DNA from: Hoyosella subflava DQS3-9A1
GTDB lineage: Bacteria > Actinomycetota > Actinomycetes > Mycobacteriales > Mycobacteriaceae
Length of the DNA: 64,000 nt
NCBI RefSeq assembly: GCF_000214175.1
Contig: NC_015564.1
Coordinates: 2,790,001-2,854,000 of the forward strand
Reading direction: 5' to 3'
In this document: piece after piece, positions 1 through 64,000 of the stretch
How positions within the stretch are numbered: the first letter of the stretch is position 1
Layout: every line of letters begins with the position of its first letter
Translations under genes and position numbers: made by a program
The notes under the pieces: generated by a model
What the model saw: the letters and a program-made list of their open reading frames with translations, nothing else
Told to the model about the DNA's origin: nothing
Databases searched by the model: none

Positions 1-417
1 TCCGGCCAGTGCCGCACCTTCGTCCCGCCCGAAACCAGTGATCGCACAGTAGATCACGTCAGGTTTCACCTGACATAACTCCTCGTAGCCGAGCCCCAGC
101 CGTTCCATCGTCCCGGCTCTGAAGTTCTCGACGACAACGTCGGCCCCCGCCACGATCTCCCGCGCTCGCGAGCGGCCCTCGTCAGTCGAAAGATCGAGCA
201 CGACGGACTTCTTGTTGCGGTTCACCGAATTGAAGTAGGTCGCGGTACCCTCCTGATCGAATGGTGGCCCCCAGGCACGGGTGTCGTCACCGCTCCCTGG
301 CCGTTCGATCTTGATGACCTCGGCACCGAGATCACCGAGCAGCATTGTCGCGTACGGTCCCGCGAGGACTCGGCTGAAATCTGCGACAATCACGCCGTCA
401 AGCGCGCCTGTACTCAT
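1..417 (-). CDS. Class III (CaiB/BaiF) CoA-transferase, partial
   Basis: The N-terminal 139 codons of a family III CoA-transferase; the rest lies beyond the window start. The translation opens MSTGALDGVIVADFSRVLAG and continues with GDLGAEVIKIERPG and RNKKSVVLDL, the usual N-terminal signature of the family, which moves CoA between carboxylic acids through acyl-enzyme intermediates. Its ATG overlaps the stop of the upstream aldehyde dehydrogenase by 4 nt (ATGA), so it is the fourth gene of the operon starting at 4482. Next to a glutaryl-CoA dehydrogenase, the likely reaction is glutarate plus succinyl-CoA giving glutaryl-CoA (GcdG/SUGCT-like). That substrate is inferred from context, not read from residues. 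Confidence 0.9.
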   Translation of the reverse strand, partial: MSTGALDGVIVADFSRVLAGPYATMLLGDLGAEVIKIERPGSGDDTRAWGPPFDQEGTATYFNSVNRNKKSVVLDLSTDEGRSRAREIVAGADVVVENFRAGTMERLGLGYEELCQVKPDVIYCAITGFGRDEGAALAG

Positions 418-1877
418 GTTCTCGCCTCTCCTCCGCGCAGGTACACGGTGGTCGTGTGCGTGAAAAACTCGCGCGCCGCCTGTCCTTGCTCCTTTGGACC
501 ATAACCGCTCTTCTTCGCGCCGCCGAACGGCACATGGGGGTCTGCTCCCGCCGTTTCGGAGTTGACATGCAGCATTCCGACATCAAGCGCGGCCATGGCC
601 TCCAGTGTCCGCGTGAGATCCTGGGTGAAGATCGCGGCAGAAAGTCCGAACTCGCTGTCGTTGGCGAGTGCGAAAGCTTCCTCGACCGTGCTGGCCTTCC
701 GTGCGGCGAGTACCGGGCCGAACAACTCGTCCCGCCAAATGTCAGGCTCCCCCGATGACAACGCAAGTATGGTCGGCGCAACGTAGTATCCCGCCGCGAG
801 AGCACCCGATGTGTACGTCTCACCGCTGATGCGTTCGGCTCCCTGAGCAATTGCCTGCTCAATTCCGGCATTGATGGAATCACGCGCGGCGCCGTCCACG
901 ACCGGGCCCATCTCAACGCCATCCTCCACTGGATTTCCCACCCTGAGCGCCGATGCGCGTTTCGCCAGTTCAGCAATGAAATCGTCCGCGATGTCGGACG
1001 TAACAATCAACCGTGACGTGGCCGTGCATTTCTGCCCAGTCGACCGGAATGCGCCGAGCAGCACCTGCTCCGCCGCGAGGTCAAGGTCGGCATCGCCCAA
1101 TACGATTGCCGCGTTCTTTCCGCCCATCTCAGCCTGGATGGGGACACCCCTGGCAGCGGCGGCTACGGCAAGCTTGCGGCCCACCCCCGTCGAGCCAGTA
1201 AAGGTGATCGCATCAACCCCGTTGTGCGACACCATCGCATTGCCGATGGCGCTGCCACCCATCAGGAGGTTAAGCACACCATCGGGCAGGCCCGCCTGAA
1301 TCAGCGCTTCCGCGAATCGCATCGCGAGAAGCGGCACCGTGCTCGCCGGTTTCCACACCACGGTGTTGCCGTACGTCAGCGCCGGAGCGATCTTCCAGGC
1401 AGGGATCGCGATGGGAAAGTTGAAGGGCGTGACGACCGCAACGACGCCGATCGGTTTACGGGTGACAATAATGCGTTCCCCCCGTCGCGGCGATGAATAC
1501 ATCTCTCCCGCTTCACGATCCGCATCGTTGCCGTAGTACCGCAGGATCTGAGCTGCACGCTGTACTTCGCCGATGCCCTCGGCTCTGGTCTTCCCTTCTT
1601 CGCGCGCCAGTTCAGATCCCCACTCGGTGGCGGACGCTTCGACGATCGTTGCGGCACGAACGAGGATCGCTCCCCGCTCGTGCGCCGGGGTCGCTGCCCA
1701 GGCCTGCTTCGCATGCTGGGCGGCCTCGATGGCCGCGTCAGCTTGCGCGAGGTCTGCCTGGCGGCCACGCGCGACCACGACGTCCGGTTCCGCTGGGCTC
1801 GTACTGACGATCTCGTCACCCACTCCGGGGACCCATTGGCCGCCAATATTGTTGCGCAGCTCTACCGGGTTGCTCAT
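414..1877 (-). CDS. NAD(P)+ aldehyde (semialdehyde) dehydrogenase
   Basis: A 487-residue aldehyde dehydrogenase. Visible features are the cofactor-domain signature VVTPFNFPIAIPAWKIAPAL, the FTGSTGVGRKL Rossmann loop, the catalytic Glu in EMGGKNA and the catalytic Cys in STGQKCTATSR. The EMGGKNAAIVLGDADLDLAA stretch resembles alpha-ketoglutarate-semialdehyde dehydrogenases. The start was placed at 1877 because a strong GGAGGTGG Shine-Dalgarno lies just upstream; the frame stays open further, into the neighbouring gene. It follows glutaryl-CoA dehydrogenase by 26 nt and overlaps the CoA-transferase by 4 nt. With the aminotransferase of the same operon it would oxidise glutarate semialdehyde or succinate semialdehyde to the diacid (inference). 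Confidence 0.93.
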   Translation of the reverse strand: MSNPVELRNNIGGQWVPGVGDEIVSTSPAEPDVVVARGRQADLAQADAAIEAAQHAKQAWAATPAHERGAILVRAATIVEASATEWGSELAREEGKTRAEGIGEVQRAAQILRYYGNDADREAGEMYSSPRRGERIIVTRKPIGVVAVVTPFNFPIAIPAWKIAPALTYGNTVVWKPASTVPLLAMRFAEALIQAGLPDGVLNLLMGGSAIGNAMVSHNGVDAITFTGSTGVGRKLAVAAAARGVPIQAEMGGKNAAIVLGDADLDLAAEQVLLGAFRSTGQKCTATSRLIVTSDIADDFIAELAKRASALRVGNPVEDGVEMGPVVDGAARDSINAGIEQAIAQGAERISGETYTSGALAAGYYVAPTILALSSGEPDIWRDELFGPVLAARKASTVEEAFALANDSEFGLSAAIFTQDLTRTLEAMAALDVGMLHVNSETAGADPHVPFGGAKKSGYGPKEQGQAAREFFTHTTTVYLRGGEART

Positions 1878-1903
1878 GTCGCCACCTCCACTTTCTTCAG
1901 ACC

Positions 1904-3097
1904 TCAGCGGAACGCTGCTTGGCCCGTGAGCGCCTTGCCAATGGACAGCAGGTGCATCTCGCTTGTTCCCTCGTAGGTGAGGACGGATTCGAGGTTGTTG
2001 GCGTGACGCAGCGGCGAATACTCCAGTGTGATGCCGCTGCCGCCGAGGATGGTCCGGCATTCGCGGGCGATCGCCAGCGCTTCCCGGACGTTGTTCAGCT
2101 TGCCGAGGCTCACCTGCTCCGGGCGCACACCACCCCCATCCTTCAAGCGACCGAGATGAAGGGCGAGCAGCATGCCTTTGCCGAGTTCGAGCGTCATGTT
2201 CGCCAGCTTCTCCTGCGTCAGCTGGAAACTCGACAGGGGCCGATCGAACACCTCACGGGTCTGCGCGTAATCGAGCGTGGTCTCGAGGCTATCGCGCGCC
2301 GCGCCGAGCGCCCCGAAGACAATGCCGAAACGTGCTTCGTTGAGGCAGGACAAGGGCGCGCTCAGGCCGCGCGCGAGTGGCAACTCCGCCGACGCGGGCA
2401 GGCGCACGTTGTCCAGTACAAGCTCGGACGTCACGGAGGCACGCAGCGACAGCTTCTTGTGAATGTTGTTGGCGGTGAAACCAGGAGTGTCCGTCGGAAC
2501 GACGAAGCCACGGACACCTTCATCAGTCTGCGCCCACACTGTCGCAACGTCCGCGAGGCCACCGTTCGTGATCCACATTTTGGTGCCGTTGAGCACCCAG
2601 TCATTGCCGTCACGCCGTGCCCGTGTGCGCATTCCGCCGGGGTTGGATCCGAAATCTGGCTCGGTCAGGCCGAAGCAGCCGATCGCCTCGCCCGCAGCGA
2701 GCCGAGGCAGCCACTCCTGCTTCTGCTCCTCGGACCCGAACCGGTAGATCGAGAACATCGAGAGCGAGCCCTGAACCGACACGAAGCTCCGGAAGCCACT
2801 GTCGCCAGCCTCAAGTTCCAGACACGCCAGTCCATAACTCACGGCGTTGGTCCCGGCGCAGCCATAGCCATCGAGATGCATGCCAAGAAGGCCGAGCTTA
2901 CCGAACTCTTTTGCCAGTTCCTTTGGCAGCGCAGCTGATTCGAACCAGTCCGAAACATGTGGTTTCAGCCGGGTGTCCACGAACTTGCGCACGGTCGCAG
3001 CGATGTCGCGTTCGTCCTCGCTGAGAAGCTGATCTGTACCGAACAGTTCGAGCGGCCGCAGCGGTTCGGTCACCGGGGGCGCAGAGAGGGTCGTCAT
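1904..3097 (-). CDS. gcdH: Glutaryl-CoA dehydrogenase
   Basis: A 397-residue acyl-CoA dehydrogenase. It carries the FAD/substrate motif CFGLTEPDFGSNPGG, WITNGG, SLRAS and a C-terminal YEGTSEMH in which Glu376 is the catalytic base. GFRSFVSVQGSL near residue 103 retains the Arg that marks glutaryl-CoA dehydrogenases (Arg94 in the human enzyme) and binds the distal carboxylate. The family oxidises and decarboxylates glutaryl-CoA to crotonyl-CoA, passing electrons to ETF. It lies 26 nt downstream of the aminotransferase gene. The combination with an aminotransferase, a semialdehyde dehydrogenase and a class III CoA-transferase points to lysine/5-aminovalerate or glutarate degradation. Confidence 0.9.
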   Translation of the reverse strand: MTTLSAPPVTEPLRPLELFGTDQLLSEDERDIAATVRKFVDTRLKPHVSDWFESAALPKELAKEFGKLGLLGMHLDGYGCAGTNAVSYGLACLELEAGDSGFRSFVSVQGSLSMFSIYRFGSEEQKQEWLPRLAAGEAIGCFGLTEPDFGSNPGGMRTRARRDGNDWVLNGTKMWITNGGLADVATVWAQTDEGVRGFVVPTDTPGFTANNIHKKLSLRASVTSELVLDNVRLPASAELPLARGLSAPLSCLNEARFGIVFGALGAARDSLETTLDYAQTREVFDRPLSSFQLTQEKLANMTLELGKGMLLALHLGRLKDGGGVRPEQVSLGKLNNVREALAIARECRTILGGSGITLEYSPLRHANNLESVLTYEGTSEMHLLSIGKALTGQAAFR

Positions 3098-3123
3098 GGC
3101 AATCCTTTCGGAAGAAGTGAGTA

Positions 3124-4482
3124 TCAGAGGGCAGCGAACGCGTCGCGCAACACAGCGAAGGCGTCAGCGAGCAGCGCGTCCGAGATGGACAGCGGTGGCA
3201 AAAAGCGAAGGACATTGCCGTACGTACCGGCGCTCAGCGTGAGAACCCCGTGCAGCTGACAGAAACGGGTGATCTGCGCGACGGCCTCGCGGTTCGGTGT
3301 GCGCGAACCGGGGATGACGAGTTCCGCAGCGATCATTGCTCCGCGCCCGCGCACCTCACCGATCACCGGCGTCTGGGCGGCGATATCGCGAAGCTCGCGC
3401 ACCATGAAGTCGCCGATCAGCTGCGCCCGCGTGAGCAGCCCTTCTGCCTCGATCGTCTCGAGAACGCCAAGTGCTGCTTCACACGAAGCGGGGTTGCCGC
3501 TGTACGTGCCGCCGATGCCGCCAGCGTGGGCGGCGTCCATCACGTCCGCCCGTCCGGTGACGGCCGCCAGCGGCAGGCCGCCCGCGAGTCCCTTCGCACT
3601 GGTAATCAGGTCCGGAACGAGTCCTTCGTGCTCGCAGGCAAACCACGCCCCGGTGCGCGCGATCCCTGTCTGGACTTCGTCTGCCACGACGAGAATCCCC
3701 CGGGCACGGCAGAAATCGGCGACCTTCCGCAGGAACCCGTCCGCGGGGACGATGAAGCCGCCTTCCCCCTGGATCGGTTCCACCACGACGCATGCGACGT
3801 TGTCGGCCCCAACCTGCGAATCGACAAGCAACTCGAACTGTGCAAATGCTTCGTTGGTGGCGTGCTCAGCCCCACTTGGCCAGCGGTAGGGGTAGGCCAT
3901 CGGCGCTCGGTACACCTCCGGCGCGAAGGGACCGAATGTGCTCTTGTAGGGCTGGTTTTTCGCCGTCATCGACATCGTGAGCAATGTGCGGCCATGGAAC
4001 GCGTGATCGAAGGTCACCACCGCAGGGCGCCCGGTTGCCGCGCGGGCATATTTCACCGCGTTTTCGAGCGCCTCACTTCCCGTGTTAAACAGGGCCGTTC
4101 GCTTCTCGTGGTCACCTGGAGTGAGCCGGTTCAACGCTTCCGCTACTTCGATGTACGGCTCGTACGGGGTCGCGAGAAAGCAGGTATGCGTGAACTTTTC
4201 GAGCTGGCGTGACGCTCGCTCGACCACTCGGGGTGCAGAATTGCCCACGGTGGTCACGGCGATGCCGCTGCCGAGATCGATAAACGAGTTCCCGTCGACG
4301 TCGACGAGCACACCGCCGCCAGCGGCCGCTGCGTACACCGGAGCGGCACTCGCGAGCCCGGCAGGCAGCGCGGCACTCCTGCGGGCCGCGAGTTCCCGCG
4401 AACGCGGCCCGGGCACCTCGGTGACGAGTCGGCGTATCTGCTCGAGGTGCGGGCCCCCTGCCAGTGTCTGCACAGCAGTCAT
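3124..4482 (-). CDS. gabT: Class III omega-aminotransferase (GABA/5-aminovalerate type)
   Basis: A 452-residue PLP-dependent class III aminotransferase close to GabT. Motifs are YAAAAGGGVLVDVDGNSFIDLGSG-type N-terminal strands, FNTGSEALENAVKYAR (phosphate binding), VVVEPIQGEGGFIVPADGF, VADEVQTGIARTG and the PLP lysine in LITSAKGLAGGLPL. It transfers the terminal amino group of GABA or 5-aminovalerate to 2-oxoglutarate. GGAGGG sits 9 nt before the ATG. It is the first gene of the leftward operon gabT-gcdH-aldehyde dehydrogenase-CoA-transferase. The presence of gcdH favours 5-aminovalerate (C5) as a physiological substrate, but GABA cannot be excluded from sequence. Confidence 0.9.
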   Translation of the reverse strand: MTAVQTLAGGPHLEQIRRLVTEVPGPRSRELAARRSAALPAGLASAAPVYAAAAGGGVLVDVDGNSFIDLGSGIAVTTVGNSAPRVVERASRQLEKFTHTCFLATPYEPYIEVAEALNRLTPGDHEKRTALFNTGSEALENAVKYARAATGRPAVVTFDHAFHGRTLLTMSMTAKNQPYKSTFGPFAPEVYRAPMAYPYRWPSGAEHATNEAFAQFELLVDSQVGADNVACVVVEPIQGEGGFIVPADGFLRKVADFCRARGILVVADEVQTGIARTGAWFACEHEGLVPDLITSAKGLAGGLPLAAVTGRADVMDAAHAGGIGGTYSGNPASCEAALGVLETIEAEGLLTRAQLIGDFMVRELRDIAAQTPVIGEVRGRGAMIAAELVIPGSRTPNREAVAQITRFCQLHGVLTLSAGTYGNVLRFLPPLSISDALLADAFAVLRDAFAAL

Positions 4483-4932
4483 AGTGTTGTCCCTCCAGTC
4501 CGGATACTAGAACCCTATGGCGCAACGCGACTGAAGTGAGATATCCACTCTGTACAACTTCGTACTACGGATTAGACGTCTCGGACAGTACGCCTACTCC
4601 ACTGCCATCCCTGACTCCGCGCATGCGAACTCGTGCGGGGCGTCCGCGACGCGCGGCGCATGGGGTCTGCGTACAAGAACACTTGAAAACACTCGGAATC
4701 GACGCTGCACGTGACACAATTCGTGTTGTGGGCATTGGTGATATGTCCGGTGATGTGTTCGGCAACGGGATGTTGCTTTCCCGCTCGCTGAAGCTCGTCG
4801 CGGCCTTCGATCACCGGCACATTTTCGTCGACCCCAATCCAGATCCCGCATGCTCTTGCAACGAGCGCCCGATTGTTCGCACAGCCAGGATCCGAAGCGC
4901 ACGAGCATCCATCACCATCGAGGAGGATTCAC
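4483..4932. promoter_or_regulatory. 450-bp divergent intergenic region
   Basis: Lies between the leftward gabT operon and the rightward permease, so it must hold both promoters. A ribosome binding site for the permease (AGGAGGATTCAC) ends at 4932. The middle part (4665-4868) is occupied by a glutamate dehydrogenase relic described separately. I saw no convincing operator palindrome for the PucR regulator here. Confidence 0.5.
4665..4868 (+). pseudogene. Relic of the large NAD-specific glutamate dehydrogenase
   Basis: One frame of this non-coding stretch translates to about 68 residues containing [20 protein letters not shown], then [20 protein letters not shown]. This is the highly conserved nucleotide-binding block of the roughly 1,600-residue NAD-dependent glutamate dehydrogenase of actinobacteria. 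The similarity ends near NER at 4868 and starts near HLKTLGID at 4680, with nothing recognisable on either side. It is therefore a stranded internal fragment and not a gene. The frame is still open from 4536 to 4940 but has no fitting start. Identification is from family knowledge; no alignment was run. Confidence 0.75.
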
Positions 4933-6363
4933 ATGAGTAGCAGCGGTGGGGCGGGCCTGGTTCGGGTCCTGGGGCGGTGGGATGTGCTCGCGGTCGCGTT
5001 TGGCGCGATGATCGGCTTCGGCTGGATCGTCCTGACTGGTGGGTTTCTCGAGGATGCGGGGACACTCGGTGCGGCGCTGGCTTTCGTTATCGGCGGTGTC
5101 ATCGTTTCGCTGGTGGGACTGACCTACGCCGAACTCGTGTCGGCGATGCCCGAGGCCGGCGGGGAGCACAACTATGTGCTCCGCGGTCTGGGGTCGTGGC
5201 CAGCGTTCCTTACGTCGTGGACACTCGTGCTGGGGTACATCGCGGTGTGCGCGTTCGAAGCGGTCGCGCTGCCGCACAGCCTGAAATATCTGGTGCCGCA
5301 ACTCGATACGGGATACTTGTGGACGATCGCGGACAACGAGGTCTATGCCGTGTGGGCGGCCGTCGGTATCGGCGGCGGACTCGCGATGGCAATCCTGAAC
5401 TATGTCGGCGTGCGCCCCGCCGCGATCTTCCAGACGATTGCGGTGGTCTTCCTGCTCGCGGTCGGTGCGACACTGCTTGTCGGTTCCTTCACCGGCGGCG
5501 AGACCGAGCACATGCAGCCACTATTCGCGACCGGGTTCTCCGGCATCCTGGTGGTACTGATCGCGGTACCGTTCCTCTTCGTCGGCTTCGACATCATCCC
5601 GCAGTCCGCCGGGGAGATCCGCCTGCCCTTCAAACTGATCGGTATCCTGCTGATCATCTCCGTGGCACTCGCCGCCGCCTGGTACATCCTGATCATCCTC
5701 ACCGTCGGCTCCTCGATGCCCGCAGACGTCCTCGCGGACGCAGACCTCGCAGCGGCTGATGGCATGACCGCGCTGTGGAACAGCCAGACCATGGGCAACC
5801 TTCTGGTCCTCGGCGGTATCGCGGGCATCCTGACCAGCTGGAACGGGTTCCTCATCGGCGGCAGCCGCCTCATCTACGCCATGGCCGAATCCGGCATGCT
5901 GCCCCGCTGGTTCGCCAAAGTCCACCCGCGGTTCCACACACCGACCAACGCGATCATCTTCATCACCGCCCTGACAGTCATCGCACCGCTATTCGGGCGC
6001 CAGACCCTGATCTGGCTCGTCGGTGCCGGTGGTTTCGCGATCGTCGTCGCCTACATCATGGTGGCGATCACCTTCCTGGTGCTGCGCCGCCGCGAACCCG
6101 GCATGGAACGCCCGTTCCGCGTCGGCCCCGCCCGCACCGTGGGTGTCCTCGCCGTCGCACTCGCGATCGGACTGCTGGTGCTCTTCCTGCCCGGCATGCC
6201 AGGCGGACTCTCGGTACCGGAGTGGGTCATCCTCGCCATCTGGGGCGTCCTCGGACTCATACTGCTGACACGCGTCCCCCGCATCACACACGGCCCCGAC
6301 GCCGAAGAACGCATCAGAGCCGCAACGGGCGGACGCCACCGCTCACCCACCGTCAAGAGCTGA
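4933..6363 (+). CDS. APC-family amino acid permease
   Basis: A 476-residue, roughly 12-helix APC-superfamily transporter. The first helix, [20 protein letters not shown], carries the GxxxGxG-type substrate loop, and [14 protein letters not shown] follows. The start was set at 4933 because of the AGGAGG site 7 nt upstream. The C-terminal tail is cytoplasmic and basic. It lies divergently from the aminotransferase operon and converges on the PucR regulator, overlapping it by 21 nt. The likely role is import of the omega-amino acid (GABA, 5-aminovalerate or related) degraded by that operon. Substrate is inferred from context only. Confidence 0.85.
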
Positions 6364-7884
6364 CAGCATCCGGCTGGCCTGAATCGCGATCCACAAGTCC
6401 GCGCGCACAGGAGCGGAATCCGGGTCGCGGCCAATCAGCTCCGTGATCTTCTGGAGGCGGTTGCGCATGGTGTGCCGATGGACACCGAGCGCGGCCGCTG
6501 CCACTTCCGTCTGCCCGTTGTTTTCCAGATACGACGCCAGCGTGTCGACGAGTGCCGTCCGATGGTCACGGTCGTATGCGTGCAGGGGGCCAAGCGCAGC
6601 GGTGGCGAGCGCTTCGAGTTCGGAGGCGCTACGGCTGCCGAGCAGCAGACTGAATGTGCTGGACTGCGCGCAATCGACGAATCTGCCCGGCTGGATCCGC
6701 CCCGTTCGTGTTGCGGCGATCGCTTGCCGAACCGACACCGCCGCGTCCGCGATGGGAACCGCGAGCCCCGATCCCCCGCTGATTTCGCGTTCAAGCTGGG
6801 CGCTGATGTGATTCCGCAGACGTGGTCCCGCTGCGGTGAACATGTCCGCGGGCAGGATGAGGACGACCTCCGAATCCATGGTGGCCATCAGGTAGGGCAC
6901 CGACTCCGCTTCAACGGCCCGCCTAGTTTGGCTGAGCGCCGCGAGCATCGGGCCCACCTCACTGAACGCGACCGCGCCAACACGGTCAGTGCGCTCGAAC
7001 CCGAAGTACCGCAGTACGTCATCACTCACCTGTGTGGGTGCGGTCACCAGTGCATGCATCACCGTGTGACGCAGCCGCTGTTCCGCGTCCGCAACCGCCG
7101 CGGGCTTTCCTAGCTCGATGGCGATCAGGGACACCGCGTGCGCGGTGAGCAGCCGCTCGTGTGGATTCAGTTGCGCGGCGGTGTACACGCTGAGGTATCC
7201 ATAGTGTTGCTGCGCAGCGACACTCTGAATGGTGCAGACACCATCGGCGTCCTCCCGCACCCGGCTCATCCGTTGCCGCTTCTTGTTTCTCTGGCCGATA
7301 AGTGCGCTTCGAGTCAGCTCGGTGAGCCGCGCGACGTCCGAACCGGTTGCGGCGAGCTCCCGGCTGTCGTTGTCCACAAGCACGACTGATGCGGAGAGTG
7401 CGCGCGAAAGTGCCGACACCACGGACGGAATCCCGCCGCGCAAGGTCGCGCGTACAAGACCTTCTTGCAGATCAACAACACGCTGCACGGCCCGCACTTG
7501 ATCGGCGGTCAACTCGTCGATAACGGCCCGCGTGATGGCGATGAACGGCGTTTCGGCCGGCACGGCAAGGATGGGGAACCCAAGCGCATCCCCCGCCGCA
7601 CGGATACCTGCGGGCACCGATACGAACGTCGTTCCGGTATCGACGGCCAGCGCGACCGTCCCCGCATGGGCTAGCGACGACACATACTGGAACTGTTCTT
7701 CTTCGGTTTCCCCGATATTGAGCCCGGTAGTCATGACGAGTTCACCGCCAGACAGCCACGGTGCGGGGTCTGCGAGTTCGATCGCGTGCGCCCACGCGAT
7801 CACGCGATCAGCACCGTCAAGGCCAGCAACCAGCGTCAACCCGAGCTCAGGCCGCTGTGTCAGATGGCGGACAGTGATCGCCAC
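6343..7884 (-). CDS. PucR-family transcriptional regulator
   Basis: A 513-residue regulator with an N-terminal PucR ligand-binding domain (about residues 1-130, LTLVAGLDGADRVIAWAHAIEL) and a C-terminal PucR-type helix-turn-helix (about 440-505, LASYLENNGQTEVAAAALGVHRHTMRNRLQ). The start codon is GTG. PucR proteins usually activate catabolic genes in response to their substrate. It sits beside the permease with a 21-nt convergent overlap, and probably controls the permease and the gabT operon. This is inference, as no operator was identified. Confidence 0.88.
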   Translation of the reverse strand: MAITVRHLTQRPELGLTLVAGLDGADRVIAWAHAIELADPAPWLSGGELVMTTGLNIGETEEEQFQYVSSLAHAGTVALAVDTGTTFVSVPAGIRAAGDALGFPILAVPAETPFIAITRAVIDELTADQVRAVQRVVDLQEGLVRATLRGGIPSVVSALSRALSASVVLVDNDSRELAATGSDVARLTELTRSALIGQRNKKRQRMSRVREDADGVCTIQSVAAQQHYGYLSVYTAAQLNPHERLLTAHAVSLIAIELGKPAAVADAEQRLRHTVMHALVTAPTQVSDDVLRYFGFERTDRVGAVAFSEVGPMLAALSQTRRAVEAESVPYLMATMDSEVVLILPADMFTAAGPRLRNHISAQLEREISGGSGLAVPIADAAVSVRQAIAATRTGRIQPGRFVDCAQSSTFSLLLGSRSASELEALATAALGPLHAYDRDHRTALVDTLASYLENNGQTEVAAAALGVHRHTMRNRLQKITELIGRDPDSAPVRADLWIAIQASRMLSALDGG

Positions 7885-7992
7885 AGCTCACATCCCTACT
7901 ACCTGAGAAGCCCCAGTTTCGAATACTCGCACAGTTGGCGAAAACTCGAAAGACGCCAAGGTCATCCACAGTCAGCGGCGTACGCTTTTTCA

Positions 7993-8823
7993 ATGGAGGT
8001 TGTGCGTGCGCACGGCATCGACATCGCCTACGTGAGCGCGGGTCACGGTCCGCCGCTTGTTTTCGTCCATGGCGCTGCCGGTGACCACCGCGACTGGGCA
8101 CCGCAACTCCGTGCGCTAGCCGATGAGTTCACCGTGATTGCCTGGGATGAACCGGGCGCTGGGCAATCCGGCGATGTGCCCGACAGCTTCGTGCTCGCTG
8201 ACTATGCGCACTGCCTCGCCACCGTGATCGCGACGCACGCGGCCGGTCCAGCGTGTGTTGTCGGTCTGTCCTGGGGTGGCACGCTGGCGCTCGAACTGTA
8301 CCGGCACCATCCGGACGTCGTCCGAAGACTCGTGCTCGCCGACACGTACGCGGGCTGGAAAGGTTCGCTCTCGGGGGAAGAAGTGCAGGCCCGCGTTGCC
8401 GGGGTGCAGTCGATGCTGACAGACGTTGGTAGCCCGTTCGATCCGACACTCCCCGGATTGTTTGCCGCCGGGCCTCCGGCTGAATTCACATCGCTTCTCG
8501 CGGACATCGCACGTGATGTCCGTCCGCACAGCATGGCCCACGCCCTGATGCTCATGGCTGATACAGATCAGCGCGACATTCTCCCCACCATCGCCGTACC
8601 CACGCTTCTCATCTGGGGCGACAACGATGCACGCTCACCACTCGAACAGGTCGGACGGCAATTCGAACGAGCGATTCCGGGGGCAACGCTTGCCGTCATC
8701 CCTCGATGTGGACACGTGAGCAACCTGGAATGCCACAGCGAGTTCACTCGGCTGGTGCGCGAATTCTGCGGTGGTGCGGTGCCGCGTCCCAACAGGCCCG
8801 ATTCGCCGTCGTGTCGCTCGTAG
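7993..8823 (+). CDS. Alpha/beta-fold hydrolase
   Basis: A 276-residue alpha/beta hydrolase. Features are the oxyanion HGAAGDHRDW after strand 3, the nucleophile elbow GLSWGG (Ser near residue 93), an Asp in WGDNDARSP and the catalytic His in CGHVSNLE. The start at 7993 (MEVVRAHGIDIAYV) gives the normal family length, and the frame extends upstream without homology. The gene is divergent from the PucR regulator and followed by the convergent ligB gene. Substrate unknown; the family includes esterases, lactonases and C-C hydrolases. Confidence 0.85.
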   Translation: MEVVRAHGIDIAYVSAGHGPPLVFVHGAAGDHRDWAPQLRALADEFTVIAWDEPGAGQSGDVPDSFVLADYAHCLATVIATHAAGPACVVGLSWGGTLALELYRHHPDVVRRLVLADTYAGWKGSLSGEEVQARVAGVQSMLTDVGSPFDPTLPGLFAAGPPAEFTSLLADIARDVRPHSMAHALMLMADTDQRDILPTIAVPTLLIWGDNDARSPLEQVGRQFERAIPGATLAVIPRCGHVSNLECHSEFTRLVREFCGGAVPRPNRPDSPSCRS

Positions 8824-8853
8824 GTGAGCAGACGAGTTGTGGCTGAGTGACAT

Positions 8854-10362
8854 TCAGCGCACGAGCATTGCCCGCACCGCATCAATTGTGTCCGCCTCCT
8901 CCACGGACTTGTCGGGCCGGTAGCGCACCACTCGCGCAAACCGCAGCGTCACCTCTCCGGGATACCGGCTGCTTACCTGCACGCCGTCGACGGCGATCTC
9001 GACAACGAGCGCCGGATGCAGGTACACAGTGTGTTCGTCGCGGGTACGTTCGTGGCGGGGGAACTCGGTGGTCTGCCATTCGAGCAGCGCGTCAGTCAGA
9101 CCTTTGAATGTCTTGCCCAGCATGATCGGTGGTCCGCCGTGCGGATCGCGCGCACCCAGGTGCAGGTTCGAGAGATAGCCGGTCCTGCGGCCATAACCCC
9201 ACTCGGCGCCAAGGACGATCAGATCCAGAGTGTGCACGGGCTTTACTTTCCGCCACGCGCTTCCGCGACGACCGGCAGCGTACGGCGACGTTAGCGATTT
9301 CACCATCACACCTTCGTGACCGCTATCGAGCGCGTCAGCAAGCAGCGCGTGCGCACCCGTTTCGCCGGGCCGGATCACCGCTGGGATTCGGTTGTCCGGT
9401 GCTACCCGTTCCAGCGCATCAAGACGTTCTTCCAGGCTGGAATCGAGCAAGTCCTGACCGTCTACGTGCAGACAGTCGAAGAAAAACGGCTGCAGCAACA
9501 ACTCCCCTGCGTCGGCGCCAAACCGGCTCATTGTCTCCTGAAATGGCCGTGGCCGTCCGTCGTCTCTCAGCGCGAGAGTTTCGCCATCGAGAACAACACT
9601 GCTGCACCGTAACTCACGCACGGCCGACACCAGCTCCGGTACGGACCCAGTGATCTCACGCAAGCTGCGGGTGAAGATCCGCACCTCGCTTCCAGCCCGG
9701 TGCACCTGGATGCGCGCACCGTCGAACTTGTATTCGACGGTGACATCTGGACCAAGCTCCCGCATCGCATCGTCGAGCGATTTAGCCGGCGACGCCAGCA
9801 TCGGACGCACCGGCGTTCCCACTTCCATGCGCAACGCCTCGAGGCCAGGTGCGCCACTGCGCAGCGCTACGGCAGCGGTCACGGGCAACCGGCCGACAAC
9901 CATGAAGGCCCTTCGGACCACGTCGTGGGGAACGTGCGCCGCGGCAGCGATCGCTTCCGTCATGACGCCTTCTAATGCACCCTGTCGAAGGTCACCCGAG
10001 ATGAGCTGCACAATGAATCGCTGCTCACTCTCGGTCGCCGCCGCGAATAACTCAGTGAGGAGTTCGCGGCGGCGCGCCACCGAACCGGGCCCCGACTCGG
10101 CAGCGATTTCATCAAGGATCCGGGCAACGCCGGCGACTGTTAGGGTCGGTGTGGCGGCCGCGGCGGTACGCGTGTCTTCGATCGTGCGCCAGCCCACGCC
10201 GATTCGCCCCGAGGAGAGTTCCCCGGAGAGCCATGCGACGACGGTTTCGACGTCGTGAGTGTCTGCCACGGCGAGCAGCTCACTGAGCGCACGTACTTTC
10301 TCGCGCCGGGACCTCGTCGCGGCAACTGTTCGCGACACGGCGAGGACCTGAGTCAGGAGCAC
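8854..10362 (-). CDS. ligB: ATP-dependent DNA ligase (LigB type)
   Basis: A 502-residue ATP-dependent DNA ligase colinear with mycobacterial LigB. An N-terminal DNA-binding helical domain (about 1-180) precedes the nucleotidyltransferase motif I YKFDGARIQVH, with Lys212 as the AMP-accepting residue. Motif III (FFFDCLHVDG), motif IV (EGVMVKS), motif V (WRKVKPVHTLDL) and the C-terminal OB-fold follow. It seals nicks using ATP, as an accessory to NAD-dependent LigA. The start is a GTG. It is monocistronic, converging on the alpha/beta hydrolase gene with 30 nt between stops. Confidence 0.95.
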   Translation of the reverse strand: MLLTQVLAVSRTVAATRSRREKVRALSELLAVADTHDVETVVAWLSGELSSGRIGVGWRTIEDTRTAAAATPTLTVAGVARILDEIAAESGPGSVARRRELLTELFAAATESEQRFIVQLISGDLRQGALEGVMTEAIAAAAHVPHDVVRRAFMVVGRLPVTAAVALRSGAPGLEALRMEVGTPVRPMLASPAKSLDDAMRELGPDVTVEYKFDGARIQVHRAGSEVRIFTRSLREITGSVPELVSAVRELRCSSVVLDGETLALRDDGRPRPFQETMSRFGADAGELLLQPFFFDCLHVDGQDLLDSSLEERLDALERVAPDNRIPAVIRPGETGAHALLADALDSGHEGVMVKSLTSPYAAGRRGSAWRKVKPVHTLDLIVLGAEWGYGRRTGYLSNLHLGARDPHGGPPIMLGKTFKGLTDALLEWQTTEFPRHERTRDEHTVYLHPALVVEIAVDGVQVSSRYPGEVTLRFARVVRYRPDKSVEEADTIDAVRAMLVR

Positions 10363-10393
10363 CTATTGACCGTATCCGTTCACCGACGTGGCT

Positions 10394-10975
10394 TCACGGC
10401 CTTCCCGCGTCGAGTACGGATTTGACGCACCCCGCAACGAGTTTGTCGCGGCTGATCGTCAGAGTGCCGTCGAGGTACGAAGCGTAGAGACTCGATAGGG
10501 CGCCGATGGCCGCGACCGCAGCAGTCCGCCTGTCGTCCACCTCCGCGTAAGCATCGAAACCGTCGGCGACCAGGTCGACAAATTCGGGGACGCGTGCAAG
10601 CCCTGCCCGTCCGAGTGCGGGTTCAATGAACGGGGCGAGCACAAGCACTCGCCCAGCGGCGGGGTGGTCGACGATCATTTCGGTAAATGCTTCGATCACG
10701 GCGTGGGCACGCGAGTTGAGATCGCCCTCAGCGTAGGTGTAGGCCTTCAGGATGACCCCGATCGCCTGGCTGGCGACGTGGTCGAACACGGCTCCGACAT
10801 AGGCGTCGCGGTCTGCGAAGGACTCGTAGAAATAGCGCTGAGTGAGTCCTGCCGCACTGCACACGGCACGCAGCGTCACCGCGGGGCCCTCTGGGTGTCC
10901 GAGCAGTTCGATGCCAGCGTCGAGCAGCGCTTCACGTCGCGCCTCCTGACGCTGTCGCATCAGTTCCGCTCGCAT
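10394..10975 (-). CDS. TetR-family transcriptional regulator
   Basis: A 193-residue TetR regulator. An N-terminal HTH (about residues 10-57, REALLDAGIELLG...GLTQRYFYESFADRDAYV) is followed by a helical ligand domain. It is divergent from the membrane-protein/dehydratase operon, and the 129-nt gap contains three inverted repeats (11019-11076). Autoregulation and repression of the operon at 11105-13676 are the natural inference. The ligand is unknown but may be the lipid or terpenoid substrate of that operon. Confidence 0.9.
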   Translation of the reverse strand: MRAELMRQRQEARREALLDAGIELLGHPEGPAVTLRAVCSAAGLTQRYFYESFADRDAYVGAVFDHVASQAIGVILKAYTYAEGDLNSRAHAVIEAFTEMIVDHPAAGRVLVLAPFIEPALGRAGLARVPEFVDLVADGFDAYAEVDDRRTAAVAAIGALSSLYASYLDGTLTISRDKLVAGCVKSVLDAGRP

Positions 10976-11018
10976 GACTCCTCCGTTCGCTTAATGATGA
11001 TGTGTGGCTCCTCACCAT

Positions 11019-11076
11019 TGACATCATACGGTGTCACTTTCTATTCTGACATCAAGCATTGTCATTTTTCAATGAC
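11019..11076. promoter_or_regulatory. TetR operator array (three inverted repeats)
   Basis: Two 18-bp elements of the same design, TGACATCATACGGTGTCA (11019-11036) and TGACATCAAGCATTGTCA (11047-11064), lie 28 bp apart centre to centre. They are followed by GTCATT-TTTC-AATGAC (11061-11076), with perfect 6-bp arms. They sit between the divergent TetR gene and the operon at 11105. Spacing of whole helical turns plus position make them probable TetR binding sites. Confidence 0.75.
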
Positions 11077-11104
11077 GCGGAACCGAGGCAGAAAGGGCTG
11101 TCCG

Positions 11105-11752
11105 ATGCTGTGCTGCGCTGCACTGATCTTCGTGATGGGCCTGTTCCGTGAGGCTTGGTTCCGGCTGCCCGGCACCACACGCCCAGAAGAACCGGGCTTC
11201 GCACCCCGCGCGTACCGGCCCGCACCTGGCGAGCCCCGGCCCAGGACCAGCGTCCCCACCAGCCCTGCTACTACGCCACCCACACGCCCCCGCGTTCCCC
11301 GAACCTCCGGGCGAGCACCTCGGCTCCGACTGGTCGCGACGGGTTTCGCGGTGGGCTCGGTCATCTATCTCCTCAGTTTGCAACTGTTGTTCGCGCTGGA
11401 TGCCGCACAGCGACTACCGGACGGCACCATCGGATGGGGTACACGCACGGTCGTGTTCCTTCTGATTGCGGTCGCCGCCGCCTGGATCGGCCGCCACTGG
11501 AAAGGCGCCCGCTCCGGCGATCTCCTCGTAAGCGCGCTTGCCGGGTCGGGTATCGCCTGGTGGATCCTCAGCTACGTGGACATGCACATGCTTAGGCTCA
11601 TCGACATCGCCCACGGCTCACTGGCCTGGGACCTCGTATTCCATGGAGTCGGCATTGCCCTCACCGGAGCAGCGCTCATCCTGTCTTATTCACCCGAACC
11701 CGCGCGCCGCTCTCAACATGCGCCACTCGAAGGGAGCCTCCGTGGCGTCTAA
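11105..11752 (+). CDS. Four-helix membrane protein, dehydratase operon
   Basis: About 215 residues. A Pro/Arg-rich, low-complexity segment (about 25-75) precedes four predicted transmembrane helices: LVATGFAVGSVIYLLSLQLL, TVVFLLIAVAAAWIG, LLVSALAGSGIAWWILSY and LVFHGVGIALTGAALILSY. The helix pattern and DMHMLRLIDIAHGS are faintly reminiscent of DUF2243, but I do not claim membership. The start at 11105 was chosen because an in-frame ATG at 11072 falls inside the operator array. The stop lies 11 nt inside the next gene, so the two are translationally coupled and probably work together, perhaps as a membrane partner of the dehydratase-like protein. Confidence 0.7.
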   Translation: MLCCAALIFVMGLFREAWFRLPGTTRPEEPGFAPRAYRPAPGEPRPRTSVPTSPATTPPTRPRVPRTSGRAPRLRLVATGFAVGSVIYLLSLQLLFALDAAQRLPDGTIGWGTRTVVFLLIAVAAAWIGRHWKGARSGDLLVSALAGSGIAWWILSYVDMHMLRLIDIAHGSLAWDLVFHGVGIALTGAALILSYSPEPARRSQHAPLEGSLRGV

Positions 11753-13676
11753 AGTTGTCGACCCATCCAACCGGGAGACCGCCGAATACTCGCCGGTGCC
11801 TCCAATCCCCGCGTTCGATCGGGTACACGGGCCCGGCACACGGTTCCTGGTTCGCCGCACGCTGCTCTACTTAGCCGCGTTCTGGGCTGTAGGCCTCGCA
11901 CTCGCCGCGCTGGACCTGTCCGACGGACTGACGGCGTTCGGGCTCGGGCTGCTCGTACCTGGTGGCGGATTCCTCTACACCGGGAACATCCTCCTCGCCG
12001 GTATTGCCGTGGTTGCGTTCCCGCTGGCGCTCGGGATCTGGTGGCTCATCGGGATTGTCCCGCTACCGCCTGCCGTTTGGCTCGGCGCGGCGATCCTTGC
12101 CGGCGCTGGATTGGGCGCAAACGAGACACAGGACTGGGCACGCTGGGGGGTCCCGGTGATTCTGGTGGCGGCGATCGTCCTCACCGTGGCATACCTGCAG
12201 ATTCGCTTTCGCATCCAGAGCGCTCGGGGCCGCCGCTTCAATGCGCAGATCGCTGCCGAGCAGCCCGTCCTCCCCGTCGCTGCTCCCACGCCAACGGTGC
12301 GCGAAGCCGGCGAGGAGGACCTGAAAACCCTTCGCTACGTGATGGACCTTGGGCTGCAGCCGGCCGACTCGTGGGACGGCTTTTTCTTCGTCCGCCCGGA
12401 ACAGTTCCGTGAGGGCGCGGTCCGCTACCAGCTCAACTTCGTTTCTTATACAGCGGCGATGTATCAGTACACCTGTGCGCCAGCCTTCACCGGTTACGCT
12501 GCTGAGGCCCAACGCAACATGATCGACAAGATGCTCCAGAAACCAGTGTGGAGCTACTGGTCACTCGAGCATCTGTGGGGCAACCTCCGCTGGAATCCCG
12601 ATCCCATCATCGACGACAACGTCATGTACTCCGGCTACCTCGGGTTGATGCTCGGCATGTACGAAACAATGACTGGAGATCGCCGGTACCACGAACCCGG
12701 CTGCCTCGAACTGCGGTGGAATGACACCACCATCTACCGGCACGACGCCGACACGATCACTGCGGCGCTCGTCGACAATTTCAGCCGCGCACGCCTTGGG
12801 CAGTTTCCATGCGAGCCGAACTGGATTTACCCCATGTGCAATACGTTCGGCATCAATTCGCTGCTTGTGTACGACCGCCTCGAAGGAACGAACCATGCGG
12901 AACCCGTCGTCGCGCAGGTTCGTGAAAGTTACGACAACGGTGATTTCTGCGAGCCGGACGGCCGACTCACCGCCGCTCGCTCTGAGTACTTCGGATTCCG
13001 CCACCCCATGGTCGGCAACATGGGCGACACCATCACCACCTACTTCCTCAACCCGATCGTGCCGGAAATCGGCCGCCGCACCTGGTGGCTCATGGGCAAG
13101 AATCATCTCGGCGCGGAAGGCAAGGGGCCTAAGCACCGTTCGTGGAATCTCATAGACCCCGGTAACTACGGCATCAATACTGACCGTTTCGTGCGCGCCA
13201 GCCTCGCAGCGAACGCGCGCGAGTACGGCGACGAATTCCACGCTCAGCAAATGGAACAGTCACTGGCCCATCGGATCGTCGAGAAGGACGGCGCCCGGCG
13301 CTACAAACGCCTCTCCGTGTGGGGAAACTTGTGGCTCGCCCTGGCGCGCTTCAGCCGGGAAGACGGCTTCCGCGGCTTCATCCAGGAGGGCATCCCCGAC
13401 GCGTGGCGACGCGGCCCAGTACTTGCCGACGCCGCCTATCCGGAGGTTCTCGTCGCTAAGGCCGTGAGCGACGGCACCAGCCTTGACCTCGTCTTACGTC
13501 CCGGCAACGGGCCCGTCCGCACAACTCTCGCGATAGAGCGCCTCACTCCAGGGCATGCCTACACCGTCACCGGAGCGCTATCGCCAGAACTGGCCGCTGA
13601 CGCTGAGGGACGTGCGCTCGTTGAGATCGTGCTGAACGACCGGCTCGAAGTGAGCATCACCCGCGCAGTTGAATGA
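11742..13676 (+). CDS. Membrane-anchored linalool dehydratase/isomerase-like protein
   Basis: A 644-residue protein. Residues about 25-160 contain four or five transmembrane helices (RTLLYLAAFWAVGLALAAL, then VVAFPLALGIWWLIGIV and GVPVILVAAIVLTVAYL). Residues about 190-570 match the linalool dehydratase/isomerase (Ldi, alpha/alpha barrel) family: NFVSYTAAMYQYTCAPAFTG, YWSLEHLWGNLRWNP, DDNVMYSGYLGLMLGMYE, and FPCEPNWIYPMCNTFG, whose two cysteines (Cys357, Cys366) keep the nine-residue spacing of the Ldi active-site pair. A beta-rich tail (about 570-644) follows. The GTG start has GAAGGGAG upstream and lies within the preceding gene. Likely a membrane-associated hydratase/dehydratase of an allylic or terpenoid alcohol. 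Substrate unknown. Confidence 0.82.
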   Translation: MASKVVDPSNRETAEYSPVPPIPAFDRVHGPGTRFLVRRTLLYLAAFWAVGLALAALDLSDGLTAFGLGLLVPGGGFLYTGNILLAGIAVVAFPLALGIWWLIGIVPLPPAVWLGAAILAGAGLGANETQDWARWGVPVILVAAIVLTVAYLQIRFRIQSARGRRFNAQIAAEQPVLPVAAPTPTVREAGEEDLKTLRYVMDLGLQPADSWDGFFFVRPEQFREGAVRYQLNFVSYTAAMYQYTCAPAFTGYAAEAQRNMIDKMLQKPVWSYWSLEHLWGNLRWNPDPIIDDNVMYSGYLGLMLGMYETMTGDRRYHEPGCLELRWNDTTIYRHDADTITAALVDNFSRARLGQFPCEPNWIYPMCNTFGINSLLVYDRLEGTNHAEPVVAQVRESYDNGDFCEPDGRLTAARSEYFGFRHPMVGNMGDTITTYFLNPIVPEIGRRTWWLMGKNHLGAEGKGPKHRSWNLIDPGNYGINTDRFVRASLAANAREYGDEFHAQQMEQSLAHRIVEKDGARRYKRLSVWGNLWLALARFSREDGFRGFIQEGIPDAWRRGPVLADAAYPEVLVAKAVSDGTSLDLVLRPGNGPVRTTLAIERLTPGHAYTVTGALSPELAADAEGRALVEIVLNDRLEVSITRAVE

Positions 13677-13683
13677 GGCCGCC

Positions 13684-14490
13684 TCATCCGTCTCGCCTCG
13701 GCCGGGCACCCAGCGCTTTCACCTCAGGTCCCGCGTACACCACCATCGGCACCGGGTTCCTGCGGATCCGGCGGGTGAACTCGTCATGCGGCAGCGGACT
13801 GTCGCTCGCAGCGATGACGACATTTCCGTGCCGGCGCCCCCGCAATGCCGCCGCCTCGCCTGTCAGCATCACGTGCCGAAAACACCCGGACAGTGTGGCC
13901 GCCTCGTGACGCCACGCCGCCGCATCGCCAATGCTGCCCGAGTTCACCGCGTACACACCGCCGGGTCTGAGTACTCGCCGGACGTGTTCGGCGAACTCGA
14001 CAGTGGTCAGCGGGTACGGCGTCGTGTCGCCCGCGAAGACGTCACGCACGATGAAGTCCCGGCTCGACGGGTGCAGGCTCTCCACCACCGCACGAGCGTC
14101 GCCCGTGCGAATCTTCAAAAGCGGCGCTTTCGGCAGGTCGAACCATTCACGCACCAGTTTCGCGAGGGTCGCGTCGATGTCCACAGCGACCTGGCGGGCA
14201 TTCGTGAACCTGGTGGCGAGGTACCGGGGCAGCGAACACGCGCCAGCACCGAGATGCAGCATTTTCAGCGGCTCACTGCTTTCCCACCGGGCTTCCGCCA
14301 GCGTCGCGATCCATTGCATGTACCCAAAGTCGAGTCGCGCCGCATCGTGAACATCGATGCTTGAACTTGGCACCCCGTTGATAAGCAGCATCCAGCTGTC
14401 CGCCCGGTCCGGGTTCTTCACCAGTTCACACGTACCCGTGTCGATGGGGTGGATCCCGGGCGTCGGACGCAGGCCGTCACGCCTTGTCAT
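13684..14490 (-). CDS. Spermidine-synthase-like SAM-fold protein
   Basis: A 268-residue Rossmann-fold protein of the polyamine synthase/methyltransferase group. It shows the nucleotide loop LKMLHLGAGACSLPRYLA, VAVDIDATLAKLVREWF (acidic loop), TGDARAVVES, and DFIVRDVFAGDTTPYPLTT, where true spermidine synthases have a catalytic Asp in D[SLT]TDP. That motif is altered here, so a methyltransferase or non-polyamine role is possible. The family includes stand-alone actinobacterial SpeE-like proteins of unknown substrate. It converges on the dehydratase gene with only 7 nt between stops. The start could also be at 14517. Confidence 0.75.
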   Translation of the reverse strand: MTRRDGLRPTPGIHPIDTGTCELVKNPDRADSWMLLINGVPSSSIDVHDAARLDFGYMQWIATLAEARWESSEPLKMLHLGAGACSLPRYLATRFTNARQVAVDIDATLAKLVREWFDLPKAPLLKIRTGDARAVVESLHPSSRDFIVRDVFAGDTTPYPLTTVEFAEHVRRVLRPGGVYAVNSGSIGDAAAWRHEAATLSGCFRHVMLTGEAAALRGRRHGNVVIAASDSPLPHDEFTRRIRRNPVPMVVYAGPEVKALGARPRRDG

Positions 14491-14506
14491 GGCGAAGCCC
14501 GTAGCT

Positions 14507-14560
14507 CGTGTGCACAAACTCGCAGCTGTGCTCGCCGGATTCGGCTAGTTTGTGCACACG
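14507..14560. repeat. Perfect 14-bp inverted repeat, 26-nt loop
   Basis: CGTGTGCACAAACT (14507-14520) and its exact complement AGTTTGTGCACACG (14547-14560). It lies just upstream of the SpeE-like start and downstream of the secreted-protein stop. It could be an operator for the SpeE-like gene or the second hairpin of a tandem terminator. Confidence 0.7.
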
Positions 14561-14579
14561 ACCGGCTTCGCCAGCCGGT
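14561..14579 (-). terminator. Hairpin after secreted-protein gene
   Basis: ACCGGCT-TCGCC-AGCCGGT, a perfect 7-bp stem directly 3' of the stop at 14582. It has no U tract, which is common for actinobacterial terminators. It abuts the 14-bp inverted repeat at 14507-14560. Confidence 0.6.
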
Positions 14580-14581
14580 TC

Positions 14582-15112
14582 TCACAGCGCGAGAACAAAA
14601 GCAGCGACTCGCTGCGGCGTCCCGGAGTGCTCATACACGTAGCCTGCGTACACGCCGGGCTGGACCTCACGGATCTCATCGCGGATGAACCCTAGCGGCC
14701 CGCCCGCATAGTCGATGATCACTGCCGGGGCGCCATCCGTATACGACGGCCCCACATACACTGACGCTGGGAAGACCTGCTGGCCCAGCACCCGATTCTG
14801 CACTGTCCCACTGCCGAACACTTTGCCCTGCCACACCAGTTCCGCAGCCGGGTTGTTTCGCACGTAGCCTTGCGCGGTCACGTTCGCGGGGACCGAACCC
14901 GGTGAGAGCGAACGGAACAGCGCTTCATATTGCGCGTCACTGCATCCGAACCTCAGATCGTTCACGGTGGCTGCGGGATTACCGGCATTGATCGTGCACG
15001 CCGGGCCGAAACTGGGTTGTGCGAGCACTGGAGCTGCACCGACTATGGCGGCCGTTGTCACGGACACCGCCAAAGCCCCAGCTAGCACGCAACGCGTGAT
15101 GATTCGACGCAT
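14582..15112 (-). CDS. Secreted protein of unknown function
   Basis: A 176-residue protein with a Sec signal peptide: MRRIITRCVLAGALAVSVTT, a hydrophobic core, then Ala-rich AAPVLAQ with probable cleavage after about residue 32. The mature part of about 145 residues has two cysteines (in GPACTIN and RFGCSDA) that could pair. I recognise no domain. GGAG lies 6 nt before the ATG at 15112; a second ATG sits at 15124. It follows the sensor-like gene at 15145 in the same direction, but whether they are co-transcribed is unclear. Confidence 0.72.
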   Translation of the reverse strand: MRRIITRCVLAGALAVSVTTAAIVGAAPVLAQPSFGPACTINAGNPAATVNDLRFGCSDAQYEALFRSLSPGSVPANVTAQGYVRNNPAAELVWQGKVFGSGTVQNRVLGQQVFPASVYVGPSYTDGAPAVIIDYAGGPLGFIRDEIREVQPGVYAGYVYEHSGTPQRVAAFVLAL

Positions 15113-15144
15113 TAGCTGCTCCATTCGTCGATGGCTCTAGGATT

Positions 15145-16194
15145 CTATCGCTCCGCACCGATTTCGTGTCGCCGAACGCCATGCGCCGACAACCTCAGCA
15201 CCGTCGCGAGCGTTGGACGGCCGGGCGGCAGAATCCGGGCGGTGACGGTCGAGTCCGCGGTTGCCCGATCAAGTTCGGTGTGCAGCGCCTTCGCGATCCT
15301 CGATTGAGCGGCTTCACGATCCGGCTCCGAAAGGCCGTCCAGCGCGCCATCGTCGAGGAGTACGACGGTAGCCCCACGGGCGCGCGCGTCCCGAGCCGCG
15401 TCGAGCAAGGACTCGGACGCGAGACCACGTGCCCGGATGCGGTCGCGTAGTTGCGCCTCGACGAGAGCGATCTCGGTGAGGTCAGCGTCGCTGAGCGTCT
15501 CCGCCTGCAGGATCTTCTCCAGAAGGGGCCGCGCGGTCGCGTTGAGATACACGAGCTGCCGGTCCCGTTCCGCGGTGCGGGCTTCCGCGAGCGCCTGGTC
15601 CACGCCCACTGACGCGGTGGTGTCACGGAGTTCGTTGATGATTCCCACCTGATACCGCATTGCCACTCCGAGCACCGTGCAGGTGCCGAGAAAGCTGATA
15701 TTCCACCAGCATTCCTGCCACGCTTCGGTGACGTTGGACGCCACGGGTGCCTGGTTCCACCACCACAAGATCACCGAACTGAGCAGCACCTCACCTACCC
15801 ACGCGAGTATGGGCCGCCCGCGCAGGACAAGGAAACACATGATGATGGTTCCCGTCGGCCACGTCCACGCAGCGTAGAGACCGAACCCGCTGGGCTGGCC
15901 CATCATCGCGATGTTCGCGACCGCCGCGACAGCAGGGAGAATCGCGATCGCGAGCGATGCCCGCAGCGGCACCGGATCGCGTGACGCGCGCAGCAGCAAT
16001 CCGGTGGCGACGGCGATGACAGCGATGGATACCCCCCACCAGCCAGGCTCGCGTCCGGCCGCATCTGTGACGGTCGCGCGCAACGCCTCGGTGATCGTCC
16101 ACGCGACAGCGATGATGATCGCGCCGCGAGTGCGCAGCCCTACCAGAGTCGGTGTGTCAGCGAACGGACGGGCGCCGGTGCGACGGTCACTCAT
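15145..16194 (-). CDS. Membrane protein partner of the adjacent sensor kinase
   Basis: A 349-residue protein with about six N-terminal transmembrane helices (residues 20-180) and a cytoplasmic, charged, helical C-terminal half. That half (about 195-345: AEARTAERDRQLVYLNATAR, EIALVEAQLRDRIRARGL) resembles the dimerisation and linker part of a histidine kinase but shows no phosphoacceptor His, N box or G box that I can identify. Its ATG overlaps the kinase stop by 8 nt, so the two are made together. Probably a degenerate kinase or a sensing subunit; this is inferred from layout. Confidence 0.6.
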   Translation of the reverse strand: MSDRRTGARPFADTPTLVGLRTRGAIIIAVAWTITEALRATVTDAAGREPGWWGVSIAVIAVATGLLLRASRDPVPLRASLAIAILPAVAAVANIAMMGQPSGFGLYAAWTWPTGTIIMCFLVLRGRPILAWVGEVLLSSVILWWWNQAPVASNVTEAWQECWWNISFLGTCTVLGVAMRYQVGIINELRDTTASVGVDQALAEARTAERDRQLVYLNATARPLLEKILQAETLSDADLTEIALVEAQLRDRIRARGLASESLLDAARDARARGATVVLLDDGALDGLSEPDREAAQSRIAKALHTELDRATADSTVTARILPPGRPTLATVLRLSAHGVRRHEIGAER

Positions 16195-17410
16195 CGCGCT
16201 GCCACCTCACTGTCACGGTGGTGCCCCGCCCGACTTCACTGTCGATGGTGATGGACGCGCCCGGCACATGTGCCACCCGCGCACGCATGCCAGTGTTGAG
16301 GCCAAGCCGGAGCGGCGGCACTGTCTCGGGATCAAAACCCGAGCCGTCGTCCGCCATCGTTACTCGAATCGAATCGGGGAACAGTTCTTTCCTGAGGGCG
16401 CGCTGCGCGTGGAGACCGGCGTGCCTGACGCTGTTGCGGGCTGCTTCGGCGATCACTTCCTGGAACATCCGTGCGACCTCGATCGGATAGGTGGCGTCGC
16501 CTGCGTGGTTGTGGTGTTCGGTGGAAATGTCGTCGCTGATGTCGGTGACGACCTGGCGGAGGCGGGCGGTGAACTCTAGGGCATCGACAGACCTTTCCGT
16601 GTCGTCGACGAATGCGAGGCCATCCAGAGTGTCTCGGCTCTGGCGCGCCGATTCCTTGACGGACTCGAGCGGCGCGTGGTTGCACGCAGAAACGAACGTC
16701 GACACCACTGTGTCGTGAATGAGTGCATCGACGCGTTCGCGTTCTTGCCATATCGCCGATGTCCTGGCGCGGCGCAGCGCTGCTTCACGCAGTTCAAGCG
16801 TCGCATGATCGATGGTCCGCGCGTTGTTCACGACGCTTCTCACGACTGCCGCGAAAATGACCCCTATCATCGCGATCGACACGCCTTCGCGCAGCGCCCA
16901 CCCGTATGTGACGTCGTATTGCGCCCAATATGTCGCAACCGAGTGGATGCCCGAGTAGCAGGCGGCCAGCGCAATAATGCCGCGCATCGGGATGACGAAC
17001 GACGCCGCGATGATCGTTCCTGATCCGACGAGCAGCGGCCACGGATTGTGCATCGGTGCGAGTTCCCGATACTCGAACGCGATCGGGATGGTGAGCGCGA
17101 TCGGGAGGAAGCACAACGGGTACACGGCGCACAGGGCCCGCACGCCGCGCGCGGAGCGTCGTAACGCCGCCACGATCATCGCGCAGTACATACCGGGCAC
17201 GACGAACACGGCAGGGATGAGCCACCACAGCGGATTGTCTGACCACTGGCTGAGCACCGACGGGTATTCGATACCGATGAACGCGATACCCGCGATGCCG
17301 AGCGCGAGACCCAGCACAACCGTCGTACGGTCCACCGCGGTGGATTCCCGCGCTCTTCCCTGGAACATCGGCATGAAGGGGGACTCTATCCCGTCACGTG
17401 CTGTAGTCAA
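16187..17410 (-). CDS. Sensor histidine kinase (NarL/DesK-type)
   Basis: About 400 residues. Roughly five or six N-terminal membrane helices are followed by a DHp-like helix ERERVDALIHDTVVSTFVSA with a candidate phosphoacceptor His, then an HATPase domain with N box EVIAEAARNSVRHA, G1 DDGSGFDPETVPPLRLGL and C-terminal GRGTTVTVRW. It would autophosphorylate and pass phosphate to a response regulator, but no regulator gene is nearby. The start is uncertain: a TTG at 17410 overlaps the previous stop, and in-frame ATGs lie at 17374 and 17368. The order is DUF2231 gene, kinase, membrane partner. Confidence 0.8.
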   Translation of the reverse strand: MTTARDGIESPFMPMFQGRARESTAVDRTTVVLGLALGIAGIAFIGIEYPSVLSQWSDNPLWWLIPAVFVVPGMYCAMIVAALRRSARGVRALCAVYPLCFLPIALTIPIAFEYRELAPMHNPWPLLVGSGTIIAASFVIPMRGIIALAACYSGIHSVATYWAQYDVTYGWALREGVSIAMIGVIFAAVVRSVVNNARTIDHATLELREAALRRARTSAIWQERERVDALIHDTVVSTFVSACNHAPLESVKESARQSRDTLDGLAFVDDTERSVDALEFTARLRQVVTDISDDISTEHHNHAGDATYPIEVARMFQEVIAEAARNSVRHAGLHAQRALRKELFPDSIRVTMADDGSGFDPETVPPLRLGLNTGMRARVAHVPGASITIDSEVGRGTTVTVRWQRDE

Positions 17411-17882
17411 TTGTCCCGTCGTGGTTCCACACTGCTGTCGCGCCGCTGTGACCTGCGATGACAGACTGCACGATCAGTGCCCCCGCACCCAACACGAGCA
17501 ACACCGAAAGCACGATCCCCAGCGCCCCGCGGTACAGCGTCTTGCCCGGCGCCGAAACGATGTACGCGATCACCGCTACCAATGCGTAAGCGACGGTGAT
17601 GTAGAACAGCCGGTCACCGTCTTGCTCGTGCTCGGCGGCGACTCGCAACTCTTCTGGGGGCGCCGTGGCGCTGATCGCGATGAGGAGGCTTTGGCCGCTT
17701 TCCCGCGCGACGAACGCGGACGCTGCGGCAGCGAGGGAAACTAGCAGCAGCGGCAGCCGGGCCCACGATCGAGTGCGCGGTACCACGAGGAGGACACCGA
17801 GAAGGCCAGCGAGCGGAATGAAGACGACGGCGGCGTGCACCACGAGCGGGTGCAGCGGCAGGTCAAAGACTTGATCGAACAC
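17394..17882 (-). CDS. DUF2231 membrane protein
   Basis: A 162-residue protein with four transmembrane helices and the DUF2231 opening LPLHPLVVHAAVVFIPLAGLLG. Members often carry heme-ligand-like histidines in this first helix, and their function is not established. The GTG start is preceded by GGAGGG. It is the first gene of the three-gene leftward unit with the sensor kinase and its membrane partner, so it may be a sensed or sensing component. It is divergent from the DoxX gene. Confidence 0.8.
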   Translation of the reverse strand: MFDQVFDLPLHPLVVHAAVVFIPLAGLLGVLLVVPRTRSWARLPLLLVSLAAAASAFVARESGQSLLIAISATAPPEELRVAAEHEQDGDRLFYITVAYALVAVIAYIVSAPGKTLYRGALGIVLSVLLVLGAGALIVQSVIAGHSGATAVWNHDGTIDYST

Positions 17883-17959
17883 AGCAACCCTCCGGATGTC
17901 CGGTTTGTTGCTTCAAACGTACCCGACGCGGACACCCAGCCTGATGGCATTGTGTAGGC

Positions 17960-18373
17960 ATGACGCCTCCAGGTTCCTCAGCTGCTACGCCTCGCAGTCG
18001 AGCGGCAGCTCTGCGGCTCGCAGTTCTGCTCCTCGGTGCAGGCACGATGCATTTCGTCACGCCCAAGCTGTTCGACGCGATCGTGCCCAAGTATTTGCCA
18101 GGTGACGCGCGTGGCTACACCTACGCCTCTGGTGTCGCGGAACTTGCTATCGGTGCGTCACTGCTCGATCCGCGAACGCGAAGGACAGGCGCGACACTCG
18201 CGCTTCTGCTTTTTATCGCGGTGTTTCCCGCGAACGTCCAGATGGCGATCGATTGGCTGCGCAGCGACAAGATCCCCACGGCAGGCAAAGTTGGTGTTGT
18301 TGCCAGGCTGCCACTTCAGATCCCCATGGTCACTGAGGCAATGAAAGCGCGGGGGCGCTCCGGGGTGGTGTAG
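17960..18373 (+). CDS. DoxX-family membrane protein
   Basis: A 137-residue, four-helix protein of the DoxX/MauE group: LRLAVLLLGAGTMHFVTPKLFD, VPKYLPGD, then GVAELAIGASLLDPRTR and ALLLFIAVFPANVQMAID. Related proteins accompany thiol or sulfur redox enzymes, but a specific role here is unknown. It is monocistronic and followed by a strong palindrome (18390-18428) shared with other sites in the window. Confidence 0.78.
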   Translation: MTPPGSSAATPRSRAAALRLAVLLLGAGTMHFVTPKLFDAIVPKYLPGDARGYTYASGVAELAIGASLLDPRTRRTGATLALLLFIAVFPANVQMAIDWLRSDKIPTAGKVGVVARLPLQIPMVTEAMKARGRSGVV

Positions 18374-18389
18374 TGGTTTGTGAGAGCGG

Positions 18390-18428
18390 GCAAAACGTAC
18401 AGTCCGTCGCCGGGTCTGTACGTTTTGC
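18390..18428. repeat. Palindromic repeat R2, copy 1
   Basis: Arms GCAAAACGTACAG (18390-18402) and CTGTACGTTTTGC (18416-18428) are perfect 13-bp complements around a 13-nt loop. It lies between two convergent genes and could act as a bidirectional terminator. The same arms with the same loop length occur at 40970-41010, with a diverged copy at 31913-31950. Confidence 0.8.
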
Positions 18429-18474
18429 ACATGCTCATCAATGAAGGGTAGGGCTCCCAGTCAGCTCATCCCCC

Positions 18475-18858
18475 TCAGCTCATCGCAGCCCTATCCGCCT
18501 CACTCAGCTGAATAATCTGCACATAGTTGCCGTCGGGATCGATCGCGGTGCCGAAGAAGCTGCCCTCGCGGTCCTCCAGTTCAGCCAGCCACTGCGCGCC
18601 TGCCGCGGTCAGCTGGTCAGCGACGGCCTGTGCATCCTCCACATCGAAATTGAGGATCATCCGGCCCGGTTCGAGGTTCTTCTCCCCCACGTCATCGCGT
18701 GAGTCGATCAGCACGTAGAACCCGCCGAAATTCAGGACCTGGTAGCCCCCGTCCGGTGAGGTTTCGGCGGTGACTCCGAACGCCTTCGCATAGAAGTCAC
18801 GCAGCCGCGCTGGTTCGCTGCTCGCGAGCAGCATGCTGTCGAGCTTCGGTGTTCCCAT
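18475..18858 (-). CDS. VOC-family (glyoxalase-like) protein
   Basis: A 127-residue single-module vicinal-oxygen-chelate protein. Paired beta-alpha-beta-beta-beta modules are visible: MLLASSEPARLRDFYAKAFG ... GFYVLIDSRD and MILNFDVEDAQAVADQLTAAG ... GTAIDPDGNYVQIIQ. AAAGGAGA precedes the ATG at 18858. Members bind metals or sequester antibiotics; no substrate can be named. It is monocistronic. Confidence 0.8.
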   Translation of the reverse strand: MGTPKLDSMLLASSEPARLRDFYAKAFGVTAETSPDGGYQVLNFGGFYVLIDSRDDVGEKNLEPGRMILNFDVEDAQAVADQLTAAGAQWLAELEDREGSFFGTAIDPDGNYVQIIQLSEADRAAMS

Positions 18859-18945
18859 GAGTTCGTCTCCTTTGGTGTGCAGAATCGCTTCCACTCGTAT
18901 TGACCATCCGGGACACGAAACCTCATCGCGGACCCACCTATACTG

Positions 18946-20364
18946 CTAGACCTCCAGCAGCTGGTTCTGCTCCCGTTTGAGGGAAAGCCAACACCACACG
19001 GCGATCGCGCTCGTCAGCACCGCGGTCGCCATCAGCTGGTTGCGGGCAGCGGGGTCGAACAATGCGAGAACGGCCACCGAGCCGAGCATCGCCAGTGTGA
19101 AGTACGAGAGGTACGGGAACGCCCACATCTTCAGCGGCAGCTGCGACGCCGTTCCGTTGCGCTCCGCTTTGCGGCGCAACCGGATCTGAGACACCGTCAC
19201 GTACGTCCACAGAACAAGGATGGTGGAGCCGACAGCGTTCAGCAGCAGCGGCAGAACCTTATCCGGGGCAACATAGTTCAAGAAAACTGTCACAAAGCCG
19301 AAGGCCACCGAGGCGAGTACGGCGTTGCGGGGCACACCGTTGCGCGTCACAGCAGCGAACGCGGAAGGTGCCCCACCCCGTTCCGCGAGCGAATAAATCA
19401 TGCGGGACGCACTGAACAGCATCGCGTTCAAAGACGACAGCAGCGCGACCACGATCACGAAGGCCATGAGCGCAGCAGCACCGGGCACCTTCGCCACCTC
19501 GAGGACCGCAACGAACGGACCGCTCGACAGCGCTGGTGAATCCCATGGCATGACAGCGACGATGATGAACACTGAGCCGACGTAGAACACTAGAATTCGC
19601 CACACGAGGGTGCGGACCGCACGGGCAATGTTCCTGCGCGGGTTCGATGTTTCGGCCGCTGCGATGGCGATGATCTCGGTGCCGCCGAACGCGAACACGA
19701 CGATCAGGAGGCCTGCTGCGATGCCGGTGATGCCGTTGGGCGCGAATCCGTCACCCCCGATCAGGTTGGTGAGCCCCGGGGAACTGACGTTCGGCAGCCA
19801 CCCCAGCAGGAGCGCCGCGCCGATCACAAGGAAGCCGATGACGGCAGCAATTTTCAATGTGGAGAACCAGAACTCGAACGCGCCGAACCGGGCGACTCCA
19901 AGCAGGTTGACCACGGTGAACACGCTCATGAAGACGAATGCCGCAGACCATTGAGGAATGCTGGGGAACGTCGCGGTGGTGATCGCTGCCGCTGCGGTGG
20001 CTTCCGCCGCGATGACGGCCACCACCTGCACCCAATACAGCCAGCCGATCGTGCGGCCAGCCACCGGCCCGATCGCGCGTTCCGCGTGTACGGAAAACGC
20101 GCCGCTCGACGGGTTAGCGGCGACAAGTTCGCCCATCATCCGCATCACAAGGACGACGAGGAAACCAGCGATGATGAACGACACGAGGATTGCCGGTCCC
20201 GCGACACCGATTCCCGCGCCCGACCCGACGAAAAGGCCAGCGCCGATGGCGCCGCCGAGGCTCATCATGACCAGTTGACGCGGCTTCATCGCCTGGCGCA
20301 GAACGGGGCCGCCAGCCGGTTTACCGTGCGGCGCCGGTGATCTGAGTGTTTCTACTGTGCTCAA
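18946..20364 (-). CDS. Amino acid permease (AAT/GABA-permease family)
   Basis: A 472-residue, 12-helix APC transporter of the amino acid transporter family. The signature is KPRQLVMMSLGGAIGAGLFVGSG near residue 30, then IGWLYWVQVVAVIAAEATAA, FAFGGTEIIAIAAAETSNPRR and NGVPRNAVLASVAFG. The start is TTG, with AGGAGA 9 nt upstream. It begins 15 nt after the amino-acid dehydrogenase stop, so the two form an operon. The likely function is uptake of the amino acid deaminated by that dehydrogenase. Confidence 0.88.
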   Translation of the reverse strand: MSTVETLRSPAPHGKPAGGPVLRQAMKPRQLVMMSLGGAIGAGLFVGSGAGIGVAGPAILVSFIIAGFLVVLVMRMMGELVAANPSSGAFSVHAERAIGPVAGRTIGWLYWVQVVAVIAAEATAAAAITTATFPSIPQWSAAFVFMSVFTVVNLLGVARFGAFEFWFSTLKIAAVIGFLVIGAALLLGWLPNVSSPGLTNLIGGDGFAPNGITGIAAGLLIVVFAFGGTEIIAIAAAETSNPRRNIARAVRTLVWRILVFYVGSVFIIVAVMPWDSPALSSGPFVAVLEVAKVPGAAALMAFVIVVALLSSLNAMLFSASRMIYSLAERGGAPSAFAAVTRNGVPRNAVLASVAFGFVTVFLNYVAPDKVLPLLLNAVGSTILVLWTYVTVSQIRLRRKAERNGTASQLPLKMWAFPYLSYFTLAMLGSVAVLALFDPAARNQLMATAVLTSAIAVWCWLSLKREQNQLLEV

Positions 20365-20379
20365 CGTATTCTCTCCTGG

Positions 20380-21606
20380 TCAGACGAGCTGATCGAGTGC
20401 GATTTCGAATGCTGTGGCCGCGATCTCGGTGGGCAGCGCGGAACGCGTGTGGCACCGTTCCAGCGCGGCGCCGATCACCCGCGACACGTCGCCGAAGATG
20501 GCTTCGTCTGACACTTCAATGCCACCCTGCATGAGCAGAGCGAACGCGCGTGCCATGCCGCTGTTCGCGATGAAGTCCGGCACTACGGCGACGCTCTTGT
20601 CTGCGTACTCGTAGGTGGGGCCGTAGAAGATCTCTGGATCCGCGAATGGCACATTGGCACCGCTGGAAACAACTTCGAGTCCCGCGTGGATCAGCGCATC
20701 AAGCTGGTCTCGTGTGACGAGACGCGAGGCGGCGCACGGCAAGAACACGTCAGCACCGATGGACCACACCTGCTGATTGATCTCCTCGAACGGGATGACA
20801 TTGGCAGCGTTGAGCTGGTTGCCGTTCTTGGCTAGATAGAGGTCGCGGATCTCGGGGAAGTCGAATCCCTCCGGCTTGAGGAGTCCGCCCGCACGGTCGA
20901 TGATGCCGACGATCTTCGCGCCAGCACTCGCGAGATAGTAGGCGGCGGCAGCACCGACATTGCCCCAGCCCTGCACGATGACGCGCTTGCCAGTGACGTC
21001 ACCGCCATACACGCGGTAGTAGTGCCGGACAGACTCGGCGACACCCCAACCGGTGATCAGATTAGCGACGGTGTACTTCGCGCTGTGGTCCGGCGTGTAG
21101 CGCGCGTCCTCGACCACTTTGGCGACACCGAGGCGCAACTGTCCGACGCGCTGGACGCGCTCCCGGTCGTCAGCGGCAAAATGGCCGTTGACCACACCCT
21201 CCTGTGGGTGCCACAACCCGTAGCTCTCGGTGATGGGCACGACCTCGTTTTTTTCGTCGACGTTCAGGTCGCCGCCGGTCCCGTAGTACGCCTTCAGCAG
21301 CGGCGCAACCGCTTTGAACCAGCGGCGCAGCACGCCGTCTTTGCGTGGGTCGGTGGGATCGAAATCGATTCCGGACTTCGCTCCGCCGATCGCAGGCCCT
21401 GCGACGGTGAACTTCACTTCCATGGTTTTCGCGAGCGACTCGACCTCACGGCGGTCGAGGCCTCTGCGCATTCTGGTGCCACCGCCGGCCGCACCTCCGC
21501 GGAGCGAGTTGATCACGGTCCAGCCCCGTGCGGATGTTTCCGTGTCATGCCATTCGAAGACGATTTCCGGTGGTTTCTCTTCGAACCGTGTGAGCAGGTG
21601 CTTCAT
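20380..21606 (-). CDS. Glu/Leu/Phe/Val-family amino acid dehydrogenase
   Basis: A 408-residue NAD(P)-dependent oxidative deaminase. Residues about 30-150 hold the dimerisation/substrate domain (GGGTRMRRGL, the catalytic-lysine region TVAGPAIGGAKSGIDFDP, GTGGDLNVDE). Residues about 190-400 hold a Rossmann domain with VIVQGWGNVGAAAAYYLA. Sequence alone does not settle whether it uses glutamate, a branched or an aromatic amino acid. Proximity to HPPD and the homogentisate cluster makes an aromatic amino acid worth testing. It forms an operon with the permease and is preceded by a Lrp-like palindrome at 21756. Confidence 0.88.
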   Translation of the reverse strand: MKHLLTRFEEKPPEIVFEWHDTETSARGWTVINSLRGGAAGGGTRMRRGLDRREVESLAKTMEVKFTVAGPAIGGAKSGIDFDPTDPRKDGVLRRWFKAVAPLLKAYYGTGGDLNVDEKNEVVPITESYGLWHPQEGVVNGHFAADDRERVQRVGQLRLGVAKVVEDARYTPDHSAKYTVANLITGWGVAESVRHYYRVYGGDVTGKRVIVQGWGNVGAAAAYYLASAGAKIVGIIDRAGGLLKPEGFDFPEIRDLYLAKNGNQLNAANVIPFEEINQQVWSIGADVFLPCAASRLVTRDQLDALIHAGLEVVSSGANVPFADPEIFYGPTYEYADKSVAVVPDFIANSGMARAFALLMQGGIEVSDEAIFGDVSRVIGAALERCHTRSALPTEIAATAFEIALDQLV

Positions 21607-21755
21607 GGCTACCTTCGGGTTGAGGTGTGAGGTGCGCCATCAGGTGGCGCTAGCTGTTAGCGCCATCACTGTGTCGGGGGTCACGATGCTCCCGCAACCT
21701 CGCCCGTTGGGGGTTCTCACCCTGCGCAGCACGGTGCCGGATTTCCCCCGAGTTC

Positions 21756-21772
21756 CTAGTCAGATTGACTAG
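21756..21772. promoter_or_regulatory. Probable Lrp/AsnC operator
   Basis: CTAGTCA-GAT-TGACTAG is a perfect 7-bp inverted repeat directly after the AsnC stop and upstream of the dehydrogenase-permease operon. The half-site CTAGTCA recurs at 22310-22316, in the AsnC-hpd intergenic region. It could equally serve as a weak terminator for asnC. Confidence 0.6.
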
Positions 21773-21773
21773 T

Positions 21774-22283
21774 TCATTTCCGGTATGCGGGGGCCTTCGT
21801 TGATCGCGAAGGGTCGAGTGTGTGCAGCAGTGGCAATGACCGGTACGGGACGATGACCGACAGCACCATCAGGCTGGTCGACCGCACAACGAATGGGGAC
21901 TTCGCGATATCGATCAGGGTGCGCTGCAGGCCTTTGTGGGACGCCGCCGCGATGCGGCACAGCACGTCACCCGTCCCTGTCGTCGCGAACGCTTCGAGCA
22001 CCCCCGGGACGGCACGCAACTCCTCGGCGACTTCCTCCAGGGCACCCTGCGCGGTTTCGAGGACCGCGAAGGCCTGAACCTCGAAACCTGCGGCTGCGAT
22101 ATCGAGGTGCGGTTCGTAACTGGCGATGACGCCTGCTTCTTCGAGCTTGCGAAGCCGCGCCTGCACGGTCGCCCGCGCGACTCTGATCCGCCGCGAGGTC
22201 TCGAGCACCCCGGCTTGCGGGTATTCGTGCAAGGCGTCGATCAGCGCGAAATCCACCTCGTCGAGCTTCACGAACGCGCTCAT
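21774..22283 (-). CDS. Lrp/AsnC-family transcriptional regulator
   Basis: A 169-residue protein with an N-terminal winged HTH (about 8-60: DFALIDALHEYPQAGVLETS, RRIRVARATVQARLRKLEEAG) and a C-terminal ligand-binding RAM domain (about 70-150, GVLEAFATTGTGDVLCRIAA). It lies between the amino-acid dehydrogenase operon, in the same direction, and the divergent hpd gene. That makes it the obvious regulator of tyrosine/phenylalanine breakdown here, probably sensing an aromatic amino acid (inference). Confidence 0.9.
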   Translation of the reverse strand: MSAFVKLDEVDFALIDALHEYPQAGVLETSRRIRVARATVQARLRKLEEAGVIASYEPHLDIAAAGFEVQAFAVLETAQGALEEVAEELRAVPGVLEAFATTGTGDVLCRIAAASHKGLQRTLIDIAKSPFVVRSTSLMVLSVIVPYRSLPLLHTLDPSRSTKAPAYRK

Positions 22284-22417
22284 GACTTTCCCTTCACCGC
22301 GCCGGACTGCTAGTCAAAATGTATATCAAAAGGTGTCCTCGCGGCGCAGAAGTCGGCGCACTGACCAGCTAATTATGGCGATATTGCCAGATCTCAGCGC
22401 ATCAGTTTTCGTAGTGA

Positions 22418-23656
<1,239 letters not shown>

Positions 23657-23709
23657 CTTTGCTGCGCGGGAAGGGTTGCAGGAACGGGGTTCTCGGGCGG
23701 CTATACGGC

Positions 23710-23760
23710 CTGCCCGCCTCTGAGCGACAACTGGCATTGCTGTCGCTCTGAGGTGGGCAG
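23710..23760 (+). terminator. Hairpin after hpd, palindrome family R3 copy 1
   Basis: Twenty-bp arms with two mismatches (23710-23729 and 23741-23760) around an 11-nt loop. The core is GAGCGACA ... TGTCGCTC. It lies 53 nt after the hpd stop. The same core with an 11-nt loop occurs at 55861-55907. The rest of 23657-23945 shows nothing else recognisable. Confidence 0.65.
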
Positions 23761-23945
23761 ACCAAATGCAGTCCGCTGCGTGTCAGCTCACCGCGAAGAA
23801 CACTCGCCCGTCACGGGAGAAGCTCTGCTGTTTCCAACTGAACCGCGGTCTCGATGACCTGGATTGTGCACTGAATCACAGCCGGAGAAATTTCTTCGGT
23901 ATTGTCGACCGTGCTCGTGAATTCCGCGATAAGGCAGGTTTCTTT

Positions 23946-24305
23946 ATGGCGATTATGGTTGCAGTGACCGATACCGACGAGGGCGCCTACGCGCTAGCCA
24001 CCGCAATTCGGGAAGCACGCGAGTTGCACACTAATCTGGTGATCTTGAACCTTGCGGCGCGCCGGGTCGACACCTCATCGATTCCGTCGGACGTGCCGGT
24101 GGATATTGTCACCAGGAATGGCCCGGAGGATCGGGATCATGCGCAGGTCATTTTGAGTCAGATCCACGAGCATGAGGGCGTGACGAGGCTGATCCTTGGG
24201 GTGCACAGGCGCAGCCCTGTGGGTAAAGCAACGCTCGGCAACGTCAGTCACCGAGTCCTTCTGGAGGCGCCGGTCCCGGTACTCGCGGTGAAGGTTCCGG
24301 AATAG
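23946..24305 (+). CDS. UspA-like universal stress domain protein
   Basis: A 119-residue single-domain protein with the UspA fold: MAIMVAVTDTDEGAYALATA at the N-terminus and a C-terminal GKATLGNVSHRVLLEAPVPVLAVKV, matching the nucleotide-loop and final strand of Usp proteins (GxxxGSVSxxVxxxxxxPVLVV). The middle is shorter than in typical 140-150 residue members. The start at 23946 gives the normal N-terminal strand; the open frame upstream carries no homology. Function beyond a stress-related role cannot be stated. Confidence 0.75.
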   Translation: MAIMVAVTDTDEGAYALATAIREARELHTNLVILNLAARRVDTSSIPSDVPVDIVTRNGPEDRDHAQVILSQIHEHEGVTRLILGVHRRSPVGKATLGNVSHRVLLEAPVPVLAVKVPE

Positions 24306-24310
24306 CCGAG

Positions 24311-25405
24311 TCAGGCCCGCTCGGCCTCGACGATCGACCCTGGGCCGACAGTCGGGACGACGCGCGTGAGTGTCAGGCCCGCGCTGGCGAGGAGTGTGCG
24401 GTACTGCTCCTCGGTGCGTTCCTTTCCGGTGGCTTGGACCAGCATTTCGAGGTCAAGCCATTTACTGAAGTGTGGAGCATTCCCTTTGGGCACAACAGAT
24501 TCCATGAGCAACACTTTGCCGGCTGGGTTCATGGCGTCTCGGATATGCTTCAGGATTTGTTTCGCTTTCTCGTCTTCCCAGTCGTGAATGATGTTCTTCA
24601 TGACGTAGGCGTCCGCGTTTTCAGGTACACCCTCGAAGAACGATCCCCCGGCGATGGTGCAGCGGTCGGCGACGCCCGCTTCGCGCAGCACAGCGTCTGC
24701 CCCCGCTACGACCGGTTCCAGGTCGAACAGGATCCCGCGGCTGTTGGGCGCCTGTTTGAGGATGGCCGCCAGCAGTTGTCCGTGGCCGCCGCCCACATCG
24801 GCGATCACACCGAACTGTGAGAAGTCGTACGCGGCGAGCAGCGGGGCGGTGACCATTTTCGACGTCGACGTCATCGCACGGTTGAAAACGGTCCCGAACT
24901 CTTCGTTGTTCTCCGTGAATTCGAAGAGCGGCATCCCGCGCAGCTTCTCGAGCGCGGGCTTGCCCGTTTCCACGGAATAGTCGAGGCTCGCCCAGTGCTC
25001 CCAATGGATTGGATGCCCGAACATCAGAATGAGATCGCGCACCGTGTCAGGTGAGTCCTTCCGCAGCGGATCTCCCGCTGGCCCCAGTGCGAACCTGCCT
25101 TGTGCGTCTTCGGTGAAGATTCGGTGTGTAGCGAGGGCACGCATCAGCCGGTACGTCGCGTCGGGATTCGTTCCCACGCGTTCCGCGATCTCGTCGGCGG
25201 TGCGCGGACCATCGGCCACGACACTCGCAATATCGAACTTAGCGGCGACGTACAGTGCTTGGGCTGTCCATCCGCCGGTAATGAGTTCTAGCAGCGTAAC
25301 GGGCGCGGGCACCATGCGCTGCGCCGCTTTCTGCAAAGTTCCTCGCACGCTGTTCACGACCCGGACGAGTCGCGCTGGAGGCATTCGGCGCTCACTGTCA
25401 GGCAT
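24311..25405 (-). CDS. SAM-dependent O-methyltransferase (plant-type OMT2 family)
   Basis: A 364-residue methyltransferase of the acetylserotonin/hydroxyneurosporene O-methyltransferase type. An N-terminal winged-helix dimerisation domain (about 40-110, GGWTAQALYVAAKFDIASVV) precedes the SAM domain with DVGGGHGQLLAAILK, FDLEPVV, and the catalytic-His region MKNIIHDWEDEKAKQIL. GAGGAGA precedes the ATG. It lies just 3' of the homogentisate operon in the same direction, with a 74-nt gap. A phenolic or similar aromatic acceptor fits the context but is not proven. Confidence 0.88.
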   Translation of the reverse strand: MPDSERRMPPARLVRVVNSVRGTLQKAAQRMVPAPVTLLELITGGWTAQALYVAAKFDIASVVADGPRTADEIAERVGTNPDATYRLMRALATHRIFTEDAQGRFALGPAGDPLRKDSPDTVRDLILMFGHPIHWEHWASLDYSVETGKPALEKLRGMPLFEFTENNEEFGTVFNRAMTSTSKMVTAPLLAAYDFSQFGVIADVGGGHGQLLAAILKQAPNSRGILFDLEPVVAGADAVLREAGVADRCTIAGGSFFEGVPENADAYVMKNIIHDWEDEKAKQILKHIRDAMNPAGKVLLMESVVPKGNAPHFSKWLDLEMLVQATGKERTEEQYRTLLASAGLTLTRVVPTVGPGSIVEAERA

Positions 25406-25479
25406 ATCTTCTCCTCAGGCACTCGTTCGTTGCCCAAGGTACCGTGCGGGCGCGGAGACGGTGGCGAAACAGTTCGGTG

Positions 25480-26136
25480 TCAGGGCATTTTCACTTCCGC
25501 GGCTGTCAGTTGGAGGACACGTTCGGCCGTCACTCCGGGCGCAGTCTCCACGAGTGTCAAGCCTGACGGAGTGACGTCGAGGACCGCGAGGTCCGTGATT
25601 ACCCGGTTGACGACTCGTTCCCCAGTCAGCGGCAGAGTGCACGAGGGCAGGATTTTCGGCTCACCTTTCTTGGTGACGTGTTCCATCAGCACTATGACGT
25701 TGCGTGCGCCGTGGACAAGGTCCATCGCCCCGCCCATGCCTTTGACCATCGCACCTGGCACCATCCAGTTCGCGAGATCACCGGATGCGGACACTTGCAT
25801 GCCGCCGAGCACAGCGGTCCCGATATGGCCGCCGCGGATCATGCCGAACGACAGAGACGAATCGAAGAAAGCGCCGCCCGGGTTCACGGTGACGGTTTCT
25901 TTGCCCGCGTTGATCAAGTCTGCGTCGACAGCGGAATCTTGCGGGTACGGCCCTGTCCCGAGGATGCCGTTTTCCGAATGCAAGATGACTCGTACGCCAT
26001 CGGGAAGGTAGTTCGGGATCAAGGTGGGCAGCCCGATGCCGAGGTTGACGTACTCCCCTGGGCTAAGTTCTTGTGCGGCACGCTGCGCCATTTCGTGGCG
26101 GGTCCAGCCGAGTTTCTCCGCAACTACAGCGGTCAT
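25480..26136 (-). CDS. scoB: 3-oxoacid CoA-transferase subunit B
   Basis: A 218-residue beta subunit of a class I CoA-transferase. It has [19 protein letters not shown] and the catalytic glutamate in [10 protein letters not shown], then the GGxHIxxAxLGxxQV-like [20 protein letters not shown]. Together with subunit A it converts acetoacetate to acetoacetyl-CoA with succinyl-CoA. Its start overlaps the scoA stop by 4 nt. As the last gene of the homogentisate operon it would dispose of the acetoacetate released by fumarylacetoacetase. Confidence 0.93.
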
Positions 26137-26891
26137 ACGGGAGCCTCCTGCGTGATGGTGCGCTTCTCGATGCGTTTGGTCTGAGGCCCCGCGTGGACGA
26201 GGCGGTCAACGAAGATCCCCGGTAGATGCACTGTGGCCGGATCGATCTCGCCGACATCGACAAGATTTTCGACCTGGGCGATGCAAACCTTTCCTGCCAT
26301 CGCGGCGAGCGGGTTGAAATTCATCGCGGACTTGTTGAACACGAGGTTGCCGTAGGTGTCCCCGATTTCAGCGTGCACTAGCGAGTAGTCAGCGCTGATC
26401 GCCTCTTCAAGGAGGTAGCGACGCCCATTGAACTCGCGGACTTCTTTCGGGCGGGACGCGACCGCGATGGAGCCGTCCGGCGCGTAACGCCACGGCATTC
26501 CACCGTTCCCGACGGGCGTACCCACGCCCGCCGGGGTGTAGAAAGCGGGGATGCCGGTGCCGCCCGCACGCATCCGTTCGGCGAGTGTGCCCTGCGGGGT
26601 AAGTTCGACTTCCAGTTCGCCCGCCAGGTATTGCCGGGCGAATTCTTTGTTTTCCCCGACGTAGGAGGCCGTCACCCGTTTAATTCGCTTTGCGCTCAAG
26701 AGGATGCCTAAACCGAAATCGTCCACACCACAGTTGTTGGAGTACACCTCGAATTCGGTGCTGTCCCCTGCCGCGATCGCTTCGATCAGCGCGTCAGGTA
26801 TCCCGCACAGTCCGAAACCGCCGACTGCGAGCGTGGACCCGGACTCGATGTCCGCGACCGCGGATACGGCATCTGGGTAGAGTTTGCTCAT
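26133..26891 (-). CDS. scoA: 3-oxoacid CoA-transferase subunit A
   Basis: A 252-residue alpha subunit. The N-terminal [21 protein letters not shown] glycine-rich loop, the [11 protein letters not shown] motif and the C-terminal [24 protein letters not shown] are typical of ScoA. It overlaps fahA (4 nt, ATGA) upstream and scoB (4 nt) downstream, a tightly coupled arrangement. Works with ScoB on acetoacetate. Confidence 0.94.
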
Positions 26892-28075
26892 TGTGCGCCT
26901 CCACGCGACGGCAGAATCCGTCCTGCGACCTCACCAAATCCGATGCGAGTTCCGGCCAGACCGGGCGCGGTGGCGGTGATGACGACCTCATCTCCGTCTT
27001 CCAGGAATGTTCTCTCTTCACCGTTGACGAGTACGGGTTCAGCCCCGCCCCAGGTCAGCTCGATGAACGCGCCCCTTTGATTCTTCTCGGGTCCGGAGAT
27101 GGTGCCTGAACCGAAAAGGTCACCGGTGCGGGTCGAGGCACCATTCACTGTGGTGTGGGCGAGCATCTGTGCAGGCGACCAGTACATCGGCGCGTAGGGC
27201 GGACGCGAGATGGTGTCACCGTTCCAGTGCACTTCGAGGTCGACGTCGAGCCCCCAGTTTTCTTTACCCCGCAGGTACGGCAGCGGTTCGGGATCTTGCA
27301 CGGGCGTGGGTACACGGGCTGCTTCGAGCGCCGCCAGAGGGACCACCCAAGCGGAAATAGTTGTCGCGAAGCTCTTCCCGAGGTTCGGGCCGAGCGGCAC
27401 GTACTCCCAGGCCTGAATGTCACGTGCCGACCAGTCGTTGAGGATCACGGCACCGAAGCAGTGCTCCGCGAACTCGTCTGGCGAAATCGACTCGCCCATT
27501 CGCGATCCGACACCCACGATGAACCCGAGTTCCACTTCAATGTCGAGACGGACGGAGGGGCCGAATACGGGTGCCGGGTCGTTGGGGCCTTTGCGCTGCC
27601 CCTGTGGACGGATGATGTCCGTCCCAGTTACCACGACGGTGGATGAGCGTCCGTGATAGCCGACCGGAAGGTGCTTCCAGTTCGGCATTAGCGGCTCCGC
27701 GTTGGGCCGGAACAGGCGGCCCAGGTTCGACGCGTGATGTTCGGATGCGTAGAAGTCGACGTAATCCGCTACTTCGATGGGCAGGTGCAGCGTCACGTCG
27801 CTCACCGCATGGACGGCAGCGTCGGGAATGTCTTCGGCGATGAGTTCTTTGATCCGGGATCGTGTCTTGTCCCATGCGGCCCTGCCTTGGGCCATGAAGG
27901 GGTTCAGCGTCGGCTGGGCGAACACGTCGTCACCGAGAGCGACGGAAAGGTCGACGACGGAATCCGCGACGCGGACACCCACTCTCGGCAAGGGGTTGTC
28001 CTTCGTAGAGAACGATCCGTATGGAAGGTTCTCACTGCCGAAGAACGAATCGGCGGGAATGGCGATGCGGGTCAT
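26888..28075 (-). CDS. fahA: Fumarylacetoacetase
   Basis: A 395-residue fumarylacetoacetate hydrolase, the final C-C bond cleavage of tyrosine degradation, giving fumarate and acetoacetate. Features are the N-terminal SH3-like part (to about 110), DFYASEHHASNLGRLFR with the catalytic His-Glu region, PVGYHGRSSTVVVTG, metal ligands in DIEVELGFIVG, and NDWSARDIQAWEYVPLGP, then GDLFGSGTISGP. It overlaps both neighbours by 4 nt. Confidence 0.96.
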   Translation of the reverse strand: MTRIAIPADSFFGSENLPYGSFSTKDNPLPRVGVRVADSVVDLSVALGDDVFAQPTLNPFMAQGRAAWDKTRSRIKELIAEDIPDAAVHAVSDVTLHLPIEVADYVDFYASEHHASNLGRLFRPNAEPLMPNWKHLPVGYHGRSSTVVVTGTDIIRPQGQRKGPNDPAPVFGPSVRLDIEVELGFIVGVGSRMGESISPDEFAEHCFGAVILNDWSARDIQAWEYVPLGPNLGKSFATTISAWVVPLAALEAARVPTPVQDPEPLPYLRGKENWGLDVDLEVHWNGDTISRPPYAPMYWSPAQMLAHTTVNGASTRTGDLFGSGTISGPEKNQRGAFIELTWGGAEPVLVNGEERTFLEDGDEVVITATAPGLAGTRIGFGEVAGRILPSRGGAQ

Positions 28076-28941
28076 GCTGAAGTTCCTTGTGTCAGAGCGG
28101 ATGCGGGTACGAGGCCGAGCGCAACGAGGTCTTCGAGCGGCTCAATGATGCTGCACGTTCCGAACGAGACGAACGTTGCGCGAACCGCCGCAGCTCGATG
28201 CGCGTCGAGGTTGGCGATCCTGACCGCCACGACGCTGCCGTCGCGCTGCTCGAGATCAGCGGCTACCTGGCGGACGCTACCGCCGCGCAGCGCCGTATCA
28301 ACAGCGAGGAGGACGTTGAGAAACCCGTGCTGTTCGAAGCCCGTGTCGTGCGCGGTGTTGCGGATAGCGTGATGCAGCCCAGCTGTGGCTTTAAAGGCGA
28401 TGCCAGCTGTGACCGTTGCGATGATCGCCTCAGCAAATTCTTGCGAGTCGGGATGCATCTCCGGTTTGATGCCGCCGGTGCGGAACTTCGCTCGATACGG
28501 TGTAGTGCGCAGCGCTTCGAGCATTGGTTCGCGACGATCGTCGCGCGGAATCTCAACGAACACATCGATATTTGAGTCAGCCAGGGCTGTCGAGAGGTCG
28601 ATTAGGAACTCGTCGACCGAACCGGGCGCAACAACCTCGATCGCTTTGAGCACCACAGGGAGAGCAGCAGCGTCGCGCAGGATCGCCGGTATCTGGCCGG
28701 GCCCTTTCGGTGCTGTAGCGGCGACGGGCAGAGCGGTCTTGCGACTAGCGAGCAGCGAACCGAGACGTGGCATCGCATCGGCGCCGATGATGAAGGGTCC
28801 GACGAGTGCCGAGTATGGGGCACGTTCGTGGTCGCTGTGCGCCGGGATGGCTTCATCGAGTGGCATCAACCCCGGGGGGAAGATCGCGGCGTTGTCGCAC
28901 AGACCTTTGAGGATCTCGGGAATCATGAATTTTTGAGTCAC
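28072..28941 (-). CDS. Conserved protein of unknown function in homogentisate operon
   Basis: A 289-residue protein I do not recognise as any named enzyme. It has CDNAAIFPPGLMPLDEA, RAPYSALVGPFIIG, a central FVEIPRDDR, KFRTGGIKPEMHPDSQEFAEA, IAFKATAGLHHAIR and GFLNVLLAVDTALRGG. Alternating helices and strands suggest an alpha/beta (possibly TIM-barrel) enzyme; KFRTGG and KATAGLHH look like conserved active-site loops. The GTG start at 28941 overlaps the hmgA stop (GTGA), as at the other junctions. It lies between homogentisate dioxygenase and fumarylacetoacetase, exactly where maleylacetoacetate isomerase would be expected, and no GST- or DinB-type isomerase is present. Confidence 0.8.
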   Translation of the reverse strand: MTQKFMIPEILKGLCDNAAIFPPGLMPLDEAIPAHSDHERAPYSALVGPFIIGADAMPRLGSLLASRKTALPVAATAPKGPGQIPAILRDAAALPVVLKAIEVVAPGSVDEFLIDLSTALADSNIDVFVEIPRDDRREPMLEALRTTPYRAKFRTGGIKPEMHPDSQEFAEAIIATVTAGIAFKATAGLHHAIRNTAHDTGFEQHGFLNVLLAVDTALRGGSVRQVAADLEQRDGSVVAVRIANLDAHRAAAVRATFVSFGTCSIIEPLEDLVALGLVPASALTQGTSA

Positions 28942-30134
28942 TTCTTTAGTCCCCTTCCCCAGCTCCACGCGTATTCCGGGTCTTCACATGCGAGCGCGCC
29001 TTCACCGAGTTCGAGCGGACGGAAGGTGTCGACCATGACGGCGAGTTCGTCGAAGTAGTCAACGCCAATGCTGCGTTCGACGGCGCCAGGTTGCGGCCCG
29101 TGTGCGTGACCGCCCGGATGTACCGAGATTGATCCTTGGGCGATGCCCGAACCTTTCCGTGCCTCGTAGTCGCCGCCGCAGTAGAACATGATCTCGTCGG
29201 AGTCGACGTTCGAGTGGTAGTACGGCACGGGAATCGAGTCAGGGTGGTAGTCAACCTTGCGGGGCACGAAGTTGCAGATCACGAAGTTATGCCCCTCGAA
29301 CGCTTGGTGTACTGGCGGCGGCTGGTGGATGCGGCCGGTGAGGGGTTCGAAGTCGTGGATGCTGAATGTGTAGGGGTACAGGCAGCCGTCCCATCCGACG
29401 ACGTCGAAGGGGTGGGTTGGGACTACATACCGTGTTCCCACGATCCCTTTCGAGGTGCGGTGCTTCACGAGAACTTCAACATCTTCTCCCTCAGCTTCTA
29501 GCGGGGCTGTGGGGCCGTGCAGGTCCCGCTCGCAGAAGGGCGCATTCTCCAGGAACTGTCCGAAGCGAGAGAGGTAACGCTTCGGCGGCACGATATGGCT
29601 GTTGGCCTCCATCGTGTACGCGCGCAGCGGTTCGTCGCCGTTGGGCACCCAGCGATGCGTAGTGGCCATCGGCAGTAAGACATAGTCGCCAGCCTTCGCT
29701 TCCAGCGCTCCGAACACGGTTTCCGCTGTGGCGCTGCCGGATTCGACATACACCATTTCGTCGCCAACGACGTTGCGGTAGAGCGGTGACGGCGTGGCGG
29801 AAACAACGTACGAGATGCGGACATCCGCGTTGCCCAGAATGAGGCGACGCCCGGTCACCACGTCAGTTGAGCTCCAGACCTCTTCGGGGAACAGGTCGTG
29901 GAGCTTGAGGTGGCGCGGCTTAAGTGGATGGTTCGGCGTAGTTGTCTGGTCCGGCAGGTCCCAAACGGTCGCGTCGATTATGGCTGAGGGGATGTTGCGG
30001 TGGTACAGCAACGACGAATCTGAGGAGAAACCTTCCTCGCCCATCAACTCCTCGTAGTACAGCGCGCCCTGTTCGTTGCGGTGCTGCGTGTGCCGCTTCG
30101 GCGGGATGGTGCCGAGTGAGCGATAGAACGCCAT
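28938..30134 (-). CDS. hmgA: Homogentisate 1,2-dioxygenase
   Basis: A 398-residue cupin dioxygenase that opens homogentisate to maleylacetoacetate. Diagnostic segments are HRNEQGALYYEELMGEEGFS near the start, GDEMVYVESGSATAETVFG, PPVHQAFEGHNFVICNFVPR, the iron-ligand block YYHSNVDSDEIMFYCGGDY and HPGGHAHGPQPGAVE. It is the first gene of the leftward operon hmgA-unknown-fahA-scoA-scoB, with AGGAGACG before the ATG. Two operator-like repeats lie at 30164-30212, probably for the adjacent MarR regulator. Confidence 0.96.
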   Translation of the reverse strand: MAFYRSLGTIPPKRHTQHRNEQGALYYEELMGEEGFSSDSSLLYHRNIPSAIIDATVWDLPDQTTTPNHPLKPRHLKLHDLFPEEVWSSTDVVTGRRLILGNADVRISYVVSATPSPLYRNVVGDEMVYVESGSATAETVFGALEAKAGDYVLLPMATTHRWVPNGDEPLRAYTMEANSHIVPPKRYLSRFGQFLENAPFCERDLHGPTAPLEAEGEDVEVLVKHRTSKGIVGTRYVVPTHPFDVVGWDGCLYPYTFSIHDFEPLTGRIHQPPPVHQAFEGHNFVICNFVPRKVDYHPDSIPVPYYHSNVDSDEIMFYCGGDYEARKGSGIAQGSISVHPGGHAHGPQPGAVERSIGVDYFDELAVMVDTFRPLELGEGALACEDPEYAWSWGRGLKK

Positions 30135-30163
30135 GTTCGTCTCCTAGCAGATTCCAAAAGTAG

Positions 30164-30212
30164 TTCATACATGAATCATTATGGTTAGAGGATAGCTCAC
30201 ACATGAACCATT
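30164..30212. promoter_or_regulatory. Operator-like repeats upstream of hmgA
   Basis: TTCATACATGAATCATT (30164-30180) and CTCACACATGAACCATT (30196-30212) are direct repeats 32 bp apart, about three helical turns. The first contains the perfect inverted repeat TTCAT-AC-ATGAA. Their place between the MarR gene and hmgA suggests MarR binding. Confidence 0.6.
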
Positions 30213-30228
30213 GGGAAGAGGCCGACCA

Positions 30229-30762
30229 TCAGCTCTTGTCCCGGGCGTCGAACCCGTGGCTACCCGCGATGAGCTTGTTGAGAAGCATCACCAGGAGGCG
30301 CTGCTCCACCTCCGTCAATGCGTCCGTCCACGCCGCCTCCCGTTCGTTGTGCTCCGAGAAAACATCGCGCATCTCGCGCTCACCCGCGTCCGTCAGTGAA
30401 AGCAGGGCCGAGCGTCCGTCACCCTCGCCGCGCGAGCGGTCCACCACCCCCTCCGCTACGAGCGCTTTCACCAGATTCGACACAGCAGCCCTGGTCATAC
30501 CGGACAAAGCAGCGATTCGACGCGGCTCGGCAGGGCCAACGATCCAGATCGTGAGCATCAGCCGGAAGGCCGCCCAGGAGCGGCCGCGTGGCCGGTGCGT
30601 CACCGATTCGAGATCGTAGGTCACTACGCTCGACGCCCGGTTGAGCGTCATCAGCAACTCGGTAGCCTGAGGATGCGGAAAGCCGAACTCCTCCCCCAGG
30701 CGACGCTTCGCAAGCTCAATGTATGACCAGAAATCGAGCTCCTGCGCATCCGCTGATGACAT
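30229..30762 (-). CDS. MarR-family transcriptional regulator
   Basis: A 177-residue MarR regulator with a winged HTH: SWAAFRLMLTIWIVGPAEPRRIAALSGMTRAAVSNLVKAL, then VAEGVVDRSRGEGDGRSALLSLTDAG (the wing), flanked by dimerisation helices. It lies immediately upstream of hmgA in the same direction (94 nt gap with the repeats at 30164-30212), so it most likely represses the homogentisate operon and is relieved by homogentisate or a related acid (inference). Confidence 0.9.
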   Translation of the reverse strand: MSSADAQELDFWSYIELAKRRLGEEFGFPHPQATELLMTLNRASSVVTYDLESVTHRPRGRSWAAFRLMLTIWIVGPAEPRRIAALSGMTRAAVSNLVKALVAEGVVDRSRGEGDGRSALLSLTDAGEREMRDVFSEHNEREAAWTDALTEVEQRLLVMLLNKLIAGSHGFDARDKS

Positions 30763-30889
30763 TTACCCACCCTCCACAAAGTAATTCACTCACTAACTAT
30801 ATACCGGAGACAGGTGGAACGGGTCGGAGTGACCCAGACCATGGTGTTTCCCTGGAACCGTGGGAGGGGCGCGTGCGTCGGTCATAGGT

Positions 30890-31516
30890 ATGCGACGTTT
30901 CCGACTGCTCTCTGTCCTGAGTGCAACCTTCTTCGTGCTGGTCGCGGGGTGCGTTGCGCCCGCTGCGGGCTCCGAGCAGAGCGACGCCGCGTATCAGCCC
31001 GAAGCATCGCGGGCCTATTCCGAACGGCATGGCATCCCCTACTACGACACCGACCCGTACCAATATCCGTACCATCCCTGCGTCGAGATACCCCCCGACG
31101 TCATCGAGGCGCTTGGCCACGATCCGGCTAGTGGTGAACGGGACACTCTCGGGCGACCAAACGCAGGATGGCGAACGTGCACGTGGACAAATCGAGATCC
31201 GTGGTTCTCGGTTTCAATCGCATCGACTTCTTACACACTCGCGGATTGGCGTGCCAATGCCGAGTATCACGAATTCGAAACCTCAACGATCCATGAACGT
31301 CCCGCGTTGCAGGCGCGCTGGGCCAAAGACACAGCCGACAGCTGCCATATCGCCATTCCCGCAGCACCGGGTATGGCCATGATGACGTTCAGCACAGGCT
31401 CGTCTCGGAACAAACCACCTGCTGGCCAGACGTCGTGCAGCATGGCCACCCATTACCTCAGCGATTTCGAACCTTACCTACCCGCCGCTTTCGGTCACGG
31501 AGACCTCAGTGAGTGA
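30890..31516 (+). CDS. DUF3558-type lipoprotein
   Basis: A 208-residue exported lipoprotein. The signal MRRFRLLSVLSATFFVLVAG ends in a lipobox with Cys21 (LVAGC). The mature part has HPCVEIPPDVIEALGHDP, WRTCTWTNRDPWFSVSIAST and a late SCHIAI, the cysteine-linked beta layout of the DUF3558 family, common in Mycobacteriales and of unknown function. It overlaps the next gene by 8 nt, so the two are coupled. The start at 30890 places the signal peptide correctly; ATAGGT is the only ribosome-binding-like sequence. Confidence 0.78.
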   Translation: MRRFRLLSVLSATFFVLVAGCVAPAAGSEQSDAAYQPEASRAYSERHGIPYYDTDPYQYPYHPCVEIPPDVIEALGHDPASGERDTLGRPNAGWRTCTWTNRDPWFSVSIASTSYTLADWRANAEYHEFETSTIHERPALQARWAKDTADSCHIAIPAAPGMAMMTFSTGSSRNKPPAGQTSCSMATHYLSDFEPYLPAAFGHGDLSE

Positions 31517-31895
31517 CACACCAACCGGCACTGGTCCGATTCCCTACTTCGGCACCCTGATCGGTTCCATTGAAGCGGGCGAACTCCACTGCACGGCAGA
31601 ATCGCTCGGCAAGCTCGCACAGAACTGCCAGGCGTTCACGGACGAACTGCGCAATCTACGTGAGAAGTTCATCCGGCAAGAACGCTTGAATTCCGGCTGG
31701 GGGCAGCTTCCGTCGGGCCGCGCGATCGCGCAGCACTTCGCGGACAAGGAGGCCGAGATGGTCAGCGTCCTCGATCAGCACATCGCCATTGTTGAGCGAA
31801 TGGAAGCGTTCTTCGTGTCGACGCGAGATTCCTACCTCGCGACCGAAGCAGCAAACTCAGCACCGTTTCAGTTGGGATCCTTCGGCCCTACATAG
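31509..31895 (+). CDS. Small helical protein coupled to the DUF3558 lipoprotein
   Basis: A 128-residue, mostly helical protein starting at GTG 31509 inside the end of the lipoprotein gene. Two long helices, CTAESLGKLAQNCQAFTDEL to LREKFIRQERL and ADKEAEMVSVLDQHIAIVERMEAFF, are joined by a turn containing NSGWGQLPSGRAIAQHF. The helix-WxG-helix outline recalls WXG100/ESX-associated proteins but is longer, and no secretion signal is visible. I do not recognise a family. Coupling suggests it acts with the lipoprotein, perhaps in the envelope. Confidence 0.68.
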   Translation: MSDTPTGTGPIPYFGTLIGSIEAGELHCTAESLGKLAQNCQAFTDELRNLREKFIRQERLNSGWGQLPSGRAIAQHFADKEAEMVSVLDQHIAIVERMEAFFVSTRDSYLATEAANSAPFQLGSFGPT

Positions 31896-31912
31896 CGCAT
31901 TGTCGGCACGGA

Positions 31913-31950
31913 CAAAATGTACATACACCGTCGGTGTTCTGCACGTTTTG
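31913..31950. repeat. Palindromic repeat R2, diverged copy
   Basis: CAAAATGTACA (31913-31923) faces TGCACGTTTTG (31940-31950), complementary with two mismatches; the loop contains its own small palindrome ACACCG-T-CGGTGT. It lies between two convergent gene ends. It resembles the R2 repeats at 18390 and 40970 and may be a terminator. Confidence 0.5.
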
Positions 31951-32002
31951 ACCGTCACCGGAAAAAGTCATACCGCTCTACACATCTTCCTCCGGGGTAA
32001 AT

Positions 32003-33886
32003 CTAGGCTTCAAGTCCCACTTCCCGTTCCGCGCCAACGAGTTCATCGGCGTCGACGCCTACTGGGTTCGGTTCGGCAGCGATCGCCAGCGCCTCCTGGA
32101 ATTCACGCTGGCCTGTTTGCGAACCGAGCAGCATGGCAAGCCGGGTGAGGAAGCCTTCGCGATCGTCGACCTGGTCTAGCGCATCGGAGAGGCCTGCCCA
32201 CACGTTTTCCCGGAGCCGCTCTTCAGGTGCGAGCACTGAACTCATGTGTACCAGTACCTGACCCCCGATCGGTGCGGTACCTACCCGCAGATGCTCAGCG
32301 ATCCTGCTGAGCTGCACCATTGACGACACACGTGCGAGCACAAGGCCATCCGGACGGATCACAAAAACCTCCCCTGGCCGAGCACCAAGAGCCTCACTAA
32401 GTCCCTGGTCCTCCGTACCGACGGCGACCGCGGTGACAGGCTCAGGTTTCAGCTGCTGGGCCAGGACCGTCGCGAATGAGGCGAGGGAAGCGGCGGCGAC
32501 ATCATCGATTCCGATGCCAAGCAACGTAAAGCCGTTGCCGCGCAACTCGTTCAGCGACGTGCGCCCGATCTTCCGGTCCTCCAGCGGGTCACCGGGCAGC
32601 ACACCGACTGTGCCCGCCTGTACAGGCCAGGTCAACGGTGACAGACGCGCATGAGTGGCGCTTGATTGACGCGGATTGATGAGGTGCGCGAACTCGGGCC
32701 GCGCGGTAGCGAGTTCGAGAACTGCGTCACGGGTCGCGCGGTAGCCAGGGCTTCCCGGCGACATGATGAGAGTCGACTTCCCTGCGTTGTCGATGTTCTG
32801 CTCCCAGGCAGCACGCCGCTCAGCCGAGTATGCCGCCAGCAACGAAGGCTCCGCTGTGCCATTGACGACAGCGGCCAGTTGCCACGACAGCGTTTCCGCA
32901 TCCTCCATGCCCGAATTCAGTCCGCGTACCCCAAAAATCGGCACTAGATGCGCGGCATCACCGGCAAATATCACGCGTCCGTGCACGAAACTATCGAGCG
33001 CGAGGGCACGCGCACCGTAAAAACCGTGCCACTCCAAGGTCCACGGCGAATCGTTGCCAAGCCAGGCCAGATGACGCGCAATGCGCTCGCGGATCCGTTC
33101 CTCCTGCGTCTCGGTGTCCACGTCCTCGCTCGGATCCAGCTGGTAATCGATGCGCCAAATGTCATTGGGCTGCTGGTGCATGATGATCGTCGACCCGGGG
33201 TTGCTGGGCGCGTCGAACCACACCATCCGCTCAGCTGGCAGACCCGACTTCCAGTGAATGTCCGCGATCACGTAACGACCGGTGTAACTGGTGCCCTGCA
33301 GCTTCAGGTCCGCGAGTTCCCGTGTCTTGCTGCGCCCTCCGTCCGCTGCGATCACCCACTGGGCACGCAGTCCACGAGGTCCAAAAGCGGTATCGAGGTG
33401 GACCGTGACGGCATCCGAATCCTGATTGAACCCGGCGATGCTCGTCTGCCAGTGAAGGGTGATCAGCGGATTCTGTTCGATCGCGTCGACCATGAGTTGC
33501 TCGAACTCCGACTGTGACACGTTGACCATTGGCGGGCGCACATCGTGGTCACGGTGTGGCATCTGGAACCGCAGCACTTCCCGATCACGGTAAAAGCTGC
33601 GCCCACCCACCCATGGCAGCACGATCCGCTCCAGTGCGTCACCGAAGCCGAGACGTTCCGCGACTTCCAGGCTGTGCCTCGAAACGCAGATCGCGCGAGA
33701 ACCAAACGAAACCTGGTCAGCGGCTTCGATGAGGGTAACGGGGATTCCGCGCTGCGCGAGGCCGAGCGCCGCTGCCATCCCCACCGGGCCCGCACCCACA
33801 ACTAGGACGGGTATCGGCTGGCCGGTCACCGGCATGGAGGAGAAGTTGGACGGCGGATACTTACGGGGCTGATAGTAGGTCGACAT
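32003..33886 (-). CDS. FAD-dependent aromatic hydroxylase
   Basis: A 627-residue class A flavoprotein monooxygenase of the MhpA/phenol-hydroxylase type. FAD binding is shown by VLVVGAGPVGMAAALGLAQRG near residue 30, WVIAADGGRSKTREL (DG motif) and GRVIFAGDAAHLVPIFGVRG (GD motif). A thioredoxin-like C-terminal domain (about 460-600, MVQLSRIAEHLRVG) is present, as in phenol and 3-hydroxyphenylpropionate hydroxylases. It starts 3 nt after the transporter stop, so the pair is one operon. The substrate should be an aromatic acid or phenol imported by that transporter. FGVRGLNSGMEDAE varies slightly from the usual P-x-x-GxGxNxGxxDA. Confidence 0.88.
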   Translation of the reverse strand: MSTYYQPRKYPPSNFSSMPVTGQPIPVLVVGAGPVGMAAALGLAQRGIPVTLIEAADQVSFGSRAICVSRHSLEVAERLGFGDALERIVLPWVGGRSFYRDREVLRFQMPHRDHDVRPPMVNVSQSEFEQLMVDAIEQNPLITLHWQTSIAGFNQDSDAVTVHLDTAFGPRGLRAQWVIAADGGRSKTRELADLKLQGTSYTGRYVIADIHWKSGLPAERMVWFDAPSNPGSTIIMHQQPNDIWRIDYQLDPSEDVDTETQEERIRERIARHLAWLGNDSPWTLEWHGFYGARALALDSFVHGRVIFAGDAAHLVPIFGVRGLNSGMEDAETLSWQLAAVVNGTAEPSLLAAYSAERRAAWEQNIDNAGKSTLIMSPGSPGYRATRDAVLELATARPEFAHLINPRQSSATHARLSPLTWPVQAGTVGVLPGDPLEDRKIGRTSLNELRGNGFTLLGIGIDDVAAASLASFATVLAQQLKPEPVTAVAVGTEDQGLSEALGARPGEVFVIRPDGLVLARVSSMVQLSRIAEHLRVGTAPIGGQVLVHMSSVLAPEERLRENVWAGLSDALDQVDDREGFLTRLAMLLGSQTGQREFQEALAIAAEPNPVGVDADELVGAEREVGLEA

Positions 33887-33889
33887 TGC

Positions 33890-35215
33890 TTAGGCTTCCT
33901 TCTCTGCGGAGAGACGTGCGTCGTGTGGGCTGCGAAGGAGCAGAATGCTTGTCAGGCTCACCGCTGCGAGGAAGACGAAGTACACAGTGATCGCTGCTGA
34001 CGTGTTGAAATGCGCGTACAGCCACGTGGCGGTGATGGGAGCGAGCCCGCCACCGAGAATCGCGCCTACCTGGTAGCCGAGGGACGCACCGCTGTACCGG
34101 ATATGGGCGGGAAAAAGCTCCGAGAAGAGCGCCGATTGCGGGCCTGCGCAGCAACCCAGGATGAACCCCATTGCGATCATCGCGAACGCCATAATAGGGA
34201 TGGAACCTGTGTTGATGAGGGGGAAGAACAGCCCAGCGATCACCACAAGTGCGATCGATGCGCGGATGTAGACGAAGCGGCGGCCGTACTGGTCTGACTT
34301 GTGGGCGCTGAACGCCATGCCAGCCATCCAGAACGGGCACGAAGCGATGAGAAGGAACAGCATCGTCGTGCGGTGGAAGCCGAGCACGGCGTCGCCGTAG
34401 CGCAGGATGTACACCATGTAGGCGTAGGCGATGCCGTTCGTGGCGATGAAGGTTCCACCCGCGAGCAGGACGGTGCGCCAGTGGTTCGACAGCACCTCAG
34501 CCAGCGGCAGGCGTGCTTCACGATCCGAGTTCTTGACGGCCTTGAAGTCGGGGCTTTCTTCTAGGCTCAGCCGGATCCACATCGCGACGGCGACGAGCAC
34601 CGCACTGAACAGGAACGGCACGCGCCAGCCCCACGATTCGAACGCAGCATCGTCGAGGGTGAAAGCGAGCACGAGGAAAACTAGGTTCGCGGCGAGAACA
34701 CCAGCGGGAACGCCGAGTTGCGGGGCCGCGCCATAGAGTCCGCGTTTCCCTTCTGGCGCGTTCTCGGTGGCAACGAGGACGGCACCGCCCCACTCACCGC
34801 CAACTCCGAGGCCCTGGATGAAACGCAGGGTCACTAGGAGGATCGGGGCGGCGACACCGATCGTCGCGTAACTGGGCAGGAGGCCGATCGCGACGGTCGC
34901 GAATCCCATCAGAAGCAGTGACACGACGAGCATTGATTTGCGCCCGATTTTGTCCCCGAAGTGTCCCATGACGATGCCGCCGATGGGGCGTGCAATGAAC
35001 CCCACCGCGAGGGTGGCGAACGCGGCGAGTGTGCTCGCGACGTCAGAGTTGCTCGGGAAGAACAGCGGGCCGAGCACGAGTGCCGCTGCTGTGCCATAGA
35101 TAAAAAAGTCGTACCATTCGATCGCGGTGCCGACGAAGCTGCCGAGGGCGGCCTTGCGTGCGACCCTGGGATCTTTCGTACTGGCGACGCGCGGGCGCCG
35201 ATCAAGGGTTGTCAT
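33890..35215 (-). CDS. MFS transporter, metabolite:H+ symporter (aromatic acid/shikimate type)
   Basis: A 441-residue, 12-helix transporter of the metabolite:H+ symporter family. It shows GTAIEWYDFFIYGTAAALVLGPLFFP at the first helix, RPIGGIVMGHFGDKIGRKSML (the MFS loop 2-3 motif) and RFIQGLGVGGEWGGAVLVATE. This subgroup imports small carboxylates such as shikimate, benzoates, citrate and 2-oxoglutarate. It is coupled to the FAD hydroxylase and follows the LysR regulator. Confidence 0.9.
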   Translation of the reverse strand: MTTLDRRPRVASTKDPRVARKAALGSFVGTAIEWYDFFIYGTAAALVLGPLFFPSNSDVASTLAAFATLAVGFIARPIGGIVMGHFGDKIGRKSMLVVSLLLMGFATVAIGLLPSYATIGVAAPILLVTLRFIQGLGVGGEWGGAVLVATENAPEGKRGLYGAAPQLGVPAGVLAANLVFLVLAFTLDDAAFESWGWRVPFLFSAVLVAVAMWIRLSLEESPDFKAVKNSDREARLPLAEVLSNHWRTVLLAGGTFIATNGIAYAYMVYILRYGDAVLGFHRTTMLFLLIASCPFWMAGMAFSAHKSDQYGRRFVYIRASIALVVIAGLFFPLINTGSIPIMAFAMIAMGFILGCCAGPQSALFSELFPAHIRYSGASLGYQVGAILGGGLAPITATWLYAHFNTSAAITVYFVFLAAVSLTSILLLRSPHDARLSAEKEA

Positions 35216-35231
35216 CGTGGGGTTGCCTTTC

Positions 35232-35261
35232 AGACAGTGAATAGCTCATCGAGCTCTGTCT
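35232..35261. promoter_or_regulatory. Nested inverted repeat upstream of the transporter
   Basis: AGACAG (35232-35237) pairs with CTGTCT (35256-35261), and AGCTC (35243-35247) with GAGCT (35251-35255), making one interrupted hairpin just before the transporter start. It may be a LysR-type operator or leader structure. Confidence 0.45.
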
Positions 35262-35320
35262 TTGAGTATGTGCTGGCTCACAACCCCTGAAAAGCGGAAG
35301 TTTCCGGGTAACTAATTCGG

Positions 35321-36244
35321 TTATGCCGAAGAATATGTTTTAAGGGCGAACTCGATGAACGCCCGCGTGACCCGGCTCGGGAGAGACTGGGGATGCCACG
35401 CCACCACAATCGCGACCGGTTCCATCTCCGGTTCCGTAACCTTTTTGACGGCAACCTCGAGCCCCTCGTACGTGACGTCCAACGCGGGGCGCTGGACGAG
35501 AAGTGTCCAGCCAAGTCCGCGCCCAACGAACGCGCGCGCCGTTTCATAGTTACGCGTCCGGTACGCGACCCGCGGTGCGAACCCGGCCTTCCGGCACATG
35601 TCCATTGCATGGCTCGAACTCGGTGGAGCGTCGAGTAAAACCATTGGCTCGTCCGCGAGATCAGCGAGCCGGAGGGTCGTGCGGCTCGCGAGGGGATGAT
35701 TTTCCGGCAGAACGACGCTCGGTGTGCGGCGCATCAGGACCTCAGTGCGCCACTCCGGGGAGAGGCCAAGGTCGTATACGATGCAAACATCGATTTCACC
35801 GCCCTCGATCTGAGTGCGCAATCGATCCTGATTGTCTTCGCGGAATTCCACCGTCGCGCGCGGGTGACGGTGCGTGAACCCGTGCAGCAGTGAAGGCAGC
35901 ACCGTCGGACCGAGCGAGGGGTAGCACCCGACAATGACCGGCCCCACAACGCCGCCGCTCTCCCCAGCCGCGTCTTCCTGAATCTCGTTCGCGTGCTGCA
36001 GAAGCACTCGCGCGCGCCTCAGCACTGCTTGCCCCGTCGGTGTCAGAGTGACGCCGTGCGCGCGTCGCCGAACGCAAAGCTGAGAGTTCAGCGCCCGTTC
36101 CAGATCAGTGATCGACGTTGACAGCGCCGACTGCGATAGATGCATGCGTTCCGCTGCCGCCGCGATGGTGCCCGTCTCCGCGACCGCCACAAATGCGGCA
36201 AGCTGCCGCATCGTGTAGCTCGGTACTCCATCACCGCGGGCCAT
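35321..36244 (-). CDS. LysR-family transcriptional regulator
   Basis: A 307-residue LysR regulator. The N-terminal HTH is MRQLAAFVAVAETGTIAAAA, ERMHLSQSALSTSITDLERALNSQL (about residues 12-65), followed by a periplasmic-binding-like effector domain. It is divergent from the indoleamine-dioxygenase-like gene (81-nt gap) and lies upstream of the transporter-hydroxylase operon, so it is placed to control both. The start at 36244 leaves ten residues before the HTH. Confidence 0.9.
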   Translation of the reverse strand: MARGDGVPSYTMRQLAAFVAVAETGTIAAAAERMHLSQSALSTSITDLERALNSQLCVRRRAHGVTLTPTGQAVLRRARVLLQHANEIQEDAAGESGGVVGPVIVGCYPSLGPTVLPSLLHGFTHRHPRATVEFREDNQDRLRTQIEGGEIDVCIVYDLGLSPEWRTEVLMRRTPSVVLPENHPLASRTTLRLADLADEPMVLLDAPPSSSHAMDMCRKAGFAPRVAYRTRNYETARAFVGRGLGWTLLVQRPALDVTYEGLEVAVKKVTEPEMEPVAIVVAWHPQSLPSRVTRAFIEFALKTYSSA

Positions 36245-36325
36245 GAGATGACGGTACCTGTACCGCACATCACGCGGGATAATGCGGGGACACGTCCATC
36301 GGCCATCAAGGCTAGGGGGCACACC

Positions 36326-37495
36326 ATGAATGAGGCTATTAAGCACCGGGATAGCTCATGTGTGACGGCCGAGCGCGGATTCCTCCCGCCCGTCGACCCC
36401 CTGACGAGGCTGCCGGAGGAGTTCACACCGTGGGAGGAGATCGCCCGCGAACTGCCCAAGCTTCTTGCGACCACGCGGGTCCAGACGTTCCTCGATCCCG
36501 CTCAGCCGTTCGCTGCAAGCGCGCTCCGCACGCCCGCGGAACTCGAACGCGCAATGCTCCTTCTGTCGTTCCTCGGTCACGCGTACGTCTGGGGTGACGC
36601 CCAGCCGGCGTACCGACTGCCCGCATCTTTGGCGGGGCCCTGGTACTCCGTTGCGGCGAAGCTTGGCCGTCCACCCGTGCTGTCGTATGCGTCGTACGCT
36701 TTGCACAACTGGCGGCGCATCGACCCTGATGGTCCGGTCGCACTCGGAAATATCGTGTTGCTGCAGAACTTTCATGGAGGCATTGATGAGGAATGGTTCG
36801 TGCTCGTCCACGTCGACATCGAAGCGCGGGCCGGTGGGGCGCTCGCCGCAATTCCTGATGCGCTAAGAGCTGTCCACGAAGATCGTGCCGACCGCCTTGA
36901 ACGTGCGCTCGTTGCGATCGCGTCAGCGCTTGAAGGGATGTACCGGACGCTCAACCGAATGCCGGAACACTGCGATCCGTACATCTACTACCATCGGGTG
37001 CGGCCGTACATTCATGGCTGGAAGAACAACCCCGCGCTGCCCGACGGGCTCATCTATGACGGCGTCGACATGTATGCGGGACGGCCCCAGCAGTTCGCTG
37101 GCGAAACCGGTGCCCAAAGCGCAATCATCCCGGCCTTGGACGCTGCGCTTGGTGTTGCCCACGGAGACGATCCGCTCCGTCCGTACCTGCTTGACATGCG
37201 CAACTACATGCCTCGGGAGCATCGCAGTTTCATCACCGAGATCGAAGCTGGCCCGTCCGTCGCCACCTACATCGAGAAACATCGGGACCATGAAGGGCTC
37301 CGCGAGGCGTACAACGCGTGCCTCAACTGGCTGGAACGGTTCCGCACAAAGCACCTCGAATATGCGGCTACCTACGTTTTCAAACAGGCACAAACCAGCC
37401 CCGCGAACCCCACCACAATCGGCACCGGCAGCACACCGTTTCTGCCGTACCTGAAGAAGCATCGCGATGAGACGGTGGGTCGGCTGATTCGGTGA
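36326..37495 (+). CDS. Indoleamine 2,3-dioxygenase-family heme protein
   Basis: A 389-residue member of the IDO family. The proximal heme ligand is His343 in FRTKHLEYAATYVFKQA, matching the LRSYHLQIVTKYI block of human IDO1, and the following GTGSTPFLPYLKKHRDETVG matches the IDO GTGGT...FLK..R..T tail. Upstream are HRSFITEIE and VLSYASYALHNWRR. Family members open the indole ring of tryptophan to N-formylkynurenine. AGGGGG precedes the ATG. No kynurenine-pathway genes are nearby, so the natural substrate could be another indole. Divergent from the LysR regulator. Confidence 0.88.
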   Translation: MNEAIKHRDSSCVTAERGFLPPVDPLTRLPEEFTPWEEIARELPKLLATTRVQTFLDPAQPFAASALRTPAELERAMLLLSFLGHAYVWGDAQPAYRLPASLAGPWYSVAAKLGRPPVLSYASYALHNWRRIDPDGPVALGNIVLLQNFHGGIDEEWFVLVHVDIEARAGGALAAIPDALRAVHEDRADRLERALVAIASALEGMYRTLNRMPEHCDPYIYYHRVRPYIHGWKNNPALPDGLIYDGVDMYAGRPQQFAGETGAQSAIIPALDAALGVAHGDDPLRPYLLDMRNYMPREHRSFITEIEAGPSVATYIEKHRDHEGLREAYNACLNWLERFRTKHLEYAATYVFKQAQTSPANPTTIGTGSTPFLPYLKKHRDETVGRLIR

Positions 37496-37499
37496 CGTC

Positions 37500-38771
37500 C
37501 TACCCAGTCGGGTACAGCACACTCATGATTTCGCGAGCGATCTGATTGGCTGACCCGCCCTGCCCTTCGGGACCATCCTGAAGATTGCAGAGCACGATCA
37601 AGGTGAGTTCACGGTCAGGGTCGTACCCCATGAAGGACTGGTAGCCCGGCAACGACCCGTCATGACCGAGCATCGGACCGAACTGGGCGAGCGCAAGGCC
37701 GTACCCGGGGCTCGCGGGGTCATCCGGATTGATCGGTGTCACGCTGTCGAGACGTTCCTGCTGCAGCGACGACGGCAGAAGCGTCTCCCCAGCGATAAGC
37801 GCTTCCACATAGTCGGCGAGGTCTTCCGCCGTGGAGATCGCGGCACCTGCGGACCAGCCCCACGACGGGTTCATGTCGGTCACGTCATTGGGTAGCAACT
37901 CGCCAGCTTCGGCGGCGGCAATCTCGTCGTCAGGCAACCGAGGGCTCTCAAGCGTCGACACGTTCGTCCCGAACATATAGCCCCGCGCGTGCGGGTCGGG
38001 GATGCTCGCATCCTCGCGCGCCGGGAAGAAAGTGTTGCCCATATCGAGTTCGCCGTAGATACGTTCCTGGAAGACGTCCTCAAGCGGTTGACCGGTGAGA
38101 TCCTCGATTATCAAGCCAGCGAGAACTGTGTTGGTGTTGGAGTAGTGGAACCCGTCGCCCGGCTCGAAGTACGGCTCTTCCTCCAGTGCGAGTGCCACAA
38201 GCTCGTCAGGCTCCCACACGCGTGCCGGGTCATCGTCGAGCACCTGATTGAACGACTCGAGTTCCGAATAGTTGTAGAGGCCGCTCGTCATGTCGAGCAT
38301 CTGGCGGATGGTGATGTTTTCCCCGTTGGGAACGTCTGGACGGTAGTCCGAAACGGGATCGTCGAGGCCGATTAGTCCTTCGTCGACAAGCTGCAACATC
38401 ACTGTGCCCGTCATCGTTTTCGTGTTCGATCCGACGCGGAAATGATCGCCGGTATCGACCGGCTCGTCCTCACCGACCGCCCGCGTACCGAACGCTTCTA
38501 GCCACTCGGTGTCAGGATCCCGGACCAGCACGACCGTCCCGGGTATCAGCATGTCGCTCATCGTTGATTCGATACCGGGCGTGAGCGCGGCCCCCAGATC
38601 TTCCGGGAGCGCCTCACCGGTGGCCTCGGTTGTTTCACCGTTCGGCGTTGTCGTTTGTACGGTCGCGGTCGCGGTCGCGCCGTCGTCATCGCCATTTTCT
38701 TGGGCAGTACAGCCGACAGTGACCAGACTCAACGCTGCTATTCCAGCTATCGCGGGACGGAAGGACCACAT
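37500..38771 (-). CDS. Beta-lactamase-family serine hydrolase lipoprotein
   Basis: A 423-residue exported hydrolase. The signal ends at lipobox Cys21 (LVTVGC). An acidic and Thr-rich linker (22-55) leads to a class C beta-lactamase/D-Ala-D-Ala carboxypeptidase domain with SxxK (Ser115-Lys118, VGSNTKTM), the YxN-like HYSNTNTVLAG, and a late LGHDGSLPGYQSFMGY replacing the KTG box with HDG. It probably acts on cell-wall peptides or esters. Convergent with the IDO-like gene, 4 nt between stops. Confidence 0.87.
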   Translation of the reverse strand: MWSFRPAIAGIAALSLVTVGCTAQENGDDDGATATATVQTTTPNGETTEATGEALPEDLGAALTPGIESTMSDMLIPGTVVLVRDPDTEWLEAFGTRAVGEDEPVDTGDHFRVGSNTKTMTGTVMLQLVDEGLIGLDDPVSDYRPDVPNGENITIRQMLDMTSGLYNYSELESFNQVLDDDPARVWEPDELVALALEEEPYFEPGDGFHYSNTNTVLAGLIIEDLTGQPLEDVFQERIYGELDMGNTFFPAREDASIPDPHARGYMFGTNVSTLESPRLPDDEIAAAEAGELLPNDVTDMNPSWGWSAGAAISTAEDLADYVEALIAGETLLPSSLQQERLDSVTPINPDDPASPGYGLALAQFGPMLGHDGSLPGYQSFMGYDPDRELTLIVLCNLQDGPEGQGGSANQIAREIMSVLYPTG

Positions 38772-38861
38772 AGCGCCTCAATTCTTCAGAGCCTGTTGAA
38801 AAGTATCCTCCCGCGCGGGCGAGTCTGTGCAGTTTTTCGGAATAAGTTGTGCGGTTCCGTG

Positions 38862-39410
38862 CTACCTCTTCAGCACACGGAACCACAGGTTAGTAGCGTG
38901 CTCGGCGTGGGAGACATCTTTCCGTTCGAGGCGAACCCTGGCCCCGCCTCCTGGGAGGTCGTAGAGGCGGACTCCGTCCCCTAGCATGACGGGCGCGATA
39001 CACACAAGGATCTCGTCTAACTCGCCCGCAGCAAGGCATTGCTTCGCCACGGAGGCGCCGAGGACGTTGACGTACTTGTCCCCCGCTGCGTCTTTCGCCA
39101 GCCGAATAGCCTCCTTGAGGCTGCTGGCAAAGATCGTCTCCGGCAGATCATCTTTAGGCGGCCAGTGGGTAAGAACGATGGAGGGCCCCCGCCAGCCGCC
39201 GCCGAACGCCTCACCTTCCGCTTCGGTGCCTTTGTACGGGTCGTCGCCGCCGAACGTGCGCTGACCCACCAGGAGCGCACCGACTTGCGGCATGAGTTCG
39301 TCAATCGTCGGATTCGGTCCTAAGTACTCGGTCAGCCACGACATGTCACCGTCGGGGCCAGCGATGAAACCGTCGAGGGACATCGTCGCCGAGTACAGCA
39401 GCTTCGCCAT
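38862..39410 (-). CDS. RibD-C/dihydrofolate-reductase-like protein
   Basis: A 182-residue protein with the DHFR-like fold of the RibD C-terminal family: LLYSATMSLDGFIAGPDGDM at the N-terminus, LLVGQRTFGGDDPY, IVLTHWPP and VNVLGASVAKQCLAAGELDEI near the NADPH site, ending with CIAPVMLGDGVRLYD. It reduces an unknown small molecule with NAD(P)H. The ATG at 39410 was chosen over a TTG at 39419. Divergent from the CPBP gene. Confidence 0.85.
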   Translation of the reverse strand: MAKLLYSATMSLDGFIAGPDGDMSWLTEYLGPNPTIDELMPQVGALLVGQRTFGGDDPYKGTEAEGEAFGGGWRGPSIVLTHWPPKDDLPETIFASSLKEAIRLAKDAAGDKYVNVLGASVAKQCLAAGELDEILVCIAPVMLGDGVRLYDLPGGGARVRLERKDVSHAEHATNLWFRVLKR

Positions 39411-39501
39411 GAGTATCAAGCCTAACCGTCAGTTGTGAACCCGAACAGATCGCGGACCCTAACCGCCAGATAAGTTGATCATCATCCAGGAGGTCTCAAG
39501 C

Positions 39502-40260
39502 ATGGGTGACGATCTGCTCGCGGCGGTCGCGACGGGCGTGCTGCACGTGTGCGCGGTGGCGGTGATCGTTGCGCCGTTCTTGTGGCTGGCCGCGCGTATC
39601 AGCCACAAGCCTGCCCTGGCCCCGGATGCGGGGAGACTGCTCGCCAGTGCGGCACTCATCTACCTTGTCAGCATCGTGGTTCTCCACCTGCCCCGAGTGG
39701 GCTTCTTCGCAGGACTGATCTGGAATTGGCAGAACAAAATCTTGCTGTTCGGCCTGTTGTGCGCGCTTGTCAGTGTCTGGCCCCGGGTGCGCACTGCTGT
39801 GGGGTTTAACCGCCCGACGCCCTACTGGTGGTTCCCCGTCGCGGCGATCACGCTGGGCGCGTTTGGACTTCACCTGCTTGTCGGACCTGTGGCAGTGGTT
39901 CCGGTGACGACCGAAACGTTCCTTTTCCAGGCAATCGTCCCCGGCCTTGATGAGGAACTGCTCTTCCGTGGGGTGCTCTTCGGGTTATTGATGCTGGCGG
40001 TTAGCGCGGCGCGCGACACGTGGAGCCCGCAGACAGTATTGGTCGTGGCTGCCACGAGTTTGCTTTTCGGGATCGCCCATGGGGTGAGCGTCGATCACGC
40101 TTTCACTGTGGTGGTGGAGCCTGGCGCGATCTTCTTCACTGGTGTGACGGGAGCGATCCTCGGCTGGGTGCGTGTCCACACTGCCAGCATCTGGCCGGCG
40201 ATTCTCCTCCACAACGGCATCAATCTCGCGCTTGTCGCCTCAGTGGCAGCGCTGCAATAG
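39502..40260 (+). CDS. CPBP-family intramembrane metalloprotease
   Basis: A 252-residue, eight-helix protein with the CPBP (Abi/CAAX) motifs: DEELLFRGVLFG (EExxxR), FGIAHGVSVDH (His) and a final helix IWPAILLHNGINLALV. AGGAGG lies 7 nt before the ATG at 39502. The family includes CAAX prenyl proteases and bacteriocin self-immunity proteins; the target here is unknown. Its 3' end overlaps the convergent CREST-hydrolase gene by 41 bp. Confidence 0.85.
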   Translation: MGDDLLAAVATGVLHVCAVAVIVAPFLWLAARISHKPALAPDAGRLLASAALIYLVSIVVLHLPRVGFFAGLIWNWQNKILLFGLLCALVSVWPRVRTAVGFNRPTPYWWFPVAAITLGAFGLHLLVGPVAVVPVTTETFLFQAIVPGLDEELLFRGVLFGLLMLAVSAARDTWSPQTVLVVAATSLLFGIAHGVSVDHAFTVVVEPGAIFFTGVTGAILGWVRVHTASIWPAILLHNGINLALVASVAALQ

Positions 40261-40921
40261 CACCGCGCGTCCCAACAACCGGCGTGAGTCGCCAGATCGC
40301 CGCCGCGGCCATGACGTGCCAGATCGCATGGCCCTGCAGCAGTGAGTCCGGATTGCACAGCGGCATCCCCGACCTGGAGAGCGTGCCGATCAGCGCGCCG
40401 GCACCGAGGAGCAGTCCGGCGGTGAGGATGGTGCGTCGTGTCGCTGGACGTTTCACGAATCGCAGCAGCGACGCACCAATCGCGAGGACGGTGATTGAGG
40501 TTTGTGCCGCGATCCGGGCTGGTTCTCCAATCTCGCTGACGGCGAGGGCCAGAACCGTTGGGATGACCCACCAGACCCACGTCAGCTCACGCTTGCTGAG
40601 GTCGGATATCGCGTCGACAGCGACGAACGCGAGGATTCCGACGAGCGGTGCATCGTGGACGATTTCGCCCCACGCTGGAGCGGGTCCGTGCGATATCACT
40701 GATCCGACACCGGTCCCGATCGCGAGAAGACCGAAGATGAGTACCCGGCGGCTGCCCGCTGAACGAGCCAGGATGATGGCGCCGACAACCACGAACGCGA
40801 AACTCGTTGCGGTATTGACAGGCTGGCCCCAGAATCCCCCGATGAACAGTTCGCAATCCGAGTTTGTTGGCAGCACCTCGTCATGAACTGACTGTGCATG
40901 GACGTGGCGCGCCATGTACAT
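40220..40921 (-). CDS. CREST-superfamily membrane hydrolase (alkaline ceramidase-like)
   Basis: A 233-residue, seven-helix membrane protein. The family pattern is visible: DCELFIGGFWGQPVNTATSFAF (E and N in helix 1), the Ser-His pair GVGSVISHGPAP, an Asp in IVHDAPL, and the HxxxH pair GHAIWHVMAAAAIW in the last helix. These are the zinc and catalytic residues of alkaline ceramidases and related CREST hydrolases. It probably cleaves an amide in a lipid. The start could also be ATG 40915. Confidence 0.75.
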   Translation of the reverse strand: MYMARHVHAQSVHDEVLPTNSDCELFIGGFWGQPVNTATSFAFVVVGAIILARSAGSRRVLIFGLLAIGTGVGSVISHGPAPAWGEIVHDAPLVGILAFVAVDAISDLSKRELTWVWWVIPTVLALAVSEIGEPARIAAQTSITVLAIGASLLRFVKRPATRRTILTAGLLLGAGALIGTLSRSGMPLCNPDSLLQGHAIWHVMAAAAIWRLTPVVGTRGAIAALPLRRQARD

Positions 40922-40969
40922 ACCGTACCGACTGACGCGGGCCAGAGTGGATGCCGTTTGATGGGCAGG

Positions 40970-41010
40970 TGCAAAACGTACAGATCTGGGGTGAGACTGT
41001 ACGTTTTACA
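40970..41010. repeat. Palindromic repeat R2, copy 2
   Basis: TGCAAAACGTACAG (40970-40983) and CTGTACGTTTTACA (40997-41010) are complementary with one mismatch around a 13-nt loop, the same loop length as copy 1 at 18390. Here it lies between two divergent genes, so it cannot be only a terminator; it may serve as an operator or be a small dispersed element. Confidence 0.75.
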
Positions 41011-41043
41011 CATGGTCGCAAAAAGGGTCTATAGAGCCACGCG

Positions 41044-41520
41044 ATGCAAGGGGGCGTAACTGCCGTGGAAGCACACTCTGGAGACGATCCGATCGAGGCG
41101 CTCCGGCAGGAGTTCATCCGGTTATGGCGCCGCACCCGGGCGGACATGCGGCACAGCGCGCGTGAGGTCCATCCGCGGCTCGAGCTTTCCGGTTACCAGT
41201 TGATGGCGATCCTCCGCGCATCCGAGGCGGTACCGACGGCGGAACTGCTCGCCGAACTTGGTGTGGAAAAGTCGACTCTGTCACGGCAGATCGCGGCGCT
41301 GGAGCGGCTCGGACTCGTTGAGCGGATGGCGGATCCGCGGGATTCGCGTGCCCGTCTCGTCACCCTCACTTCGGAGGGGCTCCGATTGTTCGACAGGCAG
41401 CGAGAGCGCAACGCCGAGCGCTGGCGCGCGAGATTCGCGAACTGGCCCGTCGACGACATCGAGCACCTGACCGAGCTGCTGAGCCGTTCGGTGCGTGACG
41501 CATCGCACCCCGAAGAATAG
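41044..41520 (+). CDS. MarR-family transcriptional regulator
   Basis: A 158-residue MarR protein with the winged HTH SGYQLMAILRASEAVPTAELL, AELGVEKSTLSRQIAALERLGLVERMADPRDSRARLVTLT. It precedes the drug-efflux gene by 87 nt, with two AGTTG-type operators between, so it likely represses the exporter. The ATG at 41044 lacks a clear ribosome site; GTG 41065, with AGGGGG 11 nt upstream, is an alternative. Confidence 0.9.
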   Translation: MQGGVTAVEAHSGDDPIEALRQEFIRLWRRTRADMRHSAREVHPRLELSGYQLMAILRASEAVPTAELLAELGVEKSTLSRQIAALERLGLVERMADPRDSRARLVTLTSEGLRLFDRQRERNAERWRARFANWPVDDIEHLTELLSRSVRDASHPEE

Positions 41521-41576
41521 TTGCAACCAACAACTTTCTGGATATCCTTAGAGAAATATAGTTGATACATGCAACC
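41519..41576. promoter_or_regulatory. Paired MarR operators before the efflux gene
   Basis: AGTTG-N7-CAACT (41519-41535) and AGTTG-N7-CAACC (41560-41576) share arms and spacer length and lie 41 bp apart in the short gap between the marR stop and the MFS start. Confidence 0.65.
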
Positions 41577-41607
41577 TTACCGAGGTTGATCTGCTCTAAG
41601 GACACCA

Positions 41608-43170
41608 ATGGCACCAACCATGACGCATCGAGAGCGCCTCGAAGCCTTCGCCGCAATCATGCTCGGCATGTTCGTCGCTTTCCTGTCATCGACGATCGTC
41701 TCGAACGCTCTCCCGACCATCATCCGCGACCTGCACGGTAGTCAGGACCAGTACACCTGGATCGTCGTCGCCACTCTGCTCGCAGCAACCGCCACCACAC
41801 CGATCTGGGGCAAGCTCGCCGACCGCACCAGCAAGAAACTGCTCGTCCAGCTGTCCCTCGTCATCTTCACTCTCGGATCTGTTCTCGCCGGACTTTCCCA
41901 GACTGTTCCTCAACTCATTGGTGCCCGCGCGGTCCAGGGCCTGGGCCTCGGGGGGATCCAGGCACTCGCCATCATCGTCATCGCAGCGATGTTCAGCCCA
42001 CGCGAACGCGGCCGCTACCAGGGCCCCATGGCGGTCGTGATGTCAGTCGCGACAATCTCGGGGCCGCTCATCGGCGGCATCGTCGTCGACACCCCGTGGC
42101 TCGGCTGGCGCTGGACGTTCTTCCTCGGTGTGCCACTCGCCCTGATCGCGGTGGTAGTCGTGCAGCGCACCCTCAACCTGCCCGTCATCCGCAAACCTGA
42201 CACGCACGTGGACTACCTGGGGGCCGCCCTCATCGCCGCTGGCGTCTCCGCACTCCTCATCTGGGTGACGCTCGCCGGTAAACAATTCGCGTGGGGCTCA
42301 ACGACCTCATACGCTCTGGCCGCGGCAGGCGTTGTCGTCCTCGCCCTCGCCCTGGTTGTGGAGATGCGGAGCCCCGACCCGATCATCCCGCTGCGCGTAT
42401 TCCGTGAGCGCACCATCACACTCGCGACGCTCGCCAGCATCGCCGTGGGTATCGCGTTGTTCGGCGCGTCAGTCTTCCTCGGGCAGTACTTCCAGATCGC
42501 GCGCGGATACTCCCCCACAACTGCCGGGCTGCTCACCATGCCGATGATGGTCGGCTCGATGATCTCGGCGATCATTTCCGGTCAGCTCATCACACGGACC
42601 GGAAAATGGAAGCGATACCTCGTAACGGGCGCCGCCACAATGACCGTCGGGTTCATGCTGCTCTCCACTCTCGATCACACCACCGACATCCGCCTCGCCG
42701 GGGTGTACCTATTCATCCTCGGCATCGGCATGGGAATGACGATGCAAAACCTGGTGCTCGCGGTCCAGAACACCGTGAACCCCAGAGATCTCGGCGCGGC
42801 CAGTGCGACCGTCACGTTCTTCCGGTCACTCGGTGGCGCCGCGGGCGTCTCGGTTCTCGGCGCTGTGCTCTCCACCCACATCGTCAACCTGACCGACTCC
42901 GGTCTGCGCGCACTCGGAATCGACCTTCCCGCCGGTGTCAACGCCGGAATCGGAAGTCTCAACGAACTCCCCGAACCCATCGCCGAAGTCGTTCGCGCAG
43001 CCTACGGTGACGGTACGGCCAGGATCTTCCTCATTTCGGCAGTGCTCGCACTGGGCAGTCTCATTGCGATCGGGTTCATCCGGGAAACCGTGCTGCGCAC
43101 CCAGACCGGAGATGAGCAGCTTCGAGAAGAGCTGCGCGAGCAGCGTGAGCCAGAGGTGGTGCCCGTTTAG
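41608..43170 (+). CDS. DHA2-family (14-TM) MFS drug exporter
   Basis: A 520-residue transporter with 14 helices. It has MLGMFVAFLSSTIVSNALPT (motif D1-like), WGKLADRTSKKLLVQLSLVI (motif A), and QLIGARAVQGLGLGGIQALA with VMSVATISGPLIGGIVVD (motifs B and C, the antiporter signature). The family exports drugs and dyes using the proton gradient. It is directly downstream of a MarR gene and its paired operators. Confidence 0.92.
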   Translation: MAPTMTHRERLEAFAAIMLGMFVAFLSSTIVSNALPTIIRDLHGSQDQYTWIVVATLLAATATTPIWGKLADRTSKKLLVQLSLVIFTLGSVLAGLSQTVPQLIGARAVQGLGLGGIQALAIIVIAAMFSPRERGRYQGPMAVVMSVATISGPLIGGIVVDTPWLGWRWTFFLGVPLALIAVVVVQRTLNLPVIRKPDTHVDYLGAALIAAGVSALLIWVTLAGKQFAWGSTTSYALAAAGVVVLALALVVEMRSPDPIIPLRVFRERTITLATLASIAVGIALFGASVFLGQYFQIARGYSPTTAGLLTMPMMVGSMISAIISGQLITRTGKWKRYLVTGAATMTVGFMLLSTLDHTTDIRLAGVYLFILGIGMGMTMQNLVLAVQNTVNPRDLGAASATVTFFRSLGGAAGVSVLGAVLSTHIVNLTDSGLRALGIDLPAGVNAGIGSLNELPEPIAEVVRAAYGDGTARIFLISAVLALGSLIAIGFIRETVLRTQTGDEQLREELREQREPEVVPV

Positions 43171-43179
43171 GGATAAGGC

Positions 43180-44091
43180 ATGGTAGACGCACGAAACCCC
43201 ATTGGGACGCACGTCCTCGTAGGCAAAGGCCTCACGGCCGGCGCATACCAGAACGCGCTGAAAGTCGGCGCCGAGACGATCCAGGTGTTTTGCGGTAACC
43301 CGCGCGGCTGGGCGCTCACCGACGGAGACCCCAGCGGCGATGCCCACTTCCGCCAGGTATGCGCCGAAGCGGGCATGCGCGTTTTCATTCACACGCCGTA
43401 CCTAGTGAATCTCGGTTCGCCTGATCCCGCGACCTATGAGCGGTCGGTTGCGCTCGTCGCGCACAACGTGAAGCGCGCGGTGCAGATCGGCGCTGAGGGC
43501 GTCGTCGTACACACCGGTTCCTCGGTGAACCCCGGACTCTACGATGCGGCAATGCGGCAGGTTCGCGCTGGCCTCATGCCAATGCTCGACGCACTCGGAG
43601 ACCACGGGCCATCGCTGCTGCTCGAACCCACGGCCGGACAAGGGCAAAGTCTCTGTTCCCGCGCGGACGAGCTAGAACCCTATCTCGATGCGCTCGATCA
43701 CCATCCACGCGCTGGGATCTGCTTCGACACCTGCCACTTCTTCGCTGCTGGCGAGCCCCTCGACGAACCCGGTGGCGCCACTCGCACCCTTGACCGGGTC
43801 ATCGAGATCGGTGGGGCTGAGCGCCTGCAACTTATCCACGCGAACGACTCGATGGACGTTCGAGGCGCGCGCAGAGACCGCCACCAGAAGATCGGTGAAG
43901 GACACATCGGGACCGGCGCGTTCAGCGAACTGTTCGCCCACCCCGCGCTGGACGGTGTTCCGTTCATTCTTGAGACCCCAGGTTCGCGCACACCGGGTGA
44001 CCCAAGCACGGCACTGTTGCGCGAGTTACGAGAGGCCGAAGAGTGCCGTACTCGGTGTCGCGATCACGGGGGTGCATGCGCCCCTAGTTAA
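43180..44091 (+). CDS. nfo: Deoxyribonuclease IV (endonuclease IV)
   Basis: A 303-residue AP endonuclease with a TIM barrel and three zinc ions. Visible segments are GTHVLVGKGLTAGAYQNAL, IQVFCGNPRGW, RVFIHTPYLVNLGSPD, VVVHTGSSV, LLLEPTAGQG, ICFDTCHFFAAGEPL and HANDSMDVRGARRDRHQKIG, GHIGTG, which carry the metal-ligand His, Glu and Asp residues of EndoIV. It nicks DNA 5' of abasic sites. Starts 10 nt after the exporter stop. Confidence 0.95.
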   Translation: MVDARNPIGTHVLVGKGLTAGAYQNALKVGAETIQVFCGNPRGWALTDGDPSGDAHFRQVCAEAGMRVFIHTPYLVNLGSPDPATYERSVALVAHNVKRAVQIGAEGVVVHTGSSVNPGLYDAAMRQVRAGLMPMLDALGDHGPSLLLEPTAGQGQSLCSRADELEPYLDALDHHPRAGICFDTCHFFAAGEPLDEPGGATRTLDRVIEIGGAERLQLIHANDSMDVRGARRDRHQKIGEGHIGTGAFSELFAHPALDGVPFILETPGSRTPGDPSTALLRELREAEECRTRCRDHGGACAPS

Positions 44092-44122
44092 CGCTTTATC
44101 AGACCCAGTTAACGAAGTCATC

Positions 44123-44185
44123 CACACGTGCGGGGAAACGCACCCCGATCCGTGAACCGGAGCGTGCGCTTCTCGGCACGTGCTG
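44123..44185. repeat. Palindromic repeat R1, copy 1
   Basis: A near-complete inverted repeat with 21- to 22-bp arms (mismatches in the left arm) around the 20-nt loop found in the other two copies at 51923 and 52928. The following GGGCTAGC (to 44194) is also shared, so the stop codon of the proline-dehydrogenase relic lies 4 nt from the palindrome, exactly as for the hydrolase stop next to copy 3. Confidence 0.88.
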
Positions 44186-44189
44186 TGGG

Positions 44190-44392
44190 CTAGCGCTCCG
44201 CGAGTCGGCGCATGAAGTAGCCGCACCACTGCTCCCCGTACGGCGAGTACACCCGTACGTGCTCGCCATCACCGACCAAGCGCAGTTGCTCAGCATCGCG
44301 GATACCGTACGCATCTTGCCCATGCCACGCTCCATCCGCGTAGAGCGGGAGGCAGCGAGCAGGACGGGCCGGAGTAATCCGGCGAACCCCAT
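44190..44392 (-). pseudogene. Proline dehydrogenase relic with a large internal deletion
   Basis: Only about 200 bp of a normally ~930-bp gene remain. From ATG 44392 the first frame reads MGFAGLLRPVLLAASRSTRM, the N-terminus of actinobacterial proline dehydrogenase. A second frame near the 3' end reads AYGIRDAEQLRLVGDGEHVR then VYSPYGEQWCGYFMRRLAER and stop, the C-terminal end of the same enzyme. The central catalytic barrel is gone and the two parts are out of frame. The usual RPAN... tail is missing, replaced by the R1 repeat. The start overlaps the P5C dehydrogenase stop (TAATG), with AGGAG upstream, so the former operon order is intact. Confidence 0.85.
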
Positions 44393-45564
44393 TAGATCTC
44401 CTGGGAATCGAGCTGATGCGGGTACAGGTGGTGCGTGGGCGGAACGAACGTCTCTTTGATTGTGCGCGCGGACGTCCAGCGCAGCAGGTTCTGCAGTGAC
44501 CCAGCCTTGTCGTTTGTGCCCGAGGCGCGAGCACCGCCGAATGGCTGCTGACCAACGACCGCGCCAGTGCACTTGTCGTTGATGTAGAAGTTTCCGGCGG
44601 CGAAACGCAATCCGTCGGTGGCCTTGGCGATTGCGCCGCGGTCATCGGAAATGATCGATCCGGTCAGCCCATACTTCGATCCCGCGTCCACGACGTTGAG
44701 GATGTTGTCGAACGATCCGGGCGCCGAGTCGTCGTACACATGCACGGCGAGAATGGGGCCGAAGTATTCGGTGCGGAAGATTTCGTCGGCAGGGTCGTCT
44801 CCGAGTACCACGGTGGGTTCGACAAAGTAGCCTTCGCTGTCGTCGGCGTGCCCGCCCGCGGCGATTGTGAGACCTGTGGTGGCTTTCGCACGCTCGATGG
44901 CGGCGGCGTTCTTGTCGAAGGAACGCTGATCGATGACCGCGCCGCCGAAGTTGGAGAAGTCGGTGACGTCACCGTATTTCAGCGCTGAAACTTTGTCGAT
45001 GAAGTCGTTGCCCATTTTCGCCCAGACGGAGGCTGGGACGAAGGCGCGCGATGCCGCGGAGCACTTCTGGCCCTGGTAGTCGAAGGCACCACGGATGAGG
45101 GCGGTGGTGAGGATGTCGGGGTTGGCGGAGCTGTGGGCCGTGATGAAGTCCTTACCGCCAGTTTCACCAACAAGCCGGGGATACGAGTTGTAGCCACCGA
45201 TGTTGTTCGCGACCTCGCGCCAAAGGTGCTGGAACGTCGCTGTCGATCCGGTGAAGTGGATTCCAGCCAGCCGAGGGTCGTTCAGTACGACGTCAGATAC
45301 CTCAGGGCCGTTGCCATTTACGAGGTTGATGACGCCCGGGGGAAGACCAGCGGCCTCGAGGAGCTTCATCGTCCAGTAGGCCGCGACCGCCTGAGTGGGA
45401 GATGGCTTCCACACCACAGTGTTACCCATCAGGGCGGGGGCGGTGGGCAGGTTTCCGGCGATGGCAGTGAAGTTGAAAGGGGTGACCGCGTAGACGAACC
45501 CTTCGAGGGACCGATACTCGAATCGGTTCCATACGCCAGGTGACGAGATTGGCTGGTCCTCGAT
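44392..45564 (-). pseudogene. Delta-1-pyrroline-5-carboxylate dehydrogenase, N-terminally deleted
   Basis: Strong match to actinobacterial PruA from about its residue 170: DQPISSPGVWNRFEYRSLEG, VYAVTPFNFTAIAGNLPTAP, then FTGSTATFQHLWREVANNIG, LVGETGGKDFITAH, the catalytic Cys in FDYQGQKCSAASRAF, and KAGSLQNLLRWTSARTIKET. About 130-170 N-terminal residues are absent. The frame stays open to 45684, but no ATG lies between the homology and the regulator-gene promoter, and an operator (45652-45667) falls inside that extension. The NAD-binding fold is incomplete, so the product is unlikely to work. It partnered the proline dehydrogenase relic in proline-to-glutamate oxidation. Confidence 0.82.
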
Positions 45565-45651
45565 GGTGAGGGCAACACTTCGGGTACAAGCAGTCAATCG
45601 GAGTCGGGAACGCGATTGATCGGTCAGACAAACGAACTTTGAAACGAGAAG

Positions 45652-45667
45652 TTGTACAGTTGGCCAA
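45652..45667. promoter_or_regulatory. Probable PruR operator, site 1
   Basis: TTGTACAGTTGGCCAA in the divergent regulator/P5C-dehydrogenase promoter matches TTGTCCAGTAGGACAA at 47400-47415 in 13 of 16 positions, and both are inverted repeats centred on AGTW. Confidence 0.6.
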
Positions 45668-45699
45668 TCAGACATGCGGCCCACTTAGGAGGCGGCCTC

Positions 45700-47388
45700 G
45701 TGCCGAATACACAGCGAAGCCATTCGAGCGCGGCCTACGTCGGTGAGCCTGTCACTCTGCGAGAGCTCCTCAGTGCCTTTGATCTTGGACTAGCTGAACT
45801 GGTTGACGCGCCGGTCGGCGACGCGGTGATGATCTCCTCCGCGGCATTAGTCGAGAGCGATGACCTATCGGAGGAGATCGATCCGAATTCCCCGATGCCG
45901 GATTTGTATCTCCACGTGGGTGTCAACGCACGCGACGCGGTGCGCTGGCTCGCGAGGGTCTCCCGCCAGCGTCCCGAAATCCGCCCGAAGGCCGTCATGT
46001 CCAAGGCAGCCACGAAATCGAGCGATCTTCAGACCGCCGCCCGCATAGCTGGTGTCGCCCTCATCGCCGTCCATCCGAAAGCCCGGTGGGATCAGGTGTT
46101 CCCGCTCATCGAGAGAATTCTCGACAGGCCCCATAGCCACGTGACCGCACCCGAAGATACGCTGGCTAATCCCGGCGACCTGTTCGATCTAGCCCTGGAT
46201 ATCGCGCACCACACCGGCGGTATTGTGTCGATCGAGGACGCCCAATCGCACGTCCTGGCTTACTCCCCCACAAGTGACGTCGCAGATCAGGTTCGTACTC
46301 TCTCAATTCTTGAAAGGGAATGCCCTCGCGATTACCTCCAGACACTGCAGGAGCTGGACGTTTTCGGTCGGCTCCGCAAATACGACGACGTCATTGAAGT
46401 GCCCGCCTACGACAAACTTGGCATTCAGCCCCGCCTCGTCATCGGTATCCGGCGGACTTCAGAGGACAGATCGGCGCCAGGTGCCCTAGCCGGGACGATC
46501 TGGGTTCAGCGAGGCAACACTCCCTTCGCTCCCGAAGCACCCGATGTGCTGCGCGGCGCAGCCGTAATCGCTGGCCGGGTCATTTCGCAGATTCTGAGCG
46601 CGCCTTCGAACGAGGAGCGACTAATCCAGCGGTTGTTCGCCGCACGCGGAGGTGGCGACGATATCGCCACCCTTGCGAGCGCCCTCAATCTTCCGATGAC
46701 AGGTCCTGCGGCCGTCATTGGATTCGCTCTCACCGGTAGCGGCGCCACGATCCCGGCGACAGAGGTCCCCCGCCTGAACACAATGCTCCAGTTGCACGCG
46801 AGTTCCTTTCGCCACGATTCCGTCGCTGCCATCATCGGAGACCGTGCGTATGTGCTGTTCCCTGGCTACCAATCAGTTTCCAGCGTTTCCGCGTGGACCA
46901 GGCAGGTAGTAGAGCAGTTCGAAGCGAAGCGCTCTATCACTCTGCGCGCCGCGATCGCGATCCCTATCCCGAGCATTGCGCACGCGGCCCAAGCACGTCA
47001 GGAAGTCGACCGCGTGCTGAACGCAACCGCTGATGCATTCCCCGAATTGCGGGTCACCACCCTTGCCCAATCGCGAACAGCGGTGTTACTTGGCGAGATA
47101 CTTGATCTCATTGCTCAACAACCAAGCCTGCGCGACCCACGACTGGGGGCGCTTCTTGATTACGACGCTAAACATGCGTCGGCCTTGTGTGAGAGCGCGG
47201 TGGCCTACCTCGCCGCGCATGGCGAGGTCCGCAGCGCAGCGAAAACCCTTCAAGTGCACCCGAATACCCTGCGTTACCGGCTCCGCAGACTTGAGGATAT
47301 CGCCGGCATCGACCTAACCGACGCCGCTGACCGTCTGCTCTTCGAACTGCAACTTGCGCTGTTACGACAGCAAGGGAAGGTCGACTAG
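45700..47388 (+). CDS. PucR-family regulator (PruR/PruC-like, proline-responsive)
   Basis: A 562-residue protein with an N-terminal PucR domain (about 15-150), a central GGDEF-like helical region and a C-terminal PucR HTH (LCESAVAYLAAHGEVRSAAK, TLQVHPNTLRYRLRRLEDIAG). The GTG start has TAGGAGG 7 nt upstream. Homologues next to pruA/pruB in mycobacteria (Rv1186c) activate proline catabolism in response to proline. Here it faces the deleted P5C dehydrogenase, yet is itself intact. Candidate operators lie before it and before the decarboxylase-putP operon. Confidence 0.87.
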   Translation: MPNTQRSHSSAAYVGEPVTLRELLSAFDLGLAELVDAPVGDAVMISSAALVESDDLSEEIDPNSPMPDLYLHVGVNARDAVRWLARVSRQRPEIRPKAVMSKAATKSSDLQTAARIAGVALIAVHPKARWDQVFPLIERILDRPHSHVTAPEDTLANPGDLFDLALDIAHHTGGIVSIEDAQSHVLAYSPTSDVADQVRTLSILERECPRDYLQTLQELDVFGRLRKYDDVIEVPAYDKLGIQPRLVIGIRRTSEDRSAPGALAGTIWVQRGNTPFAPEAPDVLRGAAVIAGRVISQILSAPSNEERLIQRLFAARGGGDDIATLASALNLPMTGPAAVIGFALTGSGATIPATEVPRLNTMLQLHASSFRHDSVAAIIGDRAYVLFPGYQSVSSVSAWTRQVVEQFEAKRSITLRAAIAIPIPSIAHAAQARQEVDRVLNATADAFPELRVTTLAQSRTAVLLGEILDLIAQQPSLRDPRLGALLDYDAKHASALCESAVAYLAAHGEVRSAAKTLQVHPNTLRYRLRRLEDIAGIDLTDAADRLLFELQLALLRQQGKVD

Positions 47389-47399
47389 CTCGACCGGAC

Positions 47400-47415
47400 T
47401 TGTCCAGTAGGACAA
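47400..47415. promoter_or_regulatory. Probable PruR operator, site 2
   Basis: TTGTCC-AGTA-GGACAA, a perfect 6-bp inverted repeat 12 nt after the regulator stop and 125 nt upstream of the decarboxylase gene. It resembles site 1 at 45652. Confidence 0.65.
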
Positions 47416-47539
47416 AATCCCCGCACACATTTCGAACGATACGCTCAATACTTCGCGCCCCGCCCCCTGTTAACTGGTTCACACAGTTAGCACGGCCTCG
47501 TCGCCATCAACAGGCTTCAGTAAGGGACGCAGAAGAAGC

Positions 47540-50362
47540 ATGAATCGAACAACCTGGCGGCCGCGCCGACTGCGGGTCTCTGCACTCGCCGCCGTGGCAA
47601 ATCCCTCGTACCAGCGCGAAGACACGTGGAACCAGCTCGATGACGCCTGCCGTCAACTCGCCGCGGTGCACCAAGGAGGGCTCGCCACGCAGCACGAACA
47701 TGCGCGGGTGCGTCGCCTGCTTGACCGCCTCGGTGCTTACGAGCGTTACTGGCTCTACCCAGGTGCAGCGAACCTCGCCGAATTCCGCCGGCAACTCGAC
47801 GGCATGGAGACGGAACGGCTCGCAGAACAGGTGTCGCTGACTGTTCGGCTGCTCTCGGAGTACGGCGACCGCACCGCACTGTTCGACAGCTCAATTCCGC
47901 TGCCTGATCAGGAACTCGTGGCACGCGCAAAGCACCAGCAGTTCTACACTGTGCTGCTCGCCGATGATTCACCGTCAACCGCATCGGAGGGTCTGGCTGA
48001 AAGCCTTCGCGCCCTGCGTAATCCGTCCGATGATGTGCAGTTCGAACTGCTCGTGGTCTCCAGCGTAGAAGACGCGATCTGTGCAGTAGCGCTCAATGGT
48101 GAGATCCAGGCCGCGATCATCCGTCACGATCTGCCTCTGCGCTCGCAGGAGCGCCTACCCCTGATGACCAACCTGCTGGGAGTGAGCGAACACGCCGTTG
48201 CCACCGACCGCACGCACGACTGGGTTGAATGCGGCGAGTGGATACGCGAACTGCGCCCCCACATTGACCTCTACCTGCTCACTGACCAGTCGATTGCCGC
48301 AGTGACAGAAGAAGAGCCCGACATCTACGAGCGCACGTTCTATCGGCTCAATGACGCCACCGACTTGAACAGCACGATCCTGGCGGGAATCCGCAAACGT
48401 TTCTCGACCCCATTTTTCGATGCTTTACGCGAATACGCGGCCGCGCCCATCGGCCAGTTCCACGCACTTCCGGTGGCGCGCGGATCGAGTATTTTCAACT
48501 CGAAGTCCCTGCACGACATGGGTGAGTTCTACGGCCGCAACATCTTCATGGCGGAGACATCATCGACATCCGGAGGACTCGACTCATTGCTCGACCCGCA
48601 TGGCACGATTCGGGAAGCAATGGACAAGGCGGCCATCACATGGGGTGCCCACCGAACGTATTTCGCCACGAATGGCACGTCGACGGCAAACAAGATTGTC
48701 GTGCAGACGCTGACGCGTCCCGGCGACATCGTTCTCATCGACCGGAACTGCCACAAGTCTCACCACTACGGGCTCGTCCTGGCTGGCGCGAATCCGATGT
48801 ATCTCGATGCGTACCCTCTTGAACCTTATGCCATCTACGGAGCTGTCTCTCTGCGCACGATCAAGAAGGCGCTCCTCGACCTCGAAGCTGCGGGACAGCT
48901 GCACCGGGTGCGCATGCTCTCGCTGACCAACTGCACTTTCGATGGCATTGTCTATAACCCTCGTCGGGTGATGGAGGAAGTGTTAGCCATCAAGCCCGAT
49001 ATCTGTTTCTTGTGGGACGAGGCTTGGTACGCATTCGCCACCGCAGTGCCATGGGCCCGTCAGCGCACCGCGATGGCTGCCGCCGAGCAGCTCGAAACCA
49101 TGCTGTCGTCTCCGGCTTACGCCGAGGAGTACGAACGCTGGGCCGCCGAAATGGAGGGGACCGACCGCTCCGAGTGGTCCGAACGGAGGCTTTTCCCCGA
49201 TCCCCAACGGGCACGGGTGCGGGTCTACGCCACCCACTCGACCCACAAGTCACTGTCCGCGCTGCGCCAGGCGTCGATGATTCACATCCGGGACGAGAAC
49301 TTCAACGCAAATGCACGGGACTCATTCGGTGAAGCGTTTTTGACTCACACCTCAACCTCACCGAACCAGCAGCTGCTCGCCTCACTTGACCTTGCTCGCC
49401 GCCAAGTCGACATCGAGGGCTTCCAGATGGTGCGGTCGGCCTACAACATGGCGCTCGCTTTCCGTCAGCGTGTGCAAAAAGACCACCTGATCAGCAAGTG
49501 GTTTCGTATACTCGAAGAGTCTGACCTCGTCCCCGAAGGTTTCCGGCCCTCGCGAGTCAGTGCCTACCGCCAGGACAGCGACGGGATACTGGAGGGGTGG
49601 AATGAGGCGTGGCGATCAGACGAGTTTGTCCTCGACCCCACCCGCGTCACGCTCTACATCGGCAGCACCGGTATGAATGGATACGATTTCCGCGAGAAGG
49701 TGCTTATGGAGCGCTTCGGTATCCAGATCAACAAAACCTCCATTAATAGTGTGCTTTTGATCTTCACGATCGGAGTTACCTGGTCGAGCGTGCACTACCT
49801 GCTCGACGCTTTGCGCCGTGTCGCTATCAGCCTCGACCGCGCGGTGGCAGCGTCCAGCAAAGCGGATCTGGCTTTGCAGCAACGCCAGATTCAGGAGATC
49901 ACCGAAGACCTGCCGCCGCTGCCGGACTTCAGCGAGTTCGACAGCGCATTCCGGCCTGACGGAGTGAGCGACCACGGCGACATGCGCTCCGCCTTCTACG
50001 CCGGTTATGAGGAGAACGACAAGGAGTACCTGCTTCTCGGTGCGGCCGCTCGCCGCATTGCCGAGGGCATTCCCCTCGTCTCCACAACTTTCGTGGTGCC
50101 GTACCCCCCTGGCTTTCCCATTCTCGTTCCCGGCCAGGTGGTGTCGAAGGAGATTCTCTACTTCCTCGCCCAGCTCGACGTCAAAGAAATCCACGGTTAC
50201 AACCGGGACCTCGGATTGTCCGTCTTCACACAGGACGCTCTCGTGAGATACGCAACGATGCGTCGTGACATGGCCGTGCTCGCCCAGCACGGTGCTCCCC
50301 CTGGTGGGGAACCTCCTAACATCCGCAGGGCCACAATCCAGGGCATGAAAGGACAGTCATGA
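47540..50362 (+). CDS. Orn/Lys/Arg-type PLP decarboxylase, 940 residues
   Basis: A large fold-I basic amino acid decarboxylase. Residues about 1-330 form a long N-terminal receiver/wing-like domain. About 340-640 is the PLP domain: TYFATNGTSTANKIVVQTLT, DRNCHKSHHYGLVLAGANPM, LTNCTFDGIVYN, CFLWDEAWYAF and the PLP lysine Lys570 in ATHSTHKSLSALRQ. A C-terminal domain follows, with PLVSTTFVVPYPPGFPILVPGQ. Most family members are 710-760 residues, so this one is longer at both ends. It overlaps putP by 4 nt (ATGA). It probably decarboxylates arginine, ornithine or lysine; the specificity is not readable here. Confidence 0.87.
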   Translation: MNRTTWRPRRLRVSALAAVANPSYQREDTWNQLDDACRQLAAVHQGGLATQHEHARVRRLLDRLGAYERYWLYPGAANLAEFRRQLDGMETERLAEQVSLTVRLLSEYGDRTALFDSSIPLPDQELVARAKHQQFYTVLLADDSPSTASEGLAESLRALRNPSDDVQFELLVVSSVEDAICAVALNGEIQAAIIRHDLPLRSQERLPLMTNLLGVSEHAVATDRTHDWVECGEWIRELRPHIDLYLLTDQSIAAVTEEEPDIYERTFYRLNDATDLNSTILAGIRKRFSTPFFDALREYAAAPIGQFHALPVARGSSIFNSKSLHDMGEFYGRNIFMAETSSTSGGLDSLLDPHGTIREAMDKAAITWGAHRTYFATNGTSTANKIVVQTLTRPGDIVLIDRNCHKSHHYGLVLAGANPMYLDAYPLEPYAIYGAVSLRTIKKALLDLEAAGQLHRVRMLSLTNCTFDGIVYNPRRVMEEVLAIKPDICFLWDEAWYAFATAVPWARQRTAMAAAEQLETMLSSPAYAEEYERWAAEMEGTDRSEWSERRLFPDPQRARVRVYATHSTHKSLSALRQASMIHIRDENFNANARDSFGEAFLTHTSTSPNQQLLASLDLARRQVDIEGFQMVRSAYNMALAFRQRVQKDHLISKWFRILEESDLVPEGFRPSRVSAYRQDSDGILEGWNEAWRSDEFVLDPTRVTLYIGSTGMNGYDFREKVLMERFGIQINKTSINSVLLIFTIGVTWSSVHYLLDALRRVAISLDRAVAASSKADLALQQRQIQEITEDLPPLPDFSEFDSAFRPDGVSDHGDMRSAFYAGYEENDKEYLLLGAAARRIAEGIPLVSTTFVVPYPPGFPILVPGQVVSKEILYFLAQLDVKEIHGYNRDLGLSVFTQDALVRYATMRRDMAVLAQHGAPPGGEPPNIRRATIQGMKGQS

Positions 50363-51915
50363 CCGCCTCAACGTTTCAAATGGTGGCGATCGGAATTTAC
50401 TTCGCCGCGATGATCGCGATTGGGTATTACGCCTACCGCCAGACAAGCGACCTCGACGACTACATGCTAGGTGGCCGGAAGCTCCATCCCGGTGTCGCCG
50501 CACTGTCGGCCGGCGCCTCCGACATGTCGGGCTGGCTGCTCCTCGGCGTCCCGGGTGCCATCTACGCCGCAGGACTCGGGGAAACCTGGATTGTCATCGG
50601 TCTTGTGATCGGCGCGTACCTCAACTGGCGCTTCGTCGCCCCTCGACTGCGCTCGTACACGGCGATTTCCAACAACTCGATCACCGTCCCCAGCTTCTTC
50701 GAGAACCGCCTTCGTGACCATTCCCATGTTCTCCGGATCGTGGCTGGATTGATCATTCTCGTCTTCTTCACCTTCTACGTCTCTTCCGGGATGGTCGCGG
50801 GCGGAGTGTTCTTCGAATCCACATTCGGCTCGACCTACATGCTAGGAATGCTCCTTGTAGCCGGAGTCACCCTCAGCTACACACTGTTCGGGGGATTCCT
50901 CGGCGCAACGCTCACCGACGTCGCACAGGGACTATTAATGTTCGCCACGCTCATCGTGGTTCCCACCGTCACTATCATCGCCGTGGGTGGTCCGGGCGAG
51001 GTTATGAACGCGATTAACGCTGCAGACTTGGCTCACAATCTCGCCAATCCTGACGACGAACTCCACCGCACCTCACTGTTCTTCGGCGGCAGCATATTGG
51101 CTATTCTGTCTGCGGCCGCGTGGGGACTCGGCTACTTCGGACAGCCGCACATCATCGTCCGGTTCATGGCATTGCGGTCTGCGGCCGATGCGAAGGCAGG
51201 TCGCCGAATCGGAATCAGCTGGATGGTGCTCAGCTCCCTCGGCGCAATCGTCACCGGTTTCGCCGGGCTGGCTTACTTCTTCAACGCTGGCGTCACACTG
51301 GACAATCCGGAAACCGTGTTCCTGCGGCTCTCGCAGATCATGTTCCACCCCTTCGTGGCCGGACTTGTGCTCGCCGCTGTGCTTGCCGCCATCATGTCGA
51401 CCATTTCATCGCAGCTGATCGTCTGCTCATCCGCACTGGTCGAAGACATCTATCATGCGTTCGGCAAGAAGGCCAGCCCGAAGAAACTCGTGATGTACGG
51501 GCGGCTCGGCGTGCTGACGGTCGCGGTTGTCGCGATTCTGATCGCACTAAACCCGCGGGGCACGATTCTCGACCTTGTTGGATTCGCCTGGGCGGGCTTC
51601 GGTGCCGCGTTCGGCCCGATCATCATCCTGTCGCTCTTCTGGCGCAAACTGACGTCCAAGGGTGCGATCGCAGGCATGATCAGCGGCGCTGTCGTAGTGG
51701 GCATCTGGGGCCAGACCGAAGCGCTCGCCAGCGCAATGTACGAGATTGTTCCTGGGTTTATCGCGTGTGCTGTCGTCGCCATCGTGGTGTCACTTGCCAC
51801 GGCCCGCAGTGACGAAGGCATCGATCGCGAATTCTCCGAAATGGAAACGGCAATGCGCGATTTACCTTCTCGCAGGACGAATACCCGCGGAACGGCTGCC
51901 ACTGTTCAGGACTGA
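50359..51915 (+). CDS. putP: Sodium:proline-type symporter
   Basis: A 518-residue, 13-helix sodium:solute symporter. PutP-type motifs are LDDYMLGGRKLHPGVAALSAGASDMSGWLLLG (sodium site in helix 2), YTLFGGFLGATLTDVAQGLLM and AAWGLGYFGQPHIIVRFMAL. The ribosome site AAAGGACA lies inside the decarboxylase gene. Operon with the decarboxylase; PruR-like operators lie upstream. Proline uptake is likely, although pairing with a decarboxylase allows another amino acid. Confidence 0.9.
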   Translation: MTASTFQMVAIGIYFAAMIAIGYYAYRQTSDLDDYMLGGRKLHPGVAALSAGASDMSGWLLLGVPGAIYAAGLGETWIVIGLVIGAYLNWRFVAPRLRSYTAISNNSITVPSFFENRLRDHSHVLRIVAGLIILVFFTFYVSSGMVAGGVFFESTFGSTYMLGMLLVAGVTLSYTLFGGFLGATLTDVAQGLLMFATLIVVPTVTIIAVGGPGEVMNAINAADLAHNLANPDDELHRTSLFFGGSILAILSAAAWGLGYFGQPHIIVRFMALRSAADAKAGRRIGISWMVLSSLGAIVTGFAGLAYFFNAGVTLDNPETVFLRLSQIMFHPFVAGLVLAAVLAAIMSTISSQLIVCSSALVEDIYHAFGKKASPKKLVMYGRLGVLTVAVVAILIALNPRGTILDLVGFAWAGFGAAFGPIIILSLFWRKLTSKGAIAGMISGAVVVGIWGQTEALASAMYEIVPGFIACAVVAIVVSLATARSDEGIDREFSEMETAMRDLPSRRTNTRGTAATVQD

Positions 51916-51922
51916 CTCCGGA

Positions 51923-52039
51923 CAGCACACGTGCCGAGAAACGCACCCCGATCCGTGAACCGGAGCGTGCGCTTCTCGGCACGTGTGCTGCGGGCTAGCT
52001 CCCTCTCTGGAGCGCGGGCCCGATCGTGCTGGCTGCGGA
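51923..52039. repeat. 117-bp direct repeat, left copy (contains R1 palindrome copy 2)
   Basis: Identical at 116 of 117 positions to 52928-53044. The first 68 nt form an inverted repeat with 24-bp arms (one mismatch) and a 20-nt loop (51923-51946, 51967-51990). The remainder equals the 3' end of the serine hydrolase gene. The two copies are 1,005 bp apart and bracket the Gly-rich protein gene. Confidence 0.92.
51995..52039 (-). pseudogene. Duplicated 3' end of the serine hydrolase gene
   Basis: Reads SAASTIGPALQRGS then TAG, the same as the hydrolase C-terminus at 53000-53044 except for one residue (Arg for Thr). Homology stops at 52039, beyond which the sequence is unrelated. It is a stranded gene tail carried in the left direct repeat. 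The stretch 52040-52159 shows nothing recognisable. Confidence 0.85.
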
Positions 52040-52159
52040 GGCACTGCAGAGGTCGGCGGCCGGGTCGCGCTCGACCATACGCGCCACCTCTCATAACCGA
52101 CGGGCACGTGGACGCCCTACCTGCAACTTCCTGACGACCTCGGCTCGTTCGGCCCAGGC

Positions 52160-52762
52160 TTAGCCGCCAGCGCCGTCGTAACCGGTATTGCCGCTCCCCA
52201 TGTTGCCTTCACCTGCGGGTCCAGTTGCGCCTACCCCGCCAGTCCCACTAGTGCCGATCAATTGACCGCCAGTACCGCCTTCGCCACCGACGCCTCCGGC
52301 TCCACCGTTGCCTCCGTTGCCGCCGTTGCCGAACAACAGGCCAGCCGATCCGCCGTGACCGCCTGCGAATCCCGCGCCGCCGTTGCCTCCATGCCCACCG
52401 TGGCCGACGAGCGCGCCGCCCGTTCCGCCGTGACCACCATGCCCCTCGGCACAGTGTCCGCCGTTGCCGCCGTTGCCTTGGATCAGGCCACCGGGATGCC
52501 CGTTCTCGCACGGGCCACCATGGGCTCCGTCGCCAAAGAGCCTCGGCACGTTCACTGGGAGGCGAAGGGAATCACCACCAGTCAGCGGTGAGGATGAGCC
52601 GGTATCGATCCCGGTGATAGTGATCGGTGTGGAGTCGAGCCAAGTTAGGGGCGACGCGGCCGCTATGCTGCCGACACCGCTCATGGCCAGCGACGCGACG
52701 CTGACCGCCACGGCTGTTCCGACAACTCGACCTCGAAGCCTAAAATGACGCCTGCGATTCAT
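52160..52762 (-). CDS. Secreted Gly-rich (PGRS-like) repeat protein
   Basis: A 200-residue protein. An N-terminal export signal (RRRHFRLRGRVVGTAVAVSV then ASLAMSGVGSIAAAS) is followed by a short spacer and about 110 residues of GGxGG-type repeats, for example NGGNGGHCAEGHGGHGGTGG and GNGGNGGNGGAGG, resembling the PGRS domain of mycobacterial PE_PGRS proteins. There is no PE domain; the signal peptide replaces it. GAGG lies 7 nt before the ATG at 52762. The gene sits wholly between the two copies of the 117-bp direct repeat. Confidence 0.78.
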   Translation of the reverse strand: MNRRRHFRLRGRVVGTAVAVSVASLAMSGVGSIAAASPLTWLDSTPITITGIDTGSSSPLTGGDSLRLPVNVPRLFGDGAHGGPCENGHPGGLIQGNGGNGGHCAEGHGGHGGTGGALVGHGGHGGNGGAGFAGGHGGSAGLLFGNGGNGGNGGAGGVGGEGGTGGQLIGTSGTGGVGATGPAGEGNMGSGNTGYDGAGG

Positions 52763-52927
52763 GGTTAACCTCGGCATGTTCGAGGTGCGGCAACTACGGC
52801 TCGCCAACCTTGAGTAGCCACCGACCGCCCGCTGATTTGTACTGCGAACCCAATGTTAGTCGCCGTCGGCAGGCTTGGATATGGTCTGACTTGCCTCATC
52901 CGCGACCTTCGGGACTTACTCCGGAGA

Positions 52928-53044
52928 CAGCACACGTGCCGAGAAACGCACCCCGATCCGTGAACCGGAGCGTGCGCTTCTCGGCACGTGTGCTGCGGGC
53001 TAGCTCCCTGTCTGGAGCGCGGGCCCGATCGTGCTGGCTGCGGA
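52928..53044. repeat. 117-bp direct repeat, right copy (contains R1 palindrome copy 3)
   Basis: The right-hand copy, overlapping the last 15 codons of the intact serine hydrolase gene. The palindrome (arms 52928-52951 and 52972-52995) begins 4 nt after the hydrolase stop and may be its transcription terminator. See 51923-52039. Confidence 0.92.
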
Positions 53045-54160
53045 CAGGGTGTTGAGCAGCATCGCGGCGTCTTGCGGGTAGGGCCAGGCGGACAGTTTCA
53101 CCACGACGGTGTTGTGGTCGTAGTCGATGAAGATCATCTGCCCGTGAATGCCGAGGCATAGCAGGACCCGCCGGTCGGGATAGGGCACCCAGAACTGGTT
53201 GCGATACATTCCGCCTGGCAGGCGCGTATCCGTGGGTGAGGCCGCGAACACGTCGCGGGAATCAGGAGCGCCGGTCAGCGCGTCCTCGATCCACCAGCCA
53301 GGTACGAGCTGCTCACCCGCGATCTGCCCGCCGCGCAACAGAAGCTCCCCGAACCGGGCCGTGTCGCGCAGCGTCGCGGCCAGTCCACCGTCATGCATGA
53401 CCGCCCCCGCTAGATCCACCCCAGCGTCCATGTCGGTTCCGGCGAACCGTGACCACAACACCCGCGAGATCAACTCCGGCATCCGTTCCCCGGCCGCGCG
53501 TTCACATACCCATCCGAGCACGTTCGTCTCGCACGACCGGTATTCGAACACTCCGCCGTGCGGGCGCGATGCACGCAGCGTCGTCAGATACTCGTACATC
53601 GAGGCCGACAACGACGGGTCGGTGCGCGGCGCCCATCCAATTACTTGCTCGAGTAGCCGCACCTCTGCGCTTGGGTCAAGATAGTTCTCGGAGAACACAA
53701 CCCCCGAACGCATATCGAGGATGTCGCGCACGGTGGCGCCGTCATACCCGGAACCAGCCAACTCCGGGACGTATTCGGTGACCAGCGATTTGGGGCTGAG
53801 CACACCCTGCTCGACGAGCACTCCGGCCACGCAACTGACCACAGATTTGCTCACCGAAAACAGCATGTGCGGCTGACCCGCGTGATAGTCACCGAAGTAC
53901 AGTTCGGCGCGCACCTGCCCGTCGTGGAGCACCATAAACCCGTCCGTGTTGGTGCCCTCCAGCACACTGCGCACGGTGCCAGTCAGCCCGTCATGCAGCG
54001 GAACCGGCAGATCGAGGTCCAGTCCCGCGCCGGGCGGGAGCGGCGCGGGGGTGAGCGACCCCGCCACCCGGGCTGTGGGCACGACCTCACGGAGCCGATG
54101 AAACGTCCGTGCATTGTTCGGTGGAAGTTGCCAATTCGCCAGCGTTACCGGGTGCGTCAT
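53000..54160 (-). CDS. Serine hydrolase of the beta-lactamase/6-aminohexanoate-dimer hydrolase family
   Basis: A 386-residue cytoplasmic-looking hydrolase without signal peptide. Ser102-Lys105 form the SxxK pair (LFSVSKSVVSC), RDILDMRSGVVFSENY and the catalytic-Tyr region FEYRSCETNVLGW follow, then a C-terminal GIHGQMIFIDYDHNTVVVKL with HGQ in place of KTG. NylB-like enzymes hydrolyse linear amides and related esters. Its ATG overlaps the ATP-grasp stop by 4 nt, so the two are made together. Its last 15 codons are duplicated at 51995-52039. Confidence 0.87.
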   Translation of the reverse strand: MTHPVTLANWQLPPNNARTFHRLREVVPTARVAGSLTPAPLPPGAGLDLDLPVPLHDGLTGTVRSVLEGTNTDGFMVLHDGQVRAELYFGDYHAGQPHMLFSVSKSVVSCVAGVLVEQGVLSPKSLVTEYVPELAGSGYDGATVRDILDMRSGVVFSENYLDPSAEVRLLEQVIGWAPRTDPSLSASMYEYLTTLRASRPHGGVFEYRSCETNVLGWVCERAAGERMPELISRVLWSRFAGTDMDAGVDLAGAVMHDGGLAATLRDTARFGELLLRGGQIAGEQLVPGWWIEDALTGAPDSRDVFAASPTDTRLPGGMYRNQFWVPYPDRRVLLCLGIHGQMIFIDYDHNTVVVKLSAWPYPQDAAMLLNTLSAASTIGPALQTGS

Positions 54161-55641
54161 TTCACCCCCGCCACACCAGCAGCGACTGCTGCCGACTCTG
54201 CACCTGGAGTCACCGCGACGCCCGCAAAATGTTTCCGGACGGCATCGATCAGTTCCACGGCACGTTCGGTCAGCACATAACCCGACCCGCCGCGGCCCTT
54301 CTGCACCCGCCCCTTGACGAACAACACGCCCAGATCAGCCCCTTTCCACCGATACTCCCCCGGCCCGTAAATCCGCAGGAAAAAACACTCGTTTTCGCGG
54401 TAAATCTGATGCCAGTCCGCTGCGGAGCGGTTGAACTCCAGCTCACCTTTTTTCAGCACGTAATCGCCGGTCGCCGGGGCTTCCGTAATCGTCTCCACCA
54501 CGTCAGCGGTTTCCTTGATGATCATCTGGCTCCACAAATCCTCCGACGCGAGCCGCTCCCACCGCGCGTTGATCTCCGCGGTGTCGAGCTCATACTCCAC
54601 CCCCATGTATTCCAGCAGGTGGAACAGGAACAGCGGGACGTCCGTGTACGCTCCCGCGGTGACATTCGTGATCGAGGAAGCGCCGCTGATTCGCGGGTTC
54701 AGTTCGCCTAGGTACACAGCGTCCGCATCAAGGTCGAGAAGAATATCGACCTCGAAGAAGCCTCGATAGCCTTCAACTACGAGCCGCTCGCCCAGGTTCT
54801 TCACCATCTCCGTCGCCGTCGCCCGCAACCGCGGTGTCAGCACATCCGGGAACATTTCGTTCCCGCACCAGCCGCCCTTATACGGCGTCAGCTCTTTGTG
54901 ACCAGTCAATTCCGTCATGAACGGACCCACGATCGTGCCGTGCCGGGTCAGCACCGCCTCCACCGCGAGAGCACGATGCCGGATGTACTTCATTACCTTG
55001 ATCTCTTCACCGATGATCTGTTCTTTATGCCGCTCAAAATCGACCTTCGACGAGATGAAGAACGTCGTCTTACCGCTATCCCCGTACGGGGTCTGCACGA
55101 CAAGTTTGGTGCCGAGCTTCGCTTCACGCGCAGCCTTCTGCAGCTCAGTCCACGACTCGACGGTGGTCAGCACGTTGGGAACGCTGGGTACCCCAGCTTC
55201 ATGCGCGAGACGTGTCGTCACGATCTTCGAGTCCAGGCGCTCGCGCAGTTCAGCGGGCGGGAGAACCAGGTCGTAGCCGAGTTCGCGGCAAATCTCTTCG
55301 GTCTCTTCGTCGAAGAACACCATCGCGACCTTGGGCCGATCACCATCAGGGGTGACCGCAGCGATATGCGCGATCACCTCGGGGTGACGCAACAGGTAAT
55401 TGTTGATCTCTTCACCGGATTCGAACTCGATGTAGGGCTTATCGACTGGCGTGAACACACGCCCATGCCCCCCATCAAAACCGTCGTAATAGGTGACGTA
55501 CTCGAATGCACGTACCCAACGATCAAGACCCAGAAGGTTAAACGGCGTCGCGCCGAAGAAAAACACGGGCGTTGTATTGGTGCGGAAGTAGTGCCGGATC
55601 TCGGCAACGCCTTTGAGCGGCGCGACGCGTGCGGTGGTCAT
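54157..55641 (-). CDS. ATP-grasp ligase-like protein
   Basis: A 494-residue ATP-grasp enzyme. Residues about 1-110 form a pre-ATP-grasp domain, with DSKIVTTRLAHEAGVPSVPN at about 135-160. The nucleotide loop KLVVQTPYGDSGKTTFF follows, then EEIKVMKYIRHRALAVEAVL and the metal-binding YRGFFEVDILLDLDADAVYL and LGELNPRISGASSITNVT (Glu and Asn ligands). A winged-helix-like tail follows. The fold resembles biotin carboxylase/carboxylate-amine ligases; the substrate is unknown. Coupled to an amide hydrolase of the NylB type, it may build an amide that the partner trims or recycles (inference). AAGGA precedes the ATG. Confidence 0.82.
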   Translation of the reverse strand: MTTARVAPLKGVAEIRHYFRTNTTPVFFFGATPFNLLGLDRWVRAFEYVTYYDGFDGGHGRVFTPVDKPYIEFESGEEINNYLLRHPEVIAHIAAVTPDGDRPKVAMVFFDEETEEICRELGYDLVLPPAELRERLDSKIVTTRLAHEAGVPSVPNVLTTVESWTELQKAAREAKLGTKLVVQTPYGDSGKTTFFISSKVDFERHKEQIIGEEIKVMKYIRHRALAVEAVLTRHGTIVGPFMTELTGHKELTPYKGGWCGNEMFPDVLTPRLRATATEMVKNLGERLVVEGYRGFFEVDILLDLDADAVYLGELNPRISGASSITNVTAGAYTDVPLFLFHLLEYMGVEYELDTAEINARWERLASEDLWSQMIIKETADVVETITEAPATGDYVLKKGELEFNRSAADWHQIYRENECFFLRIYGPGEYRWKGADLGVLFVKGRVQKGRGGSGYVLTERAVELIDAVRKHFAGVAVTPGAESAAVAAGVAGVK

Positions 55642-55860
55642 CGCGTGTCCTTACGGGGGTCTGGTGTGGAGATCCGTGCCCACCGGGGTGGTGGACGGCC
55701 CGGCGGGCACGGAAGAATGCGGTTTGCTACGTCTAATTATCGATTCGGCATGGACGTTTCCCTGCACGCCGTTTCGTCGAATAGATCGGTCTGCAGCACT
55801 CCAATCCGACCATTCCCACGAGCACTTGTTGATCTCCTTTTCCGTAGCGATAATCCGTTC
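55642..55860. promoter_or_regulatory. Upstream region of the ATP-grasp operon, with GC-rich inverted repeat
   Basis: Non-coding. CCGTGCCC (55674-55681) pairs with GGGCACGG (55705-55712), and CCACC pairs with GGTGG inside, giving a stable stem 30-70 nt upstream of the start. It could act as a leader structure or operator. No gene was seen in the rest. Confidence 0.45.
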
Positions 55861-55907
55861 GCCCGGCTACGAGCGACAACATGGAAAGCTGTCGCTCGTA
55901 GCTGGGC
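55861..55907 (-). terminator. Hairpin after sugar transporter, palindrome family R3 copy 2
   Basis: Eighteen-bp arms with one mismatch (55861-55878 and 55890-55907) around an 11-nt loop; the core GAGCGACA ... TGTCGCTC is that of 23710-23760. It lies 36 nt 3' of the transporter stop. Confidence 0.65.
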
Positions 55908-55943
55908 GGGCAGCGGAGTGGTTTGGCCGCAACGCGTCCCAAC

Positions 55944-57398
55944 TCAGCCTTTGGAGTGCGCGTAGGTCGCTTCGAGCTTGTCCATGTCCTCCAGTTCGAT
56001 GCCCTTTGTTTCGCGGATAAATTTCAGGACGAAGAAGATCGCCAGGAATGCGCACGCGGTGTAGAAGCCGTACGCGACGGCGAGCCCAATGTCGGCCAGC
56101 GCGGGGAACGTCACGGAGATGAAGAAGTTCGCGGCCCATTGCGCGGCGGCGGCGACAGAAATTGCCATCGCGCGGATCCTGTTGTCGAACATTTCGCCGA
56201 GCATCACCCACACGACCGGACCCCAGGAGATACCGAAGAACACGACGAAAAGGTTCGCGGCAACCAGTGCGATCGGCGCGGTCGAACCGAGTTCAGGCAC
56301 GCCGTCGACGACGGGGGCGATCCCGAAGAGCACCGCAAGTGTTCCGAGGCATAGGAACTGCCCCGACGCACCAATCAACAGCAGTGGCTTTCGGCCAATC
56401 TTATCGATCAGCATGATCGCTGCAATGGTCGTCAGAATGTTGGTCACTGACGTAATCACGGTAATAGCGAGCGCATTCTGTTCCGTGAATCCAACTGCCT
56501 GCCAGAGGACTGTCGAATAGTAGAAGATCACGTTGATGCCGGTGAACTGCTGGAAGACCGAGAGGAAGATACCGACCCAGACGATCGGCGCAAGACCCAC
56601 TGCGGCGCCGCGGATCATCTTGAAACTTGGCCGGTCCGGTTTACCCACAAGAGTTTTTCGGATTTGTTCGATCTTCGCGTTGACGTCGCCGCCCACGAAC
56701 CTCCGCAGCACGTCGGCCGCTTGTTTGAAGTCCTGCTTCGCGACCAGGAAACGCGGCGATTCCGGAATGGTTAGCGCGAGCACGCCATAGAGCAGTGCGG
56801 GCACGAGTTCGGCCAGGAACATCCACCGCCAGGTCTCCAGACCGAACATCACGTTAGAGGCACCTCCGGAGAACGACACCAGCGCATAGTTGCTGAGGAG
56901 CGCTACGAAGATGCCGGTGACGATGGCCATCTGCTGCAGGGAGCCGAGCCTGCCGCGCAGGCGTGCGGGTGCGATCTCGGCGATGTAGGCGGGCGCGATC
57001 ACTGAAGCCGCACCGACACCGAGACCACCGACGACTCTCCAGAGCACCAAGTCATACAGAGAGAACGCCAGGCCGCAGCCAAGCGCGCTGATCACGAAAA
57101 GCGATGAGGCGATGAGCATTACACGGATACGGCCGTAACGGTCCGCGATCCGCCCTGCGTTCCAGGCGCCAATCGCGCAACCGATCAGTGCGGACGCGAC
57201 GGAGAAACCAAGGACAAGTGACGATGCTTCGAATTGCTCGCCGATCGCCCTCACAGCACCGTTAATCACGGCGGTGTCGAAGCCGAACAGGAACCCGGCA
57301 AGGGCAGCTGTTGCAGCAACGATGACAGTTCGGATAGTTCGGGGACCGTCGGGGTCCGGTTGCCCGCGACCAAGATCCGCGCTTGGTGTCGTCGACAC
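55944..57398 (-). CDS. MFS sugar transporter
   Basis: A 484-residue, 12-helix sugar porter. It has GFLFGFDTAVINGAV in helix 1, GRIADRYGRIRVML (loop 2-3), RVVGGLGVGAASVIAPAYIAEIAPARLRG, PESPRFLV after helix 6, and FQQFTGINVIFYYSTVLW in helix 7, all classic for the family of galactose, xylose and inositol:H+ symporters. The GTG start at 57398 follows AAGGAGG; the frame extends further upstream without homology. It is divergent from the ROK regulator and would import the glucoside used by the GH65 operon. Confidence 0.92.
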   Translation of the reverse strand: MSTTPSADLGRGQPDPDGPRTIRTVIVAATAALAGFLFGFDTAVINGAVRAIGEQFEASSLVLGFSVASALIGCAIGAWNAGRIADRYGRIRVMLIASSLFVISALGCGLAFSLYDLVLWRVVGGLGVGAASVIAPAYIAEIAPARLRGRLGSLQQMAIVTGIFVALLSNYALVSFSGGASNVMFGLETWRWMFLAELVPALLYGVLALTIPESPRFLVAKQDFKQAADVLRRFVGGDVNAKIEQIRKTLVGKPDRPSFKMIRGAAVGLAPIVWVGIFLSVFQQFTGINVIFYYSTVLWQAVGFTEQNALAITVITSVTNILTTIAAIMLIDKIGRKPLLLIGASGQFLCLGTLAVLFGIAPVVDGVPELGSTAPIALVAANLFVVFFGISWGPVVWVMLGEMFDNRIRAMAISVAAAAQWAANFFISVTFPALADIGLAVAYGFYTACAFLAIFFVLKFIRETKGIELEDMDKLEATYAHSKG

Positions 57399-57498
57399 TA
57401 CAGCCTCCTTATGACATCGGGGCGCGGGCCGCCAACCCAGCGTTGACGTTCGACACCGCTCACCACAGCCTCGTAGAGTGTGATCCAGAACACAACCA

Positions 57499-57516
57499 TT
57501 GTCAAGAAGTGAACAG
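57499..57516. promoter_or_regulatory. Probable ROK-repressor operator near transporter
   Basis: The segment with GTCAAGAAGTGAACAG resembles the perfect palindrome at 58871-58887 in 13 of 18 positions, with conserved TCAAG and TGAACAG halves. It lies between the divergent transporter and ROK genes. Confidence 0.45.
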
Positions 57517-57653
57517 TGATGCCCGTATATGCCCGGATGGTTGTTAATATCCTGAACCAGTTCGTCACAGTCGCGCGTACGGGCACGAAAAGTGCCAGCT
57601 GCCATACTGAAAGCGTCACGCTCAGAATCTGAATGGAAGACCACGAGGAACCC

Positions 57654-58817
57654 ATGGACGACACAGCGGGGATCGGAGGGCCCGGATCGCAAAGTTCGCT
57701 GCGCGAAGCGAACAGACGCAGAGTGCTCCACCTCCTGCAGTCGACCGGGGAGCTGACCCAAGCCGACATCTCGCGGCAGACGGGGCTCTCGCCCGCCACC
57801 GTGTCGAACATTGCCCGCGAACTCACCAGCGAGGGCGTGCTCGCTGCAAGTGAGGGCACCGGACGCCGTCGCGTTCTGCGGCTGTCCGGCTCCGCTGGCC
57901 TCGTCGCCGGGATCGACTTCGGCCACACCCACGTCACTGTCGCCATCACGGACCGGGCACATCAGATCCTCGCCATCCGGAAAGCCGCACTCGACACCGA
58001 CATTTCCGCTGAAAGCAGCATGGATTGCGCGGCCAGGCTTCTTGATGAAGCTGTGACGGAAACCGGCCACGAGCGCACCGCGATCCTCGCCGCGGGGATG
58101 GGGCTGCCCGCGCCGATCGAGGGCAGCACCGGCATCGTCGGCGCACCGTCAATCCTGCCCGGCTGGGTCGGCATCAAAGCCAACCAGGCGATGTCGGAAA
58201 AGGTCGGGTTCCCTGTCTACGTCGACAACGACGCGAACCTGGGAGTCCTGGCTGAGCACGCGTGGGGCGCGGGGCGCGGCGCTGTCAATGTCGCCTACCT
58301 CAAGCTCTCCCAAGGTGTCGGATGTGGCCTGGTCATCAACGGGGAGCTCTACCGCGGGCCCGATGGCACCGCCGGGGAAATCGGGCACACCAGCATGGAC
58401 GAATTCGGTGCGGTGTGCCGTTGCGGGAATCGCGGGTGCCTCGAAACCCTCGTCGCCTCGCGCGCAGTCGTTCAGCTGCTCGAACCTAGCCGCGGACCAC
58501 TGACCATCGCCGACGTGATCCGCAAAGCCAGCGAAGGCGATGTGGCCTGTTCACGGGTCCTCACCGACACCGGCCGCCAAGTGGGTGTGGCTGCAGCGAA
58601 CCTGTGCAACCTGTTCAACCCAGAGCGCATCATCATCGGCGGCGACCTCGGCGGTGCGGGAGAACTTGTCCTCGCACCGATCCGCAGTGTGGTGCAGCGA
58701 TCCGGTATCCCGACCGCGGCGAAGCGTCTTGAGGTGGTTCCCGCCGAACTGGGCGCACAGGCGCAGGTGCTGGGGGCGATCGCATTCGCGCTCCAGCACA
58801 TTCCCAGCGTGAGCTGA
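57654..58817 (+). CDS. ROK-family transcriptional repressor
   Basis: A 387-residue NagC/XylR-type regulator. An N-terminal HTH (about 20-65: NRRRVLHLLQSTGELTQADI, SRQTGLSPATVSNIARELTS) is fused to a ROK sugar-kinase-like domain with AGIDFGHTHVTVAIT, VDNDANLGVLAEHAWG, GELYRGPDGTAGEIGHTSMD and the zinc motif CRCGNRGCLET. GAGGAA precedes the ATG at 57654; a second ATG lies at 57633. It probably represses the transporter and the kinase-phosphorylase operon until sugar is present. Confidence 0.9.
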   Translation: MDDTAGIGGPGSQSSLREANRRRVLHLLQSTGELTQADISRQTGLSPATVSNIARELTSEGVLAASEGTGRRRVLRLSGSAGLVAGIDFGHTHVTVAITDRAHQILAIRKAALDTDISAESSMDCAARLLDEAVTETGHERTAILAAGMGLPAPIEGSTGIVGAPSILPGWVGIKANQAMSEKVGFPVYVDNDANLGVLAEHAWGAGRGAVNVAYLKLSQGVGCGLVINGELYRGPDGTAGEIGHTSMDEFGAVCRCGNRGCLETLVASRAVVQLLEPSRGPLTIADVIRKASEGDVACSRVLTDTGRQVGVAAANLCNLFNPERIIIGGDLGGAGELVLAPIRSVVQRSGIPTAAKRLEVVPAELGAQAQVLGAIAFALQHIPSVS

Positions 58818-58870
58818 ACCCAACACTCCGCATTAAGAATCGTCTATATCGGTCAAATCGCACCGAATAT

Positions 58871-58887
58871 TGTTCAAGTCTTGAACA
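58871..58887. promoter_or_regulatory. Probable ROK-repressor operator before the kinase operon
   Basis: TGTTCAAG-T-CTTGAACA is a perfect 8-bp inverted repeat 101 nt upstream of the PfkB start and 53 nt downstream of the ROK stop. Confidence 0.65.
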
Positions 58888-58988
58888 GCATCGTCTCCGC
58901 ATGGTTAACTGTGGCATCCATCACATTCTGGGGTTGATCGCCACGCTCCCCCAGCTTCGCGCCTCTTGTAAGAGAGTCAGGTACACAC

Positions 58989-60017
58989 ATGGCTGTAAGC
59001 CTCACGCCACGCAAAGTCGCTGTGCTCGGACCGATCCCGCACGACCGGATCACCACGCACCGAGGGGAGGTGTTCGAGAAGTTCGGCTGCACCCTTTACA
59101 CGGCAGCAGCCCTGTCCGCCCTGATGGGACCGGACGACGTGATCTGCCCGATCGTCCACGTGCGACGGGAGGACGAAGCACCAATCAAAGAAGCCCTCTC
59201 ACGTTTCGGCAACGTCGATGTGACGGGCGTACGGTCGATCACCAATCAGGGCGACATCGTCGAACTGGAGTACGTCGACCAGAACACCCGCATCGAACGG
59301 CAAACCGGGTTCATGGCGCCGATCCTGCCGGAAGACGTCGAGTTCGCCATCGATGCCGACGCTTTCGTGTGTGTGCCCATCACCGACTACGAGGTCGGCC
59401 CGGCAACCCTGGCGTACATCAAAACGCACAGCGCGGGCGTTATCCTCTTCGACGGGCACGGCCCCACCGTCACCCTCACCCGCGGCGGCGAGCGGTTCAA
59501 CAGGCTGTGGGTCGAACGCGACACGTGGCTGCCCTACATCGACATCCTCAAAATGAACCTCGAAGAAGCAGGCTGCAGCTGGTTCCCGGAACGGGATGAC
59601 GGCCCTTCCATCGGTGCAGAGCTGTCCCGGGACGAGCTACCGCACTTCGCGCGGCACTGCCTCGAACACGGGCTTCGCGCGCTGTGCGTCACCCTCGACG
59701 AGGAAGGATGCGTGGTGTACTACCGTGACCGTGACGGGTCGTTCCGTGAAGAACTCGTGGGACGCATCCCTGTCGAGCATGTCGTCGACACCACTGGCTG
59801 CGGCGACTCGTTCGCCGCCGGTATGGCGTTCGGGTACCTCGAGCACGGTGATTTCATCGAGGCTGCGCGTTACGGCAACGCGATGGGTGCGCAGCGCTGC
59901 GCAGGCTCCGAACTCGCGATCTACAAGTCGCTCGAGGAAACCAAACGCCAAATCGAAGGCATCTACGGCACCATTGGCGGTTCCGCCGGAACGCCCGCAA
60001 TGTCCCAGGAACGGTGA
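58989..60017 (+). CDS. PfkB-family carbohydrate kinase
   Basis: A 342-residue ribokinase-fold kinase. The C-terminal signature HVVDTTGCGDSFAAGMAFGY carries the catalytic base Asp273 and anion hole; the N-terminal part (GPIPHDRITTHRGEVFEKFG, CTLYTAAALSAL) contains the substrate-binding side. First gene of the operon with the GH65 phosphorylase (6-nt gap) and phosphoglucomutase. Because phosphorolysis already yields a phosphorylated glucose, this kinase presumably phosphorylates the other product, whose identity is unknown. Confidence 0.87.
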   Translation: MAVSLTPRKVAVLGPIPHDRITTHRGEVFEKFGCTLYTAAALSALMGPDDVICPIVHVRREDEAPIKEALSRFGNVDVTGVRSITNQGDIVELEYVDQNTRIERQTGFMAPILPEDVEFAIDADAFVCVPITDYEVGPATLAYIKTHSAGVILFDGHGPTVTLTRGGERFNRLWVERDTWLPYIDILKMNLEEAGCSWFPERDDGPSIGAELSRDELPHFARHCLEHGLRALCVTLDEEGCVVYYRDRDGSFREELVGRIPVEHVVDTTGCGDSFAAGMAFGYLEHGDFIEAARYGNAMGAQRCAGSELAIYKSLEETKRQIEGIYGTIGGSAGTPAMSQER

Positions 60018-60023
60018 CGCACC

Positions 60024-62399
60024 ATGCTGCACAGCTACCTCAGCACAGATGACTGGCTGATCACCGAGTCACGCTTCTCCCGTGCACGCGCGAACTACTA
60101 CGAGACGGTATTCACCATCGGCAACGGGCGGCTCGGAACACGCGGTTCGCTCGAGGAGGGCCACCAGGGCGAGCTTTCCGGAACGTTCCTCGCCGGTGTG
60201 TACGACAGTCACGATTCCCCCGTCATCGATCTGGTCAACGCGCCCGACTGGCTTGGCCTCGTCATCACCGTCGGCGGAGTTCGGCTCGATGTGGACACGT
60301 GCACCGTCGTCACGCATACACGCGCTCTGGATATTCGGCACGGAATTCTTGGGCGTACAACGACATTCCGCGACACGCAGGGTCGTGAGACGACACTGGA
60401 GTCGGTCCGGTTCGCGAGCATGGCCGACCGGCGGTTGTGTGCGCTGCGCGCCGAGATCACCGCCGTGAACCATGACGCAGAGATCGTCGTCGAATCGTCC
60501 ATCGAAGGGCGCCGCCGCAATCTGGAACGGAAACCGGCCTACCCACCCGGCACGAAATTCCCGCCGGAAATCAAATGGGAAAAGTGGGCCAAAACGAACC
60601 ACCTGACCGAGACCTCACGGGCCGCGGCGGACAATTCAATTCACCTGGGGATGCAGACCATTTCGAGCGGGATCGACATCGGCTACAGTGCCGCCGTCAC
60701 CACCAGCGTCACACCACAGTCCCGCTCTGTTCGTGAGCAGCACGCGCGCATCGCCGAGGTCCTCACGTTCACTCCGTCCGCCGGTTCGACGATTCGCGTC
60801 GACAAGTTCGTCACCATTGCGACGTCACGCGACGATGCATCCGTGTACGACACCTGCCAGGAAGCACTCGCACAGCACCGGACCGCGGGGTTCGACTCAA
60901 GCCTGGTAGACAGCCACGCGGCGTGGGACCGGAAATGGGAAGACTGCGACACCGAAATCCTCGGCGATCCGGCAGCGACGCAAGCCATGCGGTTCAACGC
61001 GTACCAGCTGCTCATCGCCGTCAATGAAGAGGACCCGACTGTCAGCATCGGCGCGAAATCCTTATCCGGCGAAGGGTACCGGGGGCACATCTTCTGGGAC
61101 ACCGAGATACTGATGCTGCCGTTCTTCATCTACACCCAGCCCGACGCGGCCAAGGCGCTGCTGCGGTACCGCTACCACACGCTCGACGGGGCGCGGATCC
61201 TCGCGAGTAAGGGCGGCTTCCGAGGAGCGCGCTACGCGTGGGAATCCGCCGATTCCGGTCGCGAGGAATGCCCGCAATGGACCGCTGACGGTCTCGAACG
61301 TCTCTGGATGGGTGACGAAGAACTGCACATCACCGCGGACGTCGCCTACGGTGTGCTCACCTACGTCGCCGCCACGGGTGACGCCGACTTCCTCGCCGAA
61401 TTCGGCGCGGAAATCCTGTTCGAAACCAGCCGATACTGGGCTGACTGCCTCACCTGGGACCGCTCGAAAGGCGTCTACGAACTCAACTCGGTGATCGGAC
61501 CGGACGAGTTCCACAGCCACGTCGACAACAACGCGTTCACCAACGTGCTGGTGCGGTGGCAACTCGAACAGGTTGTCCGCATCTACCGCGAGCTCCAGAC
61601 ACAAGACCCCGCGACGCTCGCCGCGATCGCAGAAAAGATCACACTCACGGCGCGGGAAGTGGAACGGTGGGAGGAGATCGCGCCGCAGATCGCCACAACC
61701 CGCACGAACGAATCAGGCGTCATCGAGCAGTTCGACGGCTACTTCGACCGCACACACGTCCCCATCACCGTGTGGGACGACAACAACATGCCCCGATACC
61801 CCGAGGGCTACCACCACTTCAACTGTGAAGACACCGATCTGCTGAAACAGCCGGATGTCGTGATGCTGATGTATCTCCTCCCCGATCAGTTCACGCAGGA
61901 GGCAAAACGTGCCAATTTCGACTATTACGAGGCGCGTACCCTCCACAAATCGTCTTTGAGCCCCGCCATTCACGCCATCATGGGCATTGAGGTGGGCGAC
62001 CACACCCGGGCGGTCCAGTACTTCACGCGATCCGCGTTCGTTGATCTGGCGGACAACCAGGGCAACACGCACGAAGGCATCCACGCCGCGTCTGCCGGTG
62101 GCACGTGGCAGGCGTTCGTCGCCGGGTTCGGCGGTTTCCGCGTCCGGAACGGGCAGCCCGCGTTCAGCCCGTGGCTGCCGCCAGAGTGGGACGAGATACG
62201 CTTCCGCCTCCGGTGGCGGGGCAATCGTCTCAGTGTGTCGGTACGGCACAGCGACATGACGTTGCAGCTTGACGGTGACACCGGCACGACTGAAACCGTC
62301 AGTGTGAACAACACGCCGATTCATTTGACCGCCGGGACGCCGCAGACGGTGGAACTGGACTTGTCGGGAAGGCCGGAGCGTGCACCTGTTGGAAGCTGA
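60024..62399 (+). CDS. Glycoside hydrolase family 65 phosphorylase
   Basis: A 791-residue GH65 enzyme. An N-terminal beta-sandwich (about 1-270: NYYETVFTIGNGRLGTRGSL) precedes the (alpha/alpha)6 barrel with GHIFWDTEILMLPFFIYTQP, ARYAWESADSGREECPQW, and the general acid Glu495 in SVIGPDEFHSHVDNNAFTN; then the phosphate-site region LSPAIHAIMG and NTHEGIHAASAGGTWQAFVAGFGG, and a small C-terminal domain. Family members split alpha-glucosides (trehalose, maltose, kojibiose, nigerose, glucosyl-polyols) with phosphate to give beta-glucose 1-phosphate. The following gene encodes the matching mutase. Confidence 0.92.
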   Translation: MLHSYLSTDDWLITESRFSRARANYYETVFTIGNGRLGTRGSLEEGHQGELSGTFLAGVYDSHDSPVIDLVNAPDWLGLVITVGGVRLDVDTCTVVTHTRALDIRHGILGRTTTFRDTQGRETTLESVRFASMADRRLCALRAEITAVNHDAEIVVESSIEGRRRNLERKPAYPPGTKFPPEIKWEKWAKTNHLTETSRAAADNSIHLGMQTISSGIDIGYSAAVTTSVTPQSRSVREQHARIAEVLTFTPSAGSTIRVDKFVTIATSRDDASVYDTCQEALAQHRTAGFDSSLVDSHAAWDRKWEDCDTEILGDPAATQAMRFNAYQLLIAVNEEDPTVSIGAKSLSGEGYRGHIFWDTEILMLPFFIYTQPDAAKALLRYRYHTLDGARILASKGGFRGARYAWESADSGREECPQWTADGLERLWMGDEELHITADVAYGVLTYVAATGDADFLAEFGAEILFETSRYWADCLTWDRSKGVYELNSVIGPDEFHSHVDNNAFTNVLVRWQLEQVVRIYRELQTQDPATLAAIAEKITLTAREVERWEEIAPQIATTRTNESGVIEQFDGYFDRTHVPITVWDDNNMPRYPEGYHHFNCEDTDLLKQPDVVMLMYLLPDQFTQEAKRANFDYYEARTLHKSSLSPAIHAIMGIEVGDHTRAVQYFTRSAFVDLADNQGNTHEGIHAASAGGTWQAFVAGFGGFRVRNGQPAFSPWLPPEWDEIRFRLRWRGNRLSVSVRHSDMTLQLDGDTGTTETVSVNNTPIHLTAGTPQTVELDLSGRPERAPVGS

Positions 62400-63066
62400 G
62401 GCCGTTCTGTTCGACCTCGACGGTGTACTCACTGATACCGCCGCCGTGCATGAACGTGCCTGGGCGCAGGTGATGAGCGAGTTCCTCGACTCGTACGGCG
62501 GCGTCGAGCCCTATTCGGTTGCGGACTACTACACCCACCTTGACGGTAAGCAGCGGCAGAAGGGAATCCAGTCGCTCCTCGCGTCACGCGGCATCGACCT
62601 TCCGGCGGAAAGCGTCACGGAGCTGGGGGCCCGGAAAAACGCGGCGTTCCGGCAGGCGCTCAGTGCTGAAGGCGTACAAGTGTTTCCAGGTTCGGTGCGG
62701 TTCCTCGACTGGATCCAGCAGCACGGCATACCCGTCGCCGTTGTCTCCAGCTCCCGCAACGCGCCCGCGGTGCTGGAAGCAGCGGGTTTGCTTGATCGCT
62801 TCGTCACGGTCGTCGACGGGACGGTCGCAGCCGAACACGATCTGCCCAGCAAACCCGCACCGGACACCTACGAATATGGCGCCAAACTGCTTGGCGCTGC
62901 ACCGGAACGGACCGCCATCATCGAAGATGCGGTTTCCGGCGTTGCGGCGGGGCGAGCCGGGAACTTCTGGGTTGTCGGCGTGGACCGCGGAGCCGGGAGT
63001 GAGACGCTGCAGCAGCACGGGGCGGACATCGTTGTTGGCGACCTAGGAGAGTTGGTCGAGGCGTAG
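62380..63066 (+). CDS. pgmB: Beta-phosphoglucomutase-like HAD phosphatase-family enzyme
   Basis: A 228-residue HAD enzyme. Motif I FDLDGVLTDTAAVHERAW gives the Asp nucleophile and the second Asp; the cap domain follows with GKQRQKGIQSLLASRG; motif II VVSSSRNA, motif III KPAPDTYEYGAKLLG, and motif IV IIEDAVSGVAAGRAG. These fit beta-phosphoglucomutase, converting beta-glucose 1-phosphate to glucose 6-phosphate. The GTG start overlaps the GH65 gene by 20 nt. Last gene of the operon. Confidence 0.9.
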   Translation: MHLLEAEAVLFDLDGVLTDTAAVHERAWAQVMSEFLDSYGGVEPYSVADYYTHLDGKQRQKGIQSLLASRGIDLPAESVTELGARKNAAFRQALSAEGVQVFPGSVRFLDWIQQHGIPVAVVSSSRNAPAVLEAAGLLDRFVTVVDGTVAAEHDLPSKPAPDTYEYGAKLLGAAPERTAIIEDAVSGVAAGRAGNFWVVGVDRGAGSETLQQHGADIVVGDLGELVEA

Positions 63067-63071
63067 TCGCG

Positions 63072-63980
63072 CTACACCAGCGGGCGCCCCAGTTTGCGAA
63101 GGGCGCTGGTGCTGGCGTGCATCGCATTGTTCGGGAACTGCCGCACCACGACCGGCAATCGTCGCGTGCTCACACCCAGAATCCGCATCATGCGATCGTG
63201 CCGTGCCTGATCACGCTGACTCCACGTGACACCGAGTTGCTCCCGGAACAACGGTGGCAGGAAGCCGACGTTCGCCCAGTAGAGGAACGGGCCGATCACG
63301 AAGCTCAGCGGCCTGGGAAGGAAGTTCGCGCGCAGCACATCGTCAAAGTATCGGGCGGTCCGCTGATCGATATGGACGCGCTGCAGTCCCGATTCCCAGT
63401 ACTCGTTGAACTCGTCCAAGGTGGTGAACCACTGGTCCCGATGCATTTGCAGCGTCGTGCCCAGCCGTCCGCAGGCGCGCAGCAGTACTAACTCTTCGCG
63501 CTCGCTGAGTGGCCCGTGCATCCGGATAAACGTGTCGCGGACCCCGTAGTAGAGGCAGCTCGCCACCCACAACTGAAGTTCACGGTTGAACGCGTTGTAT
63601 TTGATGGGGCTCTGCGGCCCCGAGCGGACTTGCCGATGTGACGTGTTGACCGCTGCCCCGTATGCCTTCCGCTCTTCCACTGTGCCGAACAGTGCGATGG
63701 AGATGTAAGCGAGGGTTGTGCGGGCCCGTTTGACCGGGCGCTTGAACAGGTTGCCGCTGTCCACTGGACTATCCATGACGCCGTAGCCGATCTCGGGCCA
63801 GCTCAGCTGCATCACCACGTTCGCGGCACCAGCGAGCGCTGCCGATACCCCGTCGAACCTGCTGTTGAGCAACCGGAGTTCCTCGGCCGTCACATCATCT
63901 TCGGCACGTGGGGCGCCGTGGTCAACGCTGAGTTGAGCGTCTCCGACGATAAAGCGGTACTCGCTTGGTTCAGCACTCAT
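63072..63980 (-). CDS. Oxygenase MpaB-family (DUF2236) protein
   Basis: A 302-residue helical protein of the DUF2236/MpaB family (related to the latex-clearing and rubber oxygenases). It shows NVVMQLSWPEIGYGVMDSPV, RARTTLAYISIALFG, INTSHRQV-like VNTSHRQVRSG and YNAFNRELQLWVASCLYYGV, the usual conserved Arg, His and Asp/Glu positions of the family's putative heme pocket. Substrate is unknown; actinobacterial members are very numerous. It converges on pgmB with 5 nt between stops. The start codon is 20 nt from the window edge, so the upstream context is unseen. Confidence 0.82.
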   Translation of the reverse strand: MSAEPSEYRFIVGDAQLSVDHGAPRAEDDVTAEELRLLNSRFDGVSAALAGAANVVMQLSWPEIGYGVMDSPVDSGNLFKRPVKRARTTLAYISIALFGTVEERKAYGAAVNTSHRQVRSGPQSPIKYNAFNRELQLWVASCLYYGVRDTFIRMHGPLSEREELVLLRACGRLGTTLQMHRDQWFTTLDEFNEYWESGLQRVHIDQRTARYFDDVLRANFLPRPLSFVIGPFLYWANVGFLPPLFREQLGVTWSQRDQARHDRMMRILGVSTRRLPVVVRQFPNNAMHASTSALRKLGRPLV

Positions 63981-64000
63981 TGTTAACGCTCCTTTGCGTT

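Follow-up and report, generated by a model that had tools for sequence, protein, structure and literature searches.

What does a membrane-bound relative of linalool dehydratase/isomerase (Ldi) do in Hoyosella subflava, and does it act alone? The question is raised by a 64-kb stretch of the DQS3-9A1 genome (the window), in which a gene for such a protein overlaps a gene for a second membrane protein (Table 1). We consider that the locus encodes a Lis-type isomerase that is anchored in the membrane and controlled by a TetR-like regulator, along with a dedicated companion whose sequence begins with M-x-C-C, and we put the probability of this whole scheme at about 0.6. The membrane-anchored Ldi-type layout is already known from Lis. 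The new element is the conserved M-x-C-C neighbor, which seems to have been overlooked.

Table 1. Features of the locus in window coordinates
Feature	Positions	Strand	Evidence
Divergent TetR-like regulator, 193 aa	10394..10975	-	Weak profile matches; 15 other loci carry genes of the family
Promoter-like pair, TTGACA (at 11018)-18-TATTCT (ending at 11047)	11018..11047	+	Consensus match only
Predicted palindromic operator 1, TGACATCATACGGTGTCA	11019..11036		Palindrome scan
Predicted palindromic operator 2, TGACATCAAGCATTGTCA	11047..11064		Palindrome scan
M-x-C-C membrane partner, 215 aa	11105..11752	+	Hydropathy, tblastn homologs, family survey
Membrane-anchored Ldi/Lis-like enzyme, 644 aa (GTG start)	11742..13676	+	Open reading frame, PF18566, sequence and fold matches to Ldi
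N-terminal anchor of roughly four membrane helices, about residues 31-158	11832..12215	+	Hydropathy and structure model
Tyr299, at the place of Ldi catalytic His128	12636..12638	+	Profile alignment; residue list in the available text of PMC12455561
Cys357...Cys366, catalytic-type pair, CEPNWIYPMC	12810..12839	+	Aligned to Ldi Cys170/Cys179

An anchored enzyme of the Ldi family

The 644-residue protein matched the Ldi-family profile PF18566 with an E value of 3.8e-95 (319.5 bits versus a cutoff of 26.1). When a profile built from 22 relatives was compared with the PDB, Ldi was found with an E value of 6.6e-52, and the next match, the best outside Ldi, had an E value of 0.18. The predicted fold (pLDDT of 70, falling below 50 for residues 351 to 362, the region of Cys357) was aligned with Ldi (5i3t) over 324 residues with a Z score of 28.9, an rmsd of 3.4, and 21% identity. 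A glycoside hydrolase or another alpha/alpha barrel is disfavored by the same sequence comparison and by the Z scores of GH105 (17.1, the best non-Ldi match), GH76, and an epimerase, which ranged from 14 to 17. These results agree with the initial annotation, which had claimed Ldi homology and had proposed both the family profile search and the structure comparison as checks.

Hydropathy and the structure model suggest that about four membrane helices are fused to the N terminus of the barrel, again as first described; helices in this part of the model span residues 31-57, 61-71, 75-80, 83-103, 108-123, and 131-172. After the anchor comes the basic stretch RFRIQSARGRR, which by the positive-inside rule suggests that the barrel is cytosolic. 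Ldi (LinD) of Castellaniella defragrans (EC 4.2.1.127; 5hlr, 5g1u, and 5i3t) has the same PF18566 (alpha,alpha)6 barrel with the same CEP-N6-CN pair, but it is a soluble periplasmic protein without a membrane anchor.

The initial annotation knew of no described function for the anchored layout, but one was published in 2016. Linalool isomerase (Lis; EC 5.4.4.4; ENO87364) of Thauera linaloolentis 47Lol is an inner-membrane protein of 644 residues with four predicted N-terminal helices; it isomerizes linalool and geraniol only when reduced, and its dehydratase activity is unlike that of Ldi (PMC4791888). By its published description, through which alone Lis is known here, it resembles the window enzyme in length, in its four helices, and in its C-terminal Ldi-like domain. 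A search at class level, centered on a Nevskiales genome, yielded no gene identifiable as Lis, and a betaproteobacterial 23S probe had no match in sets of 6 and 36 genomes. We class the gene at 11742 as a Lis-type member of the Ldi family, and any substrate assignment for it is putative.

Ldi genes and their neighborhoods

We surveyed 61 Ldi genes, of which 55 fell into the window's branch of a quick tree and 6 into the other, Ldi-side branch. Short loci (L005 to L016, L032 to L040, and L046 to L078) were omitted, most of them lying inside longer stretches used instead, as were weak or broken matches (L027, L042 to L045, L075, and G1059) and a second fragment of L082 (115 bits). Near-identical pairs are present in the sample (L030/L109, L088/L090, and L092/L102), so that the counts are not independent and a binomial value for adjacency is only a guide. 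By our own count, 15 of the 55 genes in the window's branch lack an N-terminal membrane helix. The survey gene nearest Ldi, L041 (phmmer E value, 3.7e-69), lies on the Ldi side of the tree at the end of a very long branch, and only about 1.2 kb of DNA was available on each side of it. Also on that side, opposite the window's branch, are L031 of Rhodococcus erythropolis pRSLBG43, L017, and L079 to L081. These genes likewise encode PF18566, with the motif CEPNCxFQxC, and most have genes of the ADH, ALDH, and AMP-ligase families nearby. An M-x-C-C gene adjoins none of these five, and none of the six genes of the branch as a whole.

According to the available text of PMC4847356, lis adjoins atu/geo genes, whereas the window gene does not. 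Within about 5 kb of the latter, Pfam identified an amino-acid permease, a PucR-type regulator, an alpha/beta hydrolase, a DNA ligase, a methyltransferase, and a histidine-kinase-like protein, and these nonterpene neighbors count against the Lis-type scheme. Genes for an aldehyde dehydrogenase and for an acyl-CoA dehydrogenase are found 9 to 11 kb away, beside that for a class-III aminotransferase.

The neighborhoods of other Ldi genes would fit the same chemistry acting on a larger or different allylic alcohol (a polyprenol, a sesquiterpenol, or a phenylpropanoid alcohol) in a degradation or detoxification route. At 12 loci, a neighboring gene encodes an MpaB/Lcp-type oxygenase related to the trans-anethole oxygenase 8s1j (E value, 1.1e-29), and tblastn detected such an oxygenase at L021 also. 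The Ldi/M-x-C-C pair lies between the genes for a cis-prenyl diphosphate synthase and a DgkA-type kinase in Aureimonas, and among P450, ALDH, and ADH genes in R. opacus. However, none of these genes adjoins the window gene, and the oxygenase profile had no match in the window's own genome in a search run without a positive control. We regard this alternative as plausible in outline but unlikely.

The M-x-C-C gene and its control region

The coupling of the enzyme to a second membrane protein, also part of the initial annotation, held up. The start of the partner is probably at MLCC..., as it is there that it matches the start of the Smaragdicoccus homolog, and the 3' end of its gene overlaps the start of the enzyme gene by 11 bases. 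The regulator, partner, and enzyme genes recur as a triad in Smaragdicoccus niigatensis DSM 44881. The N-terminal MLCC hydrophobic core is followed by the motif FAPRAYRPAPGE and then by a helical domain. When set against the DUF2243 and Caa3_CtaG families, this domain was weakly like DUF2243 (PF10002), but two members of the partner family scored 13.6 and 15.3 bits versus a cutoff of 25, and on present scores the partner is not a member. The other eight proteins in the profile scan had no match to DUF2243, an NCBIfam scan of the helical domain returned nothing credible, and our literature search found no paper on DUF2243. The R. opacus locus has a CtaG-family gene (PF09678; E value, 3.1e-39) between its Ldi gene and its M-x-C-C gene.

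The partner is one of a family of hydrophobic proteins with an M-x-C-C start, 36 to 265 residues long, which differ widely in length and in the domain that follows the first 40 residues. The survey of homologous neighborhoods, another of the proposed checks, revealed an M-x-C-C gene adjoining 38 of the 55 Ldi genes of the window's branch and one nearby for 6 more; for the other 11, none was present in the DNA examined. This conservation across the branch had escaped the initial annotation. These genes are found near Ldi genes in both actinobacteria and proteobacteria, upstream in some cases and downstream in others. In 977 kb of DNA, 39 of 43 hydrophobic M-x-C-C open reading frames adjoined Ldi genes, versus 19% (563/2,936) of all open reading frames with a hydrophobic start. 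The C-C of the surveyed reading frames is present by selection; the controls were how often reading frames with other residue pairs adjoined Ldi genes and a tblastn set obtained with no motif imposed (E values up to 0.005), in which five of five partner homologs start with M-x-C-C, as does the window's own. In the first 40 codons of 14 M-x-C-C gene pairs, the third position differed most in 11, and by crude counting amino-acid-changing differences exceeded silent ones in 12. Since silent changes do not dominate, the claim that the short reading frames are coding is based on where they lie, their motif, and their homology.

An unrelated membrane-stress peptide that merely has its promoter in common with the enzyme could vary in this way past residue 40 and be missing from 11 loci. 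That reading is improbable given the linkage to Ldi genes in two bacterial groups and on either side of the gene, and the near absence of such reading frames elsewhere in the same DNA.

The divergent TetR gene and operator array of the initial annotation were supported as a TetR-like regulator with two palindromic operators; the regulator and partner genes are separated by 129 bp. By itself, the TetR match is weak: TetR_N scored 19.6 bits versus a cutoff of 24, and FasR scored 25 bits (E value, 1.4e-5) versus a cutoff of 330. Genes of the regulator family cluster with Ldi genes in 16 loci, including the window, and are upstream and divergent in 14. The two 18-bp palindromes, TGACA-N8-TGTCA, are the only ones in the 64 kb, where 0.06 would be expected; none was found in ten other Ldi loci scanned. 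Operator 1 overlaps the promoter-like pair, which ends at operator 2.

Active-site residues and the proposed mechanism

Cys357 and Cys366, within FPCEPNWIYPMCNTFG, were aligned by HMMER opposite CEPDNYFVQC of Ldi, so the pair nine residues apart noted at the outset is indeed of the Ldi type. C357, E358, P359, C366, and N367 are invariant across 22 aligned sequences, and C-E-P-N6-C is kept in 52 of the 55 genes of the window's branch. An aromatic residue (Tyr, Phe, or Trp) occupies the His128 column in 53 of these 55 (the remaining 2 were unread). The column also holds Tyr in four of the six Ldi-side genes, so that the change from His to Tyr need not mean lost chemistry. As to Asp38 and Tyr44, the profile alignment begins at Ldi residue 60; by eye, Asp202 falls about two residues out of register. 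The only cysteines of the enzyme are at 245, 321, 357, 366, and 403. Since the Cys101 column is Gln266 and no cysteine lies near the Cys48 region, the Cys48-Cys101 disulfide of Ldi is absent, a cap described as essential in Ldi in the available text of PMC6600392.

A barrel now without Ldi chemistry, serving for instance in binding or in another lyase reaction, would account for the aromatic residue at the His128 place and the unmatched Asp38. We judge this quite improbable in view of the same Tyr on the Ldi side, the conservation of the C-E-P and C-N residues, and the activity of Lis, which has the same layout (PMC4791888). The Castellaniella reaction itself (myrcene, linalool, and geraniol) at another cell location would fit the barrel and cysteine pair held in common with Ldi, but it is made very doubtful by Tyr299, by the missing disulfide cap, by the differing dehydratase activity of Lis, and by the place of L041, nearest to Ldi, across the tree.

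In the Lis-type scheme that we prefer, the N-terminal helices would hold the barrel against the membrane on its cytosolic side, and the reduced Cys357/Cys366 pair would perform acid-base chemistry, with no cofactor, on an allylic alcohol dissolved in the membrane. Most likely, the hydroxyl group of an isoprenoid or similar alcohol would undergo a 3,1-shift of the linalool/geraniol kind, and in the presence of this alcohol the regulator would leave the two operators over the promoter. The M-x-C-C protein, co-translated with the enzyme, would be a companion dedicated to it. Most likely it would help the enzyme, whose relative Ldi is a pentamer, to assemble in the membrane, or it would keep the active-site thiols in the reduced state. 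Of this scheme, the analysis establishes the family, the layout, the conserved cysteines, and the genetic linkage of the M-x-C-C gene to this branch; the reaction, substrate, topology, partner role, and regulator action are inferred. Points that weigh against it are Tyr299 in place of His128, the 11 genes with no M-x-C-C gene in the DNA examined, the 15 with no N-terminal helix, and the pattern of silent changes in the short reading frames.

Lis expressed alone in E. coli was reported to be inactive, and a missing M-x-C-C partner could explain this. The lis gene is reported to be separated from its neighbors by more than 150 bp, so that a partner there would be hypothetical, and no partner gene is described for it in the literature examined, whereas the window enzyme gene adjoins one. 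Our literature search, whose scope left out most subscription journals and bioRxiv, found, beyond Lis, no Ldi relative, no PF18566 protein, and no partner; the M-x-C-C partner and further Ldi relatives are likely absent from print. In their available text, a 2018 review and a 2019 article call Lis the sole known relative of Ldi, yet PF18566 occurs in 34 of 401 genomes sampled from the family of H. subflava.

Tentatively, and with less than even confidence, we suggest that enzymes of the Lis branch may be two-component systems, in which the M-x-C-C microprotein would be an obligate subunit, either assembling the enzyme in the membrane or transferring electrons to its active-site thiols. Its absence would then explain the dead Lis, and it would stand for a new protein family, widespread among actinobacteria and proteobacteria but overlooked. 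Enzymes of the Ldi type produce alkenes and rearrange alcohols with no need of cofactors, and they are wanted for isoprene, butadiene, and fragrance chemistry. A conserved, overlooked partner could be the reason that expression of Lis failed, and could make the whole branch assayable.

Family assignment and precedent

The window enzyme is a Lis-type member of the linalool dehydratase/isomerase (Ldi) family, not a new kind of enzyme; the new element at this locus is its conserved partner, a hydrophobic protein that starts M-x-C-C (MLCC in the window). The initial annotation had described an Ldi-type gene with a second membrane protein, a divergent TetR and an operator array, and this layout was borne out; the second protein is now taken to start at 11105. 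The partner gene overlaps the start of the Ldi-type gene by 11 bases. Two 18-bp palindromes, TGACA-N8-TGTCA, lie between the regulator and partner genes, with a promoter-like TTGACA-18-TATTCT beneath both; they are the sole two in the window, where 0.06 were expected.

Features of the window and of three loci in other genomes
Feature	Sequence	Positions	Strand	Remarks
Ldi-type protein	window	11742-13676	+	644 residues; reading frame
Membrane protein (M-x-C-C partner)	window	11105-11752	+	215 residues; upstream of Ldi-type gene
TetR-like regulator	window	10394-10975		193 residues; divergent from partner and Ldi-type genes
Partner-profile match	L123, window's family	2755-3018		gene runs off a 3,018-base contig
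Prenyl synthase to kinase row	L029, Aureimonas sp. AU20 plasmid pAU20b	7048-10197		
CtaG-family gene region	L030, Rhodococcus opacus plasmid pRop44186_a	9588-10531		

Pfam assigned the 644-residue protein to the Ldi family, PF18566 (E = 3.8e-95). Its phmmer matches in the PDB (E up to 1) were Ldi entries only, the best at 4.5e-12, and a profile from 22 relatives reached Ldi at 6.6e-52 and the best non-Ldi entry at 0.18. For an AlphaFold2 model built from four sequences (mean pLDDT 70, pTM 0.70), Foldseek ranked Ldi best (E = 2.0e-8; next family, 0.02), and VIA-align gave a Z of 28.9 for Ldi (rmsd 3.4, 324 residues) and 17.1 for GH105. The pLDDT falls below 50 at model residues 351-362, the stretch containing Cys357.

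For Ldi, the literature names His128, Tyr44, Asp38, Cys179 and Cys170 (PMC12455561) and a Cys48-Cys101 disulphide (PMC6600392). Cys170/Cys179 align to Cys357/Cys366 of the window protein, and C-E-P-N6-C is kept in 52 of the 55 genes on its side of a quick tree (exceptions L089, L110 and L113). The His128 column holds Tyr299; across the same 55 genes it holds Tyr (19), Trp (17) or Phe (17) and was not read in 2, and among the six genes of the other branch it holds His in two (L031, L041) and Tyr in four. The Cys101 column is Gln266, and loss of the disulphide would fit a cytosolic barrel. Divergent Ldi-type genes at L024, L025 and L112 carry CEPGLVFPFC or CEPGLNFVGC.

Lis, the linalool isomerase of Thauera linaloolentis, was described by Marmulla et al. 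(2016) as a 644-aa protein with four predicted N-terminal helices and a cytosolic Ldi domain, 20% identical to Ldi; its activity was located in the inner membrane, was activated by reductant and converted geraniol to both linalool enantiomers (PMC4791888). Full-length Lis in E. coli was in the membrane yet inactive, and truncated soluble Lis was likewise inactive (PMC4791888). In its genome, lis lies downstream of atuCFE and 7.6 kb from geoA (PMC4847356). Since a Lis of this length with N-terminal helices is in print (PMC4791888), the earlier statement that no function had been described fails.

Companion genes and distribution

Members of the regulator family cluster with Ldi genes at 16 loci: 14 lie upstream and divergent, the one in L021 lies downstream and the one in L091 is on the same strand. 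A gene of about 300 residues adjoins Ldi in 12 loci (L018, L023, L082, L091-L093, L095, L099, L100, L102, L104 and L106), and tblastn added L021 as a 13th locus with this gene. Its family profile matches the trans-anethole oxygenase 8s1j (E = 1.1e-29). Two of five members scanned singly matched MPAB_Lcp_cat and three had no match; thus, Pfam covers that family poorly. Gene order is TonB receptor, Ldi, M-x-C-C, SDR in Novosphingobium, and Ldi, SDR, AMP ligase, flavin monooxygenase, large protein, M-x-C-C in Sinimarinibacterium. Companion genes at other loci point to breakdown of hydrophobic alkenes and alcohols, whereas the window's own neighbours do not: these are an amino-acid permease, PucR, an alpha/beta hydrolase, DNA ligase, a methyltransferase and a histidine-kinase-like gene, with an aldehyde dehydrogenase and an acyl-CoA dehydrogenase 9-11 kb away, beside an aminotransferase.

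On the Aureimonas plasmid, a cis-prenyl diphosphate synthase, the Ldi-type membrane protein, a 38-aa M-x-C-C ORF and a DgkA-type kinase stand in a row, possibly a prenol-modifying cassette. On the R. opacus plasmid, Ldi and a 36-aa M-x-C-C ORF flank a CtaG-family gene, a hint that the partner may be connected with metal or haem membrane proteins.

PF18566 was present in 11 of 397 genomes sampled from the window organism's order, 34 of 401 from its family (five also in the order sample), 7 of 346 from its phylum (three also in the order sample) and 6 of 369 from the class of a Nevskiales genome, itself counted. One other of the three genomes of the window's genus has a different, frameshifted-looking Ldi gene, L082, which is divided between two frames and seems to be either broken or mis-sequenced; one has none. 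The closest named relative found in a pattern-limited scan, as one of three loci, was Smaragdicoccus niigatensis (63% identity), which also has the regulator/partner/Ldi triad.

The M-x-C-C partner

A tblastn search with no motif imposed (E up to 0.005) found homologues of the window partner directly upstream of Ldi genes in L002, L018, L019, L020 and L022, and all five start M-x-C-C. A search for hydrophobic M-x-C-C ORFs near Ldi genes showed them in proteobacteria too (directly downstream in L003, L028 and L029, upstream in L039), the shortest having 36 residues. We then widened this search to 61 Ldi-family genes at 59 loci (977,271 bases). Such an ORF was adjacent on the same strand for 38 of the 55 genes of the window's branch. 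It was nearby for six more: adjacent but read as M-C-C (L084), about 6 kb downstream, after the same run of genes (L004), 1-1.4 kb upstream (first gene of L097, second of L111), on the other strand (L112) and about 14 kb away (L094). For the other 11, none was found in the surveyed DNA (L024, L025, L082, L085, L103, L105, L113, L114, L115, which ends at a contig end, L117 and L118), and none adjoined the six genes of the other branch. Of 43 hydrophobic M-x-C-C ORFs in these bases, 39 adjoin Ldi genes; background adjacency over all 2,936 hydrophobic-start ORFs is 19%, and no other residue pair occurring at least 15 times (59 pairs) exceeds 50%.

Among 401 family genomes, a long-form partner profile had matches in 21: 16 at the N-terminal core and five in the helical part only. 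PF18566 is present in 15 of the 16. Because the profile misses short forms, its core matches cover no more than 15 of the 34 Ldi genomes. The sixteenth core match, L123, is an M-x-C-C gene; no Ldi gene, which would be expected to follow it, turned up in that assembly.

M1, C3, C4, F32, P34 and R38 are invariant in 11 rows of the partner alignment, most rows outside the tblastn set being motif-selected. Of 35 M-x-C-C ORFs checked, 26 have a ribosome-binding-like sequence in front of them. The 36-residue (R. opacus) and 38-residue (Aureimonas) ORFs are not listed in the plasmid gene tables, which their source describes as incomplete. Our own hydropathy count gives no N-terminal helix for 15 of the 55 Ldi proteins, nine of which are accompanied by a long-form M-x-C-C protein (204-253 residues) with its own helices. 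The window and L002 have both the N-terminal Ldi helices and the long form. The partner may be needed for enzyme activity, and through it the cause of Lis inactivity in E. coli can be tested directly.
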